From Basidiobolus meristosporus CBS 931.73 (lineage: Eukaryota; Basidiobolomycota; Basidiobolomycetes; Basidiobolales; Basidiobolaceae), in contig MCFE01000094.1 of the NCBI GenBank assembly GCA_002104905.1, positions 110,872 to 174,871 of the forward strand: 64,000 nucleotides of DNA. Direction: 5' to 3'. The notes under the pieces are model-generated. The model worked only from the letters and a program-made list of their open reading frames with translations, ran no database searches and was not told where the DNA came from. Each line of letters opens with the position of its first letter. Position 1 is the stretch's first letter. A program made the translations under genes and the position numbers. This document shows positions 1-64,000 of the stretch, piece after piece.

Positions 1-2
1 CG

Positions 3-242
3 ATTCAATCCTCCGTCGAGGATCTAGAATTCCTCGGCTATCTAAACGACGAAAGCGGGGAAAGGAACATGCTGGACGAAGAAATCCTCGACGAGGAAGG
101 GGATAAGTACCCTGCTGACTCATTGCTCTTCATGAGGCCGGTGGAGCTGGAGGAAACGATCGAGGAGAGAGAAGCACCGATGATCCACCCTAACGATAAA
201 ACCAAGAAGAGCAAGAATAAGAGCAAAAAAGGGAAGAAATAG
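3..242 (+). CDS. C-terminal fragment of an unidentified protein (5' cut by window edge)
   Basis: An open frame runs from the window edge to a TAG at 240-242, giving 79 residues. The first two thirds are acidic (runs of Glu/Asp around residues 6-35 and 50-58). The last 14 residues are a lysine-rich tail ending in KKSKNKSKKGKK. There is no start codon context at the edge, so this is read as the last exon of a gene lying to the left. The family is not recognised. Acidic-then-basic tails are common in nucleolar or ribosome-associated proteins, but nothing here proves a role. Confidence 0.55.
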   Translation: MQSSVEDLEFLGYLNDESGERNMLDEEILDEEGDKYPADSLLFMRPVELEETIEEREAPMIHPNDKTKKSKNKSKKGKK

Positions 243-948
243 GTGTGCATGCCAAGGACCCAGAGCGTCACCGTCCTCAAGGAATCGATGAAGTGATTTA
301 ACCGAGCCCACTTGGGCCAACAATCCAGACGAAACGGCCATCCAATGGGATGCCAACGAAATTTCCTTTGTAGTTTTAAGTTGATAGTCTTTTCATTCTC
401 AAGTAAATACAAACATGTAGTTCAGTGAAATTTCCGTTAATCTTCTTTTCTTTACGCCTCACAGATGGCTTTATTCCTACTTGTATTCAACTCCCGTCAC
501 TTAATCCGTCGATTCTCTATCCGTCCTCAAATCAACTGTTAACAATAAATCCAGAAATCTCCTCAAAGTTGGTCTGACGCGGGTGAATGTTGACCAAGGA
601 TGACTCGACGCATAACTCGCTAGGCTATTGGTATTCGGGCCATCTGGAAGTTCCACTTTCTCATTGAACTGTTATTTTAATCTTTTTTACTTTCACACCA
701 GCTGATCGGTCCTCGGTGGCCATTGAGTGTTATTTTTATGACTGTCAATACTGCTGGAGTGACTCACATCGTGACGTGCCATGTCATATTGAAGTTTCCA
801 GTTAAAATATTCACTTTAATCATATTTGTATTGTTCATTGGTGTCTAGTCATACTAGATTTAAAATCCGTTACTTTATACAGCAAATTTATAGAAATGAT
901 AATGCGCTAGAAATCAACGAAGCCAAACATCAATCCACGACATCATCC
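243..948. other. Intergenic stretch between convergent gene ends
   Basis: About 0.7 kb between the 3' end of the leftmost gene and the 3' end of the minus-strand gene at 949-2012. It is AT-rich and holds no convincing ORF or RNA gene. It would contain both 3' UTRs. Confidence 0.5.
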
Positions 949-2012
949 TTATTCATGATCTTCCAACAAGCCTTGTTGTTCAGGTCTAGCATCCTTGGTA
1001 ATCTTAGAGGATAACGATTTCTCGTTTTTGGACAAATGGTCGGGCAAAAATGAAGCGTTTTGTTCTGTATCTCCGCGAGCTTGTCTTCTCAAATTTTTGA
1101 GGCGCAAGAAGAGAAGAGTTGGAAGGGCGAACAAGAACACGATAACGGCAACAATGCTCATCCAAATCAAAGCAAAGAATTGAAGTCCACCAACATGCTC
1201 ATTTGCCCAGTTTTCGACCTTCTCAACCGCATCATAGTACCAGCGTTCGAAAGACTCGGCCGCACTATTGAGATAAGCTTGGATACTCTTAATAGCGCGT
1301 GACAGACGTCTTCCGCCACAACCGTGTGTGGGTACGTTTTGTTCGTCGTCTAGTTCCGAGAACGGCATCCAAGGTTGGTTTCCTTCGGGTCGATAATACA
1401 CCTTATCGAGTGGTAGCTTGTTAGGGGGATAGACCGTAATATCGCCATTTTCTGGTAGGTCAATTACAACCTGAACCACCTCATCCTGTGCGACGCTCTT
1501 ATCCAAAACTTGAGTTTGTAAGACCACACGAGGGACAAATAGGTCTTGGTCTTCATCATATTCAACATCGGCCCAGGCGTACATCTTTACAGGAAGTAAG
1601 TCCGGTGATTGATTCATCAGCTCTGCCTCATAAAGATCGACTTTATCATCAACATCGATGGCATACACAGGGACGTTACGATAGAACATTGGACCTTCAT
1701 CAATCAACTAATAAGATAAAATTGGTTAACAATAGCCGGCAGCCAAAATATTGATTAGAGAGGTACCTGTCTTTCGTCAATCTTCAAGTTCAAGGCCAGT
1801 ATACGAGCTTGCCCTGAGAAGTCACCGTTTTCATCCACAACCTGGTCGATTTGATTAATGGAGATAGCAAGAACTTTGGTTTTTGGAGACACATGCAGGG
1901 TTTCCACATTCACGGTTAAATCTTCAACAAAATACTCATCCAAGGGAAAGGAATTCACCAGCAACAAGGACGAGAGAAGGAAGAAAAAAAGAAGCTTTAA
2001 CTTCGATATCAT
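949..2012 (-). CDS. Predicted type I membrane protein, 334 aa, unidentified
   Basis: Two exons, 1767-2012 and 949-1707, joined across a 59-nt GT-AG intron (1708-1766); summed length 1005 nt keeps frame. The protein starts with a clear signal peptide (MISKLKLLFFFLLSSLLLVNS), followed by about 240 extracytoplasmic residues rich in Asp/Glu and valine. One transmembrane helix lies near residues 265-290 (ALIWMSIVAVIVFLFALPTL). The roughly 45-residue tail is basic near the membrane (RLKNLRRQ). This gives lumen/outside-in orientation. A Cys pair motif (HGCGGRR) sits near residue 210. I do not recognise a family. It could be an ER or cell-surface protein. The intron uses the acceptor TTATTAG immediately before the second exon, which opens with TTG rather than ATG, supporting splicing over two separate ORFs. 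Confidence 0.8.
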
Positions 2013-2100
2013 GGCTTAGTGGAAGATAGTACGGAAAGCGTAGTCACAGACTGTGTTTTATAATCAAGTAATTTGGGAATAAATACAGGTAGAGGTTAAA

Positions 2101-2695
2101 ATGGATGAAGTACAAGGGAATTACAACGGAGGCGGCTATTTAAGCCGTAGGAATGTGCGTCATCTTAATCATCCCAAACTGGATTCCCCGATAATGAAAT
2201 CACCTTGCAATGGCTGCGTAACTTTTCAATGGTCAGTTGCGTTTACCGTATGGAGCCGATTGTCTCATAAAAGATCCCTGAGCCAATCGATTCTTCACCC
2301 TTTGATAATAATAAGAGACCGACATTTCCGTTATCATTTCATTATGCAAGATCCCCTTGATTCTATCGCTCAAGCAAACCACCCAAGAAATGATGAAATT
2401 AATTAGGATCAGATCCTCAGTCCAATCATCGAGTCAGCTGATGATTCATGTTCTCAGCGCTGCGGTGGATTAACCCTGTGTGGTGATTGTGATCTGAAGT
2501 GCATCTATTGTTCGAGCGTATGCAAACAATGCATGGAGCGCTATTGCAGAGGAAGAATGGCAACTGCGCATTGAACGACTTGGACTCACTACTCGCTTGA
2601 ATGCAATCAATGATCAGGATCCAAAAACAGAGAGCAGGTCTTTGTCACGACTGGGTTGTACTCGCAAGCCTGATCAAGGCGAACTGCAATACTGA
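2101..2695 (+). pseudogene. Candidate Cys-rich coding remnant or unresolved small gene
   Basis: An ORF from ATG 2101 is interrupted by TAG at 2404-2406. The same frame then continues to 2574 with a dense cysteine pattern: CX3C, then CX2C (CGDC), CX2C (CIYC) and CX2C (CKQC), ending at TGA 2572-2574. Another frame overlapping from about 2500 to 2695 also reads as protein-like (EEEWQLRIERLGLTTR). TAATTAG at 2400-2406 could be a splice acceptor, with GTAACT at 2218 as donor, which would make the Cys-rich part a second exon. The pieces look like a zinc-binding segment, but I cannot join all of them without a frame change, so decay is as likely as an uncalled intron. Confidence 0.25.
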
Positions 2696-2973
2696 CTACA
2701 GGAATGTGGCAACCACTGATGGCAAGAGGATGATCTCAGCGCGGCCGATTTCCTAAGAATGGCCGAGCTAAAGGCAAGATGCGCTTACCTTTCAATTATT
2801 TTGCTCTTGTGAAGCAAGACAGCAGTGTGTTTGGCCAATGATTGTGATGAGCTCTCTTGAAATCAATATTGCTACATCGATTGAAAACCTGTCAAGACTT
2901 GTTTGAAGCGCCGTAGTGGTGAGTCGTCATGTCTCACGATATCGAGGTTCAACTTATATAATCATAGGGAACG

Positions 2974-3656
2974 ATGGTGGATCCTTCAGTCAACATGAGT
3001 TTGATGGATAACTTCTACTTTCTGGCATTCTTGCTAGTTCTCGCAGGAATTGCAATCGCAATACAATCAGGTTAAGATATACCATTTGGTTAGCTTACTT
3101 AACTATCAAATTGACTCGATCTTAGGGAGCAACAGTACTATGGGGAGGATCGCTGGCAAAACGTTCTCCTCCGTGAATTCCTTTATCACAGGCTTGATTC
3201 CACTGTTCATCGTCTTCTTGATAGAAAGCAAAGGAGTCACCAAGACGATGGTTACCGCCGAATCCGTAGCACGTAAGTCATCTTATGCTCCGCACCTGAA
3301 ACATCTTTATTGAACCGATGACTCTTTCTGGAGATGTCCCCTGGTGGGGTTGGATTGGGGGAATGCTGGGAACGATCTATGTATTATCCCAGATCTTTGT
3401 GGTGCCCAAAATTGGGGCCGCCAACTTCACCGGAGTTCTCGTGTCCACACAATTAACCACTGCCGTATTAATGGATAACTGGGGGATTGTTGGAGTCCCT
3501 CAGAGAAGCTTGACTCTCTATCGAGGCCTTGGTCTTGCCGGATTACTCATCAGCGTATTTGTGATCACGCAAAGTGCCGGTGCGCCGCAGACCGCCCCTA
3601 AAGAAGAAACCGTAGTTGACTTGGAAGAGAAAAAGACGAATATCAGCGAAGCATAA
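2974..3656 (+). CDS. DMT-superfamily YdcZ-type membrane protein, 188 aa
   Basis: Three exons (2974-3070, 3126-3272, 3334-3656) total 567 nt. The protein has about five hydrophobic helices. It carries the repeat signature of the YdcZ/DUF606 branch of the drug/metabolite transporter superfamily: a first helix ending GIAIAIQSGSNSTMGR, a second segment with SFITGLIPLF, then PWWGWIGGMLGTIYVLSQI followed by PKIGAANF and STQLTTAVLMDNWG. Such short forms are roughly half the size of classic 10-TM DMT carriers and are thought to act as dimers. Substrate is unknown. TATATAA at 2954-2960 lies close upstream of the start. The family is mostly bacterial, with scattered fungal members, so bacterial ancestry is possible; three introns-compatible exons show it is long resident. 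Confidence 0.85.
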
Positions 3657-4377
3657 GCATAAGCATCCCCTCCTCTAGTATCGCAGAATGTAAATACCAT
3701 AACACGCCAGATTTTGCTTTTGCATTTTCTTGCCTGAATGAAAGAGACACACCAAATCAACCTCTTCTATTATTGAATTGATTTTGTTGGATTTAGAAGC
3801 TCTAGGAACCTCAGCCTAAATGGTTAAATTATTATCGTGGTGGGGACCATGATGGATTGCCGTTGTGGAACATAGAGGATTAAATAATGGCGGGGACCTC
3901 ACATCGGTCGCTGTTTGCCGAAGAGGATAGGCCGGTTTCTGAGGTCATTTCCGAAACGGATTCACTACAGATCTTGGGTGAATGATCGAAGAATGGACCG
4001 ACCAGGATCGAAGGCGAAGGCGGTGGTGTACCCAGTCTCGCCGGTCCTTTTCCTACTAAACGGATGTCTCGAAAAATCTAGCCATTGGGCGTGGCTGAAA
4101 TGACAGGGGTATCGCCCATTATGCCTAAGCCTCGAAAATCAGAAATTTTCTCACGAGGCCAATGTATTGCAATACAAGCCTGATACAATGGAGCAGCGAC
4201 AGCTAATGAATATGATTTAACCGAACTGGAGCAATCTGAATTTCCCACATCGACGGCCTCCACTAAGCCATCCCACATGATACACCCAAGCTACCAAAAG
4301 CCACTCCTTCAAATATATATACTTCCAGGAATCGACTTGTTTCATTTGATTTTAATACTCAGCTCAACATTAGTCCC
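3657..4377. other. Intergenic stretch before methylmalonyl-CoA epimerase
   Basis: About 0.7 kb with no supported gene. Short ORFs at 3915-4103 (+) and 4078-4278 (-) have no recognisable content. The right end holds the TATA-like sequence noted separately. Confidence 0.5.
4311..4321 (+). promoter_or_regulatory. TATA-like box of the epimerase gene
   Basis: AAATATATATA lies about 57 bp upstream of the ATG at 4378, a plausible core promoter position. Assigned on position and composition only. Confidence 0.35.
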
Positions 4378-5025
4378 ATGTCTCTACGTGCAATTTATGG
4401 CAGTTTGAACCAAACTTTCGGCCTGGTTACTAAGAGGTCTGCCCCAGTTCTTTCGGTGGCTGCTCGTCTCTCGACCTCAGTCACTCCACCAAAGGTAATT
4501 GGATTCACGGAAGCTATATACTATATATTCCAGATTTAACGAAGGAAACTTAGGATTCGGCGGTATGGAAGTTGGGTCATCTCAACCACGTCGCCATCGC
4601 CGTTCCAGATCTAGAGCAATCCACCAAGTTTTATCGGGACACCTTGGGCGCCGAAGTCAGTGAAAAGATGGTCAGTACACTACCGCCACTCCTTTCCCCG
4701 TAGGCCTGTGTTAATATATCTTTAGCCTCAACCAGAGCACGGTGTCTATACAGTCTTCGTTCAACTAGGAAACACGAAGATTGAGTTGCTGCACCCTCTC
4801 GGAGAAAAAAGCCCTATCCAAAACTTCCTTGACAAGAACAAAAATGGAGGAATCCACCACGTATGCATCGAGGTAGATAATATTAAGAATGCTATGGCAG
4901 ACCTCGTGGGTAAGAAGATCCGAACCCTATCGAGCGAGCCAAAGATTGGAGCGCATGGCAAGCCTGTGGTATTCCTGCATCCTAAAGATTGCGGTGGAGT
5001 GTTGGTAGAACTGGAGCAGAAATAA
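4378..5025 (+). CDS. MCEE: Methylmalonyl-CoA epimerase, mitochondrial
   Basis: Exons 4378-4494, 4554-4670 and 4726-5025 give 177 aa. Residues 1-39 form an Arg/Ser-rich, acid-free presequence (MSLRAIYGSLNQTF...), consistent with mitochondrial import. The mature part is a vicinal-oxygen-chelate (glyoxalase) fold: HLNHVAIAVPDLEQSTKFYR with the first metal-binding His, EHGVYTVFVQLGNTKIELL with Glu, GGIHHVCIEVDNI with the second His, and GGVLVELEQ with the last Glu. This is the H-E-H-E metal set of methylmalonyl-CoA epimerases. The enzyme interconverts (S)- and (R)-methylmalonyl-CoA between propionyl-CoA carboxylase and the B12-dependent mutase. Most Dikarya use the methylcitrate cycle instead, so this gene points to a retained propionate route. 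Confidence 0.93.
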
Positions 5026-5472
5026 GTTTACTCCATGTGTTCAAGCCAACGTTCCTTGTGGACATTCATTACCCCATAAGCACCAAGAGTTCCGTCATTC
5101 TCGTATAGTCATACTGAAATCACATCATTAAAATGCCCATTGCATCTATGCCTATTTTGCTGTCAGTGTTATTGGCATACTGGACCCTCATGATGTGTAG
5201 AAGACTGGCTCCCAAAAAGGAAGCTCGCCACCCCCAAAGTAGAATCCGGCTTGGTTGGCACTTGTTCACAGGCAATAGGGCTGTATATATATATGGATGA
5301 ATGTAAGACTACGTGATAGAACGACTTATTTATAATTGGTGAGACATGGTATGTAAACAAGAGGGTAGCAGATAACAACTGGTTGCAAAGAGTTCACGTA
5401 CAACGCCTCTAGAAAAGAATTAGTGATGTAACGGTGATTAGACAGATATCTACTATGGAGTACTGCATAGAT
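5026..5472. other. Intergenic stretch between convergent genes
   Basis: About 450 bp separating the 3' ends of the epimerase (+) and the CAS1-domain gene (-). Short frames here, for example 5169-5378 on the minus strand, look random. A (TA)n run lies at about 5284-5296. Confidence 0.5.
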
Positions 5473-7954
5473 CTAGATTCGGTTCATTATAGCTACCGAG
5501 GCTAAAAAGACAACTAGCTTGAAGGCTGGCGAAGATGTAAACCTAGGTAACTCGAAGAAACCCTCACTTTCCTCCACATTTTCTTCGCTCAACAACCCCG
5601 TAGTGGCTTCAGAGGTATCTTGCTTACGGGTAGGCTTTTTGGTGCTACATATCCAACTGGTTAGTTCCCCAGTCACCCCAGCCAGAATATGGGAAAGAAA
5701 GACGAAAACTGTTGACATTATGATGAAGTTCAACCAAAAGAGGTTTGGTGAGTCGAAGATAGTGAGCAACCCTTTTGTGTCTGCTGCTAACCACATGTGG
5801 AACTGGCATAGGAAGGTTTCCAGAGAGCATTTCCCGAAGAATAAGAAGAATTGTGACGTGGTTTTTCGTAGTCTCTCCGTTGCATTTCTAAGGATAACAA
5901 ATGCCAGGATCGGGAGCCATGAGACATATGGATGGTAGCGGTTGTATTCAAATTTACTTGAACGGCTGAGCTCAAACCAGAAGAACCATACGATTGTCAC
6001 CACCGAGAAGACGACAGCGTACCTTCTAATGGATCGCCAGTGTGGGTGTTCGTGGAATTGATACTCGTGGTATTTGATGTTCAGGAAGGCGACCAGCATC
6101 CCGATGAACACTATCCATATGTCCAACCCCATTCTGAACCGCCACTCGTTGGCGGACCACCCAGTGCAGTTGAACACGACTCCCAAAAACCGAAACAGAG
6201 CCTCCAGAACGCCAGGAGTGTATACAACTGCATGGCAAGCCAGGGCTGAGAGGGCGATCTTGACCAACAAGAATCCAGTGTTCTTGTTGTATTGGCAGAA
6301 TAGAAACATTGAGAAGTAAATGACAATAAACCACACGGTGACCAGCGGTGAGAAATAGTAGGACAGATAGGTTGTGTTCATGGCGTAGGTCATGAAAAAT
6401 GTCAGAAGGTTCAGCCGAACAAGGACGCTAAGAACACGGCTCAGGCCAAAATCGCCTTTCTTGTAGAAGAAAACGAAATGGCCGTAACCAGTCATGAACA
6501 AATAGGACGCGACAAGGATCCTGACCGGGTTGTATATTCCTGAAACTCCAGATGCGCCAACATAATGGTATATTAGGATGACAATCTGCATCCAGCCTTT
6601 CCATTCGTCGGTTTGGAAGCGATTCAAGAATGATGAATCCTCCTTTTCTTGGAGAGTACAGTAAGCCACCAAAAGCGTCAAAAGGGTCAGCACCGTAAAC
6701 GTTATTCCACTGAACATTTTGTGCACTTTTCCGAATAATGCCGTTCTATCGCATAGAAATAGGTATAAGATACTAATGCCGAACGTGACCAAGGCCCATA
6801 GGATAGGTGAGCTAGGCAAGAATGTGTTGACCACCCGTCGTGATCTATCCTTGAACGAGTTCGCTGATGAAGTGGACCGTTAGTGACCTTTGAGCTGCAT
6901 TATGGATCAGAAAAGGATGCTTACCATATTTTCTTAGCAGTAAGCCCATTGGTATCAGAACAATGAACACTCCCCATACAAGAAATTGCTGAGGGTTAGG
7001 AAGCGGATACTGATAGCAGCAAGTGGTGGTCAAGGGAGGCGTCTCCGATAGCAATTGGCCGTTGCAACGGAAGTTGAATAGGATATCTGATGCTATATCA
7101 GTCACCTTGTTCGAGTAATGCAATCCATCTTCTGTCTCTGTAGGTGCTAGTTGGGACATCTTGTCCCACGCGTAAGGAATAGTTAAATGCCCCTGGTAAT
7201 TCTTGAGATACGAATTCATTTGGTCAACACCGTCAGGGGTAATTGTGGCCCTGCGGTCTGAGTTCAGTTTGTCGTAGTTCGGGGTGAGGACAGGCGACAG
7301 GATGAAGGCCAGAGGGCTACTTTGGACTTGGTTTGCGATGCGATCGATCTGTGATTTCCACAAGTTGAAACTATCGTCTACATAACGGAGGTACCAGAGT
7401 CCAGTCCCAGCAACCAAAGTATCAACATTGGAGTTGGCAGAGCCACCTGATATTATCTCCTCCACTTTGCTGGTGTTGAGATATGAGTCCCAGATGAAAT
7501 CGACAATGATATCTTTGGATTTGTCTTCGTAGCGTAAGTCCGCATGAACCTTTTCACCAAACTTTCGTGTAGGGTTCAGCCGTCTGACCACCGCAAAAAA
7601 TAGGTTTCGAACGATAGAATCGCCTGCGAATACTATGCGAGAACCCTCCATACACTTGATACTATCGTTCGTGGAATATTGATGCATCATACAGCCTCTC
7701 GGCTGCCATTTTCCATGGTTGGAGTCTAGCCAGTAGCCAGAATCAAGCATGTTGTTGCAACTGTCTTGCGTAGCTGTTTCGTAAAGAAAAGGTTGGTATG
7801 AAGGGAAACACGGTGGTCAAAAGGGGTAGACCGAATTCTTACTTGAGAAGGACGCCAAAAATGAAAATAGCAATACGGCCGCTAGCACCCACCAACAGGT
7901 AACTTCGACCGTCTCCCAGCGCCAAGACCATTTCGAAAACTTCTCTTGTGCCAT
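5473..7954 (-). CDS. CAS1: CAS1-domain polysaccharide/sialate O-acetyltransferase (CASD1/Cas1p family), 783 aa
   Basis: Exons 7843-7954, 6925-7773 and 5473-6863 total 2352 nt. Architecture: a short cytosolic N-terminus and signal-anchor helix (about residues 22-37), then a lumenal PC-esterase/SGNH domain with the GDS motif (VFAGDSIVRNLFF) and the C-terminal catalytic Asp-His pair (DGLHYSN), then about a dozen transmembrane helices typical of the Cas1 acyltransferase module (IYHYVGASGVSGIYNPVRIL, SLETFLCQFHMWLAADTKG). Length matches human CASD1 (about 800 aa) and Cryptococcus Cas1p. Family members sit in the Golgi and move acetyl groups from acetyl-CoA to surface glycans (sialic acid in animals, glucuronoxylomannan in Cryptococcus). 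The acceptor glycan here is unknown. All catalytic residues are present and the frame is intact. Confidence 0.92.
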
Positions 7955-9666
7955 AATCTGGTAGTGTTGTCAAGATGCTTTACCACCGTGAGAGAAAGGT
8001 TAAATCCTTCAAGATGCAATGCGATCAGGAGTAAAAAACGATGCCTTTACACCATGGCCAATCAGCATGCCAATGGTATTTAAATAATCATGTACTACGC
8101 TTCAAGACCTGAAATCCTTGCAGGACGCTTGGGTTTTCAGAGCAATGTGTTTCCTGTACCATTCTTCAGGCCTGAGCCATCCAATCACCTAAGCGTATGA
8201 CTGTGAAGATTCCACTCGACCAATCTATTCCCTCTTTTGGTGGCCTTGGTAACTGGGTTGACGAGTTACATTATCAACCGATTAATTAGTGCTTCAAACC
8301 TAATGAGGGTCACTCCGTTGTAACTCGCGCAGCTTATCAGACATCGATTGAGCTGATGAGCAAATGCACTATATCGCACTGGAATTACCGATTTCTCCGA
8401 CAGATGTCGATTCCGTCCAGGATGGTTACATTCGGTGCAGTCAATTACCTGCCCCTATTTGAGCCAGTTCCTGTACCGATGAAGCAGAATCGGCAAATCC
8501 ACCTGGACCCACTGGTATTCTAACCCTTGGCCGTTGATAACTCGGGTTAGATGCTCTTAAGACCAGGAAGGGGGCAATGTCACCTCTGCATCCCACAGGG
8601 CAAGGTTAAAGGAGATTTAATGATTTTGTGTAGCCAATGTTGTTGCGCAGTTTCATATACGGCTTAGCATGACGGCGTTTATAGCAATAGCTGAATCGAT
8701 TTGTTGATATTCACACCCCAGTGTAACGGTGCGAGTTCCCTGAGCGGAGGAACATTAGGGAGGGCGAATTGAACTCCTGGTCAGTGGGCAGTGGCAAACC
8801 GTGGTGCACTTGCATCCCATCTGATCCATTGAGGATGGGTGTTAGTTGCCCCGCACTCCCTTACCCGACGGGAAACACTGATCGGCAACAACGACTAAGG
8901 AGCAGAAGCATCTTGACGTAATCGTGAATGCCCAGCGCCTTAGGCGAGCTGCTAGTCACGGTGGCAGAGATAAGCACGAAGTTGATACAAAAGGCGAATT
9001 AAGCTTAATGGGAGCCAATTGCCTGAATCGCTGGATTATCGAAAAATCCCCAGCCAAATTCAATTATGCTTAAACCTCAACGATACGACGGCCCTCTCCT
9101 CATGGTCCCCATTGCCACCCATGTTCCCATCAGTATGATTCAGTGAACAAGAATTGATTGCCTGATTTAGGAAGCCATCGTAAGTCTAGAGCAGTGGGGA
9201 ATGTTGAGTCAGTCGGCTTACACAGAGTAATACCCATGAATCAGCCAATCGCCAGATGGAAAGCCCATATCTACTAGGATATTGGGGTCCGACTATATTA
9301 ATGAATTTGAATCCGGTGGCAACCATTGATTGCCGTGGAAGAATTCAAAGATTCAACCCAATAAGGTCAGGTGCTTGGCTGTGTACAATCATGGAAATCG
9401 GTGTAGCATAAAATCACTTTCATTTCCATAACTAACAACACTTCGCAGGTAGCCTTGTGACAGGTAGGAATGCAAGTCCTATCTAGGCTGAGCGATGCCC
9501 TCTTCATTACTTCATGTTTGGCGAGGGCATCCCATCGAACGGTCTGGATCAACTGAAGACTTTTATTTTTAAGCACTAGTGGGCACATCCGTTTCCCTTC
9601 ATCGTCCTGTGCCCTGCCCTTTGTCCATCTTCGCCATCCCTTCCCACCCCGCTCCTTTCTATCGCT
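7955..9666. other. Gene-poor 1.7-kb stretch
   Basis: No ORF above 75 codons with protein-like composition, no tRNA arms and no obvious repeats. The left part is the promoter side of the CAS1-domain gene. Nothing else can be supported. Confidence 0.45.
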
Positions 9667-9885
9667 ATGCGTACACCAACTCTAGATACCCAAAACTACT
9701 ACCCCGTTCCCGGCGTCAAATCCCACAAAAAACTCAAGCGCAATGTACTCTCTCAGGAACAGAAGGAGCGGCAAATCGCCCGACAGGCCTTACTCTTAGA
9801 AGCCGAGAAACACGAGTCTGAGGATGAACATGAGGAGGATACTGGGTGTGCTGGTCTATGTCATAATAAGAACTTGGATTGGTGA
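9667..9885 (+). CDS. Hypothetical small charged protein, 72 aa
   Basis: An uninterrupted ATG-to-TGA frame. The middle is a basic/Gln-rich likely helix (KLKRNVLSQEQKERQIARQA), followed by an acidic stretch (ESEDEHEED) and a C-terminal tail with two cysteines (GCAGLCHNK). The composition (order of charges, predicted helix) is more protein-like than neighbouring random frames, but there is no recognised domain. It is divergent in position from nothing obvious: the next gene at 10163-11551 is on the opposite strand and converges with it. It may be a real small gene, or one exon of a larger one whose other exons I cannot see. Confidence 0.35.
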   Translation: MRTPTLDTQNYYPVPGVKSHKKLKRNVLSQEQKERQIARQALLLEAEKHESEDEHEEDTGCAGLCHNKNLDW

Positions 9886-10162
9886 ACAACCGTCCTAGTA
9901 ACATCCCTCTCGTTGTATATTTCCTACCTAATCTCATCGATGCAATAATAGAAATCATAAACCAATCCGCCCCTTGGCCGGGCTGCGGAGCTGACATCCT
10001 CTTCCTTTGCAAGGCCGCTGCCACATTTTACAGTTCACCATCAGCGTTCATCCTTACAGTTCGACTTATCACCTTAGCAGTGATTCTCCATCTCAATTCT
10101 ATGTGTGTTTATTAACGGTTCCGTATGAATGGTAATTAATAAATGGGTTCGCCACCTTGCCC

Positions 10163-11551
10163 TTAAAATATCCCTGACTCATCCAGGCTTTTCTCCCGTA
10201 ATTTGACGAACCTAGGATAGGTGTGTCTGTACATAAGATTCCTTACCTCACACAAGGCTGAGTCGAAAATGTCCGGCGTGATGGTCTTCTCTTGGAAATG
10301 CCGGTGGATCGCTTTGACGGTTGATGCCTCGAGGTTCAACTGAAATTCAGATTGTGCGGAGATGAACGTGTGGTAGATACTGTTTATCTCTAGCAAAAGG
10401 TCGGCTCTGAGGACCCCCTTTTCGTTCGTCGCCTGTTTGCTGTTCACCCGAAGCCTTATACACCTTTCGTAGAAGAGAGCGTTCTCCACGCTGAAGTCTC
10501 TCATCGAGAAATGCTTGAAAAGTTCGAATTGCGTCGAGTCGCCCAGCATGGATTCAAAACTCGCCAGGCTGACCTTACTCTGCTTGTTCAAAGTTCCACG
10601 TATGGCGTCGACGATCGGCAACACGATGCTGAAGATGTGGCTCAACATCAACGCGATCACACACCAGTGGGCCGCAGGAAAAACTTGGTTGAATTCTCGG
10701 AAGAGTGGTATGGCAGCGAAAATGATATAAAGAAGGAAGGAGGCGACGCCTACCGCGAAGTCTGCCATCAGCTCTCTCTTGATGCCATACGCATCATTTA
10801 CCAACTTGAGCCACGAGATAAAGATGGGGCATATAACAAACACGTAGAATCCGCAAGTCAGGAAGATCGGGGCGAACTCCCAGCCCACAAGACAGTTTCC
10901 TCGAGCCACGGTGGGAAGGATGGCGAATTTGGTGCTGAACGATTGAGCAAGCCCAGTGAGAGCGGCTTGGAGCAATATCCCGAGCACTATGAACTTGAAT
11001 GTCGCCTTGGTAGTGAACTTGGACCGATGCCGGTAGTACCAGTTCTCATCCAGAGCCGTGGTCGGAATGAGTGGTGCCGGTTGCTGTTGGGACACGAACG
11101 TCTTTTGCAGAGAATTCAGGTTCACCAGATTTCGATCCTCGCCATGCTCAGTGCAGATGCCAGCTAGCTCGCCATTAACCGAGTTGTTGGATCCTGCCAT
11201 CAATTTCGCCTGGCTGAAATGATACAGAAACGCAAGGCGGAGGAATCTCCCCGCTACTGCCAACAGCCATAGCGGCATCATGATGGAAGATACCCAGAGG
11301 CTAATATAGCAAGGGAACTCATTTATCCAGGGCTCACGGCCCAAATACAGTGTGGTGATTGCGGAGTTCGCAAGGACCATGCACAATGATAGCAATACCC
11401 CTCGATATCGGATGGAGGGAGAGCGGTACCATATTAGATAGAGGGCAGTGGTTAGAATCAAGAAGCTATTCCATCCCAAAGCAAATAGAATGTAAATCTT
11501 TTCTTTGGGAGACCAGCTTTGGAAATCCACAGCAAATGGCATGATATTCAC
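10163..11551 (-). CDS. Seven-transmembrane protein with C-terminal RGS domain, 462 aa
   Basis: Single exon. Residues about 20-320 hold seven hydrophobic segments with short loops, the longest loop lying between TM4 and TM5 region (about residues 125-180). The C-terminal 130 residues form an RGS domain: SFESMLGDSTQFELFKHFSMRDFSVENALFYERC is its opening helix pair (positions about 330-365), and the final helices run into YPRFVKLREK. This 7TM-RGS arrangement is known from plant AtRGS1 and several fungal families, where the RGS part accelerates GTP hydrolysis by a G-alpha subunit at the plasma membrane. Ligand is unknown. The start ATG at 11551 precedes the first helix by about 20 residues, which is typical. 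Confidence 0.88.
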   Translation of the reverse strand: MNIMPFAVDFQSWSPKEKIYILFALGWNSFLILTTALYLIWYRSPSIRYRGVLLSLCMVLANSAITTLYLGREPWINEFPCYISLWVSSIMMPLWLLAVAGRFLRLAFLYHFSQAKLMAGSNNSVNGELAGICTEHGEDRNLVNLNSLQKTFVSQQQPAPLIPTTALDENWYYRHRSKFTTKATFKFIVLGILLQAALTGLAQSFSTKFAILPTVARGNCLVGWEFAPIFLTCGFYVFVICPIFISWLKLVNDAYGIKRELMADFAVGVASFLLYIIFAAIPLFREFNQVFPAAHWCVIALMLSHIFSIVLPIVDAIRGTLNKQSKVSLASFESMLGDSTQFELFKHFSMRDFSVENALFYERCIRLRVNSKQATNEKGVLRADLLLEINSIYHTFISAQSEFQLNLEASTVKAIHRHFQEKTITPDIFDSALCEVRNLMYRHTYPRFVKLREKSLDESGIF

Positions 11552-13512
11552 GGGTCCTCAATGAGGAGTGGTGTTTGGATAGTGGGGGTTATTTGGGTTC
11601 TGGCAGATCTCGGTAGTTGACGACCTCAATGCAAATCCGTGTAAGGCTTGATTCAACAGTTCAACTAGTCCCTAGCGCTGCGAGGGTATTTATAGTCATC
11701 AGGCTTGCTTGCATGATAATTCAAGAATCGGAAAGCCAAATTTTGTCTTCGAAGGTGCATCGGGCATTCGGTCTGGATCGAGAAATCGGTCACAGAACTT
11801 TGATTCTGCAGAGCAGCTTAGGGAGTCCAAGGAAATCTTCTTTTGTGCCCAACACGTTCGACGAGACCCATATAGGCCAGTTCTGAATCCACCGGATTCA
11901 CCATGGGGTGAAACCGTCAAAAGGAGACGAATCTTCAATGCTAATTAGTGGGGAACCATCACAAATGATAAACCTGCTTTCCAGATTACGGATTTTAGGA
12001 ATGCAAGAGTCACGTCGTAGGCTTGCCAGATTGGAGATTGCAAGTCCTCCCTCGTTTCCAAGTCTTGATGGGTTGTTGAGGTGCATGCAAACAAGTTGGC
12101 AATGATCATGATGATCGCTTAGTTGCCGCCTTGAGGAGGGACACGCAGATGCAATCCTACATCAGATGTCGGCTTGCCATTATGGCCATCCAACATAAGC
12201 TCAGCGAAGCGATCAGGTTCTGTTGTCAGGGGAAAGGTTATGGTAGGCTATCTTAGTATGGAGGTGCCCTGTGGCTTTCAGTTGAGGAATAGACTTTTGC
12301 GATAGAATCGATCCTTGGTAGTGATTGGCACTTGGAAGGAATAAGTGGGGTGTACATGAAATATATCTCCTCACCCTTACGGCCACAGCAAGTGAAATAC
12401 CAAACCTCCCTAGGAGACACTGGCCATGTAGATGATCGTCAGCATAGACATGGATCGCAGAGATGTAGCATACCATCACCTCTTGAGTTAACAAGCCCTT
12501 GATCTATTCCAGCACTCACGTCTAGTTGACCCAAACCAATGGTGGGTATTCAAAGTTGTAATTCCTGATATTTGACCCTGTTTTACCACATATGTATACT
12601 TTTCTGACTGCAGCAAAGGATTGTGATGTTTCTTTGGCTATATTGTCAAGAATCATCCACCACTCCTATAAGTTATGGTGGGTTAATGGTACTTCAGGTG
12701 GAGCACCAATCTTCACTAGACCCTGATAGTGGGTGAATCTGGGCGGAAAGGTAGGCTTGCCAGGATACATATGTATTAATTGAACTGGGATTAGGAAATA
12801 TGGGTGGATGTGAGGAGGCTTGGGAAACTCCCAACGCCTGGCCATTTATGCTACCAATCTGGCATCCTTAGCTATATTCATCCAGAAAAATGATCTTCAT
12901 CGGGCAGCTTCCGAACGTGCCTAGTCAGCCCCAGAAACTCCAATGTCTGGAAATGGATACCGGCAAATCTTTGGGTCTACCAATTGAAGGCTTATATTAT
13001 TGCCACCATCAGCATTCGGGACCCCATAGAGCGAAGGGTGTGCTGGATCAAGGCTTAGGGATTTTACCGTTTTATCACGGAAGAACGTTGCTGACCACGA
13101 AGACATTTCCGGGTATCGCAACTAGGTGATAATTTCAATGAATGGATGACTGTATTGAATGTTGTGCAAAATCTTATTCGTGACAAAGTAATTACATAAG
13201 CATAGCTGGAGTACTGAATCGTAAGAGGTGAGGCACTTTAAGCATAGATGATCTTTGGGTGTTGACTACGTGGAGCAAGATAATACTAATACATTTGAGG
13301 GAAGGGTGGAACAAAAAACTGGGGCTGGGATTGAATCGATGCACAACACAGGGTTCGGATGGCATTACCAATGGAGAAAGATTATAAACGAGCAAATGAC
13401 AAGGGGTATTTACAAAAGATATAATGAAGTGTGCTATTCAAGGTGTTCATGATGAAATTAGTGCAAAATTAGCATAGCGTCCTTCGAAAATGCATGGAGG
13501 ATCATTTTGATC
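11552..13512. other. Gene-poor 2-kb intergenic stretch
   Basis: Lies between the 5' end of the 7TM-RGS gene and the 3' end of the Medusa-like gene. Several 60-90-codon frames overlap on both strands around 11.6-12.1 kb without conserved content. I see no RNA gene or mobile element. Confidence 0.45.
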
Positions 13513-16036
13513 TCATATTCTGGAGTTGCTCATCATGAAAGATGGGTGATACAGACTTGCAAAGCCATTGTTCATGTTGACGCCTGAGTTCCCATTAAAG
13601 CTGGTTGTGTGAGGGATATTGATTGCCCCATTCCCGGCAAACATCCATGTAGACTCCTGATACGAAGGCATCGGGTAACTAACTTCTGTGTTAAACGATT
13701 CATTGAGAACATCCTCAAAACTTGGTTCCTCCTTAACTTCATCGTCATTGAAGGTAACCATTGCCACGCTGGGATCGATGGAGGATTGCAGAGGGATTTG
13801 TGTTGTCATATGATTGTGTGTTTGTTCCATGTTGCCAGGGCTTTCATGCGAGTAACTACTAGGGACACTATAAGGCCCAACAAGAGAGTGCCGCTGCAGG
13901 AATGAGTGCTGTCTTCGCTGAGGGCCGGTTGGCTGGTCATTTAGAGGCGCTTGAGAAACTAGAAACGTTTGTTAGAATGATACTGTTGATCGTTTGAGAA
14001 GTATAAGATGCCAGTACCATATAGACCTTGGCTAAGATCAGGCGAGACAGATGGGGAGTCAGTGGTAGTTACTTCGGGCTTCTGCAACGCGGGTGTGGAC
14101 TCTGGTCCTGGTGAAGGGGATTGGTTCCCAATACTACCTTTGGCTTCAGCTGCGTAGTTGGGGGCAAAGGTGTTGTGGAATGCATCAACATTGACATTGG
14201 TGCTATTGTTGCAATTACTGGTCTGGAAGAAATTGTCAGAAATCTTGCGCATATAGGAGGATGAATCATGCCACAACTTACATATTTGCCGATAATTTTT
14301 TTGAGCGCCAAGGGAAGTATTTTCCATGGAAACACTTTGACATCTTTCTCGATGTTTCTTGGTTTCGGATTTGGGAAAGACATGATCAATTTGAAGAAAT
14401 CGGCAGACTCCGATTTGCATTTAGATACAGTAAGCGGACGGAACCCTTCCAAGTTTCGTCGAATTCGGTTCTTTTCTTCTACTGTGAATCTAACGGCAAT
14501 CAGGCTTTCCAGTAAATAAATACAATCAACACTTGTGATAAAGTAATCATCCTTCGCTTCCCAATATATGCATGATACAACGATGCTGTTGGGGGCCCGC
14601 TCAGAAGGAGAAACGCCTTGAAAGTCACAGTGAATAACATTATTCTCGTGTTTTCTCCAAAACTGAACCAGACGTCTTTTGATTTCGGTCTCCTCTTCAG
14701 TCCTGGAAGTGACATGTAAATAACTGCCACGGAAGCAAACAACTACCTCTAAACGCCTTACCAATTCTTTGTCATCTCCTCAAACTCGTTGCTGAACTTC
14801 AAGGTAGCCTTATTCAAGGGCGTAGTAGAGGAATCATTTGGTGCCGGTGCAGCCGCGGTGCCGTTTTTCGGCGAAGGTTGTGGGTTTTGGGGAAGAGGGC
14901 TTTTGGGACATGTTTGAGAAGCCTGGGCGGTGACGGGAGTCAATGGAGGAGTGATGTCAACGCTAGAAACATTATTGCCGCCAGTTTCTTGGGTGTATGA
15001 CTCCAAATCCCTCTGAGAACTTTGGGGTGTAAACAATGACGATTCGTTGTTGGACTCGGACAAATCTATAAAGGCAACGTTAGTAAGCTATTCAACCGCA
15101 AATTGAATGGAGACGAAATTACCACTCTGAAACCCGTTTGCCTGAGCAAGGTTCAAATTGGGATTTTTGATGCACATGCCCTCTGTGCCAAATGTAAACT
15201 TGAACTCTTGCTCCTCTGACAACGGTGTGAGTTCGCTCTCTGAACAACAAAAACCAATAAGTAAAGCATGCTGGACAAAAGCGTGACATTCCTATATTTA
15301 CCTCTAGACTTCGTGTTGCTCATGGTTGTCTGAATACTCTCAGTAATGTTATTTGGGGCGACATTGGTCATCATACTCGTCATAGAGTTTTGGAAGCCAT
15401 TTGTGACCATTGATTCTATAGAATTTTGAAAAGAGTCGATAGAGCTTTGAAGGGTATTGTTCATTTGGCTTGGCTCGTTTAGATACATTCCGCCAGTGGA
15501 GAAATTATCGTTCATGCTAGCATTCGGGTTGAGTAATTCATCTGGGGGAATTCAAAAAGGTATGTCAGCAATCAAGAACTGTTATCGAAAAAATGTGATC
15601 GGGTAACTTCATACCATTATTATATTTGTATTCACCAAAATACCAACTATCCAACACGATCCCCTGCTCCACTGCCAATATGCAGACGGGAACTTTGGGA
15701 GTGAACCACTTCGTCTCAGCAAACTCCGGGATAGAAGCGGTGAGTGTAGTGTACCCGTGGGCATTCCATTGCTTTGTGTTCACAACGTGAGTTCCGAAGC
15801 CGAGTTTCAGCTGTTCTTTCGGGCAAAATTGCAAGACAACAGTGAACGGCATCCCCTCCATTCCACCTCGTGGGTAGTATTGCAATACCCGTGGTCGGGG
15901 AATATTTCGTAGTTGGAGTGGATCTGAATGTGATGTTTCGGCACCATCTTCATTGATATATTGGTTAGTACTACACATAAAAATTACTCTGGTACATTTG
16001 GCACCGTAGACCATCACACTTACTTTGGCTCAGCAT
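13513..16036 (-). CDS. medA: Medusa (MedA)-like developmental transcription regulator, 692 aa
   Basis: Eight exons: 16024-16036, 15615-15947, 15302-15541, 15123-15239, 14762-15065, 14282-14702, 14018-14222 and 13513-13958 (2079 nt, in frame). The first coding exon is only 13 nt. Residues about 15-110 hold an IPT-like segment (PRVLQYYPRGGMEGMPFTVV). Residues about 340-480 hold the highly conserved block of the Medusa/Acr1 family (RRLVQFWRKHENN, RRNLEGFRPLTVSKCK, SFPNPKPRNIEKDVKVFPWK). The rest is Ser/Thr/Pro/Asn-rich low complexity. In Aspergillus and Magnaporthe the orthologues are nuclear regulators of conidiophore patterning and adhesion. A long upstream region (about 4.8 kb gene-poor) fits a heavily regulated gene. 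The 3' part after exon 6 is poorly conserved, so its splice sites are less certain. Confidence 0.85.
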
Positions 16037-16284
16037 GATTCCGCAGGTTGAAAGAACGTAAACGTGTGCGTTGAAATAGGTATGAAGCGATTAAAAATGA
16101 AAGAGTATATGCTCGACAAAAGTGTCGGTGTTAGAGGAGAAAGGTATTGAGAAAGCCTGTGTGCTTGTTACTCGAGATCAAAAGAATACGATGGTGGATT
16201 TAATATTTAGAAACGTTAACTAGAGCAATGATATCAACTTCAATATGAGCAGACTTTGAAAAGTAGTAACAAAGGCAATTCCAC

Positions 16285-16296
16285 GATATATATAGG
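16285..16296 (-). promoter_or_regulatory. medA: TATA-like box upstream of the Medusa-like gene
   Basis: GATATATATAGG lies about 250 bp upstream of the start codon at 16036. It is the strongest TATA match nearby, and its distance leaves room for a 5' UTR. Confidence 0.35.
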
Positions 16297-16591
16297 ACGG
16301 GAGTTGTGGACCGAGGGAGCCATCCCCACTACTAAATCATATGTTGAATCTCGAAAACATAATTGAATCCAGTTGATAGCGCGTATAAAAAATAGAATTC
16401 AAATCCATTTACTAAACTAATAAATAGAAAGTAACATTTATTTTAATCCATATACATGAAATCTAGCCATTCAAATAACCAATATATTTTGAGCCTTTGT
16501 CCGACATTAAGAATACGGAGAAAATTCAGAGGAAAGCCAATTAGATTATTGGCTAAGAATTTCCTAATGGGCATTGGGTATGTTGATAAAT

Positions 16592-17067
16592 TTAGTATTT
16601 CCCACTGCTATTTTTGATTTCGCTAGAAAATAGGATTGAGATCTGGAAGCCATCGAACTTAATAGACCCTGTTCCCAGTGTTTTTATCCAGTATTGTTGA
16701 CTCGAATTTTGATGCAGGCCAAGCGATACTTTGCTACCCATCAATATGACCATCGAATTGGTCGCATCCTTGTGACCTTCTCCAAGGCCTGCTGATTGGT
16801 AAATTGCTTGTAGCACATGCTTGATCCTTCTTTCAGCAATGGATAATCCAGCACACCCTTTCCTCGCACAAAGCTGATAGGAAAATCTGTAACTATGTAG
16901 TAGATGGCTAACTGGAATATTCCGCTCTTGGGGCGTAACAGGCAGTGTAGAGGTAGGCACCCACTGATCCTAGAAACCATGAGGATACCCGTATCCTCGA
17001 TTGCTTGCTCTGGATGGTAATGGAAATCATCGTGTTGAAGATTGTCGATATTTTCGACGGACTCCAT
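16592..17067 (-). pseudogene. Unresolved coding-like segment, possibly a decayed or spliced gene
   Basis: Two overlapping frames look coding. One opens at ATG 17067 (MESVENIDNLQHDDFHYHPE) and the other runs 16592-16960 plus 15 more codons upstream to a TTTCTAG that resembles a splice acceptor. The second frame has a plausible globular pattern (GSKVSLGLHQNSSQQYWIK). I could not find a donor of matching phase that joins them with a normal intron length, so either a frameshift has occurred or the first exon lies elsewhere. No family recognised. Confidence 0.25.
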
Positions 17068-17100
17068 AATTGGGGATGTGAGAATAGGTAAACACATCAT

Positions 17101-20100
17101 ACCTTACCCTTTTTTGGGTATTACTCCATAGGTTTATAGTATATCAAGGGGCGTTTACTAATGGGTATGGCTATAGTCACCAAGAATATGCTTCAATAGA
17201 AAGTTCGTAGCCTAACTATTGAAAGCTATATAAACATTTAATCACGAATGCTATTATTCTGAATCGCTAGCTTTAGGTCACACCACTGGTCAGCCGGGTG
17301 TCAAAATATTAAATATTCCCAAATCAAGAAACCCATCTCTGGAGTAGTTTGACTAAATACGTAGCAACGATCTATTGTTCTCTAGAGCAAAACTGGGGTA
17401 TATTTTGCTGGTACAATCATGGGCCACAGGGATACAGACAGGGAGAAAGTGCAGAAAACATCAACGACTCATTAATTAGCTTAATTCCGAGTCGGATTCT
17501 TGCAGGGTAGAACAAACAGTGTTCCTCGTATTCGATGGTCTGAGGGAGTAATTTATTACACTGCTCACTTATTTCATTGTTTTGACTCCTGGCAACGGGC
17601 TATGTACATATTTGTCTCCACATACGGATTGACATATGTGGTGACAAATTGCTGGTATTCCATTCGAAGCTACCCTCTGTGTATAGTAGCTGGCTAGAAT
17701 AGAGTGGCCTTGGATGTATCGTGGTATGACGTAATGGATTCCAAATGGTAGGTCTGAGATCCAAGTGCAAATAGGCCATAAAACACCACCAATTTCAACT
17801 CCAGAAAATCATGGATTTTGATCAAGTGACCATGCAGTATTAGAGGGCCGTCAGTAAGGCTTGAGTGCTCAGCTGGGTCAAGTCACTGGTCCAATACCAT
17901 GACCACGAAAATATCATCACGATTGTATTTTCATCAGGCCACATACTAGTTGATACGCCATCCATTCCGGGCCACTAAAGCTACCAATTGCTTTATTCGC
18001 ATCCACAACTTGAAAATTCGTGATTCAGCTGGCTACATGCTGGTACAAATTCAGGCGACAAGACATTGAAAACTAGTTCCATATGTCTGAGTAACAAAAT
18101 ACGCAAAAAAAGCAGACCTCCTCATGGGCAATACACCCATTGCTGCTATTACTATAAATATTTCCAACTTGATGCAAGTGCGCCGCGGAAGCAACAGTGA
18201 GCAATATAGTACCTTCTATTTGGAGGTCAAGCGAATTCTTTGACTTGTTGCTACACTGTTTACATGAGTACAAATGGGATGTACAAAAGTCTTAATAAGA
18301 AATTCCGCAAGCACAAAAATGTTTCACATTTCTCAGTGAAGAGCGCAGGCCGAGGTCCAGTAATTTCCAGCATGATTGGACATTTTGGGACCATTTCTGG
18401 AAAACTCCGAACAATTACATCCAATCTCCAAGACAAGCGTTTGGTACGGATGACTCATTTAGTAAATACATGGGAATAAAGTTGTATCAACTAGGAATTC
18501 ACCCGGCCCTGTGGTCGAATGGGAATGAATGATTGCACTCTTTGATCGAATGACCCTCATCATTTCAGCAGCTCGAGATTTTTCAATACTGCTTATAGCG
18601 AATAATAGTAACTCCGGCTCACACATTGAGCTGAGGTCATTTCATGTGATGCCACTCTCGACGTCTCTGAAGAATGTCTCAGATCTCAAGGTGCCGTATC
18701 CTACATCTGATACGGTGGACCGATACGAAGCATGTCTGGGATTTTTCCAAATTAGGATGTTATGTCTTACTTTCCTCTCCATCCTACCTCAACGCTATAG
18801 TCTGGTCTGATTGCCAATCAGCGGTCGACAATTTGATTGATTAATTCCAGACTTGCATTGATGAGAAATGAGTCACGTCTATTGGCTCAGCCAACACTTT
18901 AAGCCACCATTTCCACCATAGTTTACGAGCGGCGTTGATCCTACGGATACGAAGTCGATCGCTCGTTCGTTCGATATTCAAATTCTCATGAGACACGAGG
19001 TCCAAGTTTATCTAGTGGGGCACGGTGCTATATTATCTTGGTAATGTATACTTGGTATCCGAGTCCGAGCGCCCATCCATAGAGTGGTGTTCACGCTTCT
19101 TGGTAAATGTGACAAATCCAGAATGATTGTCTGCTTAATTTATTGTTTTGCCGTTGAGTCTGATGCCACTAATAAGTACACTCCAATTCGGATTGGAGGC
19201 TCAGCTTTGCTCACCCTATTCAATATACTAAGATCGCTTTTCTTAATGTGAAGAATATCAACGAATACAGTATTGGTCATTAGCCAATATGTATGTATTG
19301 CCAATGTGTTCGACGGGTATGCTTTGGACAATACTAATGCTTGTTAAATGTCAGCAAAATCAGTTATTTATAATCGAGTTATTCACCATGGTCGTCAGTC
19401 TAGCCATCAATTATTCCTTAAGTGGGATATTGGCAAGATTTCTACACAGCTAGCTAAACCAATTGTTTTCAGGGCAATCTGATATCACTATTGATGGAAG
19501 TTCATCGAAAATTCTTCGATTTTTTGGCAACAACAACACAGGCCCACGACTGGTCGCATGAAGCTCTGTCATTCTGCATTCTTACCAAACCACCCATACT
19601 ATATACACATACACTTTCCTAAATCCACTTTCATACTGAAGTCCTCAGCTGGCCTCAGTTGGAGTTTCCCCAAGTTTGATATTAAACGAAGACTTGAACG
19701 GCCTCATTTACCTTGAGCAACTAATAATACTTCAAAGCCCAAGTGAGTGAACGAATCTTATAAGGGTATGTGGATGGATCTCCTATGTGCCTAAACTTTG
19801 AATATACAGCTATGAATGGTTAACATAAGAGATAGTCGAGTAATACTCTGGAATGTAATCAACATCAAGAATTGCAAGTCACTAATGCTGGTGATTTCTG
19901 CTGGTCTTTCTATTTATATGCTTACTGCAGACTTGACTTGGCTCTGGAGCTTTATGCTATCACCCGTACCACGTAGTATCCTGATTCATGGTTACTTGGA
20001 TTTCTTCAACTCGTTTGCTTATGAGATCTCTGATTGGCGAAGTGTATAAGCATTGTCTTCTACGGCACGAAGTAGACCTGGCTGAGGTTTTCCAACACCA

Positions 20101-20838
20101 ATAAATGTTGCTATGTTTTATAGTTTAGGATGACGATAGGCTTAGGGACCTACATGAAGATACTGAAAATTGTTTTTGCATTTTTCCCAATGCTCCCTCC
20201 ATCAACAGTTGGCCACCAAGCTAATGGCTAGAGTGTGTGTGATTTTTGTATCAGTTTGGTTCACCCAAGTATTTGCTATAGACATTTGGGTTGTTTAGTA
20301 CACAGATAGATGGATGGCTGGTTACTAACGCTCTTGCAAACATATGGTTGCCTTATTGCCAATCAACAGGATAAAACCAGAAATTTCTCAAAATCCATTA
20401 AACATTGCTGTGCATGGTTATGCCATCGAAAAGGAAACTTTTGTAATTCAAAACCAATGACCTTGCTAGTGGGGGGGGGGTGAGTCCTAAACAGCACATT
20501 TAGTGCAGTATACATATGGCCCAATTTAGATTGAGTGAAAAGGGGTCTGATGAATGTTTGAATATTATATTTTATTCATGTATTGTATTCAGCTTGTTCA
20601 GTGATGGATGGGGAAGATTAGGCAGAGAATGAGAAAATATTAAAGGTTACTCATCAAAACTAGGGCTGCCAGGGCGGATCAAAAAACAAACCAGTGCCTT
20701 TCAACAGATATGAAAAATAAGAGATGCAGTCGAAGAATATCTGCACGTAAAAATATACAACGATGGTTAAGCAATGTCACCAAGTTGGCTCAAGGGCCAA
20801 ACGCATATGTATACGTACCAACTTGTGCCATTATCCAG
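17101..20838. other. Gene-poor 3.7-kb stretch
   Basis: No ORF longer than about 95 codons and none with domain-like content on either strand. The composition is AT-rich. A run of ten G occurs at about 20471-20480. I see no terminal repeats or RT/transposase fragments. It may carry distal control elements for the Medusa-like gene or non-coding transcripts, but neither is shown. Confidence 0.45.
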
Positions 20839-21582
20839 CTAAACAAAAAACCATATCAGCATCCCTAACCCAATCGCCAAAATTATTATTGAGACCACTG
20901 ACATCATCCGATTGAAGTTCCGCCATCGTGAGTCAATTTTATCCTTTGGCTTTCTCGGAAATATCGCACCATACCACCAAAGCGGCATGAAGAGAAACCC
21001 GAACAAAAAGAATAGAGATCCAGATGGAATATGATAGCTTCCAAAGCATTTTTTGGTTGATTCAGAGGTCTCGTTGTTGTTTTGGTTGAAGTGAGGTAAT
21101 ATGTCATTGTTCGTTTGTGCAGCCAGACCATCTCGAGTGTTTTCCTCCTCCTTTTCCTCCACAAAAGACGGAAGCGGGGCATTCACTATTATAGAGGTAG
21201 GAGGTGAAGAAAACGATGTTTCATTAAAACCGCCGCTGCTGTAATTTCCGGATCTAGTTCTTTCATCAAAGTTGAAAGTTTCGATGGATAGTGGTCGTAA
21301 AGAAGCCCGAGATTCCGGATGGTCTTGAAAGATAATCCTTGAAGAGCTTGACCGTACATCCCTGTCCCGAGTTTGATTCTGTTGACTCTCGTCCAACGTC
21401 GGATTGTTGGCAGAGCGCATCGAGAGACGAAGGAAATCTGCTGTGACTTCATATTCCACAGAGCCAGGCCCATACGCAGTTTCGGGCTGGAGCTCACTCA
21501 CTGAGCGTACCGAATGTGCACTTAAAGCAGGGTGGTATGAGGTTATTAGCTTCGGAATAGGGGTGTCAGTGGGATGCTCCAT
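20839..21582 (-). CDS. Predicted two-transmembrane Ser-rich protein, 247 aa
   Basis: Single exon from ATG 21582. Residues 1-175 are hydrophilic and rich in Ser/Thr/Asn with an acidic patch (EEKEEENTRD). The C-terminal 70 residues hold two membrane helices (FFLFGFLFMPLWWYGAIFP and VVSIIILAIGLGMLIWFFV) separated by a basic loop (RKPKDKIDSRWRNFNRMM). The FPLWW-like first helix followed by RWR-N-R-M and a second helix at the extreme C-terminus resembles a group of uncharacterised fungal serine-rich membrane proteins. I cannot name a function. Confidence 0.72.
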   Translation of the reverse strand: MEHPTDTPIPKLITSYHPALSAHSVRSVSELQPETAYGPGSVEYEVTADFLRLSMRSANNPTLDESQQNQTRDRDVRSSSSRIIFQDHPESRASLRPLSIETFNFDERTRSGNYSSGGFNETSFSSPPTSIIVNAPLPSFVEEKEEENTRDGLAAQTNNDILPHFNQNNNETSESTKKCFGSYHIPSGSLFFLFGFLFMPLWWYGAIFPRKPKDKIDSRWRNFNRMMSVVSIIILAIGLGMLIWFFV

Positions 21583-22636
21583 ATTGGCAATTTCAGATTT
21601 TCAACAGCCTGTTCCCTGCACTATTGCAAGGCGGTGGTTTCGAAACAATGCCTTTGATATACAAGAAGCTATCTGGGTGTAAAACGCCAAGTATATGGTA
21701 TTTGAGGGGAAATACACCAGTTCACTACTGATAGTCGACAGCAACAGGAATAGGGGAAAGACAAATCAAGAGTGCGAATGTGGGGAGCTACGCAAAATTA
21801 ATAGGCAGTGGTCAGAAATCAATGCATCAACACCGGAATCAAATCCATTTCAAGCGCATAAAGATAAACCTAGCAGCGATTTCGTTTTTACATAGTGCTC
21901 AATGGAGCTTCGACCCAAGATTCGATCACTTATTGCACAGTTTCAACCGAGTCGTGTACCATATGTTTCAGGTTATTCAGTACCCCTGCCATGGAGATTC
22001 GATGCCTCAGAGTATCTGAATGTTTGGTTTGTTACATCGAACGGGCTATTTCATATCCTACAGATCTCCACAATGTGCATTCGACTCTGAAACGCAACAA
22101 AGTACACACATACTTGGAGATAAATTTCTAGTGTATAATGGGTCTCGTGTGTTGGTGCTGGTGGATTGCAAAACAGGCAAACTTGCCATCACATGCAACC
22201 AATCCTCGCCCTTTACATTGAACAATTACTCACAATCTATGCCCCTAAGAACAGAAATCTCCAGCTTTGTAGCACTGGTAGCACAGCTAGTAGTGGTCCA
22301 ACCATGTGAGCCAGAAATGATCGAGTTTGGCCCACTGTTTAAATGTCATCATGGAGATAATCGATCTAATATATACATGTCCGCCTCTCCACCTTAGTAG
22401 TCAACTTTCAATTCTACCCTGGGAACGCTCTACATCCACTGGTATTGCCGAGCCCTATCCCATTGTTCCCTCGACGACTTGCTGTGTAATTAGGATTCCA
22501 GTGCATGTTTCTAGTATTAGTCATCAGTTCGGATAATTAGATATAATGCCACTCATCAATCACATTCTGTTAACTTCAGAATATCAATCCGATAATCAAT
22601 TAATCTTTGGCAGTTGCAAGATATAAGCTATCACAC
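21583..22636. other. Divergent promoter region, about 1 kb
   Basis: Separates the minus-strand two-TM gene and the plus-strand CoA-binding gene, so it must contain both promoters. The overlapping short frames at 21.7-22.5 kb show no conserved content. Confidence 0.45.
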
Positions 22637-23224
22637 ATGAGTAGTTCTTTAGAGCACGGCGAAGTTTCGGAAATGGTTTCCAAGGCGATAGCTAAACATT
22701 TCAAAGCCCAGGCTTTTGCCGTTGTTGGTGCTAGCTCTGACGAAGCTAAATTTGGAAACAAAGTTTTAAGATGGTAATTACCTCATTCCTGACTTCACTG
22801 TAACATGGCAATTAAACTCACAAATGGCTTTCTATCAGGTACATTGCCGCCAACAAATACGTGATTCCCATCAACCCGGTATGTACTGTTGATTGATTTG
22901 CTTGTTGGCCTCAGACCACAATGACTGATATGTACCTGGAAACCTTGATAGAGAGAGAAACTTATTGAGCATATCCCTTGCATGAAATCGCTTGGAGAGC
23001 TGTTGGACCCTCAGCATACTAGCATTTCAGTTATCACACCACCCAAAGTCACCTCGGACATTCTTCGTCAGGCTAAAGAGCTCAACATCCACAGCGTATG
23101 GTTGCAGCCAGGAAGCGAGCCTGACGAAGTATATGACCCTCAGTACCGAGCCCAATTACCTTTCAACCTCATTTTCGATGGACCATGCGTCTTGGTACAC
23201 GCCAGCAACTATGCGAAATTATGA
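22637..23224 (+). CDS. CoA-binding-domain protein (Rossmann, YccU type), 149 aa
   Basis: Exons 22637-22773, 22839-22878 and 22952-23224 (450 nt). The single domain is CoA_binding_2: the nucleotide-binding start FAVVGASSDEAKFGNKVLRW, then YIAANKYVIPINP, SLGELLDPQHTSISVITPPK and the family hallmark HSVWLQPGSE near residue 110. The fold is that of the CoA-binding half of succinyl-CoA synthetase alpha but stand-alone. Bacterial YccU and many fungal homologues have this size. Biochemical role is not settled; binding of CoA or a related nucleotide is the inference. The 40-nt middle exon was chosen because it restores the YIxxNKYxIxPxNP strand. Confidence 0.88.
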
Positions 23225-23433
23225 ATTCACCAGCCTCCTTGTTTCAAAATAAATATCCATGTGGGAGTTTTTGAGAGTGTTGCAATTGATGAGCCGAGCG
23301 AAAGAAACGTTGGTGAAAATTAGACATCAAGCAAGTAGTTTCTTCGGTTTATTTACTAGGGATTATCTACATGAATTTAATGATCGGGGTTGTTACAGTA
23401 GTATGCCAAACATGGGTGAAACGATATTGAGCT

Positions 23434-25168
23434 CTAAAGCAATACCCAAACAAGTGCAACGATCAGTCCTACAAGGGAATAGAAAAATATCCATACCCAG
23501 GAGCTTTTCGTGTCTTCAGGCAATTCGGTAATATCGAGGGTAGTCTTTATCGAGCCCAGTATACTTTGGTTTCCCGCAATGACGTCTTCCTTCTCGTGAA
23601 CTCTGCGTAACGCCCGGCCTACCCGCGCTACCGATTGCTCTAGGCTGTCTTCAACATCCTCAAGCTGTTGTGATAATTCAAGTGAGCGACCGGTTGCACG
23701 TAGGGATTCGGCTAAATGCTAACGGCATTGCGGAGGTTAGTTTATCGTAAGCAGTTTGCCCGTAGTGGCCATTACTTCTACCTTTTCTCTTTCGTCCAAT
23801 TCTCGTAAATCATCAAGTATATCGTCGAGACTTCTTTGTTTCTCTCCAATCATCTCCTGGCAACACGCCGTTAGACCAACTTGGTCAACCCCATTGTCTA
23901 TAAAACCTTACCTGCAGAATATGGATTTTTCGTCCATAATCCAAACATTTTCCAGCAACATCGCCTATCTTGTGAATGAAATTGCTGGACATTGAAGGGC
24001 TATAAGAAGACTTGCCACATATGAGTTATGAAATCATTCTTTTACCCTTTAGACAAGGCATTGTCTTCTTCCTTCATCTCCTGCTGCTTTCCAAACTTCA
24101 AAAGAAAGAGCTGCTCCAACAAACACGGACCCTCTATTCCAACTCGTAAATCATTTGAATGTAAAAGCAGGTATCCAAAAAGCAGTACCTAGTATAAGCA
24201 TTCTGTTGGTGACTAGTGGGATAAGCTTAGCCTCGATTGCAAACCTAAGCAAATTAATGAATTCCCGCTTCTCCTGATGGGACCCCGCTTCCAGTATAAA
24301 CTGCCCTTTACGTGAAGTTAGCTGGAAAATGTCTGTTGCGAAGTGTTAAATTCAACAATTCAGCTACACCAGATGGTTGTCTCAGGATATATCTAACCTC
24401 GATCTTTCGAGCTTTGTATAGTGATATCAGAGACTATCACATGTTGGATATCCTCGAAAATCTCGAATTTCTCTTCTTCTTGGCAAAACAAATCCAATTC
24501 GGTTTTTTCTAGCTCAGCGTCACTATCAATTCTCAGCAATAACCTCCTCCGCTCAACTGGGTCAAGTATCTTGAACCATATATTGTCTTCGTCTATCTTA
24601 AAGGTGACCAGTCTAAAGGGCTGGAAGTCGATATTGAGATTGCTGAATATATGGTATTTTGGACTATTGACAAAATGACCACGTTTCTCGCAAGAAATAG
24701 ATGACCTATTTGCCTCTGCCGCTGGACACATCTCTTTGTAAGTATTCATGGGTGAAATGATCGCGAGCTCTGGGATGCCAAAGCCTATTGGCCGAAGTAA
24801 ACGCTTGAAGCGGCGGTATGAATCAACATTTCCCTCTGAACGTTTGTGAGATATCTTTGTTGCTGAGGGTGAGGGCTCATCTTGGGAGTACCAGCCGCTT
24901 AATTCTGGAGACTAAAGCGTAAGAACTAGATCCATAGGAAACAACTCTTTATGCAACAATTTCTCTAACCTCCTGTGTCGTCGAATGCGGAATTCTCTAA
25001 CTCACTACTGAGCTCCTCTCTATCTTTCTGTGTCCGAAAAAATGTATTAAGAGGTGAAAACATTTTGTATGATTTAGGTTGCTTTTTTCCTCTGCTGGAC
25101 TCGAAAGTTGTAGCGTGACGCTGTGTTTCGGTCACCAAGTGTAAATGTGGAGGCATTGCTGAATACAT
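23434..25168 (-). CDS. Tail-anchored coiled-coil protein with PH-like N-terminal half, 464 aa, unidentified
   Basis: Seven exons: 24970-25168, 24398-24904, 24189-24332, 24046-24142, 23912-23999, 23856-23... (23782-23856) and 23434-23718, total 1395 nt in frame. Two introns are exactly 46 nt. Residues about 140-300 have alternating strands plus a helix (FRLVTFKIDEDNIWFKI, IFQLTSRKGQFILEAGSHQE, EKREFINLLRFAIEAKL), which fits a PH-like fold. Residues about 340-440 are a heptad coiled coil (EMIGEKQRSLDDILDDLREL, SLELSQQLEDVEDSLEQSV). The last 22 residues are one membrane helix ending at the stop (WIFFYSLVGLIVALVWVLL). The layout recalls tail-anchored tethers or SNARE-like proteins of the ER/Golgi, but no SNARE zero-layer is evident. 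The first donor (GTTAGA) is weak, so residues 60-80 are least certain. Confidence 0.7.
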
Positions 25169-25926
25169 GCTGAATATTTGACAGACACCAGAAACAGAAA
25201 ATTATCAACACACAGCATGCTTTGAATTATCAGCCTCGGTTTTATCGAAACCTCGGGTAGATTTCGAAAATAGCCGGAAAAATATCACGAATCTCGTCCG
25301 AAATGAGCAACGTCTACTGTATTAGCGTGTTGCGGAACTTATTAGATCACCTCTACATTGATGTGTACTAAATCCAGCTTTTAGCCCCACTCGCTTGATT
25401 TATCTAGTAAATTCTGGATCATCATCAAGCGGTAAACTAATTAGGATGAAGGTGGTTAAATTTCATACGTATTCCCACAACTTACCAAAACCGTGACTTG
25501 CTTCATTCTGTGAATAAAAATTCCTGCGCACTAGCTGGAATTCCTGATCCACTAGCGGTCTAGGAGCACACACTCAACCATTAGCGTGTGATCCATTCAG
25601 GTAATGGTGTGAGAGTTGCTGGCCTTCAGCAGCATAGGAAATGGACGTTGCTTACCTCATTGGGAAAATATTAATGGTTAGCATATACCCTAGCCTTGAC
25701 CAATTCGGCTCATCCAAGCACCCATGAATGGCCCTGTTTCGGATTTGGGTTGACCACTCAATAGGACATAGGGAAGTAAGTGTGGGATAACGGGTTTTAA
25801 GATTCGTTGGCTACAATCTGTGATGAATTGAAAAGGTGACCGTGTATATGTTACATAAGTTGTCAATACAGGAGTAGAGCGCTGTTTCCATTAGCAAAGT
25901 ATATAATAAAGTCAACTACCCCGACA
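25169..25926. other. Divergent promoter region between the tail-anchored gene and Ubp8
   Basis: About 0.76 kb with no supported gene. A TATA-like sequence lies at its right end close to the Ubp8 start. Confidence 0.45.
25900..25910 (+). promoter_or_regulatory. UBP8: TATA-like sequence upstream of Ubp8
   Basis: TATATAATAAA begins 27 bp upstream of the ATG at 25927. It is a good consensus but very close to the start, implying a very short leader if it is used. Confidence 0.3.
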
Positions 25927-28272
25927 ATGTCAGGCTCGTTTGAATCCCTAATCACTAGTTACAATCTATTTCATACGCCAGCCTCAGGTTGCGCTCATCT
26001 AGAAACCTGCAAAAATGAGATTTTGGAGGCATACAGGATTTTAGTAAGATACACCTACTGGTGTCGCTACCATAGCACTATTTCGAAATTAGCACACGAC
26101 GAGTCAGGGAAAAAGAGGAAGAGCCTTTCCATAGAGGTAAGAGTTGATGGTTTTCTTGTGCCACTCGTGTAGTTTCTTCTATTTTCCCTTGCCTAATATT
26201 CTCTTGGTATATTGTTGCAACGTCAGCTCCCATTTTCTGTTTGTTCGGATTGCCGTTATACAGTAGGACGTGTTCATGGTTGCTTACATTGTTCATATCT
26301 TGGTTGTTGGAATCGAAGTCATCTCCAAGTTCATTTGATTGACAAGGACCACATATTTGGTACACAGCATTCGTTATTTTACAACGTTCATAGCTAACAC
26401 AACCAATGACAAATATCTAGCAATGGACCTGAATAGGTTCACTGTATATTGCAACAACTGTGACGATTACATATATGATATTGAATTTGATCGGGTTCAT
26501 GACGAGGAGAAGCTTCATACCTATACACTTGTATCTAAATATATAGGTATTTGATAGTTTTGTACGAAGTATGGGCATTTTATTAACATCCCTTTCCTTT
26601 TGAAGAACCCCACGTTAAAAGAACACGTTACATTGAGTGGCGACCTAACGACGCTGAAATAACGGCGCTAAGGAACCAAGCAACGATGAAAAGATGTGAA
26701 GGTGTACCCATTTTCAGAATGCGCCAGACCCTTAAGTCGACTAAACTAAACTAAACTAATCATAGGTTTAAGAGGGCTTCGTAACCTTGGCAGCACATGC
26801 TTTATGAACGTTATCATTCAAGTGTTTGTTCATAATCCGCTACTGCGTGCCTATTACTTATGTGATAAACATAATGCCGCAGCATGCACCAAAAAGCCAT
26901 GCCTTTCTTGCGAGATGGACAAACTATTCAATGAAGTACACTTCTACTTTTTTGGTTTGTTCTTTTTCCATGACTAATCATCGCTGTGAAGCTTTACTCT
27001 GGAAAAAAAGAGCCTTATGGACCGTGCACATTTCTCCACTGTATGTGGCTTTCATCTACAGAATTAGCCGGATATGCACAACAAGATGCGCACGAATTTT
27101 TCATATCCGCGTTGAACCAAATTCACACAAGTACTGAAGGCACGTAATCTCATGACTCACCTTCCATTCGATCACCACTTATTCTTTAGCTATAGGAAGC
27201 AAAAACCAGGACTGTCGGTGTATTGTCCATCAAACATTTGCTGGAGTACTTCAATCGGATGTAACCTGTCAGAAATGTGGAAACATTACCACTGCATACG
27301 ATCCTGTGTTGGACGTGTCCCTTGATGTAAAGGCTACCACACGCAAGAAAAAATCGCTCCGACGCGAGGACGTTTCCTATTCCTTACTCGATTGTCTTAG
27401 CAGATACACATACCCCGAAAAACTCGGTCCGAAAGACTACAGCTGCAGCAAATGCGGCAATACTTTCCAGGTGAAAGGCGGCGCTTTCGTTTTTTATATA
27501 ACAGGTCGCTAATATATTTTTCTGCCGGAAAATTCTTAGGAAGCCACAAAGCAGCTTTCTTTCAAAGCTTTGCCACCTATTTTAAGCATTCAGCTCAAGG
27601 TAGCGTAGTGTAGAGCTACTACAGATCATCGTCAAAATCAACACATTCTCTTTTTTTTAGCGATTCGAACACACTTCCAGTGCTAGCAAGATTGAAAGTT
27701 TAATCCGAATTCCTCATGAACTGGATATGACTCCATATACATCAGTAGGCCGTGAGATTCGGGCAAAGAACCAACCAGAGTACTGTGGCGTTTAGTTGTG
27801 TGTGATAGTCTTCGGTTGATTAATGATAAGTTGTAGAGTTCCACTACCAAGTTTGAAATACAAGCTATTTGCGGTTGTGAACCATGAAGGAAAGCTCGAT
27901 ACTGGACACTACACTGTTGCAATACGACACCGTGAAGAAGTAAGTACTTTGAACAAGAACTGGCGTAAAACCAGCATTATTTAACTTCTTTACCAGTGGT
28001 TTCGGTTTGATGACCACATGATTAATTTAGCACAATCCTCAGATATCGTTAGCAACAAGGCGTATGTATCCAAGTAATTTCACCAAACATTTTGGATACT
28101 CACCTTCCCTCTTAGGTACATGTGCCTGTATATCAAAGACATCCTAGACTATAGCCCACCTTATGTTGAAGAGGAGGAGATAGACAAGGAAGAGGAGGTC
28201 GAACTGAAGGGATCCATCGGCTCGATTTCCAGCTCTAGTTTTGTAATAAAGAATGAAAACGACACCGTTTGA
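25927..28272 (+). CDS. UBP8: SAGA deubiquitinase Ubp8/USP22-type ubiquitin hydrolase, 542 aa
   Basis: Twelve exons: 25927-26136, 26227-26359, 26421-26546, 26606-26701, 26766-26935, 26992-27130, 27190-27470, 27540-27599, 27661-27751, 27839-27939, 27997-28061 and 28116-28272 (1629 nt). The N-terminal zf-UBP has CAHL, CSDC, CLHC, GCW and H residues (VHGCLHCSYLGCWNR). The USP core follows: Cys box GLRNLGSTCFMNV, QQDAHEFFISALN, a CxxC ribbon (CQKCGN and CSKCGN) and the His box NHEGKLDTGHYT with FRFDD. All catalytic residues are present. The orthologue removes ubiquitin from histone H2B as part of the SAGA module and docks through its zf-UBP. The protein ends in an acidic tail. The junction between exons 9 and 10 (27751/27839) is the least certain. 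Confidence 0.92.
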
Positions 28273-28541
28273 GCCTCGTCACACATCCGCTCACATACCA
28301 TTCCTACGCCACATATGGCCGAAATAAAGGGATCATGCTGCTGATCAATCTAGGGCCTCATCAATTTTTTCGATTTGAGGGTACAACAGTGGAGGTCAAT
28401 GAGGGATAGGGATAGCCAAGTTGAATTTACTTATAAAATTTTTGACACTCATGTTTGTTCCCTCTTTTAATCTCCTGTCTAGTCGAAGTCAAGATCTTTT
28501 GTACTTGATTCTATTCTAATAGGAAGAGAAACATAATCATC

Positions 28542-29227
28542 ATGAGCACTTTCGAAAAGGTTTCCTATTTGACATTGAATGGATGTATCTCACTCATCGA
28601 TGGATATACTAACTAGCCCTGTTGCAAAATAATTAGGTTGTTGTTATCGATGGTAGAGGTCATCTTCTTGGCCGCCTTGCCTCCATCATCTCCAAACAAA
28701 TCCTCAATGGACAAAAGGTCGTTGTTGTCCGTTGTGAAGAGTTGAATGTTACTGGTTCTTTCTTCAGAAATAAGATCAAGTATCACGCTTTCCTCCGTAA
28801 GCGTTGCGTTGTCAATCCTTCCAAGGGCCCCTATCATTTCCGTGCTCCTTCTCGTATCCTCTGGCGCACTATTCGCGGAATGATCCCTCATAAGACTGCT
28901 CGTGGTACTGCTGCTATGGAACGTCTTAAGCTCTTTGAGGGTGTTCCTCCCCCATATGACACCATGAAGCGTATGGTTGTTCCCGCCGCTCTTCGTGTTC
29001 TTCGCCTCAAGCCTGGTCGCAAATACACCACCGTGAGCCGCTTGAGCAGCGAGGTTGGATGGAAATACGAGGATGTCGTCAAGAAGCTTGAGGAGAAGCG
29101 CAAGGTTAAGTCCAAGGCTTATTATGAGCGTAAGAAGGCTATCCTTAACTTGAAGGCTAAGGCTGCTGCCTCTAAGGCTGAGGATTTGAAGAGCATTAAC
29201 GAATCACTAGCTGCTTATGGCTATTAA
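28542..29227 (+). CDS. RPL13A: 60S ribosomal protein uL13 (L13A; yeast L16)
   Basis: Exon 1 (28542-28559) encodes only MSTFEK, and exon 2 (28637-29227) the rest: 202 aa. The intron (28560-28636) has a TACTAAC branch site 25 nt before its AG. The protein shows the uL13 core [68 protein letters not shown] and the C-terminal [15 protein letters not shown], followed by a Lys/Ala-rich eukaryotic extension. Length and sequence match the family. An intron within the first few codons is common for fungal ribosomal-protein genes. Codon use is strongly biased (CGT, AAG, GCT), as expected for high expression. Confidence 0.98.
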
Positions 29228-29967
29228 CTCGCTAACTCCAATAGCCCCTTTTCCGCGTGAATAAAATAGTTTGACATTTGGCATTCTTTAAGTTCGTGGA
29301 TCTTCGCTCTTGTCTTGGCCAGTATCCTCAATAGGATTCATAGAGTCAGTTTCTAAGTGAACAGTATGTATCCAGGTAGAACGGTGTTGACAAATTTGGA
29401 CTGGTCAGAAGTCTGGACAACGAAGAGATTTCCTATTGCCTAGCCTAATGATTCCATTGCGACCACGAGATAGTCGAAATGGGCAATACTAGTCAAAATT
29501 GTTTTCATCCAATTTCGAGGTGATTTAGTATACCAAGCCCAACAAGTGATGAAAACAGTAGCTTCCCGTATTTCGAGGTGTGCATATAGTGTATGCTCTT
29601 TGCATCATATTCAGACTTCTACCTTGTCCTCAATCACCTAATCGGATGATCTTGTTGCAAACAATAAGTTTATCATTCAGGTTTTTTTTCATCCAATATA
29701 GCTACTATTTTCAATTGCAAACCAGATTTGGCGGAAAGTTCGCTTAAATAAGGATGGCCATTCAAACAACCATTTCCTATCGTGACAAAAGAAGCTGTCG
29801 ATAAAGGGTGTTTTGCAAGTTACTAACAGCAAACCTCGGAAAGATACTTTTTATTGACTGTTATCACGACCTACACTGTGTTGTAGTATTTGAATAGTTA
29901 GGTACTTTTTCGTAACAGCCATCCAACAAGCATTTTGTGCTTATTATTCATATTAAATCAGGGTATA
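29228..29967. other. Intergenic stretch with the uL13 3' UTR and the Rpc4 promoter
   Basis: AATAAA at 29260-29265, about 33 bp after the uL13 stop, is a likely polyadenylation signal. No gene is supported in the remaining 0.7 kb. Confidence 0.5.
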
Positions 29968-31662
29968 ATGAGTGAACAGAAAACTGATTCCTCTCGGCCA
30001 AAGCACAATGAGGTACATGGCTCACTCGAGAATTTCCGTCAAATTGGTTCCTTTCACTCCCAGCCGCCAGCTGTAGGGCGACTGGGTTCAATTAGAGCAA
30101 AAAATTACACAAAGACCGGAACTCAAAAGGTTTGCTTTATTCACAATCTTTGATATTCATCCAAAAATATGTATAGTTTCTCTTGAAATCACCTTCAATG
30201 AGGACTATGTAGAATATATAGAATTCTGTAACTTGAGAAATATTTTGGTATAAACGTAGTAACTTGGCTTTATTTTCCTGCTTTGCCATCTCATTTCAAA
30301 ACTTGAAAACCTCCAACAGATGAAATTTACGCCTACCGTACCTTTAAAACGTAACAAGAAAGAGAGGTAGGTGACCATGGAATAAATCCAACCTACGAAC
30401 ATTCATTCTAGACTGGCTGCTCATTACTTCATACACCTGGTGTATCGCTTCAGCGATTCAATCTCAAACTCACTTAGTTAACGTCATGTTTTCTAAAATC
30501 TAGCACTCCTTCCCTTCTCGAAAATGCTATGTCAAACAAATCGGTATATTGTTTCATCGATTTTCCTATAGTGTGTGGTTATTTACACATTTTCGTTATA
30601 GGAAACTACCTCCACGCAAAGAAGAGGGCGTGGTCGGGGAAGAGGTTTGCTATCATGGTTATTTAATGTATAAATATACTCAAAAGTATAACATGTACAA
30701 GCAAAAGGTCGAGCAAAAGAGATGGTATTAACTGCATCTGGGCCATTTTCTATGGGACCCACTGTACAAGGTAAGTCGGTAAAATTTGGTGTCGCTGATG
30801 ATACATTACTTACAGCTACTAGTTGCAGGAAGTAAAGGCTATAAAAGTGGCGCCGAAAATAGTCGAGAAATATTAGTTAGACCATCTGGCAGTAATATCA
30901 CAGTTTCAGAATCCTACGACGACAAAGCTAAATACGAAGAGAGTGACGATGAGGGAAACACATTTTTTGTTGATCAAAATGAGTGGACGCCAATAATGCT
31001 CCCTGCAACACATGTTGACGATAAGGGGGAAAATGAAAACAACTTGGACCAACTGGCTGGAGGTCAGGAACAAGTCATAGCTATGGAGGTGGATGAAGAG
31101 AAACCCGAACCAGTACAAAGTCTCCTTGATATAATCATGAAGGAGCAGAATGTAAGTACCTCCCATCACGCTTTCCATCATACACTGTTTCATAATATCC
31201 ATTAATAAGGCATCTGGCGAGGCTGGAGAGGAAAAATTACTCTTCTTCCAATTTCCATCACAGTTCCCTGATCTAGCGGAATCGACAAGCTTCATTAAAC
31301 AAGAGAGTGAAGATGCTGTACAAATGAATAGTGAGCCAGCTGATAAAATGTATGATGGCACTTCAAGAGACGAGAGTAAAATTGAGAAATCGGCTGAGGG
31401 ATTAATGGGCAAGTTACTGGTATACAAGTCTGGAAAAATGCAAATCAAAATTGGTGACATATATTTGGATGTAAGGAGCCTAATCTATTACTCATTTCTC
31501 GGACATACTCTAACTCTTCTGATCTAGCTAAATTCAGGCTTAGATTGCAGTTTTGCGCAGAATGTTGTTGCGGTGGATTCTGACAATAAGCAGGCGTTTG
31601 TCATGGGCGGCATCCACAAACGTCTAATTTGCACACCTAATATGGATTCGCTTCTATCCTAA
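29968..31662 (+). CDS. RPC4: RNA polymerase III subunit Rpc4 (RPC53/POLR3D family), 359 aa
   Basis: Eight exons: 29968-30129, 30320-30366, 30504-30543, 30602-30644, 30702-30770, 30829-31151, 31210-31470 and 31528-31662 (1080 nt). Diagnostic elements in order: a Ser/Gln-rich N-terminus containing LGSIRAKNYT, the MKFTPTVPLKRNK motif, a basic RGRGRGRGRAKG tract followed by ASGPFSMGP, an acidic central linker, and the conserved C-terminal domain LMGKLLVYKSGKMQIKIGDI ... ending FVMGGIHKRLICTPNMDSLL. In yeast, Rpc4 pairs with Rpc5 as a TFIIF-like module for pol III termination and reinitiation. The 40-69-nt internal exons were accepted because each restores a family motif. Confidence 0.92.
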
Positions 31663-31991
31663 AACCACATCTCTTAGAAGACAATAAAGCAACCCAACCT
31701 TATAACACTATACATTTCGATGGAATCATTTCGACGCAATCAGTGGCTACCGCAGTGGCCGCCAAACCATACAATGATTTGATGGCTGGGCGTTCTGGAA
31801 TATAGGTGTATGTGTCATGTAATCTATTGATATAAAAGTGTAATTTGCATATAATCCAAAGCCAATACGTTTCAAAGGTTTGATTCGTTAATCTAATAAA
31901 TTGGTTTGAATGCTTATATTTGAAGTATTTCCCAAGCGGGTTATTCACTCATCCTTTCTCCTCTAATCCTTTTATAAAATTTTCTTTCGCC
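31663..31991. other. Short promoter region of the I9-type inhibitor gene
   Basis: About 330 bp between the Rpc4 stop and the next start. No gene or strong motif seen. Confidence 0.45.
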
Positions 31992-32432
31992 ATGAACATC
32001 ACTCACTTTTTGGTGCTGGTATTTGCTTGTGCCACCGTTATGCTGAATCTCATCGTAGTCAGCAGAGCCGGTACTGCATGCACAAATAGAAATCCCGAGG
32101 ATCATCGATACATAATACTGTTAAAAAAGAATCAATCAAGCGAACAATGTAAGAGAGGTTCCACTTCTCCCAAAGGATTGAATACTAACTTTTAGATATC
32201 AGTTGAGGCTTATCTTGCAGGAAGAATCCAGACATACAACCATAGTGGTAACGAGTGCTTTCAAAACTCATTCGAAACATTAGCTGATATGAAAGATACA
32301 CACATCTACCTTGCACGTATCGATGAGCAAATTGTCGCTGAGCTGAAGAGAAGGCCTGATGTAGAATCTGTGGAAAAAGATGGTATTGTAACAGCTACAA
32401 ATCCAAGCCCAACCGGCAATGTGTAGACTGAT
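31992..32432 (+). CDS. Secreted peptidase inhibitor I9 / subtilisin propeptide-like protein, 128 aa
   Basis: Exons 31992-32148 and 32203-32432 (387 nt). The intron contains TACTAAC at 32183-32189. Residues 1-27 form a signal peptide (MNITHFLVLVFACATVMLNL...). The rest is the alpha/beta propeptide fold shared by subtilase prodomains and stand-alone I9 inhibitors: RYIILLKKNQSS as strand 1, a helix (FEAYLAGRIQTYN), a variable loop, HIYLARIDEQIVAELKRRPD, and VESVEKDGIVTAT as the final strand. No catalytic subtilase domain follows, so this acts alone. Comparable small proteins inhibit or chaperone serine proteases (yeast Pbi2, mushroom POIA1), but those are cytosolic/vacuolar; a secreted form could act on host or own extracellular subtilases. 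The acceptor choice (32201-32202) avoids an in-frame stop. Confidence 0.78.
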
Positions 32433-33566
32433 TTAGCAGATGCCTATCTTACTTCGATAACTGCAGAGCTTCAACATACTCTTTCTGTATCATAACCCAG
32501 ACTTTACTCAAAAGATTTTCTATCGAATGGCAGCTTCATTACAACCCAGAATCTTTGAAACGGTCATACAAAAGCACCACCGCAATTCAATAAATTTTAT
32601 CCGTCTTGAATGTTGAATATGTATGGGAGGATCTGCATAGAGGACAGGGAGTTTGAAATCCAAAAACTCCGGATATCAATCCATGTGGCTGACATTCCAC
32701 AACCCTAGTACATGCATACTGCACTACCGGAGACTGGCCATTTTGTATCGATTGAATACATAGTCAGGATCTTCAAAAATGTTGATTCTGCAAAAAGCAG
32801 TCCGTGGGAAAGTGTCCGATGTTGGGAGTAAGAATTATTTTGATCAATTTGCTAAATCACTATTAAAGTCTAGCAAATGAACTGGGGATAGAGATGCTAA
32901 AACTAAATGATACAACGAAGATAGCAGTGAAAATAGCCAACTCTGATGGTCTCACATACTTGGTTGATAACCGAGAGCGATAACTGGCCTAAATCCTGTT
33001 GAGCAAGATGCTTCGTGATCACCGATTGTACACCATAAATGAGAGGTGATTGTCTATATCAAGTAGCGGTCATCAAAGATGGATAGAAGATCTCTAATTT
33101 AACAGCAGTTTATCTGTTCAAATCATTGATCTAGTATTACTCATAATTCATCCAAGGTGCTGGTCACCAAGCTATAGGCAAATACCAATTGTATGTCACT
33201 AATCTCGATTTTCATATTATAGATTTTAAATGAAATATAACATTTATTTGTGACAGTGTGCCAATCTACAGGGATATGTGGTATCACAATTCCGAGTTGT
33301 TCAATTGAAAAAAGCGCTGCTTCTCTGGTACTATGTTTAACGGCGTATCAGCCTATACATTTCTACATGTTGGTAGAGCTGATTTGATTTCAACTACAAT
33401 AGGGAATCGTCTATAAAGATTAATAAAAACTTGCAGTTAAAGGGAAATGCCGATTAAGGGCCCGGCTGCAACAAAGGAAATTGAAAGAAGTGCTGGGTAG
33501 ATAAATGATAATATATATACGGGACAACCAGGACACGATATCAGAGTACTGTATGTTGCACCATTC
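32433..33566. other. Intergenic 1.1-kb stretch between convergent genes
   Basis: AT-rich, no frame above 60 codons with coding character, no RNA gene seen. Confidence 0.5.
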
Positions 33567-34605
33567 TTATTTTCTAATCAAGCGTAGGAACTCCTCGCGT
33601 GTCTTTGGATCACTCTTGAATACACCGAGCATGGAGCTGGTGACAGTGGAGCTAGTGGGCTTCTGAACTCCACGCATTACCATGCAAAGATGACTGATAA
33701 GAGCACATGTGTTAATAATCGGCAAACTTGTGAGACTATCATTCGCAAAGCCACATACCTGCATTCGATGACAACCGCAACTCCTTGTGGTCTGAGAATT
33801 TCTTGAAGACATGTGGCAATCTGTTTGGTTAAACGCTCTTGGACTTGGAGGCGTCTGCTAAACATTTCAGCAATACGAGCAAGCTTGCTCAAACCAAGCA
33901 CCTTTCGGTTAGGAATATATCCAATATGCACCTAGGATACCAATCAACTTGTGAGTAGACAGACCAGAATTCCAACGATGCTTCCTATGTTCTTCGCATA
34001 CCTTCCCGGTAAAAGGAACCATATGGTGTTCACATAGGGAAAAAATATCAATATCACGAACAATAACCATTTCCTCGTGGTCTTTAAGATGGGTTAGTGT
34101 TAACAGCAAATAATCAAAGGCTATTGAAAATAGGGCGTCACCTTCATCAAATACTGCCTCGTTAACAAGGTCTATGAAACAAAATGTTACAAGGTTGCCT
34201 TTACTGGATGAATACGACAAGATACTTACCACGAATGTTTTGCTCGTAGCCCTGGGAGAAAAACATCAACGCTTTGGCATACCTCTCCGGGGTCTTTACA
34301 AGGCCTTCCCTATGAGGGTCCTCGCCAATGCAGTCCAGTATAGTTCTAACTGCATCAGAGATCTTCTGGAGCCTGGCCTCTTTCTGAGCGGTAGTTTCCT
34401 CCAGACGAGCCTTGGTTCCAAGGCCTATTGGAGAGACAGGACAACTTAACGAGACTTTCTACAACGTTATTCAGATTTACTACTTACTTGGATAGCTCAA
34501 ACCGTCCAAATCGATGGGTGAGTCTACTCGAGGAATAGGAGAAGATATCCTGCTATGCTCAGAGGAAGTAGTTCCGTTGGTTTTCTTTTCGTTGTGTGCA
34601 GACAT
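33567..34605 (-). CDS. GCH1: GTP cyclohydrolase I, 240 aa
   Basis: Six exons: 34488-34605, 34230-34424, 34142-34171, 34002-34081, 33759-33931 and 33567-33693 (723 nt). The N-terminal 40 residues are a variable Ser-rich leader. The catalytic domain is complete: [19 protein letters not shown], the zinc Cys/His pair in [38 protein letters not shown], the third zinc Cys in [18 protein letters not shown], and the C-terminal [10 protein letters not shown]. It converts GTP to 7,8-dihydroneopterin triphosphate, the first step of folate and tetrahydrobiopterin synthesis, as a cytosolic decamer. The 30-nt third exon ([10 protein letters not shown]) was placed by phase and by its match to the family's LxxAxF loop. 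Confidence 0.95.
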
Positions 34606-35269
34606 ACTTTTGCTGCTGAGAGTCTACGAAACGTGGGCTTAAATAGAAGTTTAACAGTTTGAAATTCCGGACCACACCACAATCCTGATATTACTAAACT
34701 AGAAAAAAAATAGAGTAGATTCCCACCATTCAACCTATAATCAGTGATGTCCAACGAATCCGATCTTCCTCAAAGCTAGAGCCCACTCACCAATCATCAT
34801 TGGTAGCGCCAGCCTCTCCGGAATTATCGTTTCATCAAACCGTGAGAGTCTGAGCGGCTCCGACCAATCACACGAGTGCACCCTCCAAGCTTGACTGTTA
34901 CTCATTCAAATTTGATCTAGTTGGGTTGCTTGTCATCAGTTTGAGTCATGATAAAAGGAAAGGAAAAGCGAAGAGTCCATCTTCACATCATGGTGAAGAT
35001 CTGAATGGCCATTTATTCCACTTGATCTTGATTGAATAAAAGTGGTATATTCAGCATAAACTTGGTACACGTTAAAGCCAAATAAAGCTCTGATTATTTC
35101 CAATCGGATGTGGGGAATTGGGACCCAGTCCATTCCACATTGCTCCGAGTGGAATGTACTTGCCAAGTACGCCCTGAGGTTCTTTAAGGCTTGCCTCAAC
35201 TACGCACTACTTCACCCGTCTCCAACTCCACCACTATCAGAAACCGCCTGCGAGCACTGAGACTTTCCC
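34606..35269. other. Promoter side of GTP cyclohydrolase I
   Basis: About 0.66 kb. Short frames on both strands lack recognisable content. Confidence 0.45.
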
Positions 35270-35859
35270 ATGTCGACTTCACTAGATGTAATGCGCAAAA
35301 GAGCCTACAGCTTGTTATTGCACCTTGGAACCAAAAGGCATCCAGAGGTAAGTGTAATGGGCAGGGTGTGTGAATGGTACGCTGCATAATTTATGAAGCT
35401 CTTGATGAATTAAAACAAGCGTTCTCAACCATGCTTTTCGTGATAGCATTTGAGGACTTCAAATAGCATATACAACTACGATGCCAAGGTGATTCTTCCG
35501 CGACTGATGGCTGCGCGCTGGAGCAAGCCATGCTAGCTCTCGTAAGAAACATAGTATTTGCACCTACGAATCACAGGATCGCCAGCTGACTGCACAGCGA
35601 GAGTAATCTCGAAGTTCGATAGTACTACTCTCATCTCGAATGATCACTTTGGTATTGGCCACATTTACCTTGTACACTTCGGTATACTTTTTTTCACATT
35701 TCCCTAATTTTCATGCAATCAAAGCTTACTTTAACTGTATGGATTCAAAAGAATTGATCATTGCAGAATCGCGGGATTGGTAAATACGGCTGTGTACCAG
35801 AAATCATTTCAATGCTTTGTTCGCCTGCGGCGATGGTACATCTTGAAGCGTATACATAG
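35270..35859 (+). CDS. Candidate three-exon small protein, 81 aa, unidentified
   Basis: Three open segments join in phase 0 with canonical sites: 35270-35347 (donor GTAAGT), 35467-35541 (donor GTAAGA) and 35767-35859 ending in TAG. Exon 1 reads MSTSLDVMRKRAYSLLLHLG. Exon 3 reads NRGIGKYGCVPEIISMLCSP. The two strong donors and consistent phases are the only evidence. No family is recognised and the introns (119 and 225 nt) are longer than usual for this window, so it may be spurious or incomplete. Confidence 0.3.
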
Positions 35860-36231
35860 ACCCTTATTAGTGCGTTACTACCCTTATCATCAACTGCCTT
35901 ACATACTTGCATGTATGTGTGAATATGATGTCGGATTACAGATAGCATTGTATCCTAGCCTCTCGATTGGAAAATCCTAACCATCATGGGAAATAGTTAC
36001 ATGTGATACCAATTGGATGGAGGCAAAAATAATGGGGAAAAGATTGATAAAGGCACCCTATTTCTGCCTCTTTTAGTTGAATCAATTTCAAATGTATAAA
36101 TGAATTATAGTTATCCACTAATACGACGCGCATTTTGTACAGACCAGACAATCCAGCTTGCATATTCATTAACGGAAATTGCCTTGTATTCAATTTTCAC
36201 CACTTGTCGCTAATGTTAGTCCTTCTTACGG
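35860..36231. other. Promoter region of the UNC80-like gene
   Basis: About 370 bp, AT-rich, no gene seen. Confidence 0.4.
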
Positions 36232-39200
36232 ATGGATCTTAAAGAAGGTATATATATATGTATTTTCAAATACCTGTTCGTCCCCAAAAGTCTAACGATA
36301 TTTTATCATTTCCTAAGAAATTGCTCCCGCGCCCAGCAAATCTGAAGATACCTCAACACCAAAAATACACCCAGCATCATCTACCTCAACACCCAATGAA
36401 GATGATAGTATCGAAAGCTCTTTCACCTTCTCTCATACAAAGACAGGAAAGCTCTCACAGCATTCTGACTGGTCGGTTACTCAAGTAGACACTGGTACCA
36501 AGGAAGGGTTTGCAAAATACAAAAGAGATGGCCCTCGAGCGCTGAAAATTTCGATTCATCCTACAAAATCAGCAGAGCAGCATTTTCGACGAGAGTTAGA
36601 GAAAACCCTGAGCCCAAATACGAAATTCTCGAACTCTTATGTTAGCACTGCTAGTTGGAACCAAACCTCGATGGAGTACGATCCTTGGGCCCACGAAGTA
36701 ATGGACGTAGACAAGCTTAATAGTTCTGTGAAAACGAAACTCGACGACCTCAAATTCGTCTTGTACAAGTATCGTGAGCTGGAAGCGTTGCCGCTTTGCG
36801 CGGATATTTTAAATGAGCTTGCTGTACCATTTTATTCATCACCTATAAATGGTAATATACCCAGCAAGACCGTACGCATTGCAAACACTTATCTTCCGCG
36901 TCATTTATAGTCAACGAATGCATGAAGGCTCTTGATATTTACGAGTATATTCGCGTCAATTTTTCGGCATGTGGTCCTCAGGTAAGATGTTTTTTTGCGT
37001 ACTTAGAGAAGGGCTACTTATTGAGCCATTCTTTGAAATCGATTCAGAATTATTACAGCCAGATCATTTGGTGTTGCCAGCAACTTGTTGTGCCACAGCC
37101 AATTCTCAGAGTAAAGTGACCGCTCTTCCATGGATGATTTGTGGTTTTGTATTAATGGGTGTGCTCTTCAACTGTAGTTTCGGGTTGTGGCCTTGTTCGA
37201 AAAAATCTTCAACTCCATATTTACTTCGGCGTTGCATCCAATCCCCGCTAACGTTATATTTGTAATGGTCATCAATTGTGTGAAGTTGCTGGTGACAATC
37301 AAATCTTCCAACACCATATCGAACAATCAAATAGACAAAGGGCAAGATCGATTCATTCCTGACAAGATTCGCGACTTTTTCACAAGACTTTGCTCCGGTA
37401 GAACTGTTTCTGGTGCTCCGCTGAAGCCCGATGCGATCAAAAGCGAGGGCCACATAAGATCATATGGAGATGAGGTTCTAACAAAATACATACTGATCGA
37501 TGGCTTAGTGAGATGTTTAAGCTTTGAGGAAGCTGCGATGAAGGACGTAGTTTTGGATTTCTTAGCCGAGGTAAGATTTCCTTATGCTTTCTGTATAGAA
37601 GCTAACTCATCAACTAACCGAACCACAGTTCGTAACTCCTAAACTAGTGATAACCCCGTATTACGATCAGATTCTAAGTAAATTAGCAAGGATAAGTAAG
37701 TGTCGGTTTAGTACAGGCTGTAGGAAGTACAGAGACTAAATAACACTTAACTGTTCAGCGTCGAGCTTTCTTCTGAATGCTGATCTTCAAGATGTCAATA
37801 TCTCAGAGCTGTCCCAATCTTTCCGATGTAGATTGATATATTTTTTGGACTTAAATTTGCCACTGTCATACGAGAGGCTTTCGCCAACCACAGTGCAGCA
37901 TATCGCACAGGCATTCATTACCGGCTTATATCTCAAAGAAACCTTATCACCCCATCCAATCCAGCGCCGTGGGAGCAATTCACCACTATACGAGGAAGAG
38001 AAATTCTCTGGAAAAAACGGCAATGCTCAGCTTTCCACCCTAGAAAGATGCATTAAAGATAGACTGATCAGTATATGGAATGATGGCCATAAAGATGCCT
38101 TCGTCAAGTCTTTTCAAATGATGGTATTTACACCGCCGTATTTCAAAGTCGGACTTGTCTAACGAGTATAACGTATGTATTAGATTACCCGCATGCATAT
38201 TAATGAGATCGTTCCACTTTACTGGCAAGTTGCATTCGAGCTGAAGGACCATATCGGAAGTGATTTTGTTAAAGCAACATTGCCTTCCTTGTTCTCGGTA
38301 AGTGGGGCATTCTGAGTTCGCGATCAACTGGTTTATTCATAATATTGATTTTTGTAGAAGGTTGTTGGCTTACGCGTAATCGCAGAAGGGTCACTATCAT
38401 TACTTCTTCTTGAGCTGGCTCGTGTGTATCCTCAATCTTTCTATAAACCATTTCTGATATGCGCCAGTACCAACTCTTACAAGAAGATTGTAAAGTGCCT
38501 GCAATTACTAGACCAATTGAAAAGTCTTATTGGAGGCGAACGAATCTTCCTTCATGATGTTGACTTCGTGACTGTTTTACTGTTAAACAACGTCAACCTG
38601 GAGGTCTCCCATAGGCTATCACAAAATGGAAAGACTGAAGCATTAAGAGAGTCAAATCCGCCGATGTCTGACAATGTTACTCTTGGCCAGCTGATTATGG
38701 TCCAAGAATTTATATGGTTTTTACAAGATCTCAAGAAAGCCTCAAAAACATTCATGCTTTCGGACCCACAGTTAAACCGTCAAAGTCGCAAGTTATTAAT
38801 AGAGGTTGAAAAGAGGATATCTTTATATCTAGCAGCCTGGGAAGCCAGCCAGAGTATTGCTATTTCGATTCCTTTTCGAGTACTCTATTGCCAGTTACTG
38901 AAGGAGATTAGGCTTTTTTGTAAGCACACTACACGCCCTGCTTGGCTTCAACGCACAATTGCCTGGTTGAAAGAGTCGGATCTGACTCCTGTAGCACCGC
39001 ATCGAAAGAACTCTAGTGATATCTCATTTCACACTCATGACCAGATGGAGTTTACCATAACGAAGTTCCAAGAAATATACAAAGCGACGGTCCTGGATAA
39101 ACCTACGAGCGAGCACCCGCTCAGGAAAACTTGTAAAAACCAAACATCTTTTCGAGGTCTATCTAGGACCCCTCCTGAGTGGTGTCCAGTTTCTGCGGAT

Positions 39201-42200
39201 ACCCCAACTTCGGAACAGTTGAGCAATCCGACAGTTGTGCTTGCAAAGCTGGTGAATTCCAACAACCACCTGCAAATATCTTCGCGCTGTGATAAATTAG
39301 CCAAGGCTTCTTACGACCTCACCATAAATATTTTATCGTTGCTCGTCACCTCTCATATTTGTTTACACGAAGACGACTTACTTCTACTTTTGGACTATCT
39401 TTGGAGCCAAGGTATTATGGATGCACGACAGTCAAAGCTAGAGCTTGTCGCCTTCCTATTCAATTATTGTGGTGAGAAGGTGCCTGATGCGGTGACTCGG
39501 AGGTTTCATCAGTGTTTACACAATGGCGACAATGCTAAACTCGATGCCATTAGGAAGATGTACATTATCTTTAGTCAGCGAGGACGTATACATTCACAAC
39601 ACTACATCACAGATCAGCATCGACGAAAGCCCTTCAAGGCGGCTGGACACACTGTCACATTCGTGTCCACCGATCTGGGCTCGCCTACTTTCACAGCAAG
39701 TATCTCCTCGTGGCTTTCGGAGTTGAGTACAAGCAATATGTCTTGGAAAGAGCTTCAAACAATCCAGGAGCTTGGATGGAAAAAGGAAGACAGCTCCTCC
39801 AAGAGAGACATCAATATGTATGCCCTGACATTGTTGCCCACTGTCTTCTTCGACTACCAATTGGACTCAATTACTGCAGTAGAGAATAGCCACAAATCGC
39901 GAGCTGTGGTCGTTTCCTCGATTTTGGAGAATATGTCATTCAATTCAATCTATACCCTGTTCGACCCGCGGGTTGAGGTGAGTGTCTCAATGTGGGATTG
40001 CGTATCATACTTTACTCGAGATGATCCTAGTGTATTTCTACGAAAATATCTCGAGGGATTAAGCTCCCAATCCATTGAGCACCAGTGCGAGCTTCTTGGG
40101 AAGCTGAGGTCGCTGATTTTGTTTCAGAAGAAACATTCGCCATCGTTCACTTACATCCTTTTCAATTACCTAACTGGACTTTTGAAGTGGCATCATCGAG
40201 ACAACAGAGCCCATACGCTTCCCATGTTTGCCCACGTACTCCCAATAATCGCCGAGCTGATCCCATCCAGCAATGAGCTCTCTATACGCGAGTTCCGAAA
40301 AAATAAGATAGAGTGGTTCTTTAATCCGACCAGCGAGTTCTGGCCAGGTGATGACCCAAGCCTAGCATCTCCGGCAGATGTGGTGGCGCCCGGCCCCACC
40401 AGTTGTCCCTCAGAAATCCCAAACTGCACATTTCAGATGACCATGCTAAGAATTGCTCAGATACATTTCATGTTCAATTTTGTTTCACGCTATCCGCGAG
40501 AAGCCATCAACGTGAATCGGGTAGTAGAATCGTTCAGCCCCATTCCCTGGGAGAACAGAATACTCGAGTTCGACTGGGACGAGTTGAATAGTGAAGCAGG
40601 TTTTACGCAAAACCAGAATGAGTCGAAGATATCAAACATCATGGCATCTGGCCAAATACATGGGACGTTGAAATCCAACAATCAACTCAGATTGCTTTCG
40701 GCTCTGCAGTGCCGTGCTTGGATGCATTTCATGGAAACCATCGTCTTTGCCCTCCCTAATAATTTCAATGACCGGGAGGAGCTGGAGCGAATCCTTTCTG
40801 ATGTCAACAGCGTGCTCAAGTACCATGGGGATGATCTTGGTCTAGTCACCCAAGCGCTCGTGCTATACATCAATGTATCCGCCTCCTTTAGACGACTATT
40901 CACCTCCTCTCGAGGTTACCACCTCTTTGTCCCAGCGTTGTTCCAAGGCTATTTCGAGGCGTACCACTCACCGGCGGTGCAATCCAGTATAGAGTACGCA
41001 TGGGCTCGGTTCTATTCTCTACATGAGGATTCATTTATACTGCAGGCGCTAGGGTGCCTTGTTCCTATCATCCTCAAAGCACGCACCAAGGCTCCCAAGA
41101 TTGGCGCACTGATGACCAAATCGTTGTTCAAACTGTTTGGTGTCTTGGAGGAGCCTCCTCTCTCAGATCTAATGGGCATTGGCCAATCTGCCATGACACC
41201 GAGTGGAGAATTGATATCCAGTAACATTCCAGAGGTCCAGATGAGAAGCCTCCATAAGGTGGCATTATCTGCTGGCGCAGGGCTCCGTCACGCTGTATTG
41301 GGCAAAACCTACCTATTTACATATCACGACCTGTTTCGTCTGTTCATGACGGTGATTGCCTACGATCCTAGCTCAATCCGATCTGAGCAATTCCTGAAGG
41401 TTTTATCCAGCCTTCTGCCGTTGTTTGTCGAGAAGAGCGCATCACTGAGAAATTTTGCCGTAGAAGGGATTTCGGCACTCATCCCGGTGTTTTTGAAGTT
41501 TTCCCGGGGCACCAAATCCTCCCATTCCGAGAAACCATTTGGCAATATGCAGTCCGACAGCACGGGGTTCTTCAATGACCATCTTAATGACGGCCCTCTG
41601 GCTTCGATTTTCGATGTCAACCAGAAACGCAAGAAGCATTGGCAGCACACCAACCGGATCCCTGTCAAGCTGGAATTCTTGAAGCTGATTGAGACCTACG
41701 CTGAGCTTGGGTTGCCCATTAGCAATACGCAGCGCAATGAGCTGTACCTGATAGCACGTTCGATTTTACGCGACCAATCTGCCCTCCGAAACCCTGCTTC
41801 TACAGAATGGCTCGGTAACTTCTTTTGCAGAACTCTGCTCCCTGTTACCGATCTCAACGAAGCAAAAGAATCGGTCTGTGTATTTCTTCGATTGATCGGT
41901 ATCGCATTCAGAGCATACCACAAATGCTGCGACTTTTCCGGGTTATTTCGAGGCCTGTCCCAGCTCATCAGGCACTTTGAAGATAAACTATCGACGGAAA
42001 TTTTGTACCTTCTCCGTGATAAGTTTATCGCACCCGCATTGGCGATGATAGCCCAGGAAGAGCTCGACCATGATAGTCCATCATTTGGCTTGCTATGCGA
42101 TAGCTTGGTAGCGCTTTTCATCACCATGATGGCGTTCACTCAGATCGACCTATTCCAGGAGTTGAACAAGGTTGTCCTGACTCCAACGTTCATGAAGTTC

Positions 42201-43454
42201 ATCCTGATTCCTATCTGTATGAAGCTCACTGTCCAGAATAGCACTGGCGTCTTGACCCCTGTGATAACTGACGCCCATCGCCACAAATACAGAGAGTACT
42301 GGTTGAGGATGATTGCCTGCCTTAAGCGAGATTGCCTTCGTCAATTGGATAAGTTATCCAAACTGTCCATGCTATCATCAAACATTCCGACGACTCCAGT
42401 GACAGAGCTGGTGAACACCACTGCCATAGACCAGTCTCTCACGCAGCACACATTCGTAACCTCGGCAATGCTGATGCTTCACTTCATCGCTTTCAAGATC
42501 ATCTTTGTTCGCGGGGAAAAGCACCTGAACGAACACCCGGAGATTTGGAAGGACATCTCGTACTTTATGAAGAAGGTCTTCTCTCAAAGTCACCTGTTAG
42601 ATGCCGAATCGAGTGGCCACTCAAACCCAACCTCCCCTCAGATTGATCCACGAGGACACCAACCGAACCTAATCGCCAAAACATCTCTCAAACCATTTGA
42701 GTATGTGATGTGGTCATTCTTCGAGTTTCTGACGCTGTACAAACACCCGCTGTTGATGTACTTCCAAGGATTTATCTCAAACAAGCTTCCGTCGAATATC
42801 GGGAGGGTAGGCTACAGAGGGATCTTAACCAGAGACCATTCCCGCTCGTCTAGTCCGCTTAGCCCGCGCGAATCATCGAGCCAACCAAAATGGCGATGCT
42901 GGGGTGGTGCTTCTATAGTTGATTCGTTCACTCGAACTGAGTCGTATGTTGGACCAGCATCCCTTACGCCAACCTACTTAGCAAACAAATCATCACCAAA
43001 CCTTTCAGCCTCTCCTATGCTTGATTGTCCATCACAAACAGCATCGAAGCCAGATAGGCAAAAGCTGACTATCCATATCCCAACTCGAGCAAATACTCCA
43101 TCTATACAGGACGCAGAGGCTCACTCCCCGCTAAGCTTCAAATCAAACACCAACCGTACCAGCTCATCTTTCTCCCCCACTACCCCACGTCGCTCGTCGG
43201 ATACTACCAATGCTGCCCTATCTACTACCAACAAGCTGACCAACCAGACTCTATCCATCATTTCAAATGTGCAGAACTTCTTTCACTGCCTTTCGAAGCC
43301 CCCAGAAATGATCAACCAATGGGATTCCTCGACAGCACTTGAGAAGCTTCGTGCGGAAACAGCCATGGTCGTTAGTTTCTTCCCCACCTTATTTGCCAAG
43401 GAGGCCTCAAACAGGCGGGAAACGCATCCCCATCCCCCAGAGTCCTCAACTTAG
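36232..43454 (+). CDS. UNC80-like giant helical-repeat protein, 2,237 aa
   Basis: Nine exons: 36232-36247, 36318-36851, 36911-36981, 37059-37115, 37178-37570, 37629-37695, 37759-38123, 38184-38297 and 38358-43454; the sum is 6714 nt, in frame. Residues 1-150 are Ser/Thr-rich and disordered. From about 180 on the protein is a continuous alpha-solenoid, and the last 250 residues are again Ser/Pro-rich. Blocks such as DLTINILSLLVTSHICLHED, SPAVQSSIEYAWARFYSLHE and DSFILQALGCLVPIILKA resemble my recollection of fungal UNC80-domain proteins. In animals UNC80 is a scaffold of the NALCN sodium-leak channel, and the fungal channel relative is Cch1. The alternative large-solenoid family, Furry/Mor2/Tao3, was considered, but its PGVDPxFD signature is absent. 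Function is therefore inferred by family only. Confidence 0.55.
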
Positions 43455-44741
43455 CAACCTTTGAATAGTGCTAGCGAAAACCCCTTTGTAATCTGATAAT
43501 AGTAGGATGGGAACTGTCCGAGATGCATCGGTATCCACGAGCCCTTTTGGGAGCGGGTCCCCTCTTGTAGCCACCTCGATCCCATCCTCTCCTGTAACAT
43601 AGTATGATTTACCTCCCGGTCGGTGGAATGTCGAGATATTCGTAGAATAATGGTGTAGTTTAATAATTTAATAAATCCTATGGATAGCTGAAGATTGCGG
43701 AGCCTCACTAGAATGACAATTGGTAGGATGGGCAGTAGCACTATATAAATAAAGTCACAGCATGATCACAAGGGGAGTAGCCAGATTGCAAGTTGCTAAG
43801 CCATCCGAACCTACCAGCTAGAAATGGGAGCCTGACCTCCATGCCTCATCCAGCGCCGCCAGCAGCACTGTCGAACCACACCTGACCAGTATTCGATCCA
43901 AGGTGTCGAATAGGGATCACTTGAGTACCTTCTAGAACCGTTAGCATGGAGGTCCCTAGTCTACCCCTGAACAGATATTCCATCCCATTAACGGTGGAAT
44001 GAAAAGGCTCACCTACCACTTTGAAGTTCACTTCGATGGGTCATGCTTGCTCGTGAGAAATGCTCGAATCGGCACCCTCCTGTTAGCTTCCAGTACAAAG
44101 GAAAATGTTGACCCATGATAAATATCACCCTGCCAGATAATAGGATTCCTGTATACTGCTTGGTTCACACGTTACAACAACCAAGGATGGGGCTGTGTAT
44201 ATTTGGTCTTCCGTCTGATCACGTGACTGGGGTTGAGGATGGAGCTTGAACGAGCCTTCGACGGTTTCGCACACATTCCTGTTTTGTATGGGGTAGGAAG
44301 GGACAACAGAATACCAGATGCAACCTCACCTTTGCTGAAGTCTTCCACGAATCCCGCGCTCTATCGTTTCAACATGGTGGAGATTGCAATGGTTACTTGC
44401 ACTGGCTATCTTGTTACACGGCTTACACATGTACGCCATACCTTCCCGCCGTTACACCAAACAAATCAGATTCGCATCGCTCCTATTAGGAGGCTCGGCT
44501 CACCCACATGTGTGGTATAGACATCGCAGTCAAGTTATGATTTACGAGTAACGGTCAGGGGTCATCGAGGCGGCCGTGAGAAATACACCTAGGGTTCGAC
44601 GTAGCCAAGGATTGATTTAATTACGTTAACCAATGCTGAATGAACATAGCTATACACAGCGCATGGTATCATGAATGGGTTAAGGGAAATCATATATGAT
44701 TACAATGATTTACAAAGGTTGTGTCAAGAAAGAGCTTCGGT
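43455..44741. other. Intergenic 1.3-kb stretch between convergent genes
   Basis: The frame 44233-44520 (+) has no conserved content and starts without a good context. No repeats or RNA genes seen. Confidence 0.45.
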
Positions 44742-45324
44742 TCATGAGATATTTACAACTATGTGAGGTGGTTGCTTCTCAAGCAGGCTCTCCCTGTTGA
44801 ACTCTTCAAGGGGGACCCTCCTTTCCGATGGGCTGTCGTCTTCCTCGGAATCGCTATCGGATGAGTCGAAGAAAGAGTCGGTACTTGAACTGAGCGTGGC
44901 GGAAGATGCCTCTGAAACGTCATCTCGATCATGAGCATAATCGCGGGTGTAGCAGTAATGCGAGGTGCATTTCAGCTCCTCCGTTTCACCTTCGGCAACG
45001 AGCTTCTCTTCGTCAGGAACAGCAATGCTGTCTTTCCACTACGGCATATCACGGACGATGGTTAGTAAACTTTGTTGCGTATGGCAATGCACAAACCCTT
45101 CTTACGATGAATAGCATGACTCCCGCCAGGAGAATTAAAAGGGGGGTGGGCTCCAGGAAGTCGGAGTAGAAGTAGAAGAGGAGCACCACGCCGAGGGTTA
45201 GGATTCCACCTTGTAAGAATCTCACTTGATCTGGCATCCTTACAATGCGAAGGAAGGAGAGCGGAGCGACCATGTTTCGCAGAAGCCACTCGCCGTATTT
45301 ATAGAAATGTGCATCGCGATTCAT
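44742..45324 (-). CDS. Small membrane protein with acidic Ser-rich tail, 171 aa
   Basis: Exons 45106-45324 and 44742-45038 (516 nt) around a 67-nt intron. Residues 36-72 contain a hydrophobic pair (GGILTLGVVLLFYFYSD and PTPLLILLAGVMLFIW), suggesting a hairpin or two-TM insertion. The preceding 35 residues are basic/aromatic (FYKYGEWLLRNMVAPLSFLR). The C-terminal 95 residues are hydrophilic with an acidic serine tract (SFFDSSDSDSEEDDSPSE), likely a phosphorylation target. The layout recalls small ER-shaping proteins, but there is no firm family match. Confidence 0.68.
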
Positions 45325-46395
45325 TCCTGCACAAATCCGATCCGTTCACCAAGCGGTGATTCACCTGGGACAGTCTTCGTGATGTACTCATTGATAGGCT
45401 CATCCCCCAACCAGCACCCACTTTACACCACTCACTTCGGTCGTTACCAGGATCGCATGATCTTGCCCCCTCTCCCCAGGCACCATATAGGCGAGTAGAA
45501 GTATCCTTTGCATTACCCTAGCCACTTGAATCAGACGCATCGAGGTTCAGCCATTGGGGTGATATACCACTGTCACCGCACATAAATGGAAGGTGAGGGA
45601 CCAACCTCTCTCGAGTCTACGTGATTCGAACGGGTGGCGATCTCTTGTGCTGAGCCGCAACTTGTAGAGAGATCCGATGCATCACAGCATTGAGACCTTG
45701 GCAGGATCGTTCAATGAAATTGTCCAATAAGTGGGAGATATTCGCGCATGAGTCGCGGGTAGTTGTTCTGCCGTAATTGTCAATTTATTTCAAACCTTGG
45801 TAATCGCAGTGCAGGGCCATGTGACCACGCTGATTGGTTGGCTTGGTAGGGACATTACATAGAGCCGTTCTGATTGGCAGAAGCTTGATCCGCCCGGGTC
45901 TTGGTGCTGTTAGCCCGTTGATGCCCGTGCTACCTATCCTATTATTATCTCGCTGAACGCACGGCAGCAGTCCGCCGCCATGCACTCAATCCCCTCAATC
46001 AAGGGCCACAGTGGCTTTACATGCTCAGGGGATGCTGCGTTGGGACGTCCAGGAAGCCGTTGCTATAAATAGAGGCTGTTGTAAATCACCCAGAAGCAAC
46101 AACACAACGGCTTGCGTTAACGGGCTTGATGAATACGACAGCCTGATCTTACGGGCCACGAACCATCAGAGACAACCCTATGGTATATTTCCGCAGTCAG
46201 CTTAATAAAGAGCTGTAAAGGCAGATCTGTCTAACGGATGTCCCCTCCAAGGCAGCTATTGAATCGAATCTCATCCCGAAATCCATTCATATTAGTCGTT
46301 TTTATTGTAGATCGTTTATAATAGATTAGATAAGATTGCCTAGGATTTCATGTTGTGTGATGTGCGGGGGAGATTGCAAGAGGGTAGGGTTGGCG
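45325..46395. other. Intergenic 1.1-kb stretch
   Basis: Contains the promoter of the small membrane protein gene and the 3' flank of the C2 protein gene. ATTCGAAC at about 45625 resembles a reversed tRNA T-loop, but no tRNA folds around it. Confidence 0.45.
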
Positions 46396-49141
46396 TTAGC
46401 GCTTCTCGTATCTGTCGTCGTAATCCGGTACAGGGAACATCGGAGGGTTTTGGAACCCTTGCGGATTCGGGTATTGCCCGTATCCATAGTCGAATTCGTC
46501 TGGCATCGGCATCCCCATGGCTGGGAATGAAGTTCCGTTCATTCCTCCCCCGAAACGAGGTGGTTCAGGGAAAGGTGTAGGCAAAGCCATGTAGGAATTG
46601 GGCATGGGTGACGCCGAATATGCGCCGTGATTTCCGGATGAGGGAAACGCCTCTGGCATGGTTGGACGGCTCGCGTTCCAATCAGGCATCTATGGTCAAC
46701 ATGTTAGCTAACAGAGAACACTCCTCATTCTTGTGTAAATCAACTTACTCTAGCTGGGAAATATTGAGTCCCATTAACCCCTCCATATGCGCTTGCATCT
46801 GGTTCAACAGAACTACCAGGCCGGGATGCGTGTGATCCCTGCGACGGGCTGTAGGAGTTTTTGCTTGGGGTCTGGTTTTGACGACTAGGAAGGGGTGGCG
46901 TATTCTGGGTGGGCCTACTTGGAAGTGGTGGTGAAGGCCGCTGTAGGGTGTGTACATGTGGTGGAGATATTTTTTGTATCGGTATCCTTGGCGCCGGGGT
47001 AGGATACTGTTGGGCAGGAGAAGGAGGAAGTGGAGGTGAAGGCTGTGGAACAGGAGGGCGTGTAAGCGTCGAGTAGTTTGGCATTGGTGGGCGCGAATGT
47101 GGCGATGAAGGCTGCTGTCCAGAGTGCGGAGAAAATGGTAAGGGTTGCTGCATAGGAGGCCCTGCTGGTGTAGTAGAGGGGAACTGTTGTAAAGGAGGTC
47201 GATTCTGAGGAGGGAATGGCCGCGCCGAGGGATTTGGGAAGGATGGTGATTCATGCAATGGTGGGGCGGAGGGAAGTGGATTGTATTGTGCTTTGGGACC
47301 ATTCAACAACCCTAGAGGAGGAGAATAGCTGGATGAGACTCGCCCAGGCTGAGCATATGGATAAGGGTCAGTTGCTGATTCCTTGGAGTCACCTGGACCG
47401 ACGTTAGAAACATTAGATGGTGTGAAGCCAGGTTGTGGGGAAGAAGCATGGCTGCTGTGGTTGGTTGGGACACGACCGGGCGGAGCGAATGGGTAAGGAC
47501 CTGTTGCTGACTGCTTGGAGTCGGATGCCCCCGGAGGTGCAAAGTTGGGCTGTGGCGAGGAAGTGGGAGATGGAGTCACAGGAGAGTAGTTTGTCGGAGT
47601 TCTTCCAGGCTGAACAAATGGATAGGGACCTGCTACTGACTGCCTAGAGTCAGATGGGCTAACATTGGAAAGACTATGTGCGGGACCAGGCGGTGTAAAG
47701 TTAGGCTGTGGTGTAGAAGTGGGAGAGGGAGCCTCATGAGAATAGTTGGACGGAACTCGTCCAGGCTGAGCATATGGGTAAGGGCCTGCTACTGACTGCC
47801 TAGAGTCGGGTGGGCTAACGTTGGAAGGATTTTGTGTAGGTCCAGGTGGTGCAAAGTTGGGTTGTGGCGTGGATGTAGGGGAGGGAGCCTCATTTGAGTA
47901 ATTTGTCGGAGCTCTTCCAGACTGAACAAATGAATAAGGGCCTGTTCCTGACTGATTAGGGTTAGTTGGACTAGCATTCGAAAAGTTGTGGATAGCTCCT
48001 GGCGGTGTAAAGTCAGGTTGTGGCGTGGAAGTAGGAGAGCCATTGGAATGGTTTGTTGACACTCGTCCGGGTTGAGCAAATGGATAAGGGCCTGTTGGTG
48101 GCTGATTAGGGCCATTTGGGCTGGCATTCGAAAGATTGTGGATCGCTCCTGGTGGTGTGAAGCCAGGCGGTGACGTGGAGGTAGGAGCTCCATGAGAATA
48201 ATTTGTGGTAGCTTGTCCAGGCTGGGCAAATGGATAAGGACCTGCTCCTGACTGTTTAGAGTCAGCTGGGCTAACATTGGATAAATTGTGCATAGGTCCG
48301 GGCGGTGTAAAATTAGGTTGTGGCGTCGATGCGGAAGCATCATGAGGAAGTAACGGCTTCACAGGTGGAGTTGCCAGCGGAGAGCTTTGGCTAGCCTGTG
48401 TTCCTTGAAGATTGGGATGCACCGGCAGCTCGCTTGAGGTTGGAGTACTTATCGGAGAAGGAGTACCAGTTTCAGCCAGTTTTGGGTTAGCTACATTACC
48501 GTTAGTAATGCTTGGACCTGGGGGTGGGGTATTGACTTTCGGATTAGTAGGGTTGGCTACAGCAGGCTTTGCTGGTAATTTGATAGGCACTGGTGCGAAA
48601 AAGGCAGGCTTCTTTGTTGGATCGAAGGGTTTGTGTGAGCCATCCTTTGAAAGCCTCGGATTAGTCATAGACACTACCACAGTAGAAGTCATTTCAACCA
48701 CTTACCGCTGGGTAGTAAGTAAATTCCAGATAAATCTCACCCGCAGGAATGTTCTTGTGGTTGTTGGTCAGAGGGAACCAAGCTATGTATAAGGTTAGTA
48801 CTACCTCCTAACAAAGATTTCTGAAAAAGCCTACCGTCATGTGTATGTTGTTCAAGAACCTTTTTTAGCTCTACAACCACTTCGCCAATGTATGCGTGAG
48901 ACCTCAAGTTTTCATCGTAACACTGAATGCCTAGCTTCTCCCGGCCTTCTACAATCTTGAAGGTCACTACTTCGTTCCAGGCTGGCTTTTGTCCACCGTT
49001 GTTGTCCGCACGTATGCGTTGGGTGGTTGCATTGTATTCAAATTGTAAAAAAGGATCTTGCTTTCCAATTTTTTGAACAACCAGCAAATCACGACCACTA
49101 CAGCATTTAACTTCCAAGGTACCTTTTACCTTAGCGGCCAT
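46396..49141 (-). CDS. Fic1/Inn1-like ingression C2 protein with long Pro-rich repeats, 857 aa
   Basis: Exons 48835-49141, 48706-48782, 46749-48644 and 46396-46689 (2574 nt). Residues 1-125 form a C2 domain: GTLEVKCCSGRDLL, KIGKQDPFLQFEYN, RADNNGGQKPAWNEVVTFKI and GEIYLEFTYYP. This version, with GKQDP and GGQxPxWNE, is typical of fungal ingression proteins (S. pombe Fic1, budding yeast Inn1), whose PxxP-rich tails bind SH3 domains of Cyk3/Hof1/Cdc15 at the division site. The tail here is unusually long: about seven degenerate 40-48-residue repeats built on STPQPNFTPPG ... LSNVSP ... GPYPFAQPGR, then dense PPLP/PxxP motifs. Inference: a cytokinesis or septum scaffold. The TTG upstream of the chosen ATG (49141) is not used. 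Confidence 0.8.
47400..48330 (-). repeat. Degenerate coding minisatellite of the ingression-type C2 gene
   Basis: About seven units of roughly 130-150 bp, each encoding a variant of TPQPNFTPPGP-x-HNLSNVSP-xDSKQSxxGPYPFAQPGR-xxTNYS. Boundaries are approximate. The unit length differs by multiples of three, so all copies stay in frame. Confidence 0.8.
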
Positions 49142-49606
49142 CTCGTGCGTTTCAAAGGAATTCAACTAGTAAAGGGTATGCTTAAGGCTCTCGAAGTCAA
49201 GCCAAGAAAAATATGCAAGTACAATATAGATGTTCGGAATGAGAATCCCTTTAAAATAAAAGTTCACTCGATTTTATATGAGCCAATTAGGCGAAGATCT
49301 GTTGAGACATGTGAGGGCTTGAATTAATTTGCAAATTATCATACTTTCCAGAAGCGGTTTTTAGATGTGATAAATTTTCTTGGCAAGAAGAAAGGCCCAT
49401 TTTTCTAACCTAATCTCACGTTTCTGTGATTTAAACAAGATCATGGTATTCTACTTAGCTTCATGGAACATCCAATGTGCTCTACCATATCCATTCACTC
49501 AATAATTTTGCAGATCAGAAGTAGTCCTGAGGTACAGCCTTCTATTCCGCCCCGGCTGAGCTTGACACCTTGACTATTCTCACGTTGGATTAGGCCCCAT
49601 CCCTAT
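49142..49606. other. Divergent promoter region
   Basis: About 0.46 kb between the C2 protein (-) and the U-box gene (+). No gene seen. Confidence 0.45.
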
Positions 49607-51093
49607 ATGCGGTTAATTGATTTTGCTTGCTTTCCGGAGTTTGGAGTCAAGCTTTCCTCCCCTAGTATAGCTAGAGATGGTCATGAACTCACAACCCTAT
49701 TGAGAACCACAAAAAGTGAAAGTATTGGCTTTCTTTGTGAAAGATTTGTAAAGCCTCCGGTGGAGATCACAATTGAGTTCAAGTAAGTATCCAAAAATTC
49801 GTCATTCATATCTGGTCTCGTAAGAGGATCGTAAAAATAAAGTGTTTCTTCAAGCTAAGGCTGCTGCTAGTCAACTCTTCTGGAATTTACTTATGTTAAA
49901 ATTTTCTGGTTCATTCCTTATTAGACATCCAATATCCTTAACCGGAATTGTTGTCAACCCGAAACTCGGTATCCATACGCTACAGGTCATAAGTTTTTCG
50001 GCAAGCGCAGGTGTTTCGTCCGAGGCAGGGAGCCAGTACACCTTCTGCGGTAAGCTAGAATATCAGGAAAACAAACTCAAGGTAGAGTGTGACACTTGTT
50101 TGAACATCTCTGCCCAAGGTCTGATGAAGGTCACCTTATTCTAGTACATTGGATGTTACAACCCAGATTTTCAGTTGGACGAAGTATATGAGGCCATGAC
50201 CAAGGCTGGTACAAAAGTAGGTACCTGGGGCACAGTCACTGCGTTTCGGTAAGGCGTTAATTTGAACTCTACTAGTGTATATCCAAGCAAGATCTGGCAC
50301 CCTTTTCGCGAGGCCTCCACGGCCTTCACAACATCAAATCGCTAAAGATCACAGTTCTGAGGGGTAAGGAGTAGTGGGCGTTTTCAGCAGTTCGCAAATA
50401 ACCGAACATATGATGTTTAGTGCAGAAATCTGGCATTCCAGGCCTCAGATACCTGGAGATCTGGGGACAGCCTTCTCGGCGTTGTGCCCTAACCCTACAA
50501 CAAAGTGTGTGGGATTGTTGGTCAGAGCGACTGCAGGAGATCCAACAGTCCTCACAGGATGATGAGGACCTCCCTGAATTCACCGACCCCTTCTTAACCA
50601 GCGGCGGCCTGCGATTATTGAATTCCAGCCAGAACTACCGCACCCATGCAAAGAAAAGGCCCAGAGTAGATACTCCCAAGATAGACGCCATTCCGAACGA
50701 ATTTTTGGATGCCATCACATTTGAATTAATGAGCGACCCAATCACCCTACCGTCTGGCAACATATGTGATCGACAAACAAATATCCTTTTGGTCTTTACC
50801 TCACCTCCTTTCCATCTATTTGTTCCCTTCTGAGCATTTATCTTTGACCAGTTCGTGGCCTTCCACTAGTCCGCCATCTGGAAACGCAGGCCAATGATCC
50901 TTTCACAAGACTACCCATGTCTTTGAAGGATCTAACCTCCAACATCCTCTTGAAGAACAGAATCGCCAAATGGTCCCTTGATTCTGTTGCCAAGGAACAG
51001 GCGTCGCCGGACGAAGAACCAGCCCTGGCCGTCTGCTCCAATCAGGCTTCCGAAGGCTCCCTACCCTCGTCTCTCTCCTCGCAATCCTCGTGA
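49607..51093 (+). CDS. UBOX5/RNF37-like U-box E3 ubiquitin ligase, N-terminal and U-box parts intact
   Basis: Firm exons: 49607-49782, 49925-50081 and a segment from 50145; then a segment at about 50290-50350 and one at about 50440-50765 or longer, with the last exon ending at TGA 51091-51093. The N-terminus (MRLIDFACFPEFGVKLSS ... FVKPPVEITIEF) and the later NIKSLKITVLR with LRYLEIWGQPS match the beta-rich N-terminal domain of animal RNF37. The U-box follows: AIPNEFLDAITFELMSDPI, TLPSGNICDRQT and NDPFTRLPMSLKDLTSN. Such proteins are E2-binding ubiquitin ligases. Two internal junctions (near 50205-50310 and 50350-50440) and the one at 50770-50870 have competing splice sites that I could not settle, so the exact protein is not given. 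A short Ser-rich tail ends the protein, and no RING follows. Confidence 0.7.
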
Positions 51094-51369
51094 ATTCCGG
51101 ATAAATGTATATGCTAATCATGTGAAATATTCCAGGCTTTTTTCTCCAATAAAGCCCAGATTTTCCATTTTCCATTTTCCATTCGCAGCGTGGCCCTTGG
51201 GCCGGACATATTGGGAAGAGGGATCACCCCTACATCTCAACTGGAATATGTGGTGGCCATTGGGCGGAAATCATGAGCACAATTCATGTTGAACATGCAT
51301 ACCACGGACACTCTTTTGAAGTAAACTTCATATTCGGCTTTTTTGAGAACCTAGAAGGCCTCCTGGACG

Positions 51370-52200
51370 ATGTCGGCATTACTTTTTCTCCTGGTAATTT
51401 TTCTATTCTTTGGGCTGACTATTCCGCTAGTGGCTTACTTTCAGCCGAGATTGGCTGTCCAGTTGTTGAGTTCGCGCTTCCCATCTGTCTATTTCCATTT
51501 CCCAACTTTGTTTGAAAATTCCCCGCCCGTTGTTGCTTTAACTATTGATGATGCGGTATCGGCGAATACTCCCAAAATATTAAACATCCTAAACAGATAC
51601 TCGGCCAAGGCTACCTTCTTTGTTATTGGCTCCAATGTCGTGGAATATCGCGAAAGACAAGCCGACGGAGAGGAGGATCTTTTGCGTAGGATCTTGAAGG
51701 GGGGTCACGAATTAGGAAACCACATGTGGAGGGATGAGCCTTCGATCAACTTGAGTCCCGGGGCATTCAAGAGCCAGCTGCAGGCCGTAGATGATATTGT
51801 GGAAGGAGCGTATCGTGGGCAGGGAGGAATGTCGTTGACAAACCAAGCCTTCGAGACTCAGGACAATGTCCAATATCTAGAGACGTCTCGCAGGATGAAA
51901 TGGTTTAGACCTGGAAGTGGCTGGTTCAATTCGGACATGTTGGCCACGCTTGATTCCTATGGATATCGTCTTGCACTGGGGGATATTTACCCACATGACC
52001 CGCTGATCACATCGTCAAGGATGAATTCGTGGTATGTGCTAAAGAGAGTGCATTCGGGAGGAATTATCATTCTGCATGATCGAAATCATACATTACAGAC
52101 GTTGGAGGCTATTCTACCAGCCCTACAGCTTCGTGGATACAAAGTTGTTACGTTGTCGGAGATGGTGGCAATGCACGAGGCCAAGAAGAGATCCACGTAA
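51370..52200 (+). CDS. Membrane-anchored polysaccharide (chitin) deacetylase-like NodB protein, 276 aa
   Basis: Single exon. Residues 1-24 form a signal-anchor (MSALLFLLVIFLFFGLTIPL). The NodB domain covers residues 55-270: motif 1 ALTIDDA (TFDDG equivalent, with both Asp), motif 2 GHELGNHMWRD (His-x3-His metal ligands), motif 3 RPGSGW and motif 5 IIILHD. The metal-binding Asp-His-His triad and the catalytic His are present, so activity is plausible. Homologues remove N-acetyl groups from chitin or related polymers at the wall. Motif 1 has Ile for Phe and Ala for Gly, which is seen in a divergent eukaryotic branch. The insert at residues 145-180 (YRGQGGMSLTNQAFETQDN) is longer than in typical chitin deacetylases. 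An upstream ATG at 51273 is in another frame. Confidence 0.82.
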   Translation: MSALLFLLVIFLFFGLTIPLVAYFQPRLAVQLLSSRFPSVYFHFPTLFENSPPVVALTIDDAVSANTPKILNILNRYSAKATFFVIGSNVVEYRERQADGEEDLLRRILKGGHELGNHMWRDEPSINLSPGAFKSQLQAVDDIVEGAYRGQGGMSLTNQAFETQDNVQYLETSRRMKWFRPGSGWFNSDMLATLDSYGYRLALGDIYPHDPLITSSRMNSWYVLKRVHSGGIIILHDRNHTLQTLEAILPALQLRGYKVVTLSEMVAMHEAKKRST

Positions 52201-53028
52201 GCTAGCTGGAAGAAGGGAGGTCCTCGGAGTTCCGGTAAGCTCAGATCTGGTCACGAAGCATCTACTGCGGTGTGTCCAGCATACTGGTTCGTAGCAATCA
52301 ATAAATCGCAAGTTGACATCCTCTAGCTGTGGCGTCTGATATGTTTGGCCCTCCGAGCTTTCGATACTTGATCTCACAATGTTTAGAATGAATCCCAGCT
52401 AAGGATTGAAAGATCAAGCCACCTGCCTTCAAGTTAGCGAATCAATTGTGAATTCTGCGGGAGTCACCAGGCAGACCGACAGTGCGGTAATGACTAATTA
52501 AGTGTCATGATATACACTCCAATTACTGTCACCATCGTTACGCAGAGATCACTCTGCGCTGGGTGGATCAGGGTTTAACTAGGGTTAGAGTGGCTCACCG
52601 TGGAGATTATAGATCATTGCACTCCAAATGCCTCGGCGGTAGTCCCGTCCAACACCCCGACCAGCTGATGCTGTGGGATTGCGGCCAGCTTTTGCACGAC
52701 GAGAGATGGCCCGGATATTGTTGCGCCACCATGATTGTTGTTTGAAGTGGTCAAGTTGCCTGCAGTTAATGCGGATCTCAGTTGCTACTGCTATTTGAAC
52801 TCAGATGCTTAATACATTTTCCTGCCCAATGCGAGTAAGAGAAAAGTAACATTAAATTAAGACATCATTAGTTCCCTACTGTTATGGTAATTTGTTCTTG
52901 GCAAAAGGATTCTGTGACTATATATTAATTATACTAAATGCGATATGCCCTGCTTGGCGAGCAGCATCACCTAAGAGCAAAGTGTTTAAAAGTCGTAAGA
53001 TTGATATGACCTATAACCAAAAAATACC
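52201..53028. other. Intergenic 0.8-kb stretch
   Basis: No gene supported. AT-rich sequence at 52780-52960 (including CTATATATTAATTATAC near 52918) is likely the promoter of the glycosyltransferase. Confidence 0.45.
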
Positions 53029-54772
53029 ATGGCTACAAAGACATTGCTGTTTGCACTCATTGGAAGTCTTGGAGACACCCTTCCTTTCTTGGCTATTGCT
53101 GAACACCTAACGACCACTACAAGCCAAGATGACCAGCAGAGATACAGCATAATTATCATGGCTCACCCTGAACACGAGCCTTTGATATCTTCCTATGGCT
53201 TCCAATTCGCGCCCATTCACGAATCTCTCCTTGTTGCTCTGACGAAGTTAACTGAGGAGAAAGGGAAGCAGTCTCCTTGGAATCAAATGGTCGATCTGAA
53301 AGCCGTTTTTGGCAATGTTTTTAAACAATGGTGAGGCTATCATATATCAATGCGAGTTCGCACTAAGCACATAAGAGTGCTCGAAATAGGATTCCCTGAG
53401 ACCCCTTATCCAAGAATATGTTCACTAATAACACATCAATCTCAAGGCATACTGATATCCTGAAAGCGTGTGATCAGTACGAACCTGATCTTGTGGTTCT
53501 GGCAACTTTCCCTGCAATGTGTGGGCTCCATGCTGTAAGCAAGCTCGCCTCCAAAAGCCCAATCCCGTATATCGTTATTCATACTGTCCCGTCGCTTCCA
53601 ACCAACGAATTCGCCCCACCAACCGGCGGAGTATGTATCATCCTCTGCTTAGGATAGACTGTTGGTTGTAAAATTCATTGACGGCTTGTTTTCAATAGAT
53701 GGGCTTCTCACTACCCTTTGGGTTTTTGAACAAAGGAGCGTGGTCACTGCTTTCCGTTTTCAATCAATATATGATGATGACACCTATTCTCAGAGACCTC
53801 CGCCTAGCTATTGGACTTCCCCCTGCTACTGCCCAGGAAGAAGCAGAGCAACTCCACAAGAGAGAGCGTGTTACCAATACACTGTTCATCTATTCGCCTA
53901 GCCTTTTACCTACACCAAAGGATTGGCCCTCTTCCCACCAGGTAATCGGAAATCCTTATTTCCATCGTGACCAGCGACAGCTTGGCCTGGATTCTGAAGA
54001 CGCAAAAATCGCCTATCCAAACAGTACGTATGTACCTCCAGACTACCTGAGCACATTCCTAGGGTATGTCGAAGAAGAAAAGATGCCGCTTGTATATGTT
54101 GGCCTCGGCTCTATGTTAGGAATAGTTGTAGATAGAGCAAACGCCATTTCATTAATCAATTCATTCACGGAAGCAATCCTACAACTTAACAGCGAGGATA
54201 CTCCGGTCGCCTTAATATTTGCAACAAAAGGTCTGCCAGAGCATAGGGATGACAGCGATTTCACTGAGAATACGCACGAAGCTATCATTGCCTACATCAA
54301 AGCCAAGTTCCCGGAAAACTTGACCAAATTTACGGATCGGATTACATTTACGCATGAATACATCCCTCACTCTTATTTGTTTCCAAAGTGCGATTTTATA
54401 GTCCACCATGGTGGGATGGGTTCGACCCATGCAAGTATTATGCACTCAATCAGAAATAAGTCCCAATCCTCTTCGAGCACCGCCGAGCCCCTATATGAGG
54501 GTGCGCCTACCTGGGTAGTACCGTGCAGTACTATGGCAGACCAACCATTTTGGGGTGCGCTAGTAAATGTTCGGAATCTAGGGCCAAAGCCAGTCCCATT
54601 CAACCAAATCAATGCTGACAACGCAAAAGCCGCCATCAAGGAGGGGCTCACAAACAAAGAATGGAGAAAAAACACTGGTGAGCTAGGGGTGAAAATATGG
54701 AAGGAAGGAAATCCTGCTGAGAAGGTGCGAAGCGTTATTGAAAGTACTTTAGCGGACGCAGATACTTTGTAG
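53029..54772 (+). CDS. GT1-family UDP-glycosyltransferase, 519 aa
   Basis: Exons 53029-53330, 53447-53630 and 53699-54772 (1560 nt). The N-terminal Rossmann half opens with TLLFALIGSLGDTLPFLAIA, the GSxGDxxP signature of sterol/flavonoid/vancomycin-type GT1 enzymes. The C-terminal half has PLVYVGLGSM, then CDFIVHHGGMGSTHASIMHS (donor-binding HGG-GST motif), GAPTWVVPCSTMADQPFWG and a final helix. No PH or GRAM domain precedes it, unlike Atg26-type sterol glucosyltransferases, so a soluble enzyme is expected. The acceptor is not predictable. It is the last ordinary gene before the retroelement-built subtelomere. Confidence 0.9.
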
Positions 54773-54959
54773 ACCCTAATCTGCAGTTTTTATCAGAACT
54801 CGTGTTATCTTATATTTCGCTGGTATATTACTTTATATAAATACTATTTTACACAATCAAAGTCCTTCTGTTGTATCTCAGCTTGACATTTCCTCATGAG
54901 TACGGCTTGAGGGGGATTTGGGGAGGGGAGGCGGAGTATATTGAAACAAGTAGAGCTGG

Positions 54960-55272
54960 TGTTGTCAGAGTCTTGGAGATATTGGAAGTGATTAGGAAAT
55001 CAAGTAGATTTTGTGGTTTTCACTTAATAATTTATTGAATGTAAAAGTAGTTTTTATACTTTTACATGGCCTTGGCATAACAAACACGTAGAATAGGTTA
55101 AGGAAGGTCCCAAGAACATGTGTGCAAAGTTTGGGGCTGTTTGGACAACTTTGAGAATTTTCATGTTCTGGGTACCTGGTATTTTGGCAAAAATATTCCA
55201 AGTAAATCCCAACAAGGAATTTGGTCAGTATTCTCTAGGATTTGAGGATAATGATCCAAGTGACTAAGTTAG
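54960..55272 (-). repeat. Truncated solo LTR of the copia family
   Basis: Aligns with the first 313 of 350 bp of the LTRs at 55417 and 59754, with scattered substitutions (for example TGTTGTCAGAG for TGTTGTAAGAG). Similarity stops abruptly after GTGACTAAGTTAG, where a different element begins. Confidence 0.9.
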
Positions 55273-55416
55273 AGGAGGGAAAGTCACCAAGTTGGTGAAA
55301 TCTTTATTTGAGTTAAGAACTAATCTAAATACAAATAAAGAAGCCAATTAAGAGGTCTAGAACCTCTCTAATAAGTAGTCTAATTTATGTTTTGTTTCAT
55401 CTCTAATGTTTGTTTC
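55273..55416 (-). mobile_element. 3'-end fragment of the telomeric SINE-like element
   Basis: Starts AGGAGGGAAAGTCACC and continues GGTGAAATCTTTATTTG..., matching the 3' tail of the SINE-like element at 63252 (reverse orientation), including the shared stem-loop at 55284-55298 and AATAAA. It joins the truncated LTR exactly at a TTAG. A perfect 6-bp hairpin AGAGGT/ACCTCT lies at about 55352-55368. No TTAGGG repeats flank it. Confidence 0.75.
55412..55416. repeat. Target-site duplication, left copy (GTTTC)
   Basis: GTTTC directly precedes the left LTR and is repeated at 60104-60108 directly after the right LTR. Confidence 0.9.
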
Positions 55417-55766
55417 TGTTGTAAGAGTCTTGGAGATATTGGAAGTGATTGGGAGAACAAGTAGATTATGTGGTTTTCACTTAATGATTTATTGAATGTA
55501 AAAGTAGTATTTATACTTTTACATGGTCTTGGCATTACAAACACGTAGAATAGGTTAAGGAAGGTCCCAAGAACATGTGTGCAAAGTTTGGGGCTGTTTG
55601 GACAACTTTGAGAATTTTCATGTTCTGGGTACCTGGTATTTTGGTGAAAATATTCTAAGTAAATCCCGACAAGGAATTTGGTCAGTATTCTCTAGGATTT
55701 GAAGATGATGATCTAAGTGACTAAGTTAGGTGAATATTTAGGTGGAAAATACGAATTTTTACAACA
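55417..55766 (-). repeat. 3' LTR of the complete copia element
   Basis: 350 bp, inverted termini TGTTGTAA/TTACAACA. Just internal to it on the coding strand is a short purine run (GAGTGGGAG, 55767-55775) that fits a polypurine tract. Confidence 0.95.
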
Positions 55767-55777
55767 CTCCCACTCAG

Positions 55778-58700
55778 CTAAATGTTCATACTGACTAGTC
55801 CTAATTTTGACCTAAGATATTCAAACTTGTCTCTAGCTAATGGTTTGGTAAATATGTCTGCAATCATTTCATCTGTAGGACAGTAAACTAAGCTAACTAA
55901 GTTATTCTCTATAGCTTCATGTATGAAATGATGTCTAATATCTATGTGCTTGGTTCTAGCATGAAAAGTTGGATTTCTACCTAATTGTATACATCCTTGA
56001 TTATCTTGAAATAAAGTAATAGGCGTTTTTTGACATAGGCCTAAATCTGTAAAGAGCTTTCTTAACCACATTGCTTCTTTTGTAGCTTCACAGGCTGCCA
56101 TATACTCTGCCTCTGTAGTAGAAAGTGCTACGGTTGGTTGCTTTCTTGAATTCCATGAAATGGCTCCTTTACAGTAAAGAAAGGTGTATCCTGTGGTGGA
56201 TCTTCTGTCTTCTAAATTTTGTCCCCAATCAGCATCAGAGTATCCCACAAGATCCTGTTCTGAATCCTTATAAGTGTATCTTAAACAGATATCAGCAGTT
56301 CCTTTTAGGTATCTAAAAATCCGCTTAACTGCTGCAATATGATCAGATCCATAATTCTGATTATGTTGGCTGACAACTCCCACTGAATATGAGATATCTG
56401 GACGTGTTCCAAGCATGATATACATCAGACTGCCGACCATAGATTGATAAGGAAAGTCAGGGCTTTCAGATGGCACCAAGCTCTCTTGATTTGGTTGAGT
56501 TTTGACCAAGTTAAGGTTTGTCTCCATTGGGGTAGCTGCCGGTTTACAGTCTTCCATTTTGTACTTCTTTAGTATATCTTGAATATACTTGGATTGGCTT
56601 AGGGTAATAGTCTGGGTACTTCTGTCTATGGAGAACTTAATCCCTAAGTAGTAACTAAGTTCTCCTAGATCGGACATCTTGAACTCCTTAGATAGGCTGG
56701 ATTTAGTCTCTTCCAATGTTTTTAGGTTATTGGCGGCTATAATAAGATCATCCACATATAGAGCTAATAGAACTGGATTTGCTCTATCTGGCTTATAGTA
56801 TATACTATAGTCAGCATTACTCCTTTTGAAACTCAAAGATTCCAAATAAGAATCTATCTTGCAATTCCAGGCTCTCGGTGATTGTTTGAGACCATATAGT
56901 GACTTTTTAAGCTTGCAGACCAAATGGGGGTTATCTTGGTCAACAAAACCATCAGGCTGGTCCATATACACGTCCTCATCAAGTTCTCCATTCAAAAATG
57001 CAGTTTTTACATCCATTTGATGAATAAAAAACTTATATTTGGCTGCAATAGCCAATATTAATCTTATGGAATTAAACTTGGCTACCGGTGCAAAGGTCTC
57101 GGTATAGTCAAGTCCTTTTGTTTGAGAGTATCCTTTGGCTACAAGTCTTGCTTTGTATCTTTCAATTGTACCATCAGCCTTGTATTTTGTCTTGAAGACC
57201 CATCTGCATCCAATTGATTTTCGGTTGATTGGTAATTTGACTAAGTCCCAAGTTTGATTTTCCATCAGGGCCTGATATTCCTCAGTCATTGCAGATCTCC
57301 AAAACTTCGTCTGAGGGCTATTTAGGGCCTCTTTTACAGTCTGGGGTTCATCAACATGGACTGAATAGGCATAGGCTAAGTTTGTACCCTCATTGATATA
57401 GTAATTTGGGCTATTTCTTGTCCGATTGGATCTCCGGGCATTTGATACTGGAATGATCACTTCTGGGATATTCCTGGGCACTGATTCTGGCTGAACCACG
57501 GTTGTAGAGTCCTCTGGAGTGAAAAAATTTTCATTGTTTTGCTCTGATTCAATCCTGACAATTGGTGGACTTGAGATCAAATTTTCGTCATCATCTGATG
57601 TCATTTTTTGTGAAAATTTTGAATTTTCATCAAACAACACATCCCTGGACTTGATCAGCTTCTTTGCTTCGGTATTGTAGAGTCTGTATGCCTTACTCTC
57701 ATTGCAGTAGCCCAAAAATATGCATTTTACACTTTTTGGCTCAAATTTTGACTGATTTCCGGCCAGTTTTTTGGCATATGCTGTACACCCAAATATTCTT
57801 AGATGTTCTGCACTTGGTCTGTATCCATACCATGCTTCAAATGGAGTAGAATCACGAAGTATTCTGTTATAACTCCTATTTTTAAGATATACAGCAGTGG
57901 CAACTGATTCCGCCCAAAAATCATAGGATAATTTTTGATCATGGATCATAGATCTTGCCATATCAATTATTGATCTGTTAGCTCGTTCTGCTACTCCATT
58001 TTGCTGTGGGGAGTATGGTACAGTAGTCTCTTGCTTTATCCCATGAATTTTGCAGAAGTGGATGAAGAGTTTTGAGGTATATTCTCCACCATTGTCAGAG
58101 CGTATTTTCTTGATTTTTTCACCAGTTTCTCTCTCCACCATGGCTTTGAACTCCCTGAGCTTAGACAGAGCTTCTTCCTTTCTCTCCATGAAGTAGACCC
58201 ATGTGTATCTTGTATAATCATCAATAAAAGTGATTAAATACTTCATCCCGCCTAAGGATAAATTTTGCATAGGTCCACACAGATCTGAGTGAATTAGATC
58301 TAATTTTTTCTTAGTTTTGATTAACCCAGAGCTCTTGAACGGTTGTCTGGCTTGTTTCCCATATATGCAGGCTTCACAGTGCTCCAAAATAGCTGGGGGA
58401 TCAATTTTCACTCCAGAAATTAGCTGATCTTTGATCATTTTACGCAAATAATCAAAATTGATGTGTCCAAATCTCCTGTGCCAAAGCATTGGTGTTTCTT
58501 CATTTAAGTTACTTATATTGGCTTCCAGATATGATGGAATATAAGTCAACTTGTATAGGTTCTGATCTCTGATGCCCGAAGCAATATGGGCACCATTTTG
58601 ATCAGTGATCCTGCATCCAGAATTGTCAAAACTGAAACTGAGTCCTTCTGCTGTGGCCTTGCTTACAGAGAGTAGGTTCTTGGCTATTTCTGGTACATAG

Positions 58701-59749
58701 AGTACTTCTTTAAAGGTCAGTGTATGGCTTCCTTCACTGCTTCTAAGGTTTACTTGGATAGTTCCTTCTCCCACTGCATCAAGTGTTCTATCGTCACCCA
58801 TGAAAACCTTCTTAATTGGAATTTCTTGATATTGGGTAAAAAGTTCTTTTTGGTGTGTAAAGTGTTGGGAAGCTCCAGAGTCAATATACCACGTCTGAGA
58901 ATCCTTGTTTGTGGTCATATTTAGTGCAGATATGAATAGTCTATCTTCAGTTGTTACAGCATTTCCATATTCAGGCTTCTTTTGCTGATAATCTCTCTTT
59001 TTGAAACACCGGTCTGATGTGTGTCCTTTCCTTTTGCAGTAGTTGCAAAATAGGTTGCTGTTGCCTTTGTAGGGTCTTGGGTACCTCCTTTGTTGGTTAT
59101 CATTGCTTATTAAAGCATTTTCTTCTTCCTTCTTATTGGCGCTTGATTTTCTTAATTCTTCATCCAGGAGCCTTCCATATACGTAATTTAAGGTCAAATC
59201 TTCAGTTCTGGACTCTAGGGCTGATACAAGGCCCTGAAACTCGTCTGTCAGGCTATTCAGGATGGTAACTATCACATCCTCATCAGTAGTTGGTACGCCC
59301 ACAGATTCCATCTCATCTACCAGCAGGGTAATTCTGTTAATTAGATTTTTCATTTCTTCTCCTGGCAGCATCTTTGTAGTAAAGAATTTTCTTCTCAGAT
59401 ACATTTTCTTGGCAGCTGAACATGACTGGTAGGTGTCTTCTAATGCTTTCCAGGCATTCTTTGCCGTTTTTGCTCTTGAGCATTGAATTAGCAATTTGTC
59501 CTTGACATTAAGGCAAATGCAGTTAAAGGCACTTTGTTCTTTCTTCTGGTACTTCAAGGCTTCCTCTCCCACGTTTTTAGGAGGGCATTCTTCTCCCATG
59601 ACAATATCCCAAAGGCCTCTTTCTTGTAGCAGCATCTTCATCTTCACCTTCCACACTTGGTAGTTAGATCCATCCAACTTTTCAGCAGAGGGAAAAATTC
59701 CAGTAATAGCAGTAGTAGACATTGCAGAGAGTGACAGCTTGGGGCTCAT
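55778..59749 (-). CDS. Copia Gag-Pol polyprotein, 1,323 aa
   Basis: Domains in order: Gag (DUF4219/UBN2-like opening LDGSNYQVWKVKMKMLLQER), CCHC zinc knuckle (CNYCKRKGHTSDRC), aspartic protease (WYIDSGASQHFT), integrase with HHCC zinc finger (HRRFGHINF ... CEACIYGKQ) and the DDE core (HSDLCGP, KIRSDNGGEYTS), reverse transcriptase (MDVKTAFLNGELDEDVYMDQ, ALYVDDLI) and RNase H (GYSDADWGQNLEDRRSTTGY) ending TKPLARDKFEYLRSKLGL. The order protease-integrase-RT-RNase H is diagnostic of Ty1/copia. The start chosen is the ATG at 59749, five nt inside the 5' LTR boundary; the frame is also open through part of the LTR, but no ATG there is needed. All active-site residues are present. Gag and Pol share one frame with no shift. 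Confidence 0.95.
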   Translation of the reverse strand: MSPKLSLSAMSTTAITGIFPSAEKLDGSNYQVWKVKMKMLLQERGLWDIVMGEECPPKNVGEEALKYQKKEQSAFNCICLNVKDKLLIQCSRAKTAKNAWKALEDTYQSCSAAKKMYLRRKFFTTKMLPGEEMKNLINRITLLVDEMESVGVPTTDEDVIVTILNSLTDEFQGLVSALESRTEDLTLNYVYGRLLDEELRKSSANKKEEENALISNDNQQRRYPRPYKGNSNLFCNYCKRKGHTSDRCFKKRDYQQKKPEYGNAVTTEDRLFISALNMTTNKDSQTWYIDSGASQHFTHQKELFTQYQEIPIKKVFMGDDRTLDAVGEGTIQVNLRSSEGSHTLTFKEVLYVPEIAKNLLSVSKATAEGLSFSFDNSGCRITDQNGAHIASGIRDQNLYKLTYIPSYLEANISNLNEETPMLWHRRFGHINFDYLRKMIKDQLISGVKIDPPAILEHCEACIYGKQARQPFKSSGLIKTKKKLDLIHSDLCGPMQNLSLGGMKYLITFIDDYTRYTWVYFMERKEEALSKLREFKAMVERETGEKIKKIRSDNGGEYTSKLFIHFCKIHGIKQETTVPYSPQQNGVAERANRSIIDMARSMIHDQKLSYDFWAESVATAVYLKNRSYNRILRDSTPFEAWYGYRPSAEHLRIFGCTAYAKKLAGNQSKFEPKSVKCIFLGYCNESKAYRLYNTEAKKLIKSRDVLFDENSKFSQKMTSDDDENLISSPPIVRIESEQNNENFFTPEDSTTVVQPESVPRNIPEVIIPVSNARRSNRTRNSPNYYINEGTNLAYAYSVHVDEPQTVKEALNSPQTKFWRSAMTEEYQALMENQTWDLVKLPINRKSIGCRWVFKTKYKADGTIERYKARLVAKGYSQTKGLDYTETFAPVAKFNSIRLILAIAAKYKFFIHQMDVKTAFLNGELDEDVYMDQPDGFVDQDNPHLVCKLKKSLYGLKQSPRAWNCKIDSYLESLSFKRSNADYSIYYKPDRANPVLLALYVDDLIIAANNLKTLEETKSSLSKEFKMSDLGELSYYLGIKFSIDRSTQTITLSQSKYIQDILKKYKMEDCKPAATPMETNLNLVKTQPNQESLVPSESPDFPYQSMVGSLMYIMLGTRPDISYSVGVVSQHNQNYGSDHIAAVKRIFRYLKGTADICLRYTYKDSEQDLVGYSDADWGQNLEDRRSTTGYTFLYCKGAISWNSRKQPTVALSTTEAEYMAACEATKEAMWLRKLFTDLGLCQKTPITLFQDNQGCIQLGRNPTFHARTKHIDIRHHFIHEAIENNLVSLVYCPTDEMIADIFTKPLARDKFEYLRSKLGLVSMNI

Positions 59750-59753
59750 AACC
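59740..59753 (-). other. Candidate primer-binding site overlapping the start codon
   Basis: Immediately inside the 5' LTR the coding strand reads GGTTATGAGCCCCA, and the ATG of the polyprotein lies within it. It partly resembles copia-type PBS sequences complementary to initiator tRNA, but the match is not exact. Confidence 0.4.
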
Positions 59754-60103
59754 TGTTGTAAGAGTCTTGGAGATATTGGAAGTGATTGGGAGAACAAGTA
59801 GATTATGTGGTTTTCACTTAATGATTTATTGAATGTAAAAGTAGTATTTATACTTTTACATGGTCTTGGCATTACAAACACGTAGAATAGGTTAAGGAAG
59901 GTCCCAAGAACATGTGTGCAAAGTTTGGGGCTGTTTGGACAACTTTGAGAATTTTCATGTTCTGGGTACCTGGTATTTTGGTGAAAATATTCTAAGTAAA
60001 TCCCGACAAGGAATTTGGTCAGTATTCTCTAGGATTTGAAGATGATGATCTAAGTGACTAAGTTAGGTGAATATTTAGGTGGAAAATACGAATTTTTACA
60101 ACA
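59754..60103 (-). repeat. 5' LTR of the complete copia element
   Basis: 350 bp, no difference seen from the copy at 55417-55766 in a base-by-base reading. Confidence 0.95.
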
Positions 60104-60108
60104 GTTTC
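60104..60108. repeat. Target-site duplication, right copy (GTTTC)
   Basis: Matches 55412-55416. Confidence 0.9.
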
Positions 60109-60112
60109 AATA

Positions 60113-60444
60113 TGTTGTAAGAGTCTTAGAGATATTGGAAGTGATTTGGAGAACAAATAGATTATGTGGTTTTCACTTAATGATTTATTGAATGTAAAAG
60201 TAGTATTTATACTTTTACCTGGTCTTGGCATTACAAACACGTAGAATAGGTTAAGGAAGGTCCCAAAAGCATGTGTGCAAAGTTTTGGGCTGTTTGGACA
60301 ACTTTGAGAATTTTCATGTTCTGGGTAAATATTCTAAGTAAATCCCAACAAGGAATTTGGTCAGTATTCTCTAGGATTTGAAGGTAATGATCTAAGTGAC
60401 TAAGTTAGGTGAATATTTAGGTGGAAATACAAATTTTTACAACA
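60113..60444 (-). repeat. Older copia LTR, 332 bp
   Basis: Same termini as the complete element but with an internal deletion of about 18 bp (after TTCTGGGTA) and several substitutions. It is the 3' LTR of the truncated copy that follows. Confidence 0.93.
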
Positions 60445-61669
60445 CTCCCACTCAGCTAAATGTTCATACTGACTAGTCCTAATTTTGACCTAAGATATTC
60501 AAACTTGTCTCTAGCTAATGGTTTGGTAAGTATGTCTGCAATCATTTCATCTGTAGGACAGTAAACTAAGCTAACTAAGTTATTCTCTATAGCTTCACGT
60601 ATGAAATGATGTCTAATATCTATGTGCTTGGTTCTAGCATGAAAAGTTGGATTTCTACCTAATTGTATACATCCTTGATTATCTTGAAATAAAGTAATAG
60701 GCATTTTTTGATATAGGCCTAAATCTGTAAACAGCTTTCTTAACCACATTGCTTCTTTTGTAGCTTCACAGGCTGCCATAAACTCTGCCTCTGTGGTGGA
60801 AAGTGCTACGGTTGGTTGCTTTCTTGAATTCCATGAAGTTGCTCCTTTACAGTAAAGAAAGGTATATCCTGTGGTGGATCTTCTGTCTTCTAAATTTTGT
60901 CCCCAATCTGCATCAGAGTATCCCACAAGATTCTGTTCTGAATCCTTATAAGTGTATCTTAAGCAGATATCAGCAGTTCCTTTTAGGTATCTAAAAATCC
61001 GCTTAACTGCTGCAATATGATCAGATCCATAATTCTGATTATGTTGGCTGACAACTCCCACCAAATATAAGATATCTGGACATGTTCCAAGCATGATATA
61101 CACCAGACTGCCGACCTTAGATTGATAAGGAAAGTCAGGGCTTTCAGATGGCACCAAGCTCTCTTGATTTGGTTGAGTTTAGACCAAGTTAAGGTTTGTC
61201 TCCATTGGGGTAGCTGCCGGTTTACAGTCTTCCATTTTGTACTTCTTTAGTATATCTTGAATATACTTGGATTGACTTAGGGTGATAGTCTGGGTACTTC
61301 TGTCTATGGAGAACTTAATCCCTAAGTAGTAACTAAGTTCTCCTAAATCAGACATTGTGAACTCCTTAGATAGGTTGGATTTAGTCTCTTCCAATGTTTC
61401 TAGGTTATTGGTGGCTATAATAAGATCATCCACATATAGAGCTAATAGAACTGGATTTGCTCTATCTGGCTTATAGTATATACTATAGTCAGCATTGCTC
61501 CTTTTGAAACTCAAAGATTCCAAATAAGAATCTATCTTGCAATTCCAGGCTCTTGGTGATTGTTTGAGACCATATAGTGACTTTTTAAGCTTGCAGACCA
61601 AATGGGGGTTATTTTGGTCAATAAACCCATCAAGCTGGTCCATATACATGTCCTCATCAAGTTCTCCAT
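60445..61669 (-). pseudogene. Truncated, broken copia Pol copy (RT C-terminal part and RNase H)
   Basis: Covers the region from LNGELDED (RT) to the polyprotein end, about 95% alike to the complete element. It carries an in-frame stop at 61179-61181 where the intact copy has Lys (in the ETNLNLVKTQPNQ region). At 61670 homology ends mid-codon region and TTAGGGTTAGGG begins, so the 5' two thirds of the element and its 5' LTR are missing. Confidence 0.93.
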
Positions 61670-61684
61670 TTAGGGTTAGGGGGG
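61670..61684 (+). repeat. Interstitial telomere repeat at the copia break
   Basis: TTAGGGTTAGGGGGG directly abuts the broken copia copy on the left and the LINE 3' end on the right. Confidence 0.9.
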
Positions 61685-62933
61685 AGACAGTCACCAACAG
61701 GTGAAATCTTTATTTCAGTTGAAACAAAGAAGCCAGCACTACTGTTGTAGCTTTGATACAAGAGTGTGTAGCTGAGGGGAATTTGTAGGTAAGTTAATAA
61801 GAAGTGATGATAGTTCTTCAGTGCTCAAGACACTGTTCAGTGGTAAGTGGGGTAGCAAGAGAGGTAAGAATGACTTGTGAACAACATTAATGAGGGGAAT
61901 GTGATAAGGATTGATATTCATCATAAAGGGAGTGTGCTGCTGCAGATATTGCTGCCAAAGGTCTGTCAAGTACTTCAGGTAGGCCAGCTTGGGTTTTTCT
62001 GACTGCAGAATATAATGAGCAAACTGCTTGACTTCAGGATCTCCAAGTATAGTTCTCCAGCAGGAGCCAGGTGTTGTGTGGTGTGTTCTCTTCCAGGCCT
62101 TAATCAGTGGATTGTTGCAGTTGTGAAGTCTGAGGTATAATCTGGTTCTAAGGTAGAGAAGTCTGATCTTATAGGGCATAAACCCAAAAGCACCAAGAAT
62201 AGCATGTCTGTAGGGGCATTCAGGCAAATGAGGCACCAAGGAGGTAATGCACCATACTGTAAACTTGTCAAGCTTAGTGCAGTCTCTAGAAGTAAGAGAG
62301 AGAAGTGGTAAGCCAAATTCCAGGACAGGGAAGACAAACTGCTTGAGTAGAAGGAGGCAGCTGGGAGCTGAAGTTGTAGGAGGAGTAACAGCCAGTAGCT
62401 TGTGGAGTGCCTGTCTTGCCAGGATAATTCTCTTCTTCAGGTGTGCTCCAGAGTCTAGTCCAGTAGGAAGGAAAGGAAAGCCAAGATATGTAGCAGAAAC
62501 CTGAGCAGGTAGAGTGGAGTTCTCCAAGTTGATGGGAGAGCCCAAAGGTACAGTCTTTGCAATGGAAAGCTGGAGATTATTCTTCTGCAGATACTGGTGG
62601 ATGGTCTGGGAGTCTTGTTGCACATTGGAGGAGGATATTCTGATGTCATCAGCAAAGAGAGTAACCAGGCAGTCAGCTGAGAGTCTTGGGAAATCATTCA
62701 GGAAGATGGCAAACAGTATAGGACCAAGCACAGAGCCTTGAACCGCTCCATTAGGAACTGAGAACACAGCTGATTGCTCACTTGGGTGCAGAATTCTTGC
62801 TTGTGGATCCAGAAACAGGGACCTGACAAGGAGGGTGAGAGAGGTACTGGAGAAGCATTGCAACTTGGACCAAAGCAGATTTCTGTCAACTGAATCAAAG
62901 GCCTTAGTAATATCAAACAGAACAGAGGGATAC
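61685..62933 (-). mobile_element. 5'-truncated telomeric non-LTR retrotransposon, copy 1
   Basis: Bounded on both sides by TTAGGG repeats. On the minus strand it holds the C-terminal part of an RT ORF, a short 3' UTR with AATAAA, a TCACC-TGTT-GGTGA stem-loop (61691-61704) and ends in CTGTCT followed by a C-run. The 5' end is cut inside RT and capped with telomere repeat at 62934. Confidence 0.9.
61739..62932 (-). CDS. LINE reverse transcriptase, C-terminal part (5' truncated)
   Basis: About 397 codons open to the stop at 61739-61741. RT blocks in order: A, LFDITKAFDSVDRNLLWSKL (catalytic Asp); B, NGAVQGSVLGPILFAIFLND; C, LVTLFADDIRISS (catalytic Asp pair); then the thumb-like region AKTVPLGSPINLENS and a long C-terminal extension rich in Leu, His and Pro without an obvious zinc knuckle. 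The upstream RT fingers and any endonuclease are missing. This is a dead 5'-truncated copy with an undamaged 3' part, so recent. No start codon applies. Confidence 0.88.
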   Translation of the reverse strand, partial: YPSVLFDITKAFDSVDRNLLWSKLQCFSSTSLTLLVRSLFLDPQARILHPSEQSAVFSVPNGAVQGSVLGPILFAIFLNDFPRLSADCLVTLFADDIRISSSNVQQDSQTIHQYLQKNNLQLSIAKTVPLGSPINLENSTLPAQVSATYLGFPFLPTGLDSGAHLKKRIILARQALHKLLAVTPPTTSAPSCLLLLKQFVFPVLEFGLPLLSLTSRDCTKLDKFTVWCITSLVPHLPECPYRHAILGAFGFMPYKIRLLYLRTRLYLRLHNCNNPLIKAWKRTHHTTPGSCWRTILGDPEVKQFAHYILQSEKPKLAYLKYLTDLWQQYLQQHTPFMMNINPYHIPLINVVHKSFLPLLLPHLPLNSVLSTEELSSLLINLPTNSPQLHTLVSKLQQ

Positions 62934-62950
62934 TTAGGGTTAGGGGGGGG
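62934..62950 (+). repeat. Interstitial telomere repeat capping LINE copy 1
   Basis: TTAGGGTTAGGGGGGGG; follows the truncated RT and precedes a 12-bp SINE-tail remnant. Confidence 0.9.
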
Positions 62951-62962
62951 AGGAAAGTCACC
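62951..62962 (-). mobile_element. 12-bp 3'-terminal remnant of the SINE-like element
   Basis: AGGAAAGTCACC is exactly the 3' terminus of the element at 63252, sandwiched between telomere repeats. It looks like an extremely 5'-truncated insertion. Confidence 0.65.
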
Positions 62963-62970
62963 TTAGGGGG
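62963..62970 (+). repeat. Single telomere repeat unit with extended G-run
   Basis: TTAGGGGG followed by more G; separates the 12-bp remnant from LINE copy 2. Confidence 0.8.
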
Positions 62971-63213
62971 GGGAGACAGTCACCAACAGGTGAAATCTTT
63001 ATTTCAGTTGAAACAAAGAAGCCAGCGCTACTGTTGTAGCTTTGATACAAGAGTGTGTAGCTGAGGGGAATTTGTAGGTAAGTTAATAAGAAGTGATGAT
63101 AGTTCTTCAGTGCTCAAGACACTGTTCAGTGGGAAGGGGGGTAGCAAGAGAGGTAAGAATGACTTGTGAACAACATTAATGAGGGGAATGTGATAAGGAT
63201 TGATATTCATCAG
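62971..63213 (-). mobile_element. 5'-truncated telomeric non-LTR retrotransposon, copy 2 (about 240 bp)
   Basis: Matches the 3' end of copy 1 from the terminal C-run to the codon region NINPYHIPLINVVHKS with only a few differences (for example GCGCTA for GCACTA). It is cut 5' at about 63212 and capped by TTAGGG. Confidence 0.9.
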
Positions 63214-63251
63214 TTAGGGTTAGGGTTAGGGTTAGGGTTAGGGTTAGGGGG
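63214..63251 (+). repeat. Interstitial telomere array, six units
   Basis: Perfect TTAGGG units ending in a G5 run that joins the SINE-like element. Confidence 0.95.
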
Positions 63252-63328
63252 AGGAAAGTCACCAAGTGGTGAAATCTTTATTTACTTATGACAAGTATCC
63301 AAAGAAGCCATGTTAATCTGAAGTAATT

Positions 63329-63447
63329 CCTAGAAAGCTAGGTCTGAGAGATATCTTCCTGGTAAGCCAGGTCTGAGAGTTGAGAAGCTGAGTGGTACTG
63401 TATTTCCTAGTTAGCTAGGTCTGAGAGAGGTTTCCTGGAAAGCCAGG
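63329..63447. repeat. Four covarying short hairpin repeats inside the SINE-like element
   Basis: CCTAGAAAGCTAGG (63329-63342), CCTGGTAAGCCAGG (63358-63371), CCTAGTTAGCTAGG (63406-63419) and CCTGGAAAGCCAGG (63434-63447). Each is a 5-bp perfect stem with a 4-nt loop followed by a TCTGAGA-like spacer. The A-T pair in units 1 and 3 becomes G-C in units 2 and 4. Confidence 0.85.
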
Positions 63448-63696
63448 CCTGAGAAGTGAGAATCTGAGTATATCTGAGGTGAGTTTTACTGATTTGCGGT
63501 AGCTTGTTTGTGGCCAGAATGGCCAGTAGACTGGGGGAGCTTAGGGGGATTTCTGGGTGATCACTGGCCAAATTTACTAGGCAAATCTGACCAATTAGCA
63601 TTTCAAGGATTTCAGCCAATCAGAACCTTTACTTTGCCCGATGGTTGATCAAGCCATCTCCCAATGAGCACACATCAATTTATTGATCAAATTTTG

Positions 63697-63769
63697 TTGG
63701 ATCCAGGATTTGAACCCACAACCAAGGGTATGGAAGGGTTAGGGATAACCACAAGGCTAAGTGTTCTTG
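63697..63769 (-). ncRNA. tRNA-like head of the SINE (pol III promoter)
   Basis: A box and B box are about 30 bp apart, as in tRNA genes. The acceptor and T stems pair poorly, so this is a t-RNA-derived promoter and not a functional tRNA. Its anticodon-side region reads CCCTAACCC, the complement of the telomere repeat. Confidence 0.55.
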
Positions 63770-63770
63770 G

Positions 63771-64000
63771 TTAGGGTTAGGGTTAGGGTTAGGGTTAGGG
63801 TTAGGGTTAGGGTTAGGGTTAGGGTTAGGGTTAGGGTTAGGGTTAGGGTTAGGGTTAGGGTTAGGGTTAGGGTTAGGGTTAGGGTTAGGGTTAGGGTTAG
63901 GGTTAGGGTTAGGGTTAGGGTTAGGGTTAGGGTTAGGGTTAGGGTTAGGTTAGGGTTAGGGTTAGGGTTAGGGTTAGGGTTAGGGTTAGGGTTAGGTTAG
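63771..64000 (+). repeat. Terminal telomere array (TTAGGG)n
   Basis: About 38 tandem TTAGGG units to the window edge, with two shortened TTAGG units near 63947 and at the very end. Orientation puts the chromosome end at the right. Confidence 0.99.

Follow-up and report, generated by a model that had tools for sequence, protein, structure and literature searches.

Background

In Drosophila, the retrotransposons HeT-A, TART and TAHRE form head-to-tail stacks at chromosome ends, with their 3' ends inward and 5' truncation on the outer side, and include autonomous and non-autonomous partners. In eels, UnaL2 and UnaSINE are a stringent LINE/SINE pair with a common 3' stem-loop tail; we know of no such pair that is directed to telomeres. 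Coprina elements, which are endonuclease-deficient and Penelope-like, are telomere-associated and carry embedded telomeric units.

The part of the literature on Athena available to us describes this endonuclease-deficient Penelope-like element in the same terms, as telomere-associated with embedded telomeric units (PMC10088271). SART1, according to excerpts of its description, needs at least three telomeric repeats, cuts the bottom strand inside the telomeric tract and inserts into telomeres rather than at the end (PMC7265360). For the fungal elements MoTeR, FoTeR and Cnl1, the sections available report a 5' end toward the terminus, short interstitial tracts and truncated copies (PMC12857005, PMC7367193). 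The same excerpted MoTeR source states that longer interstitial telomeric tracts are unstable and break, and that MoTeR2 is a partner element with 3' sequence common to MoTeR1 (PMC7367193).

Results

Organization of the chromosome end

The window analyzed here is a 64,000-nucleotide stretch of the Basidiobolus meristosporus CBS 931.73 genome (contig MCFE01000094.1, positions 110,872 to 174,871), the right end of a 174,871-bp contig. Its terminal 2.3 kb consist of a break in a copia element, then four retroelement pieces, then TTAGGG repeats (Table 1), and all four pieces lie on the - strand with their 3' ends toward the chromosome interior. The initial annotation of this DNA had placed a LINE, a SINE tail, a second LINE and a SINE here, and their place, order and orientation were all verified in the window; its description of all four as 5'-truncated applies to three of them, because the outermost SINE has an intact 5' end. 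LINE copy 1 codes for the C-terminal part of the reverse transcriptase (RT) protein only (PF00078, E=9.2e-17). The window contains 41 copies of TTAGGGTTAGGG, all of them on the + strand and from 61670 on, compared to a mean of 0.01 in shuffled sequences.

Table 1. Features of the window, with positions counted from its first nucleotide
Feature	Position	Strand	Remark
Large ORF	38424..43454		UNC80 C-terminal match, E=1.2e-32
ORF	46740..48701	-	no Pfam match at E<=0.001
Tandem repeats of about 150-156 bp	47536..48326		within ORF 46740-48701
SINE2-type tail without TTAGGG	55284		flank resembles copia LTR; about 8.7 kb from end
Intact-looking Ty1/copia ORF	55778..59881		1367 aa; just interior to broken copy
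Ty1/copia copy 2, broken mid-pol	60201..61670	-	95.8% identity to 55505-56992 of intact copy
Single TTAGGG unit between copia break and LINE tail	61670..61675	+	first T common to copia
LINE copy 1, 5'-truncated	61676..62933	-	about 1252 of at least 4398 nt; 99% identity to copies on other contigs
LINE copy 1, 3' tail	61676	-	TTAGGGGGG-AGACAG
Shared LINE 3' RNA tail	61676..61745	-	two predicted hairpins, then C-run and UAA; fold z -3.2
Telomeric junction TTAGGGTTAGGGGGGG, two units	62934..62949	+	read from sequence
SINE1 remnant GAGGAAAGTCACC, 5'-truncated after 13 nt	62950..62962	-	exact match to SINE1 tail
LINE copy 2, 5'-truncated at about 240 nt, tail TTAGGGGGGGG	62963..63212	-	100% over 240 nt
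Six telomeric units	63214..63249	+	unit count
SINE1, complete 5' end, LINE-type 3' tail	63250..63770	-	37 full-length copies compared
SINE1 pol III-type A box (63749-63759) and B box (63706-63716)	63706..63759	-	close to SINE1 5' end
GGGTTAGGG (CCCTAACCC in sense strand) in SINE1 head, between A and B boxes	63736..63744		possible internal annealing site
Terminal TTAGGG tract, about 36 units	63771..64000	+	unit count; reaches contig end

The broken copia copy matches the intact copy right up to the junction. Past this point CAAAAATGC follows in the intact copy and in contig C21, but the window has TAGGG, that is, TAGGGTTAGGGGGG followed by the LINE, and comparison with the intact copy found the rest of the broken copia to be absent between 61670 and the contig end. 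Judged from the sequence, the first LINE caps a chromosome end that was broken within a copia gene. Contig C21 has a copia break of its own, which is capped by one SINE and then a 40-unit tract to the contig end.

Genome-wide distribution of the elements

The assembly searched comprised 89.0 Mb in 1311 contigs. The 3' 18-mer of the LINE occurred 707 times (653 forward, 54 reverse), the 32-mer tail of SINE1 had 391 exact matches (370 forward, 21 reverse), and the general form of the shared tail was found 1535 times in the forward and 144 times in the reverse direction. These strand counts say little on their own because most contigs carry their telomere at the right end, an odd feature of this assembly (6568 versus 68 telomeric 36-mers).

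The location of the elements was assessed with the first 100 of the 707 LINE tails listed, 98 of which were on contigs of known length. On contigs longer than 40 kb (20 contigs), 35 of 35 LINE tails in this sample had their 5' side toward the nearer end and lay within 18.3 kb of it, 19 of them within 5 kb. On small contigs, 52 of 63 were turned toward the nearer end. The telomere targeting and uniform orientation proposed in the initial annotation were thus borne out in this sample, and the pattern that it had named as contrary evidence, with most copies far from telomeres or in both orientations and no TTAGGG at the junctions, was not what was found. The few interior copies came from outside the sample and were clustered on two contigs, C558 (218 kb long; tails near 95-99 kb) and C726 (69.6 kb long; tails near 58-60 kb).

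Junctions with telomeric and other sequences

At 528 of the 707 LINE tails, TTAGGG and at most five further bases stood directly before GAGACAG, as expected from the priming geometry on the G-strand side that had been proposed for the window. Four or more telomeric units before GAGACAG were found at 7 places for tails of the LINE type and at 30 places for those of the SINE type.

Telomeric units on the inner side were counted for 131 tails in fetched pieces, a non-random set of loci that were chosen as the best LINE matches (30), as the first SINE1 tails listed (30) or by place (7). There were zero to two units in 111 of the 131 and seven at most. Listed from zero units upward, the numbers of tails were 3, 37, 15, 3 and 1 for the LINE (zero to four units), 4, 25, 7, 5, 5, 1, 2 and 2 for SINE1 (zero to seven), and 5, 9 and 2 for SINE2 (zero to two); the F4 family had one tail with no unit, two with one, one with two and one with six. 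Insertion of the SART/TRAS type, within tracts of at least three repeats, does not match the 111 junctions with zero to two units, which represent the present-day state and not that at insertion. Of 28 contig ends, 15 carried terminal repeats, 8-40 units long with a median of 32, and the other 13 carried none.

On the inner side, 29 of the 131 tails adjoined a SINE1 5' end, 31 a truncated LINE and 9 a truncated SINE1; the remaining 62 adjoined other sequence, a class that includes a few element tails and older spacers. Exactly one unit was present at 24 of the 29 junctions that followed a full SINE1 5' end. The G-run of the LINE ranged in length from 2 to 9.

The outer ends of 130 elements were also analyzed: 17 were matched by the tail only, 24 ran off the piece, and 89 could be scored. 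Within 45 bp, the outer neighbor of these 89 was the tail of the next element in 54 cases and telomere in 16; the remainder had a short telomeric tract and then other sequence (6) or other sequence, some of it artefactual (13). The mapped LINE 5' ends, at 34 to 3376 nt, gave 33 different values among 34 ends, with the row at 34 being a tail-only cross-match; the end at 4398 nt is the reference copy itself, and this value is a lower bound on full length. Four SINE rows at position 217 were artefacts of chaining a LINE to a SINE.

The flanks of the same 131 tails were compared with their homologues, with one homologue tested per flank and pieces that mostly reached 1-4 kb beyond the tail. For 32 flanks the sample contained no homologue, and 35 had only homologues that also ran into telomere-like sequence. 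The homologue continued for the other 64. In 45 of these, the continuing sequence did not reappear on the far side of the element within the piece examined, and in 19 it was present further out; inspection by eye showed that 18 of the 19 were additional LINE/SINE copies or the tail of the next element and one was a copia LTR. Many elements adjoin an end made of a retroelement or of non-telomeric DNA, and the telomeric sequence at the join is no longer than what the element's tail might itself have contributed; because of this, "added to chromosome ends" appears to fit many of them better than "inserted into telomeres". The earlier reading of insertion at telomeres was supported overall and was refined in this respect.

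Growth of the stacks

In seven adjacent SINE1 pairs the mean identity was 0.958, compared to 0.964 (sd 0.022) in 659 other pairs. Because adjacent SINE1 copies were no more alike than other pairs, the members of these stacks can be taken from their sequences to have been added separately, and this comparison ruled out a dimer RNA or tandem duplication as the source of the SINE stack for the seven pairs. LINE tails were evenly spaced in two places, three of them 283 bp apart on contig C324 (150707-151314) and three 120 bp apart on contig C2 (259987-260268), and this regular spacing suggests some recombinational amplification within these arrays.

A shared 3' tail in four element families

A common 3' tail joins the LINE to at least three short families, SINE1, SINE2 and F4, all of them unlike each other upstream, so that the LINE/SINE tail noticed in the window was upheld in the genome across four element families. 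The tail reads GGCUUCUUU, a variable loop, AAUAAAGAUUUCACC, a loop and GGUGA, followed by a C-rich end with a run of approximately six C; it ends in UAA where TTA stands at the junction. Two hairpins are predicted, with z-scores of -3.2 for the LINE, -1.3 for the SINE1 of the window, -4.1 for one SINE2 and -3.1 for one F4, and the tail of one SINE2 variant has a different predicted fold. In an alignment of 10 chosen rows from the four families, 29 of 75 columns were invariant and 97.5% of cells were paired. There were no compensatory changes in the stems in the correct register of this alignment and covariation of the hairpins was not supported, so it is conservation of the sequence, together with the folding energy, that supports the predicted structure. 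The LINE and its short partners thus share the hairpin-bearing 3' tail, here predicted, that marks a stringent LINE/SINE pair.

The head of SINE1 was examined for internal pol III boxes. Its A and B boxes matched 21 of 22 positions of the consensus strings, which none of 2000 shuffled sequences did. A search for a tRNA origin of SINE1 gave no Rfam match at E<=1 and none with ARAGORN.

Proteins encoded by the LINE

A full-length LINE had been sought for its endonuclease. One copy with both ORFs was found, in which a 523-codon open frame, a TGA stop and a 922-codon ORF2 follow each other; ORF2 contains an RT and a weakly matching APE endonuclease. The RT is of the PF00078 type, with LINE-1 and R2 as its best folds. 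The LINE protein matches a protein of B. meristosporus CBS 931.73 (P0005) with 98% identity across an aligned 26% of the query. A search of PDB sequences at E<=1 returned 12, which were LINE-1, R2, other reverse transcriptases and two weak names at chance level, and the Pfam search of ORF2 contained no nuclease domain other than APE.

A model was examined for the ORF2 of P0001, a relative with 63% identity to the LINE ORF2. It combines an RT with an endonuclease of the APE fold at the N terminus, and by this model an APE endonuclease is predicted N-terminal to the RT in the LINE ORF2. The fold is complete in the relative and most motif residues are retained. Among 51 other homologues, the Glu of the APE motif is found in all 46 that have a residue there, while the three members of the LINE's clade that cover the site have Asp.

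The first open frame and ORF2 are in the same frame and are split by TGA-CTA in six of six matched copies (L036 3093-3095, - strand, and five others), and the first Met of ORF2 falls inside the endonuclease domain. Readthrough of the stop codon is thus possible.

Discussion

The reading that best accounts for these data, and which we consider probable, is that element RNA is reverse-transcribed from a free 3' end of the G-strand, after which the new end is capped again by telomerase or by another element. The RT of the LINE would recognize the common 3' RNA tail of the LINE and the short families, and would act on the short elements in the same way. The primer would be a free end rather than a nick: cDNA would start from the G-strand 3' end at the chromosome terminus, whether this is a telomere that has eroded, the site of a break or the end of an element added before. 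The UAA and C-run of the RNA would serve as a telomerase-like template, with CCCCCCUAA as the RNA 3' end in the template model. Because this part of the RNA is proposed to be templated first, TTAGGGGGG would appear at the join even on ends that are not telomeric, and the TTA there would derive from the RNA. The cDNA, often 5'-truncated, would then become the new chromosome end and be capped by telomerase or the next element, which would give head-to-tail stacks that grow outward.

Candidate TERT exons are present on contig C880, in the form of two adjacent matches to the TERT RNA-binding domain, one with an internal stop. The host thus appears to have retained telomerase, probably, and the LINE and its short partners may be a second means of capping chromosome ends. 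We propose more tentatively that this is a telomerase-bearing fungus with a second, HeT-A-like capping system, in which the RT of the LINE could extend any free 3' end, including breaks that offer no telomeric seed, by means of an RNA end of approximately C6UAA, and in which pol III SINEs could act as interchangeable capping RNAs, like a dispersed set of telomerase RNAs.

A rather unlikely alternative is that an endonuclease opens telomeric repeats for target-primed insertion, in the manner of SART/TRAS and MoTeR, and that long interstitial tracts are later lost by breakage. The APE fold is complete in the model of the relative and keeps most of its motif residues, but the motif Glu is replaced by Asp in the LINE's clade. 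Nicking near the base of a short telomere would yield the same geometry as addition to an end, and at the copia break, healing by telomerase and then insertion at the second unit would leave identical letters. The four to seven units at some SINE1 junctions would also suit insertion, while exactly one unit at 24 of 29 junctions after SINE1 5' ends argues against it. SART1 requires at least three repeats, according to the part of the source available (PMC7265360), whereas here there is mostly one unit, which may in part be supplied by the tail. The instability of longer MoTeR interstitial tracts, as stated in the excerpted report (PMC7367193), offers another reason for short junctions, but breakage in a long tract would be expected to cost the chromosome its distal element and not to leave a shorter spacer.

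Exchange between ends, by recombination or break-induced replication, could also have been the chief means by which the stacks spread, with retrotransposition now contributing little. The identical spacings on C324 and C2 would fit this, as would the 35 of 131 tails for which every flank homologue found also enters telomere-like sequence. We hold it to be very unlikely: the LINE copies compared, which were chosen as best matches, are mostly more than 99% identical and yet have 33 values among 34 mapped 5' ends, adjacent SINEs are independent in seven pairs, and LINE G-runs vary from 2 to 9. That the contig ends are chimeras made from telomeric reads is scarcely credible. Contig orientation is odd (6568 versus 68 telomeric 36-mers) and many contigs are only 10-20 kb long, but the junctions are numerous and differ in their breakpoints, and elements are found as far as 18 kb into large contigs.

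In the titles and abstract openings searched in the open-licence PMC literature, no telomere-targeted SINEs and no telomeric retrotransposons of Basidiobolus were described. Telomere-directed retrotransposons as such are already known; what is new is a fungal telomere LINE of the APE type with SINE partners. The fungal telomere retrotransposons in the literature examined (MoTeR, FoTeR and Cnl1) have a restriction-like endonuclease, and an APE-type lineage is added here, along with several short families that ride on the LINE and sequence evidence for the capping of ends without a prior telomere. The system links LINE retrotransposition with telomerase and provides a natural test case for endonuclease-independent priming at ends in a host that is probably telomerase-positive.

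Comparison with known telomeric retrotransposons and LINE/SINE pairs

The Basidiobolus LINE has the same domain order as SART/TRAS, APE and then RT, but differs in having the G-strand as the primer strand, mostly one-unit junctions and Asp in place of Glu. With MoTeR, FoTeR and Cnl1 the Basidiobolus elements share their geometry, short interstitial tracts and truncated copies; those elements have a restriction-like endonuclease (CRE clade), whereas an N-terminal APE fold is predicted for the Basidiobolus LINE, which also has several short partners that share the tail only. Telomere association and embedded telomeric units are features in common with Athena and Coprina, but the Basidiobolus RT is of the LINE type (PF00078, with LINE-1 and R2 folds), comes with an APE domain and is not Penelope-like. 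As in UnaL2 and UnaSINE, the LINE and its SINEs have a hairpin-bearing 3' tail in common. Like HeT-A and TART, the Basidiobolus elements stand head-to-tail on chromosome ends with 3' ends inward and outer 5' truncation, an arrangement known here from sequence alone. However, Basidiobolus has (TTAGGG)n tracts and candidate TERT exons, while the hosts of HeT-A and TART lack telomerase and simple repeats, and the Basidiobolus partners are short, one of them with pol III boxes, with a tail that ends in a C-run and UAA instead of oligo(A).
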